Source: a virus. From it: a stretch of DNA of 36,503 nt. This document shows, one piece after another, positions 1 to 36,503 of this stretch (position 1 is the first letter of the stretch; each line of letters opens with the position of its first letter). Made by a program: the position numbers and the translations under genes. Below the pieces are notes generated by a model, which worked only from the letters and a program-made list of their open reading frames with translations, ran no database searches and was not told the origin of the DNA. The DNA lies in the IMG/VR virus record IMGVR_UViG_3300042870_000165, positions 1 to 36,503 of that record. One strand, 5' to 3'.

Positions 1-140
1 TTTCAATGCTATCTTTGTCATTGCTACCTCCCATACCTCTTGCTTGTATATGATGTATGTCAACAGCCTTTGAGCCGCAACTTTCACAAGGTATGAAGTC
101 TTCAATACCATAACCGAAGTATTCTAAATAGATTTTAGTA
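1..140. repeat. Left copy of 140-bp terminal redundancy
   Basis: Bases 1-140 match 36364-36503 over their full length with one difference (T at 14, C at 36377). The repeat ends exactly at the window end and the HNH gene reads in frame across the join. This fits a circular or circularly permuted genome whose ends overlap in the assembly, rather than two functional copies. The single difference is synonymous (Lys AAA/AAG on the minus strand) and probably reflects variation in the population. Confidence 0.9.
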
Positions 141-151
141 TGCTTCTTCAT
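1..151 (-). CDS. HNH endonuclease, N-terminal part (gene crosses the circular junction)
   Basis: This holds the start codon and first 50 residues of an 85-residue HNH endonuclease. The rest is at 36257-36363 once the overlapping ends are joined. The first zinc-knuckle pair (C22, C25) and the catalytic HH (H33-H34) followed by G-G-S-N-D are in this part. The second pair C56-x2-C59-H60 is in the other part. HNH proteins of this size are metal-dependent nucleases. In phages they often help terminase cut concatemers, although here the terminases are about 4 kb away. The ATG at 151 overlaps the previous stop as TAATG, implying coupled translation. Confidence 0.85.
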   Translation of the reverse strand, partial: MKKHTKIYLEYFGYGIEDFIPCESCGSKAVDIHHIQARGMGGSNDKDSIE

Positions 152-276
152 TAATCCATCCATTTACCATGAGTACGAAGATGCCAAAACCTATGCTTCA
201 ATACCTCAATAATTAAAGCAAAAAAGGTATCAGTTTCATAACTACCTTCTTTTACAATTAGCTTAAACTTTGACAT
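151..276 (-). CDS. Small basic protein of unknown function (41 aa)
   Basis: A 41-residue ORF (starts MSKFKLIVKEG, ends HGKWMD) fills the gap between the 73-aa gene and the HNH gene. Its ATG lies one base after the preceding stop and its TAA overlaps the HNH ATG as TAATG, the tight packing seen across this genome. It has alternating hydrophobic and charged residues, an aromatic C-terminal half (HRFWHLRTHGKW) and no membrane segment. I do not recognise a family. Support comes from exact fit between neighbours and absence of a competing frame. Confidence 0.6.
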   Translation of the reverse strand: MSKFKLIVKEGSYETDTFFALIIEVLKHRFWHLRTHGKWMD

Positions 277-277
277 A

Positions 278-499
278 TTAGAAAGGCAATTTATCTTCTT
301 TCTTATAATCATTAAGGCTTATTGATACATCCTTGCCATACTCGTTAGGCTGTGCTGCTACATTAATGTTAATGTTAACATACTCCTTACCATTGTACTC
401 GTAAACATGATTCTTAGCTTCCGACAGACAAATTGTAGCCGTCATCCATGTTTCACTTCTTTTCTTACCGTTTCCTAGTCTTACTTTTTTGTTTTCCAT
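278..499 (-). CDS. Conserved small phage protein of unknown function (73 aa)
   Basis: A 73-residue soluble protein starting MENKKVRLGNGKKR, with a strand-rich middle (TATICLSE, YEYNGKEYVNININV) and an acidic/basic C-terminus ending KLPF. Its composition resembles small beta-rich proteins common in the early region of Bacteroidota phages, but I cannot assign a function. The start is preceded by an A-rich leader carrying the CAAATCAA motif (plus strand 500-507), shared with five other genes here. It sits in the early run between the CxxC protein and the HNH gene. Confidence 0.7.
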   Translation of the reverse strand: MENKKVRLGNGKKRSETWMTATICLSEAKNHVYEYNGKEYVNININVAAQPNEYGKDVSISLNDYKKEDKLPF

Positions 500-527
500 T
501 TGATTTGTTTGTTTTAATATGGCTTAA

Positions 528-866
528 TTATTTACTTTTCTTAGTTCTTTTCTTTGGCATCTTATTCTCAATTACTACTTCTTCTGTAGTAAAAGGTATA
601 TCAGCCAATACATCTTGCTTTTGTTCCTCTGCATACCATACAGTAGGCTCGTTATTTAAGTACCAACTGTACAAATGTACAACTAACTCTGCTCTACAGC
701 TACTACACCAATGCGAAAAATTGTGCTTTGGGTTTACATAAGTAGTATATAGATAAATCAATTCATTATATACCTCCTTTGAGTAGTTTCTGATAAAGCT
801 ATGCTTCTTGTACGATTCGTAAAAAGGCAGATACTTTTCAAATAGTTCTTTGTCATTCTGATTCAT
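528..866 (-). CDS. Early protein with CxxC motif, unknown function (112 aa)
   Basis: I place the start at 866 because that ATG overlaps the stop of the upstream membrane-protein gene as ATGA. An in-frame ATG at 875 would add three residues. The protein begins MNQNDKELFEKYLPFYESY and is rich in aromatics. It has a short HWCSSC element near the middle that could bind a metal or form a disulfide, and ends in a very basic tail (MPKKRTKKSK) suggestive of nucleic-acid contact. No family is recognised. Its place after the sigma-like and membrane genes suggests the same early transcript. Confidence 0.7.
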   Translation of the reverse strand: MNQNDKELFEKYLPFYESYKKHSFIRNYSKEVYNELIYLYTTYVNPKHNFSHWCSSCRAELVVHLYSWYLNNEPTVWYAEEQKQDVLADIPFTTEEVVIENKMPKKRTKKSK

Positions 867-1129
867 AATTCCCATTTGTTTGTGATTAAATCCTCTACAT
901 ACAAGTATATAAAGGGGGTTATACTACTTATAAATATAGCATCTAGCAAGTTTGTTTTAATCAATAAAGAAAAAAAGCATATCCAAAAGGACATACAGAA
1001 TGCACAACTAAATGGTTTTTGCATATTCAAACCTGTCCATTTCTTGAAATATACCGGCACTTTTAGGATATAGAACCAAATCAGGGTCAATCCTATTGCT
1101 CCTAGTATACTAACGATTCCTTGATACAT
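863..1129 (-). CDS. Small multi-spanning membrane protein with PFSCAFC motif (88 aa)
   Basis: Three hydrophobic stretches (about residues 5-22, 43-57 and 62-78) predict an integral inner-membrane protein. Between the first two lies a short loop with KPFSCAFCMSFW, placing C42 and C45 at a membrane edge. The pattern suggests a specific metal or disulfide site rather than a plain pore. It sits between the sigma-like gene (overlapping it by 28 nt) and the CxxC gene (ATGA overlap). It is far from the lysis genes at 10-11 kb, so I do not call it a holin. Host takeover or superinfection exclusion would fit its early position, but this is a guess. Confidence 0.7.
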   Translation of the reverse strand: MYQGIVSILGAIGLTLIWFYILKVPVYFKKWTGLNMQKPFSCAFCMSFWICFFSLLIKTNLLDAIFISSITPFIYLYVEDLITNKWEL

Positions 1130-1587
1130 TTTCTTATGTTTTTAATCGTAATAAAAATTGAGGTATGAGGTATGCCGGTTTGTGCAGATACTTTGCGTAC
1201 ACTTCCTAGTTCAATGTACATCTTTAATATTTCTCTGTCATACCAATATAAATCATTCATTTTCTTTGTAATATTGTCAACGATATGTTGGTCATCACTT
1301 ATCTCCTCCTCCTCTGCTACAAACCTTGTTACATCTTCAACAGGTATCAAGGACTTATACATTCTACCAAACTTACCGTATTTTGAATTGGTTTGGTTAC
1401 AACATATTCTCACAATCCAAAACTTAAAAACCTGCTTTCCTTTACTTTCTAACTCTGTAATCTTATCCTTGTCATACTCTAGGACTATGAGTGCAATTTC
1501 CTGCCGCAAATCCTCCCACAAGTCTTTGCCGATATTCTTGAATGCTAGTTCAAACTCCTTGTCATATATCCAATCAATCGCTTTCAA
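1102..1587 (-). CDS. Sigma-70-like transcription factor
   Basis: A 161-residue protein with the layout of a small sigma factor. The N-terminal helical part (about 1-70; DWIYDKEFELAFKN, DLRQEIALIVLEYD) resembles sigma region 2. An acidic linker (about 88-100) is followed by a C-terminal helix-turn-helix (about 128-155, SVRKVSAQTGIPHTSIFITIKNI) resembling region 4. Such proteins are common in Bacteroidota phages and may redirect host RNA polymerase to later promoters. No ATG is available at the beginning of the frame, so translation probably starts at TTG (1587), preceded by AAGGAA, unusual in this genome. It overlaps the VRR-NUC gene by 14 nt. Confidence 0.65.
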   Translation of the reverse strand: MKAIDWIYDKEFELAFKNIGKDLWEDLRQEIALIVLEYDKDKITELESKGKQVFKFWIVRICCNQTNSKYGKFGRMYKSLIPVEDVTRFVAEEEEISDDQHIVDNITKKMNDLYWYDREILKMYIELGSVRKVSAQTGIPHTSIFITIKNIRKCIKESLVY

Positions 1588-1954
1588 GATATTCCTTAAT
1601 TTTATTTACAGCATCCTCGTAACCTATTGCAAATTTTGCCTGAAATCCTCTAGCATATAGCATAGTAAGCATTTTGGCTTGTTCTTCATGGTGTGCATTA
1701 GCTAACAAAGTACCATCTTTTTTGAATACTTTATTTGATTCGGTCTTCAATTCTAAAAATAAACCTGAGTAATTGCCTCTAGGTTCTGCTATAAATAAAT
1801 CAGGGTATCCTGAATGCGACTGCAATACTTTTTGTCTCCTTGCCATACCTATAGACATAGGCATACCTGCTCCAAAATCAGTCCTAAAAATAGCTTCAGG
1901 ATACTTAGTTCTTATGAAATTACAAACTTTTGTATGCAGGTCTTTTTCTAACAT
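1574..1954 (-). CDS. VRR-NUC domain nuclease
   Basis: This 126-residue protein carries the PD-(D/E)xK nuclease core of the VRR-NUC family: a helix near the N-terminus, SGYPDLFIAE with D52, the E68-x-K70 pair in FLELKTE, and a following helix with EQAKML. VRR-NUC enzymes are structure-specific DNA nucleases; in phages they may resolve branched replication intermediates. The gene follows DnaB and precedes the sigma-like gene. A promoter-like box ends only 3 nt before the ATG, so the transcript could be nearly leaderless if that box is used. Confidence 0.85.
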   Translation of the reverse strand: MLEKDLHTKVCNFIRTKYPEAIFRTDFGAGMPMSIGMARRQKVLQSHSGYPDLFIAEPRGNYSGLFLELKTESNKVFKKDGTLLANAHHEEQAKMLTMLYARGFQAKFAIGYEDAVNKIKEYLESD

Positions 1955-1957
1955 ACA

Positions 1958-1988
1958 TAAAGTTACTACTAATTCTGATACAAAAAAT
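1958..1988 (-). promoter_or_regulatory. Candidate promoter before the VRR-NUC gene
   Basis: On the minus strand, TTTT, 19 nt, then TAACTTTA resembles the Bacteroidota -33/-7 layout (TTTG, about 19 nt, TAnnTTTG) with A in place of the final G. The surrounding gap is nearly pure A/T, so chance matches are easy. The expected start would fall at or near the ATG. Confidence 0.35.
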
Positions 1989-2005
1989 TATTTTTAAAAC
2001 TTTTT

Positions 2006-3364
2006 TTAAAATTCATGTTCTTTGAATCCCATGCATTCTCCTATAAATTTAAACGGTAGTGTTTTAAGTGAACCATGCCTGTTCTTACCTATCTTCACTA
2101 CACAAATACCATCACTAGGATATGTGCTACCTCGTATTTCAATCTCCTTGATATTATAGGTTTCGGGTCGCATTAAAAATATCACACTATCGGCATCTTG
2201 TTCAATACTACCACTCTCACGAAGGTCAGACAACTGTGGCAATTTATCATTCCTTGATTCAACTGCTCTACTTAGCTGAGACAAGGCTAATACAGGGATA
2301 TTTAATTCCTTTGCTATAATCTTACAACCTCTACTTATCTCCGAAATTTCGGTCTCTCTAGTGCCTTTTCGGTCAACTCCTGACATTAACTGTAGGTAGT
2401 CAATACAAAGAAACTTGATACCATACTTCCGTTTCATGATAGTAGCCTTACTTCGCAAATCTCGTATATTCAAACTAGGGGTGTCATCAATATACAATGG
2501 GAATTTTTCCATCCTTGCCTCTGATTTCATCAACCTGACTACCTCCTCCTCAACTAAATGATTATGCCTAAGTTTGCTGTGAGCAATACCACTATCTAAA
2601 CTAAGCAATCTGTTAACTAGCTGTTCTCCACTCATTTCTAAGCTAAAAATACCAACCGGTATCTGTTGCTTGAGTACATTGATAATAGTATTAAGCATAA
2701 ATGCTGTTTTACCTTGTGCCGGTCTAGCTGCTAGTACAATTAGGTCAGGAGCAACCCAACCACTGATTAATGCATTCAGACTATTGTATCCTGTATTGAT
2801 ACCAATTTGCCCATCTGCTGTACTTCGGTCTCGCTGTTTTGCTAGTTCAAATAGATAGTGAACCATGTTTTTCTCCGTATTCTTAAATACATTTTCTTGA
2901 GCATTAAGAATATTGCTACTAGCCTTGTTAAGAATTGCATCAGCATCTTGTCCTGTATAGCTATCCATTACTAATTGCTGTCCAATAGTTATGCCCTGCC
3001 TTTGTAAATAATAGGTTTGCAGAATCTTAATCCAATCAGGCAAATGTGCTGAACTTACAACATTATTAGTCATTTTAACTAATTCATAAGCACCGCCAAC
3101 TAATTCTATTAAGTTATTCTTAGTCAAGTAGTTATTAACTGTAACTAAGTCAATTGCAGAACTATTGTCATACAAATACTGAATAGCCTTGAATATAGTG
3201 TTATGCGGAGTCTGATAAAAAAAGTCTGCACTTAGCTTATTCATGCTATCATGTACACAACTTTGTTCAATCAATAGAATGCCTATAACACAGGTTTCTA
3301 CTTCTTTTGAGTGTGGAGGTACTTTTGCATAAAAGACATCCTCCTTTGGCTTTGTTTGCTTCAT
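2006..3364 (-). CDS. dnaB: Replicative DNA helicase, DnaB family
   Basis: The 452-residue protein matches DnaB in order and length. The N-terminal helical domain (about 15-105) contains KEVETCVIGILL. The RecA-like motor domain has Walker A RPAQGKTA at 214-221, Walker B FLCIDYLQL at 318-326, a DLRESGSIEQDAD loop around 380-392, and the KIGKNRHG arginine-finger region at 424-431. It is a hexameric 5'-3' helicase that unwinds the phage replication fork. Its ATG overlaps the stop of the helix-turn-helix gene upstream as ATGA. That neighbour is the likely origin-recognition or helicase-loading partner. No separate primase is recognisable. Confidence 0.95.
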   Translation of the reverse strand: MKQTKPKEDVFYAKVPPHSKEVETCVIGILLIEQSCVHDSMNKLSADFFYQTPHNTIFKAIQYLYDNSSAIDLVTVNNYLTKNNLIELVGGAYELVKMTNNVVSSAHLPDWIKILQTYYLQRQGITIGQQLVMDSYTGQDADAILNKASSNILNAQENVFKNTEKNMVHYLFELAKQRDRSTADGQIGINTGYNSLNALISGWVAPDLIVLAARPAQGKTAFMLNTIINVLKQQIPVGIFSLEMSGEQLVNRLLSLDSGIAHSKLRHNHLVEEEVVRLMKSEARMEKFPLYIDDTPSLNIRDLRSKATIMKRKYGIKFLCIDYLQLMSGVDRKGTRETEISEISRGCKIIAKELNIPVLALSQLSRAVESRNDKLPQLSDLRESGSIEQDADSVIFLMRPETYNIKEIEIRGSTYPSDGICVVKIGKNRHGSLKTLPFKFIGECMGFKEHEF

Positions 3365-3786
3365 ATTACTAATTTTTTAATCGTTACATCCCTATTCTCT
3401 TTGTTATTAAATACTTTGTTATTACTTTCCGGATTTTTAGGGGGAGGGGTATCCGGATTTTTCCGGAGAGGTATCCGTTTAAATAGGGGTAGGGTCTTTA
3501 TCTTAATCTGCCTTTTCTCAATTTGCTGAGTCTTCTTATTTCTAATCAAATCTCTTACAATTACACCTTTAGTTTCCAAAATCGTAATGTTATCTGATAT
3601 AGTTTTAGCCGTAAGATTGAGACAAGTACCCAAGTACTGATTACTTGCATAGCAATAACCTTTGTGATTTGACAAATTTGATATTAGAGCAATCAACAAC
3701 TTTTGAGTGCTACTAAGCGTTTTGTCTAACAGAATCTCTGCAGGGATTACAGCATACCAATTATGCTGCACATTTTCATTTGTCAT
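3361..3786 (-). CDS. Helix-turn-helix replication-initiator-like protein (HTH_36 type)
   Basis: A 141-residue protein. Residues about 10-100 form a winged helix of the type in phage replication-initiation and DnaD-like proteins: NWYAVIPAEILLDKTLSSTQKLL, then YCYASNQYLGTCLNLTAKTISDNI with ETKGVIVRDL as wing. The C-terminal part is basic and proline-rich (about 105-125) and looks unstructured, suitable for contacting helicase. The ATGA overlap with dnaB supports co-production of an origin binder and helicase. The gene starts only about 10 nt after a strong terminator hairpin, which suggests that its expression is controlled by readthrough. Confidence 0.75.
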   Translation of the reverse strand: MTNENVQHNWYAVIPAEILLDKTLSSTQKLLIALISNLSNHKGYCYASNQYLGTCLNLTAKTISDNITILETKGVIVRDLIRNKKTQQIEKRQIKIKTLPLFKRIPLRKNPDTPPPKNPESNNKVFNNKENRDVTIKKLVI

Positions 3787-3795
3787 ATATCTAGG

Positions 3796-3825
3796 TTAAA
3801 AAAGGAGAGCATCATACTCTCCTTT
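3796..3825 (-). terminator. Intrinsic terminator between two HTH genes
   Basis: On the minus strand a 9-bp perfect stem (AAAGGAGAG / CTCTCCTTT, 3817-3825 with 3801-3809) closes a 7-nt loop and is followed by a run of T. It begins 4 nt after the stop of the 76-aa HTH gene and ends about 10 nt before the ATG of the replication-initiator-like gene. That leaves little room for a new promoter. Confidence 0.85.
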
Positions 3826-3829
3826 AGGG

Positions 3830-4060
3830 TTAATTCAATTCAATCAGTCTCTTTCTTTTGGAATAGCTAAGTTTTATATACTCAGCCTCCTCTAACTTTG
3901 ACAACCAATTGGATATACTAACACTAGTTACATTAAACTGAACTGCCAACTGCTCATTTGTTGCTTCAATCTTTTTCTTCTCTGCAATATATACGAACAG
4001 AATCTTAGCCGAACTCGGTATCTGTGTGTCGTAAAATATTTTTTCTTTGCTACTAATCAT
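3830..4060 (-). CDS. Small winged-helix DNA-binding protein (76 aa)
   Basis: The entire 76 residues form a winged helix: SSAKILFVYIAEKKK (helix 1), ATNEQLAVQFNVTSVSISNWLSKLEEAEYI (helix-turn-helix) and LSYSKRKRLIEL (wing). The fold is that of the N-terminal domain of the neighbouring 141-aa protein without its C-terminal tail, so it may be a paralogue. It could act as a regulator of the replication genes or compete for the same DNA sites. It lies between another HTH gene and a terminator, which points to a regulatory cluster. Confidence 0.75.
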   Translation of the reverse strand: MISSKEKIFYDTQIPSSAKILFVYIAEKKKIEATNEQLAVQFNVTSVSISNWLSKLEEAEYIKLSYSKRKRLIELN

Positions 4061-4061
4061 C

Positions 4062-4316
4062 TTACTTGTTTATTTGGTTATAAATTTTAACTGAATCTTT
4101 GAAATTAAGCACTGTGAACTTACCGTACTTCATTTTCCTGCCGAACTTATTTGTATGCTGTACATTATCACATAGTACAACAACTCCTTTGTTTCTTAGC
4201 TGACTAATCTTTGATGTTGGGTTAAGAACTCCATGCTTGATTATATCAAGACTTGTTCTGTCTTGCTCTAGCAATAGGTACAATACCTCTGCTAACTGTG
4301 TTTTTGGCTGTTTCAT
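4062..4316 (-). CDS. Helix-turn-helix protein (HTH_39-like, 84 aa)
   Basis: Residues about 5-50 (TQLAEVLYLLLEQDRTSLDIIKHGV followed by KISQLRNKGVVV) match the small HTH_39-type winged helix frequent in phages of Bacteroidota. The C-terminal half (HTNKFGRKMKYGKFTVLNF) forms the basic wing. It most likely binds DNA as an early regulator. It is the first gene after a candidate promoter at 4372-4400, and its stop lies 1 nt before the next ATG, so it heads a short operon of two HTH genes ending at the 3.80-kb terminator. Confidence 0.75.
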   Translation of the reverse strand: MKQPKTQLAEVLYLLLEQDRTSLDIIKHGVLNPTSKISQLRNKGVVVLCDNVQHTNKFGRKMKYGKFTVLNFKDSVKIYNQINK

Positions 4317-4371
4317 TTTTTTACGATTGTTTTAATTAGGAAATAAAATTCCAACGATAGGTAAACGACTA

Positions 4372-4400
4372 TAAAGATAGGTATGCTGATTAAAAAAAAA
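4372..4400 (-). promoter_or_regulatory. Candidate promoter before the HTH_39-like gene
   Basis: On the minus strand a T-rich tract lies about 18 nt upstream of TATCTTTA, followed by a leader of about 55 nt to the ATG. The same TATCTTTA octamer occurs at 8863. The box is in a genuine gap (4317-4422), which raises its credibility. Confidence 0.45.
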
Positions 4401-4407
4401 CGCATAC
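4381..4407. repeat. Inverted repeat overlapping the promoter region
   Basis: GTATGC (4381-4386) and GCATAC (4402-4407) are perfect inverted arms around a T/A-rich 15-nt centre. The repeat covers the -33 side of the candidate promoter, so it may be an operator for one of the adjacent helix-turn-helix proteins. It is not followed by a T run and is unlikely to be a terminator. Confidence 0.35.
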
Positions 4408-4422
4408 ATTGAAAAAATATTT

Positions 4423-4815
4423 TCATCTCTTGATTGTTTTAACTCTATGAATGCTGTGCAATATTGTAGTATGGTCTCTTTTCAAGTACCTACCAATTTC
4501 AGATAGTCCAAATCCTTCTTTGTAGGCATCTACACAAAACCGGTTACGCAAGGTAAGCACCTCAGTCTTTCTTGACCTCAATGCTACCTCGCTGTAACTA
4601 GTCTCGTTTTCAACTAACCATCTTGCTGCCCATTTCTTAATAGATTCAGAACTTTTCTTCTTTTGTATCAGTACTTCTTTAGTATTTTCAACTACTTTTA
4701 TAACCTCTCTTTCCAATATCAAGCCATCCATAACTGCTTCAATTCTTTTCAATGTGTAATCATTGCATCCTGTATACAATTGAATGTACTTGAGTATTGT
4801 TTTTACTTTCTCCAT
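4423..4815 (-). CDS. Orphan DnaA domain IV-like DNA-binding protein
   Basis: The C-terminal half of this 130-residue protein carries the origin-binding signature of DnaA domain IV. TLRNRFCVDAYKE is followed by LSEIGRYLKRDHTTILHSIHR at 104-124, matching the usual EIG..L..RDH(S/T)TVLHA pattern. The AAA+ ATPase of DnaA is absent. The N-terminal half is helical and basic (KKKSSESIKKW). A free DnaA-box binder could mark the phage origin, recruit or block host DnaA, or act as a repressor. It lies between the recombination genes and the HTH cluster and overlaps the YqaJ gene by 13 nt. Confidence 0.8.
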   Translation of the reverse strand: MEKVKTILKYIQLYTGCNDYTLKRIEAVMDGLILEREVIKVVENTKEVLIQKKKSSESIKKWAARWLVENETSYSEVALRSRKTEVLTLRNRFCVDAYKEGFGLSEIGRYLKRDHTTILHSIHRVKTIKR

Positions 4816-5447
4816 TTGCTTAATAATAAATCATGGGTATTGGTTATAAACTTAGCTGATGCATCCAACCTTTCAACTAATAACTGCATATCTTCTAGGT
4901 TTGCAGGGATTCGTAGGATAAACATTTTCAATCCTTCAGGCATATCCTTGCAGTAGCTAACAAAATCACAGAATGCTCTATCTGATACAAGCATATCTGA
5001 TTGACATTGCCAATAGTACTCACGATATTTCTTCTTGAAGTAATCAACATCATCTACTAATCCATAGTTAATATGGTTTACATAATTCCATGGACATTTA
5101 ACTTGAATGATTCCATCATCATTTACAAAGCCATCAGGTGTGCCACCATACAAGCCTTTTATCATTTCAATAAAACCTGCCTCTCCAACTACATTGCCGG
5201 TTAACTGAGCATAGTAATTAAGTGCTTCTCCTTCTAATTCAAGTCCATGGGTTGTAGCATCACTTTTGTAGTCTCTCTGTACTCCTGATAGCCTTTCAGC
5301 TAACTTAGACATAAGATAGTCCTTAGTAGTGCTTGACAATTCTCCTTCTTTTTTCGTTTTAGGTTCTACTATCAAATTCCATATAGTACTGCTAGTAATT
5401 TTGCCTAATCTAGCATTGAACCATTCTTGACTATACTGCTCTATCAT
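4803..5447 (-). CDS. YqaJ-like viral recombinase / lambda-type 5'-3' exonuclease
   Basis: The 214-residue protein has the YqaJ/lambda-exonuclease layout: QEWFNARLGKITSS at the N-terminus, THGLELEGEA around 66-75, GGTPDGF with D105, and IIQVKCP with K117. The usual catalytic ExK appears as Q115-V-K117. Late helices include YYWQCQSDML. It would resect double-stranded ends for single-strand annealing by the Erf protein encoded just upstream, with a 17-nt overlap. The pair forms a classic phage recombination module. Confidence 0.9.
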   Translation of the reverse strand: MIEQYSQEWFNARLGKITSSTIWNLIVEPKTKKEGELSSTTKDYLMSKLAERLSGVQRDYKSDATTHGLELEGEALNYYAQLTGNVVGEAGFIEMIKGLYGGTPDGFVNDDGIIQVKCPWNYVNHINYGLVDDVDYFKKKYREYYWQCQSDMLVSDRAFCDFVSYCKDMPEGLKMFILRIPANLEDMQLLVERLDASAKFITNTHDLLLSKWRK

Positions 5448-6009
5448 TTAATAAAATTTCAATTGTTTTTAAATCTTTTTCTCTGAAAACAAAATGCTTT
5501 GCTGCCTTGTCAAATACATCTTCTTCTCCACCATTAAATCTAGCTACTAGCTTGAGCATTGTAACATCATTTACATAGGCAACTTTATCCTCAGGTTCTT
5601 CATTTTTAACAACCTTTGAAATATTAGCCTTTTCCTTTACAACTTGTGTACCGGCTGCATCTGTGTCTTTGTCAGTTACTAAGCCTAACATACTAGATAG
5701 TGCATATCTTCTGTAATATGTAACACCTGAGCCAAATGCTTGGTAATCATTCATATTGCCTAACGATACTTGAGGAATTGGAGTCTTTGCTACAATTTTT
5801 TCTTCTGATGGAATATGATACAAAATAGTTTCAATACAACCATCAACTAATGGCTGTATGACAACTAAACCATGCTTTTCCAACAATGGATTAATTACAC
5901 TGTAAATCTTAGGCAAATCTGCATAGGTGTATTTATGTCCTTGCGTGTCTTTGTGAATTATTGGGCATTCCATCTGAAATGCTGACAATGCGGTCATTAT
6001 ATTTTTCAT
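5431..6009 (-). CDS. erf: Erf-family single-strand annealing protein
   Basis: I start this gene at the ATG at 6009, 1 nt after the upstream stop. The 192-residue protein has the Erf core: KYTYADLPKIYSVINPLLEKHGL in the first third, then QAFGSGVTYYRRYALSSMLGL and TDKDTDAAG. Erf forms rings that anneal complementary strands during circularisation and recombination. The C-terminal part (about 125-192) is charged and variable, as usual for the family. It overlaps and is probably coupled to the YqaJ exonuclease. Confidence 0.92.
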   Translation of the reverse strand: MKNIMTALSAFQMECPIIHKDTQGHKYTYADLPKIYSVINPLLEKHGLVVIQPLVDGCIETILYHIPSEEKIVAKTPIPQVSLGNMNDYQAFGSGVTYYRRYALSSMLGLVTDKDTDAAGTQVVKEKANISKVVKNEEPEDKVAYVNDVTMLKLVARFNGGEEDVFDKAAKHFVFREKDLKTIEILLNDRAV

Positions 6010-6010
6010 A

Positions 6011-6232
6011 TTATCCAAGTGGGGTTAAGGTTACATTAATACCATTCTTACTTGATTCTAAATAACCACTACCTTCATCTAGTACAAAAACAAAACCTAA
6101 CTCCTTTAGCTTATTATAAGTTCTGCCGTAATAACGACCTTGTAATCTTATTTCAGACTCATACAAAGTGATTGCATAAAAATCATTCATATCTATGTTA
6201 AGCATAGACAACTTTTCAACTTGTTCTTTCAT
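6011..6232 (-). CDS. Small protein of unknown function before erf (73 aa)
   Basis: A 73-residue protein without cysteines or membrane segments. It has a compact alpha/beta look (NDFYAITLYESEIRLQGRYYG, RTYNKLKELGFVFVLDEG) and is similar in size and pattern to small proteins that precede recombination genes in related phages. I cannot assign a function. The start at 6232 follows a leader carrying the CAAATCAA motif (plus strand 6238-6245). The stop lies 1 nt before the erf ATG. Confidence 0.7.
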   Translation of the reverse strand: MKEQVEKLSMLNIDMNDFYAITLYESEIRLQGRYYGRTYNKLKELGFVFVLDEGSGYLESSKNGINVTLTPLG

Positions 6233-6233
6233 T

Positions 6234-6581
6234 TTACTTGATTTGGTTTAAAAAATTTTCAACTGATATTCTAATAATAGTAGCAATCTTTTCGTTACTT
6301 ACATAGTTCATAAGATAGTCAACTATACTTACTGCATAAGTCTCACAACAAGTATTGCCATCTTCATCTTCTACATAATAGTCTAACAAAACTTTTGCCT
6401 CTGAACATTCTTCAATGTGATTGCTGTGCAATAAATCTAAGAACTGTTCTGTGGTAAACAACATTGCAAAATTGTAACCAATCTTACTGTAACCTGTTAC
6501 AGCAAAACTTACTACAGGTTCAGCATCAAGCACTAAAATAGTGCCTGATACTCCACCTTCTAAACTAAATGGTGTCTTCAT
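6234..6581 (-). CDS. Acidic protein of unknown function (115 aa)
   Basis: The only ATG near the start of this frame is at 6581; extending upstream would need a TTG start and a longer overlap. The protein begins MKTPFSLEGG, has strands such as GTILVLDAEPVVSFAVTG, an acidic region (VEDEDGNTCCE) with adjacent cysteines, and a C-terminal helix. No family is recognised. It is in the same transcript as erf and the DUF932 gene. Confidence 0.65.
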   Translation of the reverse strand: MKTPFSLEGGVSGTILVLDAEPVVSFAVTGYSKIGYNFAMLFTTEQFLDLLHSNHIEECSEAKVLLDYYVEDEDGNTCCETYAVSIVDYLMNYVSNEKIATIIRISVENFLNQIK

Positions 6582-6825
6582 TGATAACTTCTGTTTTAAG
6601 GGTTTCAACAATTGGTTGTATTGCTTCCTCCTCTACCTCTAACACTTCTATAATCTTCTTGGTTGGAGGTTCATACTTTGCTTTGAGAATTTCCCACTTA
6701 GCAAGTGCATCCTCGTATGTGCGGCATAATTGCACATATCTACCATCTACCTTAATCCAATAGGTTACTTCTGTTTCTTCTTTGAGACTGTTCCATTTGG
6801 CTTCTCTTTCTAATTCAAATTTCAT
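6565..6825 (-). CDS. Charged protein of unknown function (86 aa)
   Basis: An 86-residue protein. The N-terminal half looks like a small strand-helix fold (WIKVDGRYVQLCRTYEDALAKWEILKAKY), while the C-terminal half is very acidic (EVLEVEEEAIQPIVETLKTE) and probably extended. Acidic tails of this sort can mimic DNA or bind single-strand DNA-processing partners, but I see no specific evidence for that. Its start follows the CAAATCAA leader motif (6827-6834). It overlaps the next gene by 17 nt. Confidence 0.7.
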   Translation of the reverse strand: MKFELEREAKWNSLKEETEVTYWIKVDGRYVQLCRTYEDALAKWEILKAKYEPPTKKIIEVLEVEEEAIQPIVETLKTEVINEDTI

Positions 6826-6846
6826 ATTGATTTGTTTTAACGGTTA

Positions 6847-7782
6847 CTAATTAAATGAACTTACTAAGTCAAACACTCTGTTATCAATCTGTGATGCTGT
6901 GCCGACATACTTACTTTCTTGTCTAGCATTATCACGATTAGGTACAGGTATTCTGTGCGTTGTGTAATTGGTTACACCACTGAACAATCCCCAAAGAGTC
7001 TCGCCCTTCTGATTAACTTCCTTTGAAATTGATGTCAACAACTCCTCAGAACGATTAATATTGTAAGTACTAAAATTCCTTTCAGCCTCACTTCTTACCA
7101 TATTAATATCAACTCCTGTAATCTCCTTAACAACCTTAGTAATCTGATGCTTTTGCAATGGAGTCTCAGACAATCTAACAAATGTGTTGAAAATTGACTG
7201 CTCCTGCTTAATTGCCGCACCAATCTCAGTCAAATACATATCCACCTTGTCTTGTAGTCTAGTAGTGTGTCTAGCACTATTACCTAACTGCTTGGATACT
7301 GCATTGAAAACATTTTGACAACAAATAGTCTTGTTAGTACTACCCCACTTTAGAGACATACTCCCATCATGAGAATTTAGTCCGGTAGTGTAGCCTACAA
7401 CTCTTGTCCTGTTTTTTCCAATGTCCTTTAATTCATTGCCTGAAATTAGCTGAACAAAAGTTTTAGCACCGCCTTTAAAGTAACCGCCATCATGTATTTG
7501 ATAGCCTCCTTTGTCAGCAATTCTAATTAGTAACTCAGCCATCTCGCTGTTCTGATAAGGACTGTAGCTGTCCTTACAAGTTTGAAACACTTGCTTGTTG
7601 TCATCTCTTACAACAGCTTTGTAACTTGTTTCAGTGCCATCTGCTAAATACAGAGGCTGTTTGCTAACTGTCCATCTAAGGTCAAATTGGTCTAGCAAAC
7701 TTGCTACTCTCTCGGAGTTAGCAGGGTCTTGCAATTTCAATCCTGAAAATGCATTGTCAATTAAACTTTGGATTGCATCCAT
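6847..7782 (-). CDS. DUF932 family protein (phage/plasmid-like protein)
   Basis: The 311-residue protein matches the DUF932 / TIGR03299 phage-plasmid family. Typical elements are the early YKAVVRDDNKQVFQTCKDSYSPYQN, the middle GYTTGLNSHDGSMSLKWGSTN with CCQNVFN, a helical C-terminal half, and WGLFSGVTNYTTH near the end. The family is widespread in mobile elements and its molecular role is not settled; an early, abundant, DNA-associated role is often supposed. It has the best promoter in the window (7835-7865) and a leader of about 50 nt containing a tandem CAAATCAA motif, so strong early expression is likely. Confidence 0.88.
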   Translation of the reverse strand: MDAIQSLIDNAFSGLKLQDPANSERVASLLDQFDLRWTVSKQPLYLADGTETSYKAVVRDDNKQVFQTCKDSYSPYQNSEMAELLIRIADKGGYQIHDGGYFKGGAKTFVQLISGNELKDIGKNRTRVVGYTTGLNSHDGSMSLKWGSTNKTICCQNVFNAVSKQLGNSARHTTRLQDKVDMYLTEIGAAIKQEQSIFNTFVRLSETPLQKHQITKVVKEITGVDINMVRSEAERNFSTYNINRSEELLTSISKEVNQKGETLWGLFSGVTNYTTHRIPVPNRDNARQESKYVGTASQIDNRVFDLVSSFN

Positions 7783-7815
7783 GGTAGTACGCAGGTTATA
7801 GAGACTGCTCCTCTT

Positions 7816-7828
7816 TTGATTTGATTTG
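7816..7828 (-). promoter_or_regulatory. Tandem CAAATCAA motif in the DUF932 leader
   Basis: Two overlapping copies of CAAATCAA (plus strand TTGATTTG at 7816-7823 and 7821-7828) lie between the candidate promoter and the DUF932 start. The same motif occurs just upstream of the starts at 499, 6232, 6825, 20301 and 33961, the last again as a tandem. The position within transcribed leaders suggests a role in translation or RNA binding rather than an upstream operator. Confidence 0.45.
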
Positions 7829-7834
7829 GTAATG

Positions 7835-7865
7835 CGAATGTACGAAACTTATTTTAAAATACAAA
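7835..7865 (-). promoter_or_regulatory. Candidate promoter for the DUF932 operon
   Basis: On the minus strand TTTG (7862-7865), exactly 19 nt, then TACATTCG (7835-7842). This closely matches the Bacteroidota primary sigma consensus (TTTG, about 19 nt, TAnnTTTG; one mismatch). It lies in a real 102-nt gap between convergently spaced genes of one strand. It is the best promoter match in the window and probably recognised by the unmodified host polymerase early in infection. Confidence 0.65.
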
Positions 7866-7884
7866 ATAAATTTTAAAAAATATT

Positions 7885-8067
7885 TTATAGTTCCTTGATT
7901 TTCTTGTCAATAAACTCATCAAATTTATCACTGTCAAACTTGTCTCCAAATTCATTGAAAAACTCTAGGAAACAATGGTAGCTAGGGCAATCTTCTTTTT
8001 TAATGCCTAACTCATAACATTCATTAACAATCTTGTTTGCTGCAAATACATAATGTTTCTTGCTCAT
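7885..8067 (-). CDS. Small acidic protein of unknown function (60 aa)
   Basis: I start at the ATG at 8067, one base after the stop of the upstream gene, rather than at 8142, which would overlap that gene by 74 nt. The 60-residue product (MSKKHYVFAANKIVNECYE start) is helical with a strongly acidic and aromatic C-terminal half (CFLEFFNEFGDKFDSDKFDEF) and two cysteines. No family is recognised. It ends about 20 nt before the upstream edge of the DUF932 promoter region. Confidence 0.65.
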   Translation of the reverse strand: MSKKHYVFAANKIVNECYELGIKKEDCPSYHCFLEFFNEFGDKFDSDKFDEFIDKKIKEL

Positions 8068-8068
8068 C

Positions 8069-8260
8069 TTACTTCTTTTTAAATTTTCTAAAATCAATTT
8101 CGTTACCTTTAAACCTGCTATCCTTTTCATATCTTGAACCAACTCTCATTGCCTCGCACCAATCATTGTAGCCTATTATTTTGGCAGGAAAAACTGACTT
8201 TGATATATTTAGTCCAACAGGGTGTTCGTGCCTTAAAACAGGCTTATTTTGCTTACTCAT
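8069..8260 (-). CDS. Small basic protein of unknown function (63 aa)
   Basis: A 63-residue basic protein (MSKQNKPVLRHEHPVG start, DFRKFKKK end) with a central GYNDWCEAMRVGSRYEKDSRF segment. The start overlaps the stop of the small membrane-protein gene as ATGA, which fixes the reading frame and suggests coupled translation. No domain is recognised; the basic tail could bind nucleic acid. Confidence 0.65.
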   Translation of the reverse strand: MSKQNKPVLRHEHPVGLNISKSVFPAKIIGYNDWCEAMRVGSRYEKDSRFKGNEIDFRKFKKK

Positions 8261-8370
8261 AGATTTTCAATTAAAGAGGTTAATACTAGAGCAACTATTA
8301 CAATTATCAACGAGACAATTGGGTGGTCGCTTTCATCTTCATACTGTTTTTGTCTTGGGTCTTTTTTCAT
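8257..8370 (-). CDS. Single-pass membrane miniprotein (37 aa)
   Basis: This short ORF fills the gap between the zinc-ribbon gene and the 63-aa gene. It has a charged N-terminus (MKKDPRQKQYEDESDHP), one hydrophobic helix of about 16 residues (IVSLIIVIVALVLTSLI) and almost no C-terminal tail, the profile of a small inner-membrane protein. The TGA overlaps the next ATG as ATGA. An A10 tract stands just before the start, in keeping with A-rich initiation in Bacteroidota. Early phage miniproteins of this kind often inhibit host membrane functions, but the target cannot be inferred. Confidence 0.6.
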   Translation of the reverse strand: MKKDPRQKQYEDESDHPIVSLIIVIVALVLTSLIENL

Positions 8371-8380
8371 GTCTTTTTTT

Positions 8381-8611
8381 TTATGAATGTTTCATGCCTC
8401 GGCAGATGCCATAACCATCTCGCTGTGCAAGTTTATTTAATCTTTGTGCTACCTCCATAGGTAAAACTTGAATTGTGTTGCCGGTCTTGTGGTTTGTGAT
8501 AGGAACTCCACCTACTCGCTGTACACTGCTACAATTAACACAAGTCTTGTAGCCATACTTTGTAAGCCTTAACTCAGGCATTGCAGAACCACATTTTGTA
8601 CAATTAACCAT
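8381..8611 (-). CDS. Zinc-ribbon protein (76 aa)
   Basis: Four cysteines in two pairs (C4-x2-C7 and C24-x2-C27) form a zinc ribbon. A basic segment and a short helix (PMEVAQRLNKLAQRDGYGICRG) follow. The arrangement recalls the C-terminal zinc finger of TraR/DksA-like regulators, without the coiled coil, so it may bind RNA polymerase or nucleic acid. It is the second gene of the operon starting near 8860 and lies 3 nt after the preceding gene. Confidence 0.7.
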   Translation of the reverse strand: MVNCTKCGSAMPELRLTKYGYKTCVNCSSVQRVGGVPITNHKTGNTIQVLPMEVAQRLNKLAQRDGYGICRGMKHS

Positions 8612-8614
8612 GTC

Positions 8615-8827
8615 CTAAAATTTAGATTGTTTAGCATATCTTTTGTACTCAAGGTTACATGAATCCCAACCTGCTAACCAAGCCTCATACAAATTGCTGA
8701 TGTCCTCAATGTCAGGAGTATCAACAACCATATCCCATAATTTTTGGTCTTTGACAGGTATCCTGTCTAGCTTGTTTAACTTAGCAATGAATCCAAGATT
8801 TTGTGCTGTGTCTAATTTTTCTAGCAT
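8615..8827 (-). CDS. Small early protein of unknown function (70 aa)
   Basis: The first gene after the 8.86-kb promoter region. The 70-residue product is soluble and mostly helical (LDTAQNLGFIAKLNKLDRIP, LWDMVVDTPDIEDISNLYEAWLAGWDSC). I recognise no family. As first gene of the early block it is likely to be among the first expressed. Its leader contains AACCAATAAAACACACG, A-rich like other starts here. Confidence 0.7.
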   Translation of the reverse strand: MLEKLDTAQNLGFIAKLNKLDRIPVKDQKLWDMVVDTPDIEDISNLYEAWLAGWDSCNLEYKRYAKQSKF

Positions 8828-8862
8828 AATCGTGTGTTTTATTGGTTTGTAATATTGTCTAA

Positions 8863-8893
8863 TAAAGATACGGAGGATATTTGAATAAATAAA
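8863..8893 (-). promoter_or_regulatory. Candidate early promoter in the 8.83-8.94 kb gap
   Basis: On the minus strand TTTA (8890-8893), 19 nt, then TATCTTTA (8863-8870), with a leader of about 35 nt to the first early gene. The gap upstream (8894-8944) is a very A/T-rich tract following the late terminator, which could act as an UP-like element or as an easily melted origin region. No DnaA-box cluster is evident there. Confidence 0.5.
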
Positions 8894-8944
8894 GTTTTTT
8901 TTAAAATATTTTTTAAATTATTTTTTAGTTCTGTATACAGGGCA

Positions 8945-8968
8945 TAAAAAAAGCACCTTTCAGTGCTT
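8945..8968 (-). terminator. Terminator of the late operon
   Basis: On the minus strand AAGCAC / GTGCTT arms (8963-8968 and 8951-8956) enclose a 6-nt loop and are followed by seven T. It begins 2 nt after the stop of the last late gene and separates the late genes from the early promoter. Confidence 0.85.
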
Positions 8969-8969
8969 C

Positions 8970-9218
8970 TTAATCTTCATCATCATCATCTTCCTGCAGG
9001 TGGAGTATTTCATCCCTTATCTGTGCATAGCCTCCTCGTATATACACCGAGGATTGGTCATTAAACACCATTATCTGTATGTCAGGCAGTAACTCCTGTA
9101 CATAATATATTTCATCTAGCCTTATCATCCTTCTAGCAAATTCATGCTTGATGTCAAAGCCTAATTCCTGCCAATCAATAGTATTGCCTCGCAACATTAC
9201 TTCAATTTCTAACCACAT
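8970..9218 (-). CDS. Last late gene, unknown function (82 aa)
   Basis: I start at ATG 9218, 1 nt after the stop of the phosphoesterase gene. In-frame ATGs at 9269 and 9311 would overlap that gene by 50-92 nt, and no other well-defined pair in the window overlaps so far. The product (MWLEIEVMLRGNTIDWQELG start) is alpha/beta in appearance and ends in a run of aspartates and glutamates (LQEDDDDED). No family is recognised. It is followed at once by a terminator, so it closes the late transcript. Confidence 0.6.
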   Translation of the reverse strand: MWLEIEVMLRGNTIDWQELGFDIKHEFARRMIRLDEIYYVQELLPDIQIMVFNDQSSVYIRGGYAQIRDEILHLQEDDDDED

Positions 9219-9219
9219 A

Positions 9220-10083
9220 TTAAGTCGGGTATATTCTTGTCTTAATTTCTGTTTCTCTCTTTTTGCCATGATAAGTTCTACTTGCTTCCAATTCAACCCA
9301 ATATCCTCCAATTTCTGAAGGACTAAATCCCTTCTCTACAGACCAACCTCCTTCTTTGTACTCCTGTTTCCAACAGCCTGTTCTAATGTGATGCACTTTC
9401 TCCAATTTAACCTCATATCCATTTCTGTCAAACAATCTTTCAACTGTGCTATGCATACAATACTGTGTATGAGTATGACCTAACCAAATCAAATCTGCAC
9501 CATCTACATAGGTACTCATTCTGTTATGCTCAATAACTCCTTTTGTTACTCTAGCATTTCCACCTGAACCATGATGCAATTTAATTTTATATACAGTTCT
9601 ACCACTTCCTCCATCTGTTGACATATTTACAATAACCCAACTTTGGTAACCGGTATGCTCAACTTTACTTCCTGCCTCTTTTCTTAATACATAACAAAGT
9701 CTGTCAAGTGGATTAGTTTCATAGTTCTTAGTAATAGCTGTTTCATGATTTCCATCAGCCATTATTGCTATGTTTTTAGCATACGGTTTCAAAAATTCAT
9801 AAGCATCTTGGATTACTAGGTCAAAGTAGTTATCTCCTAAGTACTCCTTTCTTAGGTTACTTTTGCTACCTCTCTTATCATTCCTGCTTTGCATCATGTC
9901 AAAAAAGTCTCCGTTAAACATGATTATAGCATTCTTTTTGACTGCCATATCTAAAGACTCCTTTAACAACTTTCTTTCACAATAGGCACTATCAAAATGC
10001 ACATCTGAAATTAACAACAGTGTCGTGTGCTTAGTGTCTATACTAATCTTAGTAAGCGACTTAGCAGGTTTGGTTATTACCAT
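9220..10083 (-). CDS. Calcineurin-like metallophosphoesterase
   Basis: All dimetal phosphoesterase motifs are present in the 287-residue protein: D27-x-H29 (SDVHFD), GDFFD at 58-62, GNHE at 111-114, HHG at 170-172 and GHTH at 202-205. The family hydrolyses phosphomonoesters, diesters or DNA (Mre11/SbcD-like). Its place after the lysis genes in a phage is common, but the substrate is unknown. Possibilities are DNA-end processing, cyclic-nucleotide or RNA cleavage as counter-defence, or 3'-phosphate repair. The C-terminus (about 260-287) is basic. The start overlaps the preceding gene by 7 nt. Confidence 0.88.
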   Translation of the reverse strand: MVITKPAKSLTKISIDTKHTTLLLISDVHFDSAYCERKLLKESLDMAVKKNAIIMFNGDFFDMMQSRNDKRGSKSNLRKEYLGDNYFDLVIQDAYEFLKPYAKNIAIMADGNHETAITKNYETNPLDRLCYVLRKEAGSKVEHTGYQSWVIVNMSTDGGSGRTVYKIKLHHGSGGNARVTKGVIEHNRMSTYVDGADLIWLGHTHTQYCMHSTVERLFDRNGYEVKLEKVHHIRTGCWKQEYKEGGWSVEKGFSPSEIGGYWVELEASRTYHGKKRETEIKTRIYPT

Positions 10084-10715
10084 AATCGTTTTGCTTGAAT
10101 AAAGGCAACAATGAATGTAGCTAAAACAATTACAAACATGATACCTAATACTATATTTCTAAATTTTATCAAAGACTCGTTACTTTTCTTCAATTCATCT
10201 ATCGTTTTTAGATGCTCATGCACACTTACATTAAGGGTCTGTATAATATTGTCCTTAATAGATAACTTAGCTGTGTTTTCCTGATACACTATCTTTTCCT
10301 TATACTTTGTAACTTGTGCTACTTTTACAGGTGGGCAAATAGTATCTTTATAAACTACTTCTCCTTTTAAATAAAACGGTACTTTTATGCTATCTCCTTT
10401 TATATAAGCATAAGTAGTATCAACCTTTTCTATAATTATTGTACTATCTTTAACAGGGTACTTTTCAGCACATACTTGTGCCAATTTCTTTTCACTCATA
10501 CAACTAGTAAAAGCAAATACAATCAATACCTTTATTAGATTGTTAATTTTATCTAAAATAGTATCGGGAGAAAATACTAGCATTAGTCCAACTGCTATAC
10601 CAATAATAGCATCTGACCATTGTATCTCCTTGACAAACACACTTGTTATAGATGCTGCTATAATTATCAATCCTAGACTTGTTGTTTTCCATTGCTTGTA
10701 GTAATTCAGTTTCAT
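10077..10715 (-). CDS. Holin-like / u-spanin-like fusion protein
   Basis: The 212-residue ORF combines parts usually found separately. Residues 1-62 hold two hydrophobic helices (about 12-27 and 35-49) like a small class II holin. A lipobox-like sequence (VLIVFAFTSC, C72) follows directly. Then comes a long hydrophilic periplasmic-type region rich in Thr, Lys and Val (about 73-180) and a C-terminal transmembrane helix (FRNIVLGIMFVIVLATFIVAF, about 186-206). Lipobox plus C-terminal helix is the plan of a unimolecular spanin linking outer and inner membranes. An internal ATG at residue 45 (10583) could give the spanin alone. The gene follows the endolysin with a 4-nt overlap. Confidence 0.65.
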   Translation of the reverse strand: MKLNYYKQWKTTSLGLIIIAASITSVFVKEIQWSDAIIGIAVGLMLVFSPDTILDKINNLIKVLIVFAFTSCMSEKKLAQVCAEKYPVKDSTIIIEKVDTTYAYIKGDSIKVPFYLKGEVVYKDTICPPVKVAQVTKYKEKIVYQENTAKLSIKDNIIQTLNVSVHEHLKTIDELKKSNESLIKFRNIVLGIMFVIVLATFIVAFIQAKRLW

Positions 10716-11197
10716 ATCAATACATAGTTGTTTTTGTCTACCTTACCACTATTATACATATTCAAAAGGCTTCTAGTGCTGTATCCAAATGTCTTTTCAA
10801 AGTGCGGAGCATCTTTAAATTTCCAATCTCCTCCCCATGTCCAACCATATTGCTTAAAAATTGCTACCACTTCCATCCAATCTGACTTACCATCTCCATC
10901 AAAATCTTTCTTTGTATCCCATACAGCCTTCTTATCATCAATCAAAACAATATCAATAGCCAAACCATAGTTATGAGGACTCAAACCGGCTTTTGCCATT
11001 GAAACAATAGGCCCTTTAGTCGTTCTGCCTTGTGCATATATAGCATCCTGCTCTGCAAATGTTCTTAATGTATGAGTAAACCTACAAAATGCCTTACCTG
11101 TCAATACAGAACTAATCTCAAAGTATATATCTCTAGCTTCTTCTCTCAATTTAGGATGCAGAATTGCTATCCTCTCTATCGTCTTTTCGTCTATCAT
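10712..11197 (-). CDS. Endolysin, M15 family peptidase
   Basis: The 161-residue protein is a zinc peptidase of the M15 (VanY / L-alanyl-D-glutamate endopeptidase) group. RFTHTLRTFAEQDAIYAQGR carries the conserved arginine and glutamine region. SPHNYGLAIDI supplies zinc ligands H75 and D82, and GGDWKFKDAPHFE supplies H132. It cleaves peptidoglycan cross-links at lysis. No signal peptide is seen, so it needs the adjacent holin for release. Residues 97-107 (KDFDGDGKSDW) form an EF-hand-like loop, suggesting calcium binding or stabilisation. Confidence 0.9.
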   Translation of the reverse strand: MIDEKTIERIAILHPKLREEARDIYFEISSVLTGKAFCRFTHTLRTFAEQDAIYAQGRTTKGPIVSMAKAGLSPHNYGLAIDIVLIDDKKAVWDTKKDFDGDGKSDWMEVVAIFKQYGWTWGGDWKFKDAPHFEKTFGYSTRSLLNMYNSGKVDKNNYVLI

Positions 11198-11369
11198 GAG
11201 TTTTCTTTTCGTTTTTAATTTTATATACGAGGTATATGATTGACAGAATTGAAATAATCCAAGTAAATACTACATTTACTAGTTCTACTCCCATCAATTG
11301 CATTCCATTAAACAGTATTGCTCCTAGTGTTGACGGCACTCCTATTTCATCTTTTTCTAACATTGTCAT
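11151..11369 (-). CDS. Putative holin (72 aa)
   Basis: A short membrane protein with a weakly hydrophobic first segment (about 11-27, VPSTLGAILFNGMQLMG), a strong transmembrane helix (about 30-50, LVNVVFTWIISILSIIYLVYK) and a highly charged C-terminal tail (KNEKKTHDRRKDDRED). This topology and the 47-nt overlap with the M15 endolysin gene make it the best holin candidate, controlling the timing of membrane permeabilisation. Confidence 0.75.
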   Translation of the reverse strand: MTMLEKDEIGVPSTLGAILFNGMQLMGVELVNVVFTWIISILSIIYLVYKIKNEKKTHDRRKDDREDSNSAS

Positions 11370-11379
11370 TTTAGTATTA

Positions 11380-11811
11380 TTAGGTTGGGAATTGACATAA
11401 ATTCAGTGGCTGAGGGTCTACAATTTCAATATCAATGCTAACACCTGCTGTGAAATCGTCAAATCTCTCTTGAAAAAAATCTATATTTGATTGTTGGCTC
11501 GTATTAAAGGAGTAATCATTATCTAACTTTAGCTTAGATATTACATCTAATGCTACTAACAATTGGTCTGACTGAATTTGCAATCTATTGCTCTTATCTT
11601 CAGTCAATAAATCTGCGAATAACAAAACAAGCCTGTATCTTACAGTGCTGCCAATATAAGCGGATGGTTTTACAACTGTCCACATTACAGGATATTCAAT
11701 TTCGCCTCCATTATCTACATAATCATAGATGTCTCCTTCTCCGAAGGTTCTTATCATTGGATGGCTTACCTGAATCGCCTTTAATTTGCTTATTAGGTTG
11801 CTTAGTGTCAT
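11380..11811 (-). CDS. Putative head-tail joining / tail completion protein (143 aa)
   Basis: The 143-residue soluble protein begins with a helix (SNLISKLKAIQVSHPMIRTFGEGDIYDYVDNG) followed by strands (YPVMWTVVKPS, VRYRLVLLFADLL) and ends with a strand pair (GVSIDIEIVDPQPLN). This resembles small neck or tail-terminator proteins of Bacteroidota phages. Position between the connector gene and the lysis genes agrees with a structural role at the neck, but a precise family call needs structure comparison. Its start at 11811 is inside a weaker overlapping ORF (11723-11863). Confidence 0.6.
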   Translation of the reverse strand: MTLSNLISKLKAIQVSHPMIRTFGEGDIYDYVDNGGEIEYPVMWTVVKPSAYIGSTVRYRLVLLFADLLTEDKSNRLQIQSDQLLVALDVISKLKLDNDYSFNTSQQSNIDFFQERFDDFTAGVSIDIEIVDPQPLNLCQFPT

Positions 11812-11863
11812 CTTGTTTTTTTAAATATTCTTTTAGTTTCTTTTCGTTCTTACTATAAGCCAT
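11723..11863 (-). CDS. Possible overlapping small ORF (46 aa)
   Basis: An ATG at 11863, 1 nt after the stop of the connector gene, opens a 46-codon lysine/arginine-rich frame (MAYSKNEKKLKEYLKKQDD start, RRRRHL end). It overlaps the next gene by 89 nt in another frame. The spacing is what a coupled gene would have, and the 53-nt gap is otherwise unexplained. However, the second half lies wholly inside the neck-protein gene and could be fortuitous. I include it as a low-confidence candidate. Confidence 0.25.
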   Translation of the reverse strand: MAYSKNEKKLKEYLKKQDDTKQPNKQIKGDSGKPSNDKNLRRRRHL

Positions 11864-11864
11864 A

Positions 11865-12458
11865 CTAGAATGGTTTTTTGTATCTGTTTCCTTGGTATCT
11901 CTCTGAATAAGGTCTATGGTCTTCGTAGTCTCCGTTGCCTAGATTGATTGCTACTCTATATTGATTGCTAACAGGCTGAATAGTCGTAACATCACTGCCG
12001 GGGTTAAGATACTCAGGGTACAAAGTACTATTTGCACATAAGTAATTGATACTTCTTTCTGCATACCATTCTGCATAACCCTTATAATACTGACTAATAC
12101 TTTGCAACTCTGCAAATGAAGGTTCTTGAGTATTCTCACTAGTTCTTTTTAATACTCCCTTGTTTACAAACTTGTACTGCATAGCCATTGGCAATTCTCC
12201 TAAAACATAATTGAATAAGGTATCAGTTAAGTAATCATCCAAAAAGGTCTTATAAACTGCGTTCCCTACATTACCAATCGTACCTGCACCTATCAATGAT
12301 AGTATCTTATCGTACAAAGCCGTACCACATATCGGGTGGATATATCTATCCTGAGTCATTTTGATAACTTGCGTAACATTTTTCAAGTCTATGTTATTAC
12401 TTGCTACCGTAAAGTCTTTAAAAGACTGCTCCGAAATCATTAAAATATTCGCACTCAT
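11865..12458 (-). CDS. Putative head-tail connector / adaptor protein (197 aa)
   Basis: A 197-residue mainly helical protein (FKDFTVASNNIDLKNVTQVI, GTALYDKILSLIG, DDYLTDTLFNYVLGELP, YKGYAEWYAERSINYLCANS), ending in a flexible charged tail. The helical bundle with a conserved Trp/Tyr segment before a YPEYLNPG turn is typical of adaptor proteins encoded next to the portal in Bacteroidota phages. It probably sits below the portal ring and joins head to tail. The gene overlaps the portal stop by 4 nt. Confidence 0.65.
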   Translation of the reverse strand: MSANILMISEQSFKDFTVASNNIDLKNVTQVIKMTQDRYIHPICGTALYDKILSLIGAGTIGNVGNAVYKTFLDDYLTDTLFNYVLGELPMAMQYKFVNKGVLKRTSENTQEPSFAELQSISQYYKGYAEWYAERSINYLCANSTLYPEYLNPGSDVTTIQPVSNQYRVAINLGNGDYEDHRPYSERYQGNRYKKPF

Positions 12459-14482
12459 CTTGATGTTTTTTCAATTACTACATTTCTTCTCCATTCATGA
12501 CGGCAATATGGAGTATTTCTACCTGTTTTAGGGTTGTGATACCATCCTCCACACAATAAAAACACTGAATATCCTAGCTGATTGCTGATATTTTGTATCT
12601 CCTCTCGTGTAAAGTACAATCCACTACCGTATAATCTTTGACATAAGGGTCTGCTTTGACCTTTCAATGCCGGAATGCCCGGTCTTTCTTCGTATGAATA
12701 CAATACCTTGTACGAGGTAATCGGAGTTAACTTTCTAATAGCCGTTTCTCCAATTTTCGTAAGGCTTCTTGTAATCAATCCTTCTTTGTTAATTTTCTCC
12801 TTAATTACATTATCATCTATCAAAGTATTCAATCTATCCGTTACAATAGCCTTACTAACACCAATTTTCTGTGCTATATCGTCTATTGTTGCGTTAGGAT
12901 TGCCCTTAATTACTCCTAAGATGTTCTCCTGTACTTCATTTAGTATATAATCAACGAATAATTCCTCCTTGATAAACTCCTCCATGCTATTAAACATCAG
13001 TTTATCCTCTTGAATTACTTTAAAAAACTCTTTTGGAACTCCCTTACCTTCAAAATGTGCCAATATATCTTCATCCTTTTCTGAATGCTTACAAGCAATG
13101 TGCTTATGGTCTTCAAAATCGTTCTGATTAGCTGCTAAGTCGCCTAAATTTGGACTTTGAGGTACAGGTAAGGTATTTGTATCCTGCTTAGGTGTTAAGC
13201 CTATTAAGCCTCTAATTTCACTGCTATCCATGTTCTCCATTACTTTCTGTAGTATGGTAGGATTCAATGAATTTAGAGCATTAATAACTTCTTGAGACGA
13301 ATTGCTTTCTACTTTTACTATTTGTGGCAATCCTAACTTCTCACGAATCTCGTCTTGAGTCATATTTGCACTAATGATAGCTTCACTAAACTCAAAATTG
13401 ATAGGTTCAGTCTTATTTAACTCAAACTGAGCCAAAACATCATTAAAACTATACAAATAGTTAACTACTTCCTCAATTGACTTCTGTTTTGCGTTTACAT
13501 AGGTATTTTGGAACAACTCACTTGCCTCACGCAACTCCGCACGACCTCCTAGCTGTCCTTCAGTCTTAATACCGAATAACATAGGACTAGTTACCTTATG
13601 TCCGCTAAATATCTCCTGCTGTACGGTCTTATTCAATAAATCAAAGTGCTTATCTAACTCCGTACCGCTAAGGTCTATAATAGAAGGTTCATTATCCTTG
13701 CTATCGTTGAATGCTAACATGAATTTACCTGCATTCTTGCTACCGGAGAACTTATCTTTGAACTGTCTTTCAATTCTGTCTTCTTCTTCCTGACTTACTT
13801 TACCTCCGTTCAAGTTAATCAACTTAGAACTAAACATACCGTTATTGATAGTATTCAAATGATACTCTCCGATACTTATATCTAGTTCTATATAGGATAT
13901 TGCACCTCTGTAATCCGGTAAACTGTATGTATTTGCTCCTGCTCTATACTCCTTAAAGTACAAAATCTGACTACCTTTTGGATTGTTAGCATTAAATGCC
14001 GGGAATGTAGTATATTCAGGTCTTGGATTAACATTTCCGTTCTTAATCCATTGGTCTGATACATAAAACTCACTATTATCTGCGTTAGTACGAACTTTAT
14101 AGTAGTCTATATGGTATAATTCAGCTATTTCGCCTGTTCCTTTAGTCCAAATTACTTGTAAATAGTATCCTCCGAATATTGTAAGGTCTGTAGTTAACTT
14201 TTTAGTCAACTCAGTTAAACTTTCTTCTTTGCTATTAACCTTTTCAACGATACTGTAGGCTTTTGCCTTTTCCATTTCGTCTTCAGACTTTACTTCCCAA
14301 CCGTTACCGCAGATATAATCAACCTTGCCGGTTACAATAGCGTTATGCTTTGCTGAATTGTTATAAATCCTCAACAAATAGTCAGGATAGTCATTTTTCT
14401 CTCCGTAATAAATCCAATCTTTACCCTTAACTTCTTTGTAAATAGGCAAAGGAACTTGGTCAAACTTCAATAGTTTTATCAT
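12455..14482 (-). CDS. Portal protein with winged-helix and Cys/His C-terminal extension
   Basis: Residues 1 to about 440 look like a siphovirus portal: a beta-rich N-terminus (IYYGEKNDYPDYLLRIYNNSAKHNAIVTGKVDYICG), a middle with LTIFGGYYLQVIW, then the wing/stem with YIELDISIGEYHLNTINNGMFSSKLINL and VTSPMLFGIKTEGQLGG. Portals form the 12-subunit DNA channel where terminase docks. The C-terminal extension is unusual. It has a winged helix (about 520-582, ATIDDIAQKIGVSKAIVTDRL) and a final domain (583-675) with C614, C644 and C660-x-H662 in GGWYHNPKTG...PYCRHEW, resembling the C-terminus of Mu gpF-like minor head proteins. This suggests a portal/minor-head fusion. Confidence 0.85.
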   Translation of the reverse strand: MIKLLKFDQVPLPIYKEVKGKDWIYYGEKNDYPDYLLRIYNNSAKHNAIVTGKVDYICGNGWEVKSEDEMEKAKAYSIVEKVNSKEESLTELTKKLTTDLTIFGGYYLQVIWTKGTGEIAELYHIDYYKVRTNADNSEFYVSDQWIKNGNVNPRPEYTTFPAFNANNPKGSQILYFKEYRAGANTYSLPDYRGAISYIELDISIGEYHLNTINNGMFSSKLINLNGGKVSQEEEDRIERQFKDKFSGSKNAGKFMLAFNDSKDNEPSIIDLSGTELDKHFDLLNKTVQQEIFSGHKVTSPMLFGIKTEGQLGGRAELREASELFQNTYVNAKQKSIEEVVNYLYSFNDVLAQFELNKTEPINFEFSEAIISANMTQDEIREKLGLPQIVKVESNSSQEVINALNSLNPTILQKVMENMDSSEIRGLIGLTPKQDTNTLPVPQSPNLGDLAANQNDFEDHKHIACKHSEKDEDILAHFEGKGVPKEFFKVIQEDKLMFNSMEEFIKEELFVDYILNEVQENILGVIKGNPNATIDDIAQKIGVSKAIVTDRLNTLIDDNVIKEKINKEGLITRSLTKIGETAIRKLTPITSYKVLYSYEERPGIPALKGQSRPLCQRLYGSGLYFTREEIQNISNQLGYSVFLLCGGWYHNPKTGRNTPYCRHEWRRNVVIEKTSR

Positions 14483-14835
14483 ACTGTATATGTTTTATAT
14501 GAGCCAACATAGCCTTCGTATCTTACTACCTCAGTGTTGCTCAAATTGTCCGCAGTCAATTCCATCTTTCCTGTAGCTATCACAGTGCTTGCGCTTCCTG
14601 TTTGTGTTACATAATATCTCCAAAATCCTACAGTACTTGTACTAAATGATGCCGTAAGTACCTGAAATTTAGAATATCTATCCTTATAACTGCTACTATC
14701 AGTCAAAGATAAACTTACTTCTTCATTAGTAACTTCATTGACAAATTTAAAGGCATAAGTATTGCTACTTGTCAACCTTTTATCAGTTAATGCAATATAA
14801 ATATAATTATTTTGTCCTTTTCTTATAGCAACCAT
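14479..14835 (-). CDS. Putative virion structural protein, beta-rich (118 aa)
   Basis: A 118-residue protein composed almost entirely of predicted strands (NNYIYIALTDKRL, TYAFKFVNEVTNEEVSLSL, SKFQVLTASFSTSTVGFWRYYVTQT), like a small immunoglobulin-type sandwich. Related proteins occur next to portals in Bacteroidota phages and are taken as structural. It is the first gene after the 14.87-kb terminator, so it may head a separate late transcript. It overlaps the portal start by 4 nt. Confidence 0.55.
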   Translation of the reverse strand: MVAIRKGQNNYIYIALTDKRLTSSNTYAFKFVNEVTNEEVSLSLTDSSSYKDRYSKFQVLTASFSTSTVGFWRYYVTQTGSASTVIATGKMELTADNLSNTEVVRYEGYVGSYKTYTV

Positions 14836-14840
14836 ACATT

Positions 14841-14871
14841 TAAATATAAATTAAACAAACTTGTACATAAA
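14841..14871 (-). promoter_or_regulatory. Candidate promoter for the portal operon
   Basis: On the minus strand TTTA (14868-14871), 19 nt, then TATATTTA (14841-14848), immediately after a strong terminator. A promoter is expected here because transcription from the capsid genes should stop at 14.87 kb. The start would lie within a few nucleotides of the ATG at 14835. Similar A/T-rich leaders precede several internal genes, so this could be a ribosome-initiation leader alone. Confidence 0.35.
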
Positions 14872-14896
14872 AAAAGAACCCCCTTAAAAAAGGGGG
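14869..14896 (-). terminator. Strong terminator after the probable tail-tube gene
   Basis: On the minus strand a 7-bp GC-rich stem (CCCCCTT / AAGGGGG) with a TTTT loop is followed by TTC and seven T. It lies about 37 nt downstream of the 168-aa gene and splits the head genes into two transcripts, probably leaving high levels of capsid and tube message upstream. Confidence 0.9.
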
Positions 14897-14933
14897 AACT
14901 AATGTTTACTACCATATTAAAACAAACCAAATC

Positions 14934-15440
14934 CTATGCAGAAACAGGCGGAGTACCTGTAAATAATTCAGCTAATTCCTTTTCATTACCTGTGAATGTT
15001 AAAGTGTAGCCGTTTCTATCTCCGAAAGCAGTACCTGTACCTGAACCACCGCCTGTAATATCCAAGCCGTTAGTCTTTCCAAGTATCCAAATCTTATCAT
15101 TGTTATCTTTTACTAAAGCAACAAGTCTATTTTTAGCCAATAACAAGATTTCGTTTCTTGTATTAACCTGCAATTTGTTTAATATTACTTCTAGTGTTTG
15201 AGCATAGAAAACAGTACCGTTCTGAACATTGGTATTAATTGCTTCTGCAAAGTTAGAACTTTCTTTAACAAGTTCATACTTCCAAAAGTATTTACCGGAG
15301 TCCATAGTAACTGCTGTAAGTGTACCTGCTGTTCCTGTCCAACTAGCTACATCTTCTACTGCTGCAAACCATACCTCTTTTAAGCCTCCAATAGAGTCTT
15401 TACAATCAAGGGTATAATTTTGAGTTAATGCACATGCCAT
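14934..15440 (-). CDS. Probable major tail tube / virion structural protein (168 aa)
   Basis: The 168-residue protein starts MACALTQNYTLDCKDSIGG and has alternating strands, a short helix region (SNFAEAINTNVQNG), a basic-hydrophobic middle (ARN-type NTRNEILLLAKNRLVALVKD) and a glycine-rich loop (TGGGSGTGTAFGDRNGY) before a last strand. This pattern is common to an abundant structural protein next to the capsid gene in gut Bacteroidota phages, and fits a tail tube. The strong terminator directly downstream also suits a highly expressed protein. The assignment is by pattern only; it could be another major structural protein. Confidence 0.55.
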   Translation of the reverse strand: MACALTQNYTLDCKDSIGGLKEVWFAAVEDVASWTGTAGTLTAVTMDSGKYFWKYELVKESSNFAEAINTNVQNGTVFYAQTLEVILNKLQVNTRNEILLLAKNRLVALVKDNNDKIWILGKTNGLDITGGGSGTGTAFGDRNGYTLTFTGNEKELAELFTGTPPVSA

Positions 15441-15464
15441 TTTTTATAAATTTTATTTAGTTAA

Positions 15465-15486
15465 GGGCGAAGTGTTACCTCCGCCC
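15465..15486 (-). other. GC-rich hairpin between capsid and tail-tube genes
   Basis: An 8-bp stem on the minus strand (GGGCGGAG / CTTCGCCC, including one G-U pair in RNA) with a 6-nt loop. It lacks a following T run, so it is a poor terminator. It may be a transcript-stabilising or processing element that sets the ratio of the two abundant structural proteins. Confidence 0.5.
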
Positions 15487-15501
15487 ATTATATTTTTTCT
15501 A

Positions 15502-16452
15502 CTAAGATGCTTTCTTCCAAAATACTACTTCATCAGGGAAGGCAACTTGACAACCAAGTTTAAATTCTACTACAAATCTCATTTCATCTGCCTCTTTTGC
15601 GTAGAATAACTCAAACTTGTCTTGCTCATTCAACATATCTGTACCTAAGTACATATTGCTCATACAAATACCTACCATGTAGTCAGTGCCGTTCAATCCG
15701 TTAACACCGATTAACTTAACATTAGTACCCGGAACTACTAACTCCATGTTTGTAGCATCTACTGCATAGTGGAAGTAATTTGCTTCTCTTAATGCTAACA
15801 CATACTCTCTGAAAGTATCGTTACCACAGAAGATTACAAAATCATCCTTATCTAACAAAGCAGCAGGGATTGATGCAAAAATATCATCTACAGCAGCAAT
15901 AACATTTGACTTAGTCAAAGTAGTTAATGCAGCAACATTACCATTTACAGGGTCTCCTGCACCACCAAAGCCTAAAGCATTAATGATAGTCGCAAAACCA
16001 TTAAATTTATTAAGGTTAGCTGTCTGACTAGTCGTATCGCCTTGCCAAATCGCAGTTTCTAAAGCCGCACCAATTTTAGCAATCTTTTGGTTGCTGTACT
16101 CAGTTGCATAAGCCATGTAGTCATAAGTGCTACCTTCTTTCAATGCTTTTTGAGTGTACTTAGCTTCAAATACCTTAGGGCAGATAGCTTCTTGTACCTT
16201 AATCTTACCTACAGTGATTGTTCTTTGCGTAATAGTAGTAGTACCACTAGCATTAAATCCGCAAGTACCACCTGATTGGAATACTGCATCTGTAGTTAAA
16301 ATATTAATTGTTTCTGCTGACTTGATGCCAACTTGAACATTACCTTTTGCTTCAATCAAAGAAGCTGTTTTTGCAGAGAAAATAGCTGCAGCAGTAAGCT
16401 GTTGCTCGTTCTCTTTCACATAGTTCGTAAGTGCTGATAAATCTAAACTCAT
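15502..16452 (-). CDS. Major capsid protein (HK97-like)
   Basis: The 316-residue protein follows protease and scaffold-like genes, as expected. It has an N-terminal helix (LTNYVKENEQQLTAAAIF), many strand segments, a long central helix (DYMAYATEYSNQKIAKIGAALETAIWQG), and a C-terminal A-domain-like part (DFVIFCGNDTFREYVLALREAN) ending in VVEFKLGCQVAFPDEVVFWK. This order suits the HK97 fold. Its ATG is 1 nt after the scaffold stop. The final strand with the PDEVV segment is typical of capsid proteins from Bacteroidota phages. Confidence 0.8.
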   Translation of the reverse strand: MSLDLSALTNYVKENEQQLTAAAIFSAKTASLIEAKGNVQVGIKSAETINILTTDAVFQSGGTCGFNASGTTTITQRTITVGKIKVQEAICPKVFEAKYTQKALKEGSTYDYMAYATEYSNQKIAKIGAALETAIWQGDTTSQTANLNKFNGFATIINALGFGGAGDPVNGNVAALTTLTKSNVIAAVDDIFASIPAALLDKDDFVIFCGNDTFREYVLALREANYFHYAVDATNMELVVPGTNVKLIGVNGLNGTDYMVGICMSNMYLGTDMLNEQDKFELFYAKEADEMRFVVEFKLGCQVAFPDEVVFWKKAS

Positions 16453-16453
16453 C

Positions 16454-17065
16454 TTATTTGTTTTTTAAATTTTGAAATGCTTTTTGTAAATTGTTAAATC
16501 TTTCATCCTTTTCAGACTTTAACACTTTCTGAAAATTGTTCGGCTGTGTAATAGCCTTATCGCTAGGTTCTTTAGCTAATGACTCAATAACTTCAGCAGA
16601 TAACTTAACTGCCTCTTTCATTGACTCATTCTTTTTCTTTAATTCATCTACCTGTGCTGCTAAGTCATCAACTTTTGCTGATAAACTAGCTACTGCCTCC
16701 TCAAACTTAGCCATTGCCTCGTCTTTCTTTGGGTCTTCAGCAGGTACTTCTTCTTCTTTCTTGTCATCTGCAGCCTCTACTTCAACTTCTACTTTAGGTG
16801 CTTCTTCTGCCTTTTTAACTTCAGCAATTTTACCTTCTTCTACTACAACCACGATTTCTCCTGATTCTAATTGATGCTCCCCTACAGGTGCAGGTACTGA
16901 AACTCCATCTGCTCCAATCACATAGATTTCTGCAGTTTCTAAGTCGTAGCTAACAACAGTGCCATCAACCAATTTACCTTCGGTCAATGCGAATTTTGCT
17001 TGTGTATCTACATTCTCTGTAAATAACAACTTTTTGATTTCTACTAGTGCTTCTTTTGCGTTCAT
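16454..17065 (-). CDS. Scaffold-like acidic coiled-coil protein (203 aa)
   Basis: Residues 1-75 form a small beta domain (LVDGTVVSYDLETAEIYVIGADGVSVPA, SGEIVVVVEEGKIAEV). Residues about 80-120 are almost entirely Glu, Lys, Asp, Ala and Val. Residues about 120-165 form a heptad coiled coil (LSAKVDDLAAQVDELKKKNESM), and the C-terminus is basic (ERFNNLQKAFQNLKNK). This is the build of a scaffolding protein, with a basic helix contacting the capsid lattice. The position between protease and capsid genes agrees. It may be cleaved by the XkdF-like protease during maturation. Confidence 0.7.
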   Translation of the reverse strand: MNAKEALVEIKKLLFTENVDTQAKFALTEGKLVDGTVVSYDLETAEIYVIGADGVSVPAPVGEHQLESGEIVVVVEEGKIAEVKKAEEAPKVEVEVEAADDKKEEEVPAEDPKKDEAMAKFEEAVASLSAKVDDLAAQVDELKKKNESMKEAVKLSAEVIESLAKEPSDKAITQPNNFQKVLKSEKDERFNNLQKAFQNLKNK

Positions 17066-17087
17066 AATACTAAATATTAATTATTGT

Positions 17088-17678
17088 TTAATGTTCAATT
17101 TGTGCTAAAATTTTAAATATCTCTGCCATTACTTCTTCCTCAGGGGTAACTACTTTGCCGGTTCTCTCATATCTAAATAAGCCTTCTACAGAAAATCCTT
17201 TAAAAGTACCTGCCTTTACCTCCTGCCAAATTTTTTCATTGTCTACTTTAAAACTACCAAACCATGAGCCATCTGCTATATCTTCAAATCCTTTAGGAGG
17301 ATTAACACCTCTCTCTCTGTCAATGATGTAGCTTTCAAACATATAAACTCCATCAATAGCCTTTTCATGTTCAATATTTACCTTAGCTTGGTAGCCTTTC
17401 TTAAAGAATCTTTGAACTATTTTCTTTATTTCTTCTCCTGTAAATACTACATAATACTCGCCTTCTTCATCTCGTCTATAGATAGGTAGGTCTGCAATCA
17501 TCAAAGGGCCTGATACAATTCTTTGTTCTTCATTAGCAACAAATTTCATCTTATTGTTAAATGATACAAAGTTTTTTTGTATTGCAGGGTACTCAACTAA
17601 TGCTACATAGTCTACTTCTTCCTCTCCTTCTTCGTTGTCAGTTATTACTAACCTATATAAGGGCAAATTATTTTCCAT
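17088..17678 (-). CDS. Prohead maturation protease, XkdF-like
   Basis: The 196-residue protein resembles the XkdF-type serine protease of phage heads. IVSGPLMIADLPIYRRDEEGEYYVVF is followed by a helix and NIEHE with the probable catalytic H104, then DGSWFGSFKVDNEKIWQEV and FKGFSVEG with the probable nucleophile S163. It would cleave scaffold and capsid N-termini during prohead maturation. The gene is directly before the scaffold-like gene. The acidic N-terminal segment (TDNEEGEEEVDYVALVE) is usual in the family. Confidence 0.8.
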   Translation of the reverse strand: MENNLPLYRLVITDNEEGEEEVDYVALVEYPAIQKNFVSFNNKMKFVANEEQRIVSGPLMIADLPIYRRDEEGEYYVVFTGEEIKKIVQRFFKKGYQAKVNIEHEKAIDGVYMFESYIIDRERGVNPPKGFEDIADGSWFGSFKVDNEKIWQEVKAGTFKGFSVEGLFRYERTGKVVTPEEEVMAEIFKILAQIEH

Positions 17679-17689
17679 AACTATAAATA

Positions 17690-19888
17690 TTAAAAACCTG
17701 CTCTGCGTTCAATATCTGCTACTCTCTTTTGTGTGCCGGTAACTTCACTTTCTACTACAAATGCTCTCAAAGGTTTTTGATTTTGCATTACACTAGCTAT
17801 AGAAGTTACAGGACTGCTGCCTAAAGTAGGCACTGCTGAGGTAACTTGAGGTGCTGCTGCTGATACAGAAGGTGCTGATGCTCCTCCTCCTCCGCCCGGA
17901 GTCTTTACAGACATAATAGATTTTACATTCTTGATACCACCTACAATAGCAACTCCTGCTGCTACTGCTCCTAATGCAGGGCCAACAACAGGTATTCCTG
18001 CCATAGATTGATAAGCCTTTTGTGCTGCTAGGTATGTATCAATCGTAGCTTGTGCTACTGCAAATGCCTTTCCTGCAGCAGTTTCTTTACCCATTACATC
18101 AGAAAGTCCACCAAGTAATGCAGATATTTTCATTGCATTCTCAACCTTAGCTGCCGCCTCTCTTTTATCAATTTCCATTCGTGCTTCAGCATTTGCCTCT
18201 ACACCTTCATTATAAGCCTTTTCACTAATTAAGCCATTTTCAAATGACTGCTTTAACAAAGCATCCTTTTTATCTAACAATGACCTTTCAACATCAAACT
18301 TTCCTTGTGCCTTAGTAATTTCCTTATCTAAGTCTGTAATGTCTGCTTCTGCCTTCTTTTGGTCTTGTGCTAATTTTAAAGCAGCTAGTGCTTCTTCTTC
18401 CTTAGTAGCTAAAGCTAATTTTAAAGCAATCTTTTGCTCTGCTGTATATTTTTCATTAGCATCAATATCTTGTCTTTGTTGCTCAAAACCTGCAATCAAT
18501 TCTGCTCTTGCCTTTTCATTCTCATCCTTGATACCGGCTAACTTAGTTTCTAATCTAATCTTAGCAAGTTCCTTTTCGTATGCTGCTACTTTATCCGCTT
18601 CTTCTTTAGCATACTTATCATTAACTGCATCTCTTTCTTTCTTTTCTGCTGCTTCTAAGTCTCCATTATCCTTAATACCTGCTTCTTTTAACTTCTTGCG
18701 TTTTTCTGCATACTGTTCATCAATAGTTAAAAGTTCTTGTTCTTGCTGAGACTTTAACTTTTTGTTAGCCTCTCTTAAAACAGCATTAGCCTCATCTTCT
18801 TTCTTTTGCTGTGCTTCTCTATCTTGTTTACCCTTTTCTCTTGCTGCCTTATTAATATTTTGAATTGCTAATTTGCTACCTGCTAATTTTTCTTCAAATT
18901 TATTTAGTGTATTCTCCGCCTCTTTAATAGCAGCATCCCCTTCTTTTGCAACTTCATCAGGGTTAAATACCATATTTGCTAAGGATAAATTTGTTTTATC
19001 CAATGCAGCAGTCAAACCAAAATCCTTTCCTACTGCTTTACCAATGTCATCAATAGTAGACAATAATAATCTAATAGGAGTTGACATAAAATTAATTATG
19101 CCTAAAACTATATCCCTATTTCTATTTGCTGCTGCTACCTGTGCATCCTTAGTAGCTTTGGCATTTGCTAAATTAATTTTAGCAGCCTTAATTGCTTCTT
19201 CTGATTGCTTTACTTTTAGGTTAAGTATGTCTTTCTCACTTTTACCTTGTAGCTTTAGCTGATTAGACTGCCCATCAATAGCATCTAACTTTTCTTCTTG
19301 ACTCTTGAGGTTTTCCTTAGACTTTGCATTAAGTTCTTCTTGTTCTGAACTAACACCACTTACTAATCCCTTAATGTCATCCCAATAAGCTACAAGTAAA
19401 CCTACTGCAACAACTAAAGCACCTATCCCTGTTGAGATAAGTGCCTTTTTAAATCCATCTACTCCGGCAGTTAGTCCTTTAAATGAAATCTTTAGCTGTT
19501 CTCCAACTTTGCCTATGTCTTTCAACTGAGACAAACCTTGAGACAATGCCATTGCACCTTGTACTTTCTGCAATGTTTTAGCTACATTCTCACTTTCTCC
19601 ACCAAATAAAGCCATAGCACCTTGAACCGCAGCAATACCTCCTGCCGCAGTACTAGCTGCTGTTGTTAAAGCCTGAAACCTCTTGCCGGGGTCAAACAAT
19701 TGTGCCTGTTCATTAGTAGCCTCTATCTCATCTTTAATAGCAGCAACTTTCTGAGCAGCAGCAACAGCCTCCTGACTAAATTCTCCAAACTTTTGTCTAG
19801 CTGCCTGTAAAGCCTCAACTGATTCTCTTAATTGGAGTTTCAGTGGCTTGACATCAACATCTATTATGACTTTATTATCTTCTGCCAT
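17690..19888 (-). CDS. Tail tape measure protein
   Basis: A 732-residue, alanine- and lysine-rich helical protein. The N-terminal region (1-140) has heptad-like helices and the QGAMALFGG type repeats seen in Bacteroidota tape measures. A transmembrane-like helix lies at about 150-170 (STGIGALVVAVGLLVAYW). A long coiled coil with many KEE/EKA repeats spans about 180-590. A hydrophobic C-terminal part (VGPALGAVAAGVAIVGGI, about 650) precedes a low-complexity tail. It sets tail length; at about 0.15 nm per residue the tail would be near 110 nm. It is unusually placed after the fibres and next to the capsid genes. Confidence 0.88.
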   Translation of the reverse strand: MAEDNKVIIDVDVKPLKLQLRESVEALQAARQKFGEFSQEAVAAAQKVAAIKDEIEATNEQAQLFDPGKRFQALTTAASTAAGGIAAVQGAMALFGGESENVAKTLQKVQGAMALSQGLSQLKDIGKVGEQLKISFKGLTAGVDGFKKALISTGIGALVVAVGLLVAYWDDIKGLVSGVSSEQEELNAKSKENLKSQEEKLDAIDGQSNQLKLQGKSEKDILNLKVKQSEEAIKAAKINLANAKATKDAQVAAANRNRDIVLGIINFMSTPIRLLLSTIDDIGKAVGKDFGLTAALDKTNLSLANMVFNPDEVAKEGDAAIKEAENTLNKFEEKLAGSKLAIQNINKAAREKGKQDREAQQKKEDEANAVLREANKKLKSQQEQELLTIDEQYAEKRKKLKEAGIKDNGDLEAAEKKERDAVNDKYAKEEADKVAAYEKELAKIRLETKLAGIKDENEKARAELIAGFEQQRQDIDANEKYTAEQKIALKLALATKEEEALAALKLAQDQKKAEADITDLDKEITKAQGKFDVERSLLDKKDALLKQSFENGLISEKAYNEGVEANAEARMEIDKREAAAKVENAMKISALLGGLSDVMGKETAAGKAFAVAQATIDTYLAAQKAYQSMAGIPVVGPALGAVAAGVAIVGGIKNVKSIMSVKTPGGGGGASAPSVSAAAPQVTSAVPTLGSSPVTSIASVMQNQKPLRAFVVESEVTGTQKRVADIERRAGF

Positions 19889-19890
19889 TG

Positions 19891-20301
19891 TTAATCTTTA
19901 TTATCTACTAACCTATAAAATATAGGATAGTTTTCTTCTGTTTCAATTGATGCTAAATCATTGATAGTCAAATCAGAAGACCAAAGACTTGAAACATTAA
20001 TGTCTTTCTTTGCTGACATTAACTCATCAATCTCGTCATAAAATAACTTTACATCATCTCCTGTAATTTCCTTTTTCTCCCCTTTAGCATACTTCTCAAA
20101 TACTTCCTGTCTTGATTTGTCTAAGGTTTCAATTTCTTCATTGACAATTTTAGCTAATCTGTTTACATAAAGTTTAACCTTCATGCTCATCTTTTGCTGT
20201 AAAAAGCCTTTAGATAAAATTTCCTTCTTTTCTCCTTTTGTAACTGCGTAGCCATTTAATTCATGCCACAACATTGTTACTTCTTTTAAATTTAACTCCA
20301 T
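19891..20301 (-). CDS. Helical protein before the tape measure (DUF1617-like)
   Basis: A 136-residue, largely helical and charged protein (LWHELNGYAVTKGEKKEILSK, MKVKLYVNRLAKIVNEEIETLDKSRQEVFEKYAKG) with a C-terminal acidic region ending EENYPIFYRLVDNKD. The pattern recalls the DUF1617-type small proteins often encoded among tail genes. Its position 2 nt before the tape measure also allows a tail-chaperone role, but no frameshift site was seen here. The start follows a leader with CAAATCAA (20303-20310). Confidence 0.55.
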   Translation of the reverse strand: MELNLKEVTMLWHELNGYAVTKGEKKEILSKGFLQQKMSMKVKLYVNRLAKIVNEEIETLDKSRQEVFEKYAKGEKKEITGDDVKLFYDEIDELMSAKKDINVSSLWSSDLTINDLASIETEENYPIFYRLVDNKD

Positions 20302-20322
20302 TTTGATTTGGTTTTATTGTTA

Positions 20323-20655
20323 TTAATTATTTTGCTCTGTAATTTCAGGGGTTGTCGGAACAACTTGCGGAGGCACAGGTGGTACATAATCTCCTGTAAT
20401 TGTTAACTTTAATTCTGATGCTATAAAATCCCATGCAACATCATCTGTATTCCATAAAGCATAATTTTCAGGGTTCATGTAAATAGTACCTTGTCTTAAC
20501 AATTCTCCAACATATCCATCATTATTTTCATTAAATATAAAATACTCAAAAGTTGCACTACTGTTTAGTTTTACAATACTTGCATAAGCATTTAATATTT
20601 TACCTTCTTTGTTTACTCCATTATCCCAAATTACTATTGGTTCAATTGTTTTCAT
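20323..20655 (-). CDS. Small tail-associated protein with proline-rich tail (110 aa)
   Basis: The 110-residue protein has strand-rich N-terminal two thirds (IEPIVIWDNGVNKEGKILNA, ATFEYFIFNENNDGYVGELL, GTIYMNPENYALW) and a flexible proline-rich C-terminus (YVPPVPPQVVPTTPEIT). Proteins of this type are encoded after fibre genes in Bacteroidota phages and are probably fibre-associated or fibre-assembly factors. No enzymatic motif is visible. Confidence 0.55.
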   Translation of the reverse strand: MKTIEPIVIWDNGVNKEGKILNAYASIVKLNSSATFEYFIFNENNDGYVGELLRQGTIYMNPENYALWNTDDVAWDFIASELKLTITGDYVPPVPPQVVPTTPEITEQNN

Positions 20656-20677
20656 CTTTTATTTTTTTATAAAGTTA

Positions 20678-21610
20678 TTAAATATATCTTAATCTTGTTG
20701 CTCTTTGTATTTTTACTATATCTGCAGGACTTAATGCATAATTGTAAATAGCTGTATAACCAAAATAACCATCTAGCCAATTGTTATACCTTAATCCTTG
20801 AAAACATGCCCAATCATTACTTGATATAATAGAATAGCTATTACTACCTGATGCTTGTTCTAATGCATTATTATCTGCTCTATGTGCTTGAACAAGAATA
20901 GTAGAACCATCAAATGTAGCTACAATCATATACCAAAAGCCTGTTAATAAAGGCTGACTTAAAGGAGTTACATTAACTGTATAACCTGCACCTGTAGAAC
21001 CATTCCATCTAGTATAATTTACTCCAAAATGCAACGAATTAATCTTATTTAAATACAAACTATATCCTATAGGCTGACCACTTACTCTACCTTCACATGC
21101 AATAATGCCGGGGTAATCGCTTGTAAAAACAGATACATTTACCCATGTTATTAAAGTGTGGTTTGATGTACCGGGGAACTTAGCATAGCCATTTAATCTA
21201 ATAGACCTCTGATTAGCAGTTTCTGTACCAATATATCCTATACTTGAATTATAACCTGTAACATTTGCAGCAGTACCATTACCTGTACCTGTTACAAATA
21301 CTCCATTTCTACTATTTCCACTTGAGTCAGTTATAACACTAGAAGGACTAGCATAATGACCATTCAAAGCATAGTCATGTATTATTTCATAGTTACCAAA
21401 TTTGAAACCACCACCACCCCAACTATAAAAAGCACTAGTATTATAGGGAGCATTTCTATTAAAGTTATTGCTACCATCCCAACTACCACCTACACCTGTT
21501 ATCATAGTCATTTTATCTAATGAACCATAAGGACCACCATAAGGTGCGTACAAAGGCAAGTCGTTAGCTATTGCACTAAATGATAAAGGGCCTGAACTTG
21601 GTAATGACAT
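20678..21610 (-). CDS. LamG-type tail fibre / receptor-binding protein (310 aa)
   Basis: The N-terminus (LPSSGPLSFSAIANDL) is the short attachment motif typical of many phage tail proteins. A glycine- and aromatic-rich linker (30-75) leads to a LamG/concanavalin-like domain (about 85-305) with strands such as SIRLNGYAKFPG, HTLITWVNVSVF, YSLYLNKINSLHFGV and FWYMIVATFDGSTILVQAHR. The end (GYFGYTAIYNYALSPADIVKIQRATR) is the usual final strand and helix of this fold. It probably binds a surface glycan of the host. The ATG overlaps the S74 fibre stop as TAATG. Confidence 0.8.
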   Translation of the reverse strand: MSLPSSGPLSFSAIANDLPLYAPYGGPYGSLDKMTMITGVGGSWDGSNNFNRNAPYNTSAFYSWGGGGFKFGNYEIIHDYALNGHYASPSSVITDSSGNSRNGVFVTGTGNGTAANVTGYNSSIGYIGTETANQRSIRLNGYAKFPGTSNHTLITWVNVSVFTSDYPGIIACEGRVSGQPIGYSLYLNKINSLHFGVNYTRWNGSTGAGYTVNVTPLSQPLLTGFWYMIVATFDGSTILVQAHRADNNALEQASGSNSYSIISSNDWACFQGLRYNNWLDGYFGYTAIYNYALSPADIVKIQRATRLRYI

Positions 21611-24600
21611 TATGCTTTTTGTTTTTTAAGTTCATTAATTTGTTTTTGTTGCTCCTTAATAGCTTCTACTAAATATGGTACAATACCTTTATCCCTCAAA
21701 GACAACTTACCATTATCATTTTGTCTAACCAATTTAGGAATTACACCTTGTACTTGTTGTGCAATAAATCCTAAATCTTCCTTAATGCCTGTTAATGAAT
21801 TTGAATCTGTATCTGCTTTCCAATCAAATGATACACCTTCTAATTGTAGTACTTTTTCTAATGCATCTTTAATAGGCTTAATATTTTCTTTTAAAGATAT
21901 ATCAGAAGGAGAACCATAAGCAATAACATCAGAAGCAACTGTCCATGTACCATTATTGCTCAATCTTGCAGTAGCAGTAAATCCGCTATATTGTGCACCT
22001 GTTGTATAAGAATATTTACCAAAACATACAGAACTTGCAGAGTTAGTAGGATAATAAATTGACAATTCAAAAGGAGCACCACTCATATCTGTACCTAAAC
22101 CCATCCATCCACCTGAATCTGCATCTAAACCATATACTTGTAATCTAGGTCCACCATAATATCCTCCTCTAATATGTACTGCAGGAGAGTAATCATTCAT
22201 TTTACCAATGTAACTTCTTCCGTCTACATGAAATTTAACTTGTGGGGTAATACCAACTCCTACATTACCTGCTTCTGTAATTGTAAATCTTGGAGTCCAA
22301 TCTCCTGCTCCTGTTGGTGCATTATATATTGTAAAATCATAAACACTAGCACCTGTTTGTCCATTAATTGCCCATCTACCTACCTTATTATAATCCTGTA
22401 TAGATATTGCAGTTTGACCTACATTAGAAGAACTTGCTCTAATTGTTAATGTAGCACCTGAAAGTGCTGCACTTAATGTATCTGTATTAACTAAAATTTG
22501 ACCTGATGAAGTGATACTTAATCTTCTAGTAACACTACCTACTCCACCTGTATCAAATCCTATTCCCATTGGTGCACCATCCCATGCAGTTCTTTCTCCT
22601 ACAATTCTTGCTCCTAATCTGTCTACTTCATCAGTAAAAATTATATATTGCTTCCAAGTCTCTCCACCTGCTTGTGTATGAATTCTATTTAAACGAATAT
22701 CTCCATCTTTTATAGTTAACATACTATTTGCACCTGTAGTATTTATCCCTACAAAACCATTGCCTTGAACATAAAATTTATTTTCAACTGCTAAATGAAA
22801 ATCACTAGTACGAGTACCTGTAATATATAATCCATATCTAGTTCCTGCTGAATTACCATAACCAAAATACATTTTATGTCCTTCTGTTGCAGTATTATCC
22901 CATACAGATAACCAATCTGAATTAGAAACACTTTTTGTAACTGTTGTATTAACATAGAATGTAGAACTACTACCACCTAAATTAAATATTCTTGTAGGAG
23001 TGGCTGCATTTATATAAAAATTAAAAGATGCACCTGAACCTGCTGTCAATTCAAAGTTACTTGATGAAATACCTAAACCATAATCAAATGTGCTTGAATT
23101 TCCTTGCTGAAATAATTTTAACTTAAAGTTTTTACCTGCTGCATTATTACCAAATGTAGAGTCCATTTGAATAAGACTTGGACTAGCAGTTACAGTTCCT
23201 GTTGTTTCTGTTATTCCAACACTTAAAGACCTACTCCATATCTCTCCTGTTTGCAAAGATATATATGCATTTAAATTGCTAGCACCAACAAATGCAATAC
23301 TATTAGCAGGTAAATCCTTTTGAGATGCTACAGACAAAGTACTATCAATATTTCTATGATATATACCCCATGTTGCATTACCACTATCACAATAAATCCA
23401 ATTATCTTCTGTATTACTTAAACTTTTAATTGGAGCATCATCTGCTGCACTTGTGCTATGACCACTATATGTAGTCATTCCTGTTCTTGGATATAAAGTT
23501 CCGTATGTAGTAAAACCTGCAGATAACCCACCTGTACTAATTGTCCAACTTCTATTAGCACTTAAATCATAAGCAGTACCATTAATTGTCAATGTTCTAC
23601 TTGTTGGTACACCACCTAAACCGCTTAAAGTTTGGTCTCCTGTATTTGTACCACTTAAATTTGTAGCTGTTAAATTACCTGTAATAGCTACTCCTGTTGA
23701 ATCTAATGAAAAAATTGTTGTCGGAGTACCTGAAGCAGCATCTCCTGTACGAATTTTAACACCAAGATATGAATTGATTTTTATACCATCCCATATACCT
23801 TCACTATCAATATTTAAGTAGTTATTATAAATACTATGATTTGGCTCATAAGAATTTGAAAAACTTAATCTACCTCTCCTAATATTAACACCTGTTGCAC
23901 CTGTACTACTATTACCAACAGATATTGTAGCAGTAGTTGTTGCACCTCTTGCTACAACAGTTGCCAAAGTATCTGTTTCTGAAAACGAATATTGAGGTAT
24001 ATTTAAGACACCTGCTGAATAAGTAGCCGCACCACTTGTACCTGTTGTAGTCAAAGTTATTGCTGCTCTTGCTCTAGCATCAGTATAATATAAATTAGTC
24101 TCCTCTGCAATATCACTAGTTTTTAAAACTACTGCTCCTGTTTTAGTATTAACTGAAGTTACTCCTCCTACATAGCTAGGAATATTCAATACTCCTGTTG
24201 CATTATCATAGGTAGCTGCTCCACTAGTGCCGGTAGTAGTCAAGCTAATACTTGACCTTGACCTTGCATTAGTAAAGTACAAGTTAGTTGTACCTTCTGT
24301 TACTTTATCAGTATCATAGTCTCCGGATACAGCTACTACTGCTCCTGTTCTTCCGAATACAGAACTAACTGCATCTGTATTTATATCAGTCCAACTTGCT
24401 GTGATTGTACCACCATCCTGTTGGGTTAATGTCAATGTTTTAGTAGTCGTACCTGTTACTGCTGCACTATTAATCTTATCATTATATGCTGCGTTCCAAT
24501 TTGCAGAACTAGCTATGTATGTATCAGTTAAAGCATTAGTCAAATGCAATGTTTCTAACAATGTTACTCCTCCTGTAATACTAGCTGCATTACCTGAACC

Positions 24601-25806
24601 ACTTGACTTAGTAACTGTTAATGCTTCTCCGCTTCCTGCCTTAGTAATACTAGCTGCTACTCCACTTCCGCTTGAATGATTTATGATTAAATCATAAGCA
24701 GTCAAACTATGTGTACCTAAGTTTACATTACCTGTTGCACCTATGTATGGTACATAGCCACTAAGGTCAGGAGCATAGTTAGGTATGTTTAAAAAGCCTG
24801 TACTTGAGTTATAAGTTGCTGCACCTGTAGTACCTGTAGTTGTCAATGTAATAGCTGCCCTTGCTCTTGCATCTGTATAGTAAAGGTTTGTATTCTCCGT
24901 TACTTGGCTTGTATTGTAATCGCCATTAACTGCTATTACTGCTCCTGTTCTACCAAAGACTGAACTTACTGCATCAGTATTGTCATCAGTCCATGTTGCT
25001 GTTATAGTTCCTCCGTCTTGCTGTGTTAAAGTCAAGGTCTTTGTTGTAGTACCGGTAACTGCCGCACTATTTATTTTATCATTGTATGCTGCATCCCAAT
25101 TAGATGTACTATCTGTCAAATAGCTTATAATACCACCTGTACTTTTAACAATACCTGTGCCACCTAATGCTGCTTGTTTGTTATTAAAAGTAGACCAATC
25201 TCCTGAGTCTAAAAATCCATCCTGAGTACTACTAGCTTGTTTAACTTCTATGCTAGTACCTGTACCTATAACTGCTGATGTACCACCTGTAATAGTTAAT
25301 ACACCACTAACTGTTTCAGTAAGGTTTCCTTTTGTTAATGCTCCTTCCTTATTGTTAAAGGTATTCCAATCTGTGCTAGATAAATAACCATTGCTTGATG
25401 CTCCTGATTGAGTAATAGACAAAGTTCTATTTGCACTTAGGTCTCCTCCTCCTTCTAATGGTGCTGTTGTACTAATGCTTCTAGCTGTACCTACCTTATT
25501 GTTGAATGTTGTCCAATCTGCTGCACTCAGTAAACCTCTGTTTGCTGCACTTGATGTCGGAACATTAATTGTAATATTACCTGCTGCTGTAACAGGAGAA
25601 CCTGACACACTTATATCTGTGCCGGTGCTTCCAATAGTTATACCAATGCTAGTTACACCATGGTCTAGGTGTGTTTGCATCCAATCCTGTATGGTACTGA
25701 TAGTTACCTTGTTGGTAGTAGAAGCATTTAATGCTACAATAGGTAGCACATCATTGTTAGCTATACTAACCCTCTCAACTAACTGACTTATCCTTTTATC
25801 TGACAT
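21610..25806 (-). CDS. Giant tail fibre with C-terminal S74 intramolecular chaperone
   Basis: I start at ATG 25806 (MSDKRISQLVERV), which follows the upstream stop; the frame upstream is inside the previous gene. The 1398-residue protein is a Ser/Thr/Gly/Asn-rich fibre. It has repeats (ADWTTFNNK type; a 110-residue unit ending YTDARARAAITLTTTG) in residues about 80-620, and a beta-helix-like middle. The C-terminal domain starts near residue 1299 (SPSDISLKENIKPI) and ends with a coiled coil. The latter is a peptidase S74 domain, which trimerises the fibre and then cleaves itself off using the Ser/Lys pair in SLKEN. It is probably the main receptor-binding fibre. Confidence 0.88.
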   Translation of the reverse strand: MSDKRISQLVERVSIANNDVLPIVALNASTTNKVTISTIQDWMQTHLDHGVTSIGITIGSTGTDISVSGSPVTAAGNITINVPTSSAANRGLLSAADWTTFNNKVGTARSISTTAPLEGGGDLSANRTLSITQSGASSNGYLSSTDWNTFNNKEGALTKGNLTETVSGVLTITGGTSAVIGTGTSIEVKQASSTQDGFLDSGDWSTFNNKQAALGGTGIVKSTGGIISYLTDSTSNWDAAYNDKINSAAVTGTTTKTLTLTQQDGGTITATWTDDNTDAVSSVFGRTGAVIAVNGDYNTSQVTENTNLYYTDARARAAITLTTTGTTGAATYNSSTGFLNIPNYAPDLSGYVPYIGATGNVNLGTHSLTAYDLIINHSSGSGVAASITKAGSGEALTVTKSSGSGNAASITGGVTLLETLHLTNALTDTYIASSANWNAAYNDKINSAAVTGTTTKTLTLTQQDGGTITASWTDINTDAVSSVFGRTGAVVAVSGDYDTDKVTEGTTNLYFTNARSRSSISLTTTGTSGAATYDNATGVLNIPSYVGGVTSVNTKTGAVVLKTSDIAEETNLYYTDARARAAITLTTTGTSGAATYSAGVLNIPQYSFSETDTLATVVARGATTTATISVGNSSTGATGVNIRRGRLSFSNSYEPNHSIYNNYLNIDSEGIWDGIKINSYLGVKIRTGDAASGTPTTIFSLDSTGVAITGNLTATNLSGTNTGDQTLSGLGGVPTSRTLTINGTAYDLSANRSWTISTGGLSAGFTTYGTLYPRTGMTTYSGHSTSAADDAPIKSLSNTEDNWIYCDSGNATWGIYHRNIDSTLSVASQKDLPANSIAFVGASNLNAYISLQTGEIWSRSLSVGITETTGTVTASPSLIQMDSTFGNNAAGKNFKLKLFQQGNSSTFDYGLGISSSNFELTAGSGASFNFYINAATPTRIFNLGGSSSTFYVNTTVTKSVSNSDWLSVWDNTATEGHKMYFGYGNSAGTRYGLYITGTRTSDFHLAVENKFYVQGNGFVGINTTGANSMLTIKDGDIRLNRIHTQAGGETWKQYIIFTDEVDRLGARIVGERTAWDGAPMGIGFDTGGVGSVTRRLSITSSGQILVNTDTLSAALSGATLTIRASSSNVGQTAISIQDYNKVGRWAINGQTGASVYDFTIYNAPTGAGDWTPRFTITEAGNVGVGITPQVKFHVDGRSYIGKMNDYSPAVHIRGGYYGGPRLQVYGLDADSGGWMGLGTDMSGAPFELSIYYPTNSASSVCFGKYSYTTGAQYSGFTATARLSNNGTWTVASDVIAYGSPSDISLKENIKPIKDALEKVLQLEGVSFDWKADTDSNSLTGIKEDLGFIAQQVQGVIPKLVRQNDNGKLSLRDKGIVPYLVEAIKEQQKQINELKKQKA
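24172..24501 (-). repeat. Fibre-coding repeat, copy 2
   Basis: A 330-bp segment encoding 110 residues (NWNAAYNDKINSAAV start, GVLNIPSY end). It is a diverged copy of 24775-25101, with matching protein segments including KTLTLTQQDGGTITA and SSVFGRTGAV. Many differences are at third codon positions, so selection keeps the protein repeat. A shorter third copy lies around 23985-24165. Confidence 0.75.
24775..25101 (-). repeat. Fibre-coding repeat, copy 1
   Basis: A 327-bp segment encoding 109 residues (NWDAAYNDKINSAAV start, GFLNIPNY end), paralogous to 24172-24501. Such repeats allow shaft-length change and domain shuffling by recombination within or between fibre genes. Confidence 0.75.
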
Positions 25807-25810
25807 ACTT

Positions 25811-27985
25811 TTAAATATAAAATCTATCAATTCCGTTTTCCTGTAGCATATAGTAATCAGTCTCCAACAGTATGTATTCATACTCCAAAGGCTGTACCTC
25901 TGCTAGGATTTTAAACAAGCTAACATAGCTTAAAGTATTAGCTATTGGGTTATACTTGTCTACCTTTTGCAATTGATAGTAGTGATTGCCTACTTTTATA
26001 ATCTTACGAAAATCCAATTCCATTATATCTTCAGGAGTCAAGTAGAAACTACCTTGCAATAGCCTACTATCTTTGTCTCCAATTGCACTAATCAATGTAT
26101 CATAGTATGCTCCGTATAAATTTGCTCCCGGATATACTGATATACTAAAATATACCTCTCTAGGAGTGCCGAACAATAAATCATTAACAGGGTCAACAGG
26201 GTCATTCAAGTGTCCTGCGTATGGATATGCTGAGTATTGTGAGAATCCTGCTTGATATGTCATAGTCCATAAGGTTGGACAAGGTACTTCCGGCTTCCAA
26301 TATGCCAATCTAGGTTTAAAGTTATCCTTTACCTTAACTCCATTCTCAACCTTATACATGTGAATCATTACCCTACCTGTTATCTCCTCTCTCATTACAG
26401 GGGGAGCAAAAACAACCTTGATAGTTTTAGTATCTAGTACAAAATCATTATCTATTAGCTGTCTCTTTTCTCCATATCCTTCATTAAACTTAGTCTTGTA
26501 TTGCTGACTCCAATAATCACTATCATCATCAAATGCTAACCTATATTCCTTTGCTGACAAATCACTCAAAGGGGTTATGGTTACATCACTACTCATATCT
26601 AACTTATCAGTCCAATCTAAAGCCTCGTTCTTAAATGCTCTGTAAAATAAGGTATAAGGTATAATCTCTAAAACATTGGTTCTTAGCTTATCTTGTGTTA
26701 CATACAAGTTATGCATTGAAATAATACTTTTCAAGAAGTCTCTCTGCTTCATTGACTTAGGCATATTGTAGACTATCTTCATTGTATCTCCTTCTGTAAG
26801 TTCTACAGCTACAGGTACAGTGTTACCTATTTTAAATTCTCCTCCATCAACTATTACTGCCTTTGTTTGAATGCCGGGCATAAAGCCACTTTCTTGTAAA
26901 CTACCTGTTAATTCTATTTCAAAGTAATCTCCTTGTACCAAATCTAATGCTGTACTAAATTCTACATCCCAATTAAATGTCTGATACTGCATTGAAAATC
27001 TAATACTTCTATTCCTGCTATCAATGTCTGAACCATTCTTTTTTAAATGAACTGTCCAATCTGTTCTAGTGCCTCCTTGCAATGCTAAAAAAAAGAAACT
27101 ACACTTAAAAGTTAAACCTGTATTTAAAGTCTGTGCCCTATTCCATGTAAACTTACTACCACTATTGCTAATAGTAAAGCCTTCATGTTGTATATCTGAA
27201 AAATACATAGTATGAGAATAGGTATCCTGATTAGTTACATCATCTTCATTAAAATATCCTCTTTGGTTCAACAATGTACTAGACTGCTTTGTTACAGTCT
27301 TTTCTCCTGTTACCATTATTAGCTTTTTAAAATACTGAGTATTAAAAAAAGGTGCTACAATTTCAAAACCTGCTGCTTCAAATATTCTTTTCAATATTTC
27401 TCTTACAAATACTGCCGGTTTAAAATTAGTTAAGGGGTATGAAATTGAATCTACACTATAGCCGTAATCAACAAGAGGGTAAACATAGTTCATGCCTCCA
27501 TCAGTCCATTCAGTTCTATTCCAACTCTGTGCAATATTATTATTATTCCATGTATGGTCGTAATCATCAAAGTTTAATTCTGCTAGAGTCTTATCTCCTA
27601 ATTCATCCAATATGTCTCTCAATCTACCAAACATATTAACTTCATAGGTAATGCCGCCTTTGTTATTGTTAATCTTGCTCATCCTTAGTACTCCATCAAA
27701 TATCTTGACATTGTCTAGGAATATTTGTGCCTTTGCTTGTTTAGCAGGGTTAAAGTTTACAAGAATATTAGGGTCTGTATCATAGTAATCATTGCTTACT
27801 GATATGTCAAAGATGTTACCGAACAACTTTTGATTCTTTGAGGTTGACGGCAATATGATTGTCTTTGAGTAAGATGTATTCCTCCTTTCAATGTCGCTAA
27901 TGTCTGCAACAGAATAAGTAAAGTCTACATCTATGTCTCCTAGTGTATCTACCTCGTAACCTTCTACAAATAACCTTGCACTCAT
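25811..27985 (-). CDS. Tail-tip / baseplate protein (724 aa)
   Basis: A 724-residue mostly beta protein. The N-terminus (RLFVEGYEVDTLGDIDVDFTYSVADISDI) leads to a region with SYSKTIILPSTSKNQKLFG and several strand-rich domains. FKPAVFVREILKRIFEAAGFEI at about 190-212 is a helix typical of tail hub proteins of Bacteroidota phages. It lies between another tail protein and the fibre, so it probably forms the tail hub or tip that carries the fibre. No peptidase motif is evident. A hydrolase function cannot be excluded from sequence alone. Confidence 0.65.
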   Translation of the reverse strand: MSARLFVEGYEVDTLGDIDVDFTYSVADISDIERRNTSYSKTIILPSTSKNQKLFGNIFDISVSNDYYDTDPNILVNFNPAKQAKAQIFLDNVKIFDGVLRMSKINNNKGGITYEVNMFGRLRDILDELGDKTLAELNFDDYDHTWNNNNIAQSWNRTEWTDGGMNYVYPLVDYGYSVDSISYPLTNFKPAVFVREILKRIFEAAGFEIVAPFFNTQYFKKLIMVTGEKTVTKQSSTLLNQRGYFNEDDVTNQDTYSHTMYFSDIQHEGFTISNSGSKFTWNRAQTLNTGLTFKCSFFFLALQGGTRTDWTVHLKKNGSDIDSRNRSIRFSMQYQTFNWDVEFSTALDLVQGDYFEIELTGSLQESGFMPGIQTKAVIVDGGEFKIGNTVPVAVELTEGDTMKIVYNMPKSMKQRDFLKSIISMHNLYVTQDKLRTNVLEIIPYTLFYRAFKNEALDWTDKLDMSSDVTITPLSDLSAKEYRLAFDDDSDYWSQQYKTKFNEGYGEKRQLIDNDFVLDTKTIKVVFAPPVMREEITGRVMIHMYKVENGVKVKDNFKPRLAYWKPEVPCPTLWTMTYQAGFSQYSAYPYAGHLNDPVDPVNDLLFGTPREVYFSISVYPGANLYGAYYDTLISAIGDKDSRLLQGSFYLTPEDIMELDFRKIIKVGNHYYQLQKVDKYNPIANTLSYVSLFKILAEVQPLEYEYILLETDYYMLQENGIDRFYI

Positions 27986-27986
27986 A

Positions 27987-29168
27987 CTATATTGATTGTC
28001 TTAAGTTTACTAAACCAAATTCTAAATCCATTTCTAAGTTAAACAACTTATCTGATGCCGTCTTCTTTATTTCGTAGCTAGTAGGCATTGGCTTAACAGG
28101 TATCCATGAAGGGGTAATGTAATTGTCATTAACCAAATTCATGTAAACTACCGGAGAACTATACAATTCCCTAATCAACTCACTTTGTGCATCTGTAAGG
28201 TAATCTGATATAATCTTCCACTTTTGCATTTCTTTAGTATAGTAGATAGGATTAATATTCTTAACTACTACTCCATTTGCCTCGTATATGTCTCCTGTGT
28301 AATTTCTTTGGTAGCCTTTCTTTTCAATATCAAAGCTAGTCTTGTTAACTAGGTCAAAGTTAAAAAAGTCATATACTCCAAACTTATTCATGTATGCTAT
28401 TCTAATAGGGTCATGCTTACCACAACTTTGAGTATAAAGGGTAGCAAACTTGTATCTCCTTGCACTTCCGTTGTTCCAATTGCTAAACAATTGTATGTTT
28501 GATACATTTGCTCCATAGGATGCCGGTGTAACTTTGATATAAGTGATATGCGGACTTCCCACTTCTGAAGGGGTAATATAGTATGTCTGAGTAGTACCAT
28601 TGTTGTATGTAACTAATAACTCGCATTTAACAAAGTAGCCTGTATTAATAAAACCAAATATCTGCGAATCAGTTTCCCTTAACTTGATGGTATCCCAATC
28701 TGACAATGGTTTGTAAATAGTATTACTGCTTCCCCAATAGTTAGCATGGTTTGCATACCAATTCTTTACCTCCAATAAAGGGAATGCTCCTGTAAATGCA
28801 TACTTAACAGCCGATACAACCTCAGAACTAAGTACAATTACATAGTCTCCATCTATTTCATAGTATTCATAGCATTTTAGATAGTATCCTTTTATGCAGT
28901 TCTTGCTGTGTGAATAGTCAGTCGTTTCATAAAAGCCTTTACTATAATCAAAGTCAGTGGATACATACTTTGATACATCAAATTCAATTGGGTCTGCCGG
29001 ATTAGCAGGACTATCATAATATGCAGTCGTAATTAATTCATTGTCAATATTGTAAACCTTTACTACATACTTGAATCCAATGTTATCTGCATTAGTACTA
29101 ACAATAGTATAGTTAATCCTGTTAAATGCAGGTACTATACTTATACTAGGCTGTGTTAATGTTATCAT
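27987..29168 (-). CDS. Tail protein, probably distal tail (393 aa)
   Basis: A 393-residue beta-rich protein with aromatic-rich strands (NRINYTIVSTNADNIGFKYVVKVYNIDNELITTAYY, YYLKCYEYYEIDGDYVIVLS), and no recognisable enzyme motif. In related phages this gene sits between the tail completion protein and the tail-tip protein, the position of a distal tail protein. Its ATG overlaps the preceding stop as ATGA and its stop is 1 nt before the next start. Structure prediction would be needed to confirm a Dit-like fold. Confidence 0.55.
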   Translation of the reverse strand: MITLTQPSISIVPAFNRINYTIVSTNADNIGFKYVVKVYNIDNELITTAYYDSPANPADPIEFDVSKYVSTDFDYSKGFYETTDYSHSKNCIKGYYLKCYEYYEIDGDYVIVLSSEVVSAVKYAFTGAFPLLEVKNWYANHANYWGSSNTIYKPLSDWDTIKLRETDSQIFGFINTGYFVKCELLVTYNNGTTQTYYITPSEVGSPHITYIKVTPASYGANVSNIQLFSNWNNGSARRYKFATLYTQSCGKHDPIRIAYMNKFGVYDFFNFDLVNKTSFDIEKKGYQRNYTGDIYEANGVVVKNINPIYYTKEMQKWKIISDYLTDAQSELIRELYSSPVVYMNLVNDNYITPSWIPVKPMPTSYEIKKTASDKLFNLEMDLEFGLVNLRQSI

Positions 29169-29788
29169 CTTACTATTTTTAAAATCAATGAGTTATTGCC
29201 TATCTCCTTTATCTTTACATTAAAGTCAGGCATTACTGCATCTATTGCTTTCTTTTTAAAATTCCTTCCCTCAATACCATACTTCTTGATATAATATGCT
29301 AATCTTTTGGCAGGACTTGTTATCTGTGTTAAATTTTTCCTTCCTTCAATTGAAGCCTGTGCTTTCAGTTCAATGTTTTTCCTTGCTGCCCAACCTTCTA
29401 GTCTTTTAAGTGCTTCAGGAGGCATACCATAAGTTTTAAACTGATAGTACTTGCCTTCTGCATTCTTGTAGGTCTTTCGCTTGTTTTCAATACCTTTTAC
29501 CCCTTTATCAATGTAATCTGCGTAATCTACTCCAATATTAATTTCAAGTCTGTAGCCGCCCTTGGTTTCCTTTACACCTATTACTGAGAATGAATTTTGC
29601 AATGCTCCACTATCTGCCGGGGAGAACTCCTCTAATTTCTTTACTAGCTGTATACCTAGCTTGTCCATTACACCCTTTACACTTTGTGCTAATACATCAT
29701 CAATTGCACCAATGTATTCATTAGGCTGTAACTTCCTTCCTCCTATATTAAATAGGGCATCTACTTGACCTTGTGTTGCAACTCCCAT
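29165..29788 (-). CDS. HK97 gp10-like tail completion protein (207 aa)
   Basis: The 207-residue protein contains the HK97 gp10 signature: a helix with QLVKKLEEFSPADSGALQNSFSV (the P-x-D-x-G-x-L-x-x-S type), then strands with GYRLEINIGVDYADYIDKGV. The C-terminal part is basic and helical. Such proteins complete the head-tail joint or the tail terminator. It begins inside the end of the frameshifted chaperone extension (28-nt overlap), so translation of the two is probably linked. Confidence 0.75.
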   Translation of the reverse strand: MGVATQGQVDALFNIGGRKLQPNEYIGAIDDVLAQSVKGVMDKLGIQLVKKLEEFSPADSGALQNSFSVIGVKETKGGYRLEINIGVDYADYIDKGVKGIENKRKTYKNAEGKYYQFKTYGMPPEALKRLEGWAARKNIELKAQASIEGRKNLTQITSPAKRLAYYIKKYGIEGRNFKKKAIDAVMPDFNVKIKEIGNNSLILKIVR

Positions 29789-30027
29789 TTTTTATATTCT
29801 GCTTCCTTGTGTTTATTATAATCCTTCAAATATGCTAGAGTGTTTAGGTAGTGTACAACATTCAACTTGTAGGCTTCGGTAACTGTTATGTTTTCAAAGT
29901 CTGCTACTTGCTTGGTGCTATGTACCCAACCCCATCTTTCCATAAACGAAGTAGAGCCTCCTTCGCCTCCTCCGTTAGACTTGAATAGATTATGGTATCG
30001 TTTATTAATTCCTTGAATAATTGATAA
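29761..30027 (-). CDS. Tail chaperone -1 frame extension (T part of G-T)
   Basis: An 88-codon open segment in the -1 frame, entered through the T9 slippery run at 30026-30034. It continues the tail-chaperone protein after residue 154 to give a 242-residue product. The extension contains a glycine-rich linker (SNGGGEGGSTS) and a conserved-looking domain starting with a Met-Glu-Arg-Trp-Gly-Trp motif and ending with a lysine-rich helix. A free start (ATG at 30042) exists in this frame but is embedded in the upstream gene. The fusion, by analogy with lambda gpG/gpGT, is expected to recruit the tape measure and tube protein. Confidence 0.75.
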   Translation of the reverse strand, partial: LSIIQGINKRYHNLFKSNGGGEGGSTSFMERWGWVHSTKQVADFENITVTEAYKLNVVHYLNTLAYLKDYNKHKEAEYKKWELQHKVK

Positions 30028-30488
30028 AAAAAAACCATGCATCCATATATTTCTAAGAAGTTTGCATCTAGTAAATCCTCTGCTACCTTATCATGTGGAA
30101 TAGTTCCATACTCCATGTACCTTTTGCCTTTCATTGGTAAAAAGAAACATGCTGCTATTTTATTTAGCTGCACAATCTGTCCACTGAATGCCGATATGTC
30201 AATATACTGACCGGTAGTAATTTCACTCAATTCAAAACAAAACTTGTACTTGTTGCCATTTACCTCAATAAAGTCAACAGGCTTAGTTTCAGGAACTTTG
30301 TCAAAGAAGGCTAACTTTGTAGCATATAACTCAACTAGTTCCCTATACTTGATATTATCATACTCCTCCTCAGGTTTGCCTTCAACAATAGACAACATTC
30401 TTTGCTGCTTCTCAACAATGTTCATGTTTTGATTAGCTTCTACATCATACAGGCTAATAAATTGCCCTACTGTTAGTTTCTCCCACAT
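29904..30488 (-). CDS. Tail assembly chaperone, G-like (194 aa)
   Basis: The 0-frame product has 194 residues: WEKLTVGQFISLYDVEA at the N-terminus, helices with EKQQRMLSIVEGKPEEE, a strand with FIEVNGNKYKFCFELSEITTGQYIDISAF, a helix with KIAACFFLPMKG, and VAEDLLDANFLEIYGCMVFF before the slip site. This matches the tail-assembly-chaperone-like proteins of Bacteroidota phages. The run GTT TTT TTT T at residues 152-155 and the long overlapping -1 frame give a typical G/G-T pair. It coats the tape measure during tail assembly. The gene is placed 30 nt after the terminase, far from the tape measure. Confidence 0.75.
   Translation of the reverse strand: MWEKLTVGQFISLYDVEANQNMNIVEKQQRMLSIVEGKPEEEYDNIKYRELVELYATKLAFFDKVPETKPVDFIEVNGNKYKFCFELSEITTGQYIDISAFSGQIVQLNKIAACFFLPMKGKRYMEYGTIPHDKVAEDLLDANFLEIYGCMVFFYQLFKELINDTIIYSSLTEEAKEALLRLWKDGVGYIAPSK
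30026..30034 (-). promoter_or_regulatory. Programmed -1 frameshift site (T9 run)
   Basis: Nine consecutive T on the minus strand read G-TTT-TTT-TTT-A. In the 0-frame the codons are GTT TTT TTT TAT; slipping back one base re-pairs both tRNAs perfectly on TTT TTT. The -1 frame stays open for 88 codons while the 0-frame continues 40 more codons. This is the arrangement of tail-chaperone frameshifts. Confidence 0.75.
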
Positions 30489-30517
30489 ACTTATAAATAT
30501 ATTTATTTGTTTATCGT

Positions 30518-31678
30518 TTACCTAAATGAGTACTTACCCAAATGGCTATGGCTTATTTTATTTACAACTGAGTACCTTAGTGCATCTAGTCCATGGTTAA
30601 AATTATCTACCGGCTTGTTGGTTATCTGACCATTCTTGTCCTCAATGTACTTATAATTCCTCAACTCCTTGATTAAATTGTAACTTCTTTCTGTAGCAAA
30701 TAGCTTGTATCTCCTAATAATATCAATACCTAAATTGATTGCTCCCTTGATTGTAGGCTTGACATTCCATCCCATTCTATAGATTTCTTCAATACTTTTA
30801 GGCTCTGCACTATCTGCAAATACCTCGTTGCTTTTGTCTAGTCCTAAGTTCTGCATCTCCTTAGCTATATCCTGATTAGTCATGCCTGTCCTGTATATCA
30901 ATTCATCTACATACATATTATCATCTAACAGGTATGTCCTAACTAAGCTAGTAGGGTCATTGCTAAAACCAAAGTCCAAACCATAAGAAACTAACTTAGC
31001 CTCTGCCGGTATCTCCTTGCAAGTTTGAAATGAGTAAACAAGGCTTCTACTTTGCCCTCTCTCGCCTAGTCCATATACCCTCCAATAGTTTTCATCTATA
31101 TCCTTTAGCCTTTCAATCTCCTGTTTGATAACATCTCCTAGAAAAGGATTGTCTTTGTATGTAGTCTGATAAAATTCCGTATCTGTTCTTGTCAGTACCT
31201 GTTCATATATCCAATGAAATTCCTCCGAAGGATTGTAGTCTAGTATTATCCTTTCGTTGGTTCTGAAGATTAATTGCTGCCAATCTTCATAGTTTAGTTC
31301 GTTTGCCTCATTGATAAACAATAGGTCTCGCTTTCTACCTCTAATTTTCTGAGGCATATCTAAACTGATAAACTCTACCGTATTTCCATTGATTCTGTAT
31401 TCATTAGCAGTCTTGCTATGATATTCCTCCGAATACAGTTCGTGGTCTTTGATTATCTGAAAGAAATCCCTCATTACTGTACCTCTCAAAGCAGGGAATG
31501 ACCTCCGGCAAATAGTAATTATCTTATCTGTATTCTTATCACAATAGCTGAATATAATCCATAACAAAATATTATAGGTCTTGCCTGACCTAGTTCCACC
31601 TTGTTCTACTACAATTTTAGACTTGCTTTCTTCAAGGTGTTTGAATACTTTGTTCGTTTTTATATTAACCTTCGCCAT
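30518..31678 (-). CDS. terL: Terminase large subunit
   Basis: The 386-residue protein has an N-terminal ATPase with Walker A GGTRSGKT at 27-34 and Walker B LLFINEAN at 119-126, followed by a coupling motif near RTNERIILDYNPS. The C-terminal RNase H-like nuclease has metal ligands in GLDFGF (D235), FADSAEP (D289) and NHGLDALRY (D365). It belongs to the short Terminase_3/PBSX-like group. It packages DNA into proheads and cuts concatemers. It overlaps the small subunit gene by 14 nt. Confidence 0.95.
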   Translation of the reverse strand: MAKVNIKTNKVFKHLEESKSKIVVEQGGTRSGKTYNILLWIIFSYCDKNTDKIITICRRSFPALRGTVMRDFFQIIKDHELYSEEYHSKTANEYRINGNTVEFISLDMPQKIRGRKRDLLFINEANELNYEDWQQLIFRTNERIILDYNPSEEFHWIYEQVLTRTDTEFYQTTYKDNPFLGDVIKQEIERLKDIDENYWRVYGLGERGQSRSLVYSFQTCKEIPAEAKLVSYGLDFGFSNDPTSLVRTYLLDDNMYVDELIYRTGMTNQDIAKEMQNLGLDKSNEVFADSAEPKSIEEIYRMGWNVKPTIKGAINLGIDIIRRYKLFATERSYNLIKELRNYKYIEDKNGQITNKPVDNFNHGLDALRYSVVNKISHSHLGKYSFR

Positions 31679-32051
31679 CTAATATCTCTACTTCAAATAG
31701 TTTCTGACCATTCATACCTGTTAATTCCTGTCTTTCTACATATCCTCTATTCTTGCCCTTTGTCTTTAGGTAGAATATGATTGCTGTAATGTTTCCATCC
31801 AATATCTGCCTTTTGAGTGCTGTTTCTGCCGAATCAATATCTCCTTCCTCCATAGCAGTTATCTTTTCTTTAAAGTCCTCGTCTTCCTTTAGCCATTTGT
31901 AAAATGTACCTCGTTCTATATCTAGTGCTTTACAAGTAAGGTGTACATTGTTAGCCTTTTGGCTATAGACTTCAAGGAACTCCTCCTTTTTCTTTTCTCT
32001 TTTAGCTTGTCTAACTTCTATAGACTTGCTTCTTGCCTTTGAATTGTCCAT
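31665..32051 (-). CDS. terS: Terminase small subunit-like protein (128 aa)
   Basis: A 128-residue basic N-terminus (SKARSKSIEVRQAKREKKKEE) leads to a helix-turn-helix (NNVHLTCKALDIERGTFYKWLKEDEDF), then an oligomerisation helix (EEGDIDSAETALKRQILDGNITAIIFYLKTKG) and KNRGYVERQELTG. The latter motif is common to phage terminase small subunits of this type. It would bind packaging-start DNA and feed it to TerL. The direct overlap with terL supports the call. Confidence 0.88.
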   Translation of the reverse strand: MDNSKARSKSIEVRQAKREKKKEEFLEVYSQKANNVHLTCKALDIERGTFYKWLKEDEDFKEKITAMEEGDIDSAETALKRQILDGNITAIIFYLKTKGKNRGYVERQELTGMNGQKLFEVEILDGEG

Positions 32052-32085
32052 CTTTTTTATAGTGTTTTATTTGTGAACTTTCAGC

Positions 32086-32694
32086 CTATCCCTTTTCTAT
32101 TGTTTCTATCCATGGCATATACTTAGTACTTCTGTCTATTTCAAGTATTAAATCATGGCTATGAGCATATTCATTGGTAAATCCATACTCTAAACAGGTA
32201 GGGCCTGATATGTATGTATCTCCGTTTACTGCCTTTACTAATCTTACTAATTCATCTATTCCTCCATTGCTAACATTTGATATAGTACTAGCTAGAACAA
32301 ACTGAGTATCTAGGTTAAATATAACTTTTAGGTAAATCAATCCTTTAACTAGGGAATCTGCATATCTTTCCGTATCCATGCAGGTAAGGTAGTCTTCAAA
32401 GTATTTATCTAGCTTGGCATTGCCGTAATAGTTTTTAACCATATTGTAGTGGTCTACTCTCCAATCTAAGCCATTGGTAAAAGTATCCTTAATTAGTGTC
32501 CGGTTACTTGACTTTATAGGTATGGTAAGCCATTTCTCTACTCCGTTCCTGTCTTTTATCTTGTTTCTGTTTTCAAAGCCTCGTTCTACCCTTTGTACTG
32601 TATCTAGTATTACAAAGATGTCTGCTTTCTGTATCCTTTCTAAGTAGCTAATGCTAGGCAGGTATCTAGGTTGGCTAATCATTACTTTTGTCAT
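32086..32694 (-). CDS. WbqC-like family protein
   Basis: I start at ATG 32694, which overlaps the stop of the upstream gene as ATGA; a longer frame up to 32766 would overlap it by 76 nt. The 202-residue protein matches the WbqC family: ISQPRYLPSISYLERI (6-21), DIFVILDTVQ (25-34), FENRNKIK (40-47) and KWLTIPI (54-60), then a region ending with YISGPTCLEYG. WbqC proteins occur in O-antigen and other glycan-modification clusters and are thought to modify an aminosugar, though the reaction is not settled. It is coupled to the PIG-L deacetylase gene, which could create the amino group. Confidence 0.85.
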   Translation of the reverse strand: MTKVMISQPRYLPSISYLERIQKADIFVILDTVQRVERGFENRNKIKDRNGVEKWLTIPIKSSNRTLIKDTFTNGLDWRVDHYNMVKNYYGNAKLDKYFEDYLTCMDTERYADSLVKGLIYLKVIFNLDTQFVLASTISNVSNGGIDELVRLVKAVNGDTYISGPTCLEYGFTNEYAHSHDLILEIDRSTKYMPWIETIEKG

Positions 32695-33356
32695 ATAGTT
32701 CCTCGTATTAATTTGAATGCTTCTGCATACTTTACTCCAATATGCATACCATAAAATATTGCCCATCCTTCTATTCCATTTGCTCCTCTCAGTTCCTTCA
32801 TGCTTTCTACTTCATATACATATTGCTGCATTGCTTGTTTCTTTGCTTCAATGTATTTTGTAATATCTAGGAATAGATTAGGGCAGAAACAAAACTGAGG
32901 GTTAATCTCACTGCTACTGATAACCGGCATTTCTAGGATTGTTTTGACAGGACTTTTGCTAGTGAATCTAGCTGCTATCATGGTAGCTGTGTTAACTACT
33001 CTGTGGTCTTGGTGCAAATCATTAGCTATGTGGGTTACTACTGTGCTAGGTTTGACCTTTTTGATATATTTGGATACTATATCATTTACTTTTCTTTGAG
33101 GGTATGTATCAAACTCGCCTGTGCTGAGTGTTTCAATTAAGGGGGTAAACTTTAGTATCTTGGCTACATTGTCAATCTGCTGACTTATGGTTTTAGCATC
33201 AAAGTTCTCACGATAATGACAACCATTGTTTAAGTACAATACAAAGTTATCTCCCCCTTTATTGAAGTTTTCTAAAAGTAAACCGGCACAACCTAGGACT
33301 TCATCATCCGGGTGTGCAACCACAACTAATAGCCTTTTTTTTAAATCTTTTCTCAC
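32691..33356 (-). CDS. PIG-L / LmbE family zinc deacetylase
   Basis: The 221-residue protein has the LmbE/PIG-L Rossmann-like fold and zinc site: VVVAHPDDEVLG (A14-H15-P16-D17-D18-E19), and HQDH at 115-118. The family removes N-acetyl groups from N-acetylglucosamine-type substrates (mycothiol, bacillithiol, GPI, antibiotic pathways). Here it would likely expose an amine on a phage- or host-derived sugar. The start is a GTG at 33356 that overlaps the previous stop as TAGTG, and its own stop overlaps the WbqC-like start as ATGA. The chain of overlaps suggests one functional unit. Confidence 0.88.
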   Translation of the reverse strand: MRKDLKKRLLVVVAHPDDEVLGCAGLLLENFNKGGDNFVLYLNNGCHYRENFDAKTISQQIDNVAKILKFTPLIETLSTGEFDTYPQRKVNDIVSKYIKKVKPSTVVTHIANDLHQDHRVVNTATMIAARFTSKSPVKTILEMPVISSSEINPQFCFCPNLFLDITKYIEAKKQAMQQYVYEVESMKELRGANGIEGWAIFYGMHIGVKYAEAFKLIRGTI

Positions 33357-33961
33357 TAGAATAATTCTTGGCTTAAGTAATCTTCAGTCTTGCTACCTGC
33401 CTTGTTCCTTGCATCTCTGTCATAATATTGTTGGGCAACCTTATCTCTGACATCATATTCTTCAGGCATTATATCATTTGTGATTAAGGCAGCATCCTCG
33501 TAAAAGTGTTTGTTGCCACGACCCTTCTTCTTACCTTCTAGTGTATGAAGACAGAATACATAATCATCAAACTCAGGTGTTGGGATATTGTTGCGAAGGT
33601 CAAAGTACTGACATAGTAAATTGTCAACAATCCTTGACTTTGGACTCCTAACTAATAACAATACAGCATGGATAAATGGCAACTTTTCAGGAGCATGTTT
33701 GTTTTTCTCCTTTTTCATCTCCAAGTAATTTTGATACAATGCATGAATTTGAGCCGGTAACTCAGGATTGGCTAAACCTACATCCTCAGAAACCATAACT
33801 CTAATTCTTTTCCATGCATAGTTATCATAACCACTCATGAATAGTTCGGAGAACCAATACAGAGCCTTATGCTCATCTCCTCTCCTTACATACTTTTGGA
33901 TTGCACTTGCGACAGTGTAAAATGAATGACCGCCAACGGTCTGTAACTTGTAGTCTGACAT
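33356..33961 (-). CDS. Stand-alone RarA/MgsA C-terminal domain protein
   Basis: The 201-residue protein resembles the C-terminal oligomerisation part of the RarA/MgsA (WRNIP1) AAA+ ATPase: ASAIQKYVRRGDEHKALYWFSELFMSG, RIRVMVSEDVGLANP, and LPFIHAVLLLVRSPKSRIVDNL (compare the usual IRGSDPDAALYWLARM, ASEDIGLADP, LAPKSNAVY). The ATPase part, with its Walker motifs, is absent. It could hetero-oligomerise with host RarA at stalled forks or clamp loaders and alter its function. It starts an operon after the 33.99-kb promoter and has tandem CAAATCAA in its leader. Confidence 0.72.
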   Translation of the reverse strand: MSDYKLQTVGGHSFYTVASAIQKYVRRGDEHKALYWFSELFMSGYDNYAWKRIRVMVSEDVGLANPELPAQIHALYQNYLEMKKEKNKHAPEKLPFIHAVLLLVRSPKSRIVDNLLCQYFDLRNNIPTPEFDDYVFCLHTLEGKKKGRGNKHFYEDAALITNDIMPEEYDVRDKVAQQYYDRDARNKAGSKTEDYLSQELF

Positions 33962-33963
33962 AA

Positions 33964-33976
33964 TTGATTTGATTTG
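33964..33976 (-). promoter_or_regulatory. Tandem CAAATCAA motif in the leader of the RarA-C gene
   Basis: Two overlapping copies (TTGATTTG on the plus strand at 33964-33971 and 33969-33976) lie 3-15 nt before the start codon, inside the transcript expected from the 33.99-kb promoter. The identical tandem occurs in the DUF932 leader. Confidence 0.45.
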
Positions 33977-33985
33977 TTTGTCTTA

Positions 33986-34016
33986 TAAAGTTACGACATG
34001 AAATTTAATTAAAAAA
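33986..34016 (-). promoter_or_regulatory. Candidate promoter for the RarA-C/PIG-L/WbqC/terminase operon
   Basis: On the minus strand TTTT (34013-34016), 19 nt, then TAACTTTA (33986-33993), followed by a leader of about 25 nt. It is in a 74-nt gap, one of few in this part of the genome. It would drive the second half of the accessory cassette and possibly the terminases and tail genes. Confidence 0.45.
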
Positions 34017-34035
34017 ATTTTTATGCCTTAATATT

Positions 34036-34608
34036 TTATTTTTTTAGAACAATAACAAATTCAAACTTTTCAAACACTAACACCTTCATTTTCAATCCTA
34101 ATAAGTTTGCTAACTTAATCCATTTGCTAATATCATGATAGTATAACTTTGGGTCTTTGTAGTCTGCTTGGTTATGGAATCCATTAATGATTATGCTACC
34201 TGTTACATGCTTTACCATGTTATTTACTTGAATCACAATGTTATTCCAATACTGCAAGTCATCTAGTTCTCCTCTCAAAGTCCATACTCCAATGCTAACT
34301 AAGCAATCACATTCAGGTACATTACCTTTTCCATCTGTAGGGATTATTTGCAGTTCAGGGTTAATTTCATTAGCAAATTCTACAAACTCGGTATGAGTAT
34401 CCATACCAATATACTTAGCACTATGACTTACATACTTAGCAAAGTTTCCAATGCCACAACCATAGTCCACAATTGTATGTGTTTTAGGAGGAACTAACTT
34501 AGCTATTTGCTTGTATCTTTTGATTGCCTTTACTTCATTTTCCCAACCTACTTGCTTGATTGGACTGCTTTCACTTAATGCTTTGTTATAAAATTCTTTG
34601 TTTGTCAT
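34036..34608 (-). CDS. SAM-dependent methyltransferase (class I)
   Basis: The 190-residue protein has a Rossmann methyltransferase core: motif I VDYGCGIGNF at 47-56, an acidic residue after the second strand (YIGMDTHTEFVEFANE, D69-D70 region), and DCLVSIGVWTLRGELDD around motif IV. It lacks the NPPY/DPPY motif of N6A/N4C DNA methylases and the PC motif of m5C enzymes, so it more likely methylates a small molecule or sugar. It is directly after the glycosyltransferase gene (2-nt gap). The missing DNA-methylase motif argues for decoration of a glycan or metabolite. Confidence 0.8.
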   Translation of the reverse strand: MTNKEFYNKALSESSPIKQVGWENEVKAIKRYKQIAKLVPPKTHTIVDYGCGIGNFAKYVSHSAKYIGMDTHTEFVEFANEINPELQIIPTDGKGNVPECDCLVSIGVWTLRGELDDLQYWNNIVIQVNNMVKHVTGSIIINGFHNQADYKDPKLYYHDISKWIKLANLLGLKMKVLVFEKFEFVIVLKK

Positions 34609-34610
34609 GG

Positions 34611-35366
34611 TTAAAATGGTATTTTTAATGTTCTTTCGTATTCATTAGCTAGGCTTTTCCTCATACTTGTAGCCTTCTTTCTTTGTATTGCTGCTCCAAA
34701 ATACTCCTTCAATAAATAGTAATCCTTTCTTTCAGTATCTAGTGTTCTATGTTCTGCCATTCCTCCGGTAGATATAAATGTACCCTCCTTGCTAGTAAAA
34801 GCATACCTAGTGTTTATAAAACATTTGCGGTGAAAATGTGCATTGATTGCTGAGACAAAGAAATCACAAGCAGATACACATTCATCAGGCAGTATCATTT
34901 TGAATCCTTCAAAGAATCCCATGCTACCACCAATAGCAAAGCCTGACAACTTATAAGGTTTCATGCTTGAATAGTCTACCGGTCTTGCTGTGTTGCTGAA
35001 TCCAAACATCATACAACCTGCCTCTCTTGCTGTGAATGCTGTACTTTGTATAATATCATAAGCAGTATCCATATCAATCCTGCTGTTCTCATCAAATTCC
35101 TTGTCAATATAAGTCCTACTCATCTTATTCAAGTCATCATCTAGCATTACACAATTAGGATACTTTTCATGCACCCATCTCATCTTTGCACTTAGTCCTT
35201 TGATTGAATCAGGGTGTGCTATAATCTCTACATCTCCATTGTATTTTAGATAGTCTTCAACTTGACTTTCCGGAATACATAAGGAGCAATTACTAATGGT
35301 TTCCAATGTGTCCACTTTGTTGCTCCTTTTATGGGATAGTATAATCAACTTAACTACTTCTTTCAT
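34611..35366 (-). CDS. GT-A-like glycosyltransferase family protein
   Basis: I start at ATG 35366. The 251-residue protein begins KLIILSHKRSNKVDTLETI, a beta-alpha start of a nucleotide-sugar transferase, then HPDSIKGLSAKMRWVHEKYPNCVMLDDDLNKM, with the metal/nucleotide-binding DDD at 76-78 as DxD motif. The later half has FAIGGSMGFFEGF, CDFFVSAINAHFHR and a basic C-terminus. It resembles phage GT-A-like enzymes, including those linked to modified DNA bases, but the acceptor is not deducible. It lies between the ParB-like and methyltransferase genes. Confidence 0.65.
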   Translation of the reverse strand: MKEVVKLIILSHKRSNKVDTLETISNCSLCIPESQVEDYLKYNGDVEIIAHPDSIKGLSAKMRWVHEKYPNCVMLDDDLNKMSRTYIDKEFDENSRIDMDTAYDIIQSTAFTAREAGCMMFGFSNTARPVDYSSMKPYKLSGFAIGGSMGFFEGFKMILPDECVSACDFFVSAINAHFHRKCFINTRYAFTSKEGTFISTGGMAEHRTLDTERKDYYLLKEYFGAAIQRKKATSMRKSLANEYERTLKIPF

Positions 35367-35967
35367 CAAGTATCTTTTTAAAGTCTGCGAATGTTACTAC
35401 TCTGCCTTGTCCTACTTTGCTACTCTTGTAATCCTTTTGGTCTGACAAATTAAAAAAAGTCTTCAAGTATGAATACTCAATTTCATTGTCTACCATTATC
35501 ATAACATAGTCGTGCTTTTCTGACAATCTAGGTGCAATAGGATATATGCAATCCTCGTCATCCTCCTGCTCAGTTCTTAGTTCTTCAATCTCCTGAATTG
35601 CTAAGTCTGTTGCTCCTAAACCCCAATCAAGTAACTTGTTTAAATCCCATTCATTTGCTAACATCTCAGCATCCCAAGTACCAAAGTTTACATTATCCTT
35701 AATGATAAACTCTTTTTGCTCCTCTGCTGTTAAGTCCTCAGCCATAACAATAGGCACTTCCTTTAGTCCTGCTTCTTTACAAGCCTTTAGCCTCATGTTA
35801 CCACCTAGTACAACCATCTTGTCGTTTACAACAATTGGTCTTAACTCTAGCATTTTAGGGAATTGCTTAATAGAATTTACTAGCTTGTAAAACTTGTTAT
35901 TCTTGATTATTCTAGGGTTCTCAGGGTTTGACCTAATCTCCGATATTTTCACTAATCTGCTCTGCAT
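35350..35967 (-). CDS. ParB/Srx-like domain protein (205 aa)
   Basis: The first ATG is at 35967; a longer frame begins with TTG. Residues 3-95 have the ParB N-terminal fold: KISEIRSNPENPRII (7-21), LRPIVVNDKMVVLGGNMRLKACKEAG (42-67, with the nucleotide-binding GGNMRLKA element) and IIKDNVNFGTWDAEML. Free-standing ParB-fold proteins in phages often act as CTPases, nucleases or partners of DNA-modifying enzymes. The C-terminal half (115-205) is acidic then basic and has no known domain. It begins the accessory cassette and overlaps its neighbours on both sides (35 and 17 nt). Confidence 0.82.
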   Translation of the reverse strand: MQSRLVKISEIRSNPENPRIIKNNKFYKLVNSIKQFPKMLELRPIVVNDKMVVLGGNMRLKACKEAGLKEVPIVMAEDLTAEEQKEFIIKDNVNFGTWDAEMLANEWDLNKLLDWGLGATDLAIQEIEELRTEQEDDEDCIYPIAPRLSEKHDYVMIMVDNEIEYSYLKTFFNLSDQKDYKSSKVGQGRVVTFADFKKILDERSS

Positions 35968-36124
35968 CTTCAATAGGTGTTTCTGTGATAGTATTAGCGA
36001 TACCTGCCTTGTCTAACAAGTCTTTAAATAAATTAGCTAGTTGAAAAATACCATCTTCTTCTAGCAGTGTTACACTGACAACTTTCTTGTCATTGTTGAA
36101 ATTCAATTGGAACGGTTGGTTCAT
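35933..36124 (-). CDS. Small acidic protein of unknown function (63 aa)
   Basis: A 63-residue protein starting MNQPFQLNFNNDKKVVSVTLLE. The N-terminal half looks like a small beta hairpin and helix (GIFQLANLFKDLLDKAG), and the C-terminus is acidic (ETPIEDAEQISENIGD). It overlaps the ParB-like gene by 35 nt and is preceded by an A-rich leader (AACATAAAATACATACAAA). No family is recognised; it might be a partner or regulator of the ParB-like protein. Confidence 0.6.
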   Translation of the reverse strand: MNQPFQLNFNNDKKVVSVTLLEEDGIFQLANLFKDLLDKAGIANTITETPIEDAEQISENIGD

Positions 36125-36147
36125 TTTGTATGTATTTTATGTTAAAA

Positions 36148-36270
36148 TTATCTACCTTGTCCTCGGTATTTCTTTGGCTTTGGACTATGCTTGTTGTACG
36201 ATTTCTTTGCACAACCAATTCTTCTTTTACCAAACGATACCTTTTTAGTATCTGACTTACCTTTTGCCAT
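36148..36270 (-). CDS. Small very basic protein (40 aa)
   Basis: A 40-residue lysine- and arginine-rich ORF (MAKGKSDTKKVSFGKRRIG start, PKKYRGQGR end) whose ATG overlaps the HNH stop by 14 nt. Although short, it has no alternative reading and fits the gap between HNH and the 63-aa gene. The composition suggests nucleic-acid or ribosome binding. It resembles short basic proteins seen near HNH genes of Bacteroidota phages, without assigned function. Confidence 0.6.
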   Translation of the reverse strand: MAKGKSDTKKVSFGKRRIGCAKKSYNKHSPKPKKYRGQGR

Positions 36271-36503
36271 CTAACTTGTGTTTATGCTTATTGATTAAAT
36301 ATTCCATGTGAGTCTTCGTATCTCCCATAACAGTATGACAATACCTGCACAATGCCATTAGGTTTTCAATGCTATCCTTGTCATTGCTACCTCCCATACC
36401 TCTTGCTTGTATATGATGTATGTCAACAGCCTTTGAGCCGCAACTTTCACAAGGTATGAAGTCTTCAATACCATAACCGAAGTATTCTAAATAGATTTTA
36501 GTA
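36257..36503 (-). CDS. HNH endonuclease, C-terminal part (continues at 1-151)
   Basis: This is the remainder of the 85-residue HNH endonuclease beginning at 151. In this copy residues 5-85 can be read: C22/C25, H33-H34, N51, and the second zinc pair C56-x2-C59 followed by H60, and a basic end (NKHKHKLDGKR). The complete N-terminus is at the other end of the window. The full motif order C-x2-C, HH, N, C-x2-C-H is that of a compact zinc-stabilised HNH nuclease. Confidence 0.85.
   Translation of the reverse strand, partial: TKIYLEYFGYGIEDFIPCESCGSKAVDIHHIQARGMGGSNDKDSIENLMALCRYCHTVMGDTKTHMEYLINKHKHKLDGKR
36364..36503. repeat. Right copy of 140-bp terminal redundancy
   Basis: Duplicates bases 1-140 with one synonymous difference (C at 36377, T at 14). 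Removing one copy gives a circular unit of 36,363 bp, with the HNH gene intact. Confidence 0.9.

What the first reader, a model, noticed from the sequence alone, without database searches (positions are those of the whole stretch)
4423..4815. Orphan DnaA domain IV encoded by the phage
The signature LSEIGRYLKRDHTTILH is clear while the AAA+ domain is absent. It may recognise DnaA boxes at a phage origin or displace host DnaA.
Basis: partly seen in the sequence, partly recalled or inferred. Interest (0 to 1): 0.55.

Follow-up and report, generated by a model that had tools for sequence, protein, structure and literature searches.

The report
Phage DnaA-type DNA-binding protein, no ATPase
A virus of bacteria carries a small protein that is only the DNA-reading end of the bacterial replication starter DnaA joined to its own short helical tail; such fragments are already on record in phages, but this family is steadily kept beside the phage's recombination and replication genes, and its job is untested.

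Summary
Observation confirmed. ORF 4423-4815 (-), 130 aa, is a stand-alone DnaA domain IV without AAA+: Pfam Bac_DnaA_C E 4e-6, below the curated cut-off; by structure, ranks 1-5 are all DnaA (Z 7.6-8.9, next 5.8). It also has a conserved N-terminal helical hairpin. Five of six published DnaA-box contact residues are kept. The gene is a core part of an early cassette: 54 of 55 loci found by the neighbouring YqaJ gene alone carry it. Eighteen chosen sister records with a 75-78% identical sigma-like gene lack it; five, compared whole, also lack the window's YqaJ-to-DnaB genes. So it most likely serves replication/recombination as an ATPase-free DNA-site reader; an unrelated orphan DnaA domain IV in Polaribacter phage P12002L also sits near an HTH_36 replication gene. 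Canonical DnaA boxes are absent from the window and scarcer than expected in carriers, not in non-carriers, a lead only. The 4.35-kb 'gap' encodes a membrane-type peptide; a canonical DnaA-box origin there is not supported. Host-oriC binding or GafY-like transcription control remain open. New family of a known kind.

The parts
4423..4815 (-). orphan DnaA domain IV gene, 130 aa
4726..4812 (-). codons 2-30: N-terminal helical hairpin (helices 2-15 and 19-30), family motif LKYIxLYTxC
   Evidence: AlphaFold model; conservation
4450..4641 (-). codons 59-122: DnaA domain IV fold
4465..4479 (-). codons 113-117 RDHTT, equivalent to E. coli DnaA R432-T436
   Evidence: alignment to 1j1v; counts
4313..4426 (-). 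37-aa membrane-type peptide gene filling the supposed gap; overlaps the domain IV stop and the next start by ATGA
   Evidence: present in 10 of 10 relatives translated (alignment); a similar peptide frame is kept in L223, which lacks the domain IV gene
4803..5447 (-). YqaJ-type exonuclease, immediate upstream neighbour, overlaps the domain IV start
   Evidence: Pfam E 6.9e-12; 54 of 55 loci
5431..6018 (-). ERF single-strand annealing protein
   Evidence: Pfam E 7.7e-26
4062..4316 (-). 84-aa conserved neighbour, family unknown
   Evidence: no Pfam hit; synteny
3830..4060 (-). 76-aa HTH protein resembling part of phage replication initiators
   Evidence: phrog_270 E 1.6e-7; HTH families below their cut-offs
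3361..3786 (-). 141-aa HTH_36 replication-initiation-like protein
   Evidence: phrog_19658 E 1.7e-15; HTH_36 E 3e-8
2006..3364 (-). DnaB replicative helicase
   Evidence: PF03796 E 8.6e-88
1102..1587 (-). ECF-sigma-like protein shared with phages that lack the domain IV gene

Best explanation
An ATPase-free DnaA domain IV DNA-binding protein of the phage's own early recombination/replication cassette. The C-terminal HTH reads a short duplex site that differs between phage clades. The conserved N-terminal helical hairpin binds a partner or oligomerises, so that the protein marks a phage site (most likely where replication starts) for the phage's initiator and helicase proteins. Shown here: domain architecture, conservation, cassette membership. 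Inferred: DNA binding, partner binding, the origin role.
For: DnaA fold and contact residues. The gene lies in a row ERF - YqaJ - domain IV - membrane-type peptide - 84-aa - 76-aa HTH - HTH_36 initiator-like - DnaB. 54 of 55 loci ascertained by YqaJ alone carry it next door. Natural swap: of 18 records chosen from the sigma-like hits (sigma-like gene 75-78% identical to the window's), 0 carry it. Five of the 18, compared whole by tblastn, all share TerL (85-86%) and sigma-like (75-76%) genes, and none matches the window's YqaJ, domain IV, 84-aa, 76-aa, HTH_36 or DnaB proteins. So it goes with the cassette, not with the late or sigma-like genes. Independent parallel: Polaribacter phage P12002L gp46, named 'replication initiation protein', is an orphan Bac_DnaA_C protein of another family, two genes from gp44, a 'primosomal protein' with HTH_36, the Pfam family of the window's 141-aa protein.
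Against: In group B (0 of 19 records with DnaB_C) the gene sits with other replication genes (primase/polymerase-type protein and SF2 helicase in 7 of 7 records searched), so no single helicase is its fixed partner. An ERF relative (38-40%) remains in 2 of the 5 records without the gene, so the swap is not a clean whole-module exchange. No box array or iteron was found as a target. L223 lacks the gene. No binding data exist, and co-location does not prove a role.
Confidence: 0.42

Rival explanations
1. GafY/GafA-like transcription regulator: the DnaA-type HTH binds upstream of phage promoters and the N-terminal hairpin contacts RNA polymerase or a sigma factor.
For: Orphan DnaA-type DBDs act this way in gene transfer agents: the GafA N-terminal domain resembles the DnaA DBD, with a sigma-like C-terminal region (PMC6363796, passages); GafY binds RpoD domains 3-4 (PMC11150451, passages). 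A sigma-like protein (TIGR02937 matched by 8 of 12 members, best 5.3e-6, the window's own 0.0023 and below the cut-off; SigW in PDB E 0.023) is encoded in groups A and B, and a similar one is seen by eye in the one group C genome listed. In the group B genome listed (G024) the domain IV gene is the last of a leftward operon convergent with late genes.
Against: The sigma-like gene persists without it in 18 of 18 chosen records, and TerL with it in 5 of 5 compared; it is not adjacent to the sigma-like gene; no shared promoter-proximal site was found.
Confidence: 0.22
2. Host-directed: the protein occupies DnaA boxes at the host origin and blocks or misdirects DnaA; the phage genome is poor in boxes to spare its own DNA.
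For: The window keeps R399, D433, H434, T435 and H439 equivalents. TTWTNCACA is scarce in group A ORFs: 11 against 33.6 (sd 4.8) in codon-preserving shuffles, 0 of 60 shuffles as low. Phages without such a protein show no shortage: group D 18 against 13.8, five flavobacterial phages 29 against 29.1. P12002L, with its own orphan DnaA domain IV, has 0 against 3.4, 0 of 60 shuffles as low.
Against: Groups B and C replace D433 and T435 equivalents in most members, yet keep the gene and are also short of boxes (15 vs 24.9; 15 vs 34.6), so the shortage does not track the reading residues. phi10:1, also a carrier, is not clearly short (5 vs 6.5). With 1-mismatch TTATCCACA sites group C shows no shortage (101 vs 95.6). 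The reversed control pattern is also lowish in A, B and C (18 vs 25.3, 21 vs 28.1, 25 vs 33.6) and very low in D (2 vs 10.0). Records are related, so counts are not independent. For the window alone 0 against 2.4 is not striking.
Confidence: 0.2
3. Accessory of the annealing/exonuclease system or a decaying relic with no specific site.
For: Sits next to ERF and YqaJ; absent in L223 with neighbours kept.
Against: 54 of 55 retention; R399-, R407- and H434-equivalents almost invariant.
Confidence: 0.1

Closest known systems
DnaA domain IV (1j1v, 3pvp; Pfam PF08299)
   Same: fold, HTH, R399/R407/D433/H434/T435/H439 equivalents in the window
   Different: no AAA+ domain III; P423 equivalent is Ser; own N-terminal hairpin; score below the Pfam cut-off
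Orphan phage DnaA-type proteins: P12002L gp46, phi10:1 gp034, Pelagibacter phage Skadi DnaA-like protein, many BFVD entries named 'Chromosomal replication initiator, DnaA C-terminal'
   Same: stand-alone DnaA-type DBD encoded by phages
   Different: P12002L and phi10:1 proteins are not hit by the family profile; phi10:1 gp034 belongs to phrog_16091, not hit by the window protein. In BFVD the one match at E 0.001 or better is A0A6J5S6H9, 130 alignment columns, 38% identity, 'Uncharacterized protein'
GafY (earlier HdaB) / GafA of gene transfer agents
   Same: DnaA-type DBD in a phage-like element; a sigma-like protein in the genome (passages)
   Different: Alphaproteobacterial; sigma-like part is fused or in the same two-gene operon there and distant here; no direct sequence comparison made

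Membership tests
DnaA chromosomal replication initiator | AAA+ domain III | tested here: not met
   130-aa ORF, no AAA+ hit; TIGR00362 17.4 bits against cut-off 343.9
DnaA chromosomal replication initiator | domain I helicase/partner-binding domain | tested here: inconclusive
   N-terminus is a ~30-aa hairpin; not folded or searched alone (barely covers it)
Bac_DnaA_C (PF08299), curated membership | profile score over the curated cut-off | tested here: not met
   27.1 against 31.5 bits; of 22 relatives 17 match at E 10 or better, 3 are over the cut-off, 5 do not match
DnaA domain IV fold | structure closest to DnaA domain IV | tested here: met
   ranks 1-5 all DnaA, Z 7.6-8.9, 70-76 residues aligned; Foldseek alone has DnaA on top but at E 0.3-0.4 (first model)
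DnaA domain IV, canonical box reader | base-contact residues R399 P423 D433 H434 T435 H439 | tested here: inconclusive
   5 of 6 kept in the window, P423 is Ser; D433/T435 vary in relatives
GafA/GafY activators | sigma-like partner fused or adjacent | tested here: not met
   sigma-like gene ~2.8 kb away, and found without the domain IV gene in 18 of 18 chosen records
GafA/GafY activators | binding to RNA polymerase sigma and promoter | not testable with these tools
   needs experiment
phrog_27829 DnaA-like replication initiation protein | PHROG profile match | tested here: inconclusive
   window protein gives only a transposase family, E 0.0043, up to E 0.1

The most novel reading that the evidence does not exclude
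A two-part, ATPase-free initiator family: a fixed hairpin module recruits a conserved partner while a re-specified DnaA domain IV reads clade-specific phage origins, and genomes carrying such orphan DnaA readers shun ordinary DnaA boxes to keep DnaA-type proteins off the rest of the phage DNA.
Probability: 0.14. Interest if true: 0.7.

Novelty: new variant of a known kind. Interest (0 to 1): 0.4.

Why it matters
Stand-alone DnaA domain IV proteins are common in phage records but, in the papers seen here, only the GafY type has a worked-out role. This family suits a test: a clear modular layout, clades with different contact residues, one natural absence (L223), and sister phages with similar late genes but without the gene. 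If it initiates phage replication it would be a DnaA-type reader working without the ATPase; if it targets host boxes it would be a phage way to steer host initiation.

Tried and rejected
DnaA-box arrays in the named gaps: none. The raw dinucleotide-null shortage in the window (0 vs 6.4; rank 3-6 of 1680 anagrams) shrank to 0 vs 2.1-2.4 under codon-preserving shuffles, so avoidance is not claimed from the window alone. The close relative G001 is not short by the 1-mismatch measure (11 vs 13.4).

Mended on checking: P12002L was first counted among six 'controls' (29 vs 32.0); a later search showed that it carries its own Bac_DnaA_C protein (E 1.8e-13), so it was moved to the carriers and the five others recounted (29 vs 29.1). 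phi10:1 was kept out of the controls from the start for the same reason. The P12002L cassette raised the best explanation from 0.40 to 0.42 and lowered transcription control from 0.25 to 0.22.

An early claim that the N-terminal motif is more conserved than the HTH (entropy 0.37 vs 1.07) was partly ascertainment, since the scan used that motif. Columns outside the pattern gave 0.29, but in the YqaJ-ascertained set the two are equal (0.94 vs 0.92).

Sigma-like protein as obligate companion: rejected. Group C intergenic TTATTCACA/TTATCCACA sites upstream of the VRR-NUC gene overlap a promoter-like sequence and are not taken as an origin (by eye). Hosts: two genome-contig scans gave no close family member (none; nine partial or weak hits). 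Rfam: no match at gathering scores. tRNAs: none. Literature: the listings of nine searches showed no paper on this family; most subscription papers are not held, and the HdaB paper was not held.

Shuffle tests used 10 of the 14 group A records held (G003, G006, G007 and G031 left out), 7 of 19 group B, 10 of 14 group C, 5 of 18 group D. Density counts left out G031, whose contact residues differ, and were typed by hand.

Full report
Observation. The window is an IMG/VR virus record of 36,503 bases whose ends repeat 140 bp at 99.3% identity, which suggests a complete, terminally redundant or circular genome. ORF 4423-4815 (-) encodes 130 aa. Pfam matches are Bac_DnaA_C E 4.2e-6 (27.1 bits, cut-off 31.5) and HTH_38 E 9e-6, and PDB searches by sequence are mixed, so sequence alone leaves doubt between HTH families. 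The second AlphaFold model (38 sequences, mean pLDDT 82.8) has helices 2-15 and 19-30, a stretch without predicted helix, and a domain at 59-122. VIA-align places five DnaA entries first (Z 8.9 to 7.6) and then drops to 5.8.

Residues. Published E. coli contacts are R399, P423, D433, H434, T435 and H439 (PMC7561715, passage). By the 1j1v alignment the window has R82, S105, D114, H115, T116 and H120. Over 38 family members: R399-equivalent R 37 of 38; R407-equivalent 38 of 38; H434-equivalent 38 of 38; D433-equivalent D 17, N 16, C 4, H 1; T435-equivalent T 17, A 13, S 8. In a second set found only by the neighbouring YqaJ gene (45 unique sequences plus the window): D433-equivalent H 29, D 15, S 1, K 1; T435-equivalent S 30, T 15, one gap; R407-equivalent 46 of 46; H434-equivalent 45 of 46, the exception being a sequence cut by its contig end. 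So some contacts are fixed and the reading residues change by clade.

Family and context. Scans gave 15 and then 69 viral loci; of 64 loci printed, 60 have both modules. Group A (window type) has DnaB (9 of 9 records) and group B has none (0 of 19); group B carries instead a primase/polymerase-type protein, an SF2 helicase and an exonuclease (7 of 7 records searched each) and a PD-(D/E)XK protein (6 of 7). Group C was found through YqaJ; the one genome listed has YqaJ, the domain IV gene, proteins like the 84-aa and 76-aa neighbours, a different initiator-like protein and a DnaB-like helicase (by eye). In the YqaJ-ascertained loci with 450 bp or more downstream, 54 of 55 have the domain IV gene next to YqaJ. 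The exception, L223, runs from YqaJ straight into a membrane-peptide frame and the 84-aa gene.

Natural swap. Eighteen chosen records carrying a sigma-like gene 75-78% identical to the window's have no match by the family profile or by PF08299 (0 of 18 each; the first had no positive control within it, the second rang in control genomes). Five of them, compared whole by tblastn with 28 window proteins, keep TerL at 85-86% and the sigma-like gene at 75-76%; none matches the window's YqaJ, domain IV, 84-aa, 76-aa, HTH_36 or DnaB proteins at E 1e-4, though 2 of 5 keep an ERF relative at 38-40%. The family profile run on those five in a separate script also found nothing while finding the window at E 1.8e-53. 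The gene thus belongs to the YqaJ-to-DnaB cassette. This argues against a sigma-partnered late activator and for a role in replication or recombination, though group B shows that no one helicase is required.

A parallel. Polaribacter phage P12002L gp46 is a 159-aa protein with Bac_DnaA_C as its only Pfam match (46.1 bits, E 4.9e-12). The record names it 'replication initiation protein' and the genome paper lists a 'replication initiation protein DnaA' (PMC4615864, passage). Two genes on, gp44 'primosomal protein' has HTH_36, like the window's 3361-3786 protein. The family profile does not hit it, so an unrelated orphan DnaA reader sits in a similar setting.

Gaps and boxes. The 4.35-kb gap is an ORF, 4313-4426 (-), 37 aa, mostly hydrophobic, overlapping both neighbours by ATGA, and present in 10 of 10 relatives translated. 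The 8.9-kb gap (8828-8969) has a hairpin followed by T and a sequence like the TAnnTTTG promoters of Bacteroidetes (read by eye; the promoter consensus is recalled). TTWTNCACA: 0 in the window, 6.4 expected by dinucleotide shuffles, 2.1-2.4 inside ORFs by codon-preserving shuffles. Pooled in ORFs, carriers: A 11 vs 33.6 sd 4.8 (10 records); B 15 vs 24.9 sd 4.1 (7 records); C 15 vs 34.6 sd 5.5 (10 records); P12002L 0 vs 3.4 and phi10:1 5 vs 6.5. Non-carriers: D 18 vs 13.8 sd 3.0 (5 records); five flavobacterial phages 29 vs 29.1 sd 4.8, none with a whole PF08299 match (one has a weak 35-codon piece with a stop, E 0.002). Against a simple reading: 1-mismatch TTATCCACA sites are short in A (64 vs 104.8) and B (48 vs 76.1) but not in C (101 vs 95.6); the reversed pattern is lowish in A, B and C and very low in D (2 vs 10.0). 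Whole-record densities per kb: A 0.041 (13 records), B 0.089 (19), C 0.073 (14), D 0.099 (18); reversed pattern 0.059, 0.104, 0.079, 0.043. Scaled by the reversed pattern, A, B and C are lower than D (Fisher p 0.007, 0.002, 0.015), but related records make these p values too small, D's reversed pattern is itself odd, and the effect does not follow the reading residues. I treat box avoidance by carriers as a lead.

Known relatives. Many BFVD entries are named 'Chromosomal replication initiator, DnaA C-terminal'; phi10:1 gp034, P12002L gp46 and the Skadi pelagiphages are annotated cases, and PHROGs holds a 'DnaA-like replication initiation protein' family. The best-studied orphan DnaA-type DBD found is GafA/GafY (passages); PMC9632790 (passage) says GafY was earlier named HdaB. 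The kind is therefore known; the hairpin module, the clade-wise change of contact residues and the cassette behaviour are what this family adds.

Verdict. Real, modestly interesting, function open: phage replication/recombination-module DNA reader 0.42, transcription regulator 0.22, host oriC effector 0.2, accessory or relic 0.1.

Noticed in passing
window 4313-4426 (-): Unlisted 37-aa membrane-type peptide gene conserved in group A (10 of 10 relatives translated); a similar frame is kept where the domain IV gene is missing (L223).
   Followed up: partly
window 1-140 and 36364-36503: 140-bp terminal direct repeat, 99.3% identical: the record is probably a complete circular or terminally redundant genome; an HNH-like frame lies at the ends (by eye).
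   Followed up: partly
window 1102-1587 (-): ECF-sigma-like protein family, 214 relatives in viral contigs, about 27% identical between groups A and B.
   Followed up: partly
window about 7783-7820 (-): Leader before the DUF932 gene with a GCAG...CTGC pairing seen by eye in 8 of 9 aligned rows, not L012; no Rfam match.
   Followed up: no
L223, about 600-725: Natural absence of the domain IV gene with both flanking genes kept.
   Followed up: yes
G036:C1:22673-22724 and similar sites in other group C records: TTATTCACA or TTATCCACA in a short gap before the VRR-NUC gene of several group C phages, overlapping a promoter-like sequence.
   Followed up: partly
L114 (P12002L) 34903-35382: Another orphan Bac_DnaA_C protein beside an HTH_36 replication gene; its genome of 48.7 kb has no TTWTNCACA at all.
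   Followed up: partly
window 3787-3829: Inverted repeat GGAGAG...CTCTCC followed by T, terminator-like, between the 76-aa and 141-aa genes (by eye; not listed by the scan).
   Followed up: no
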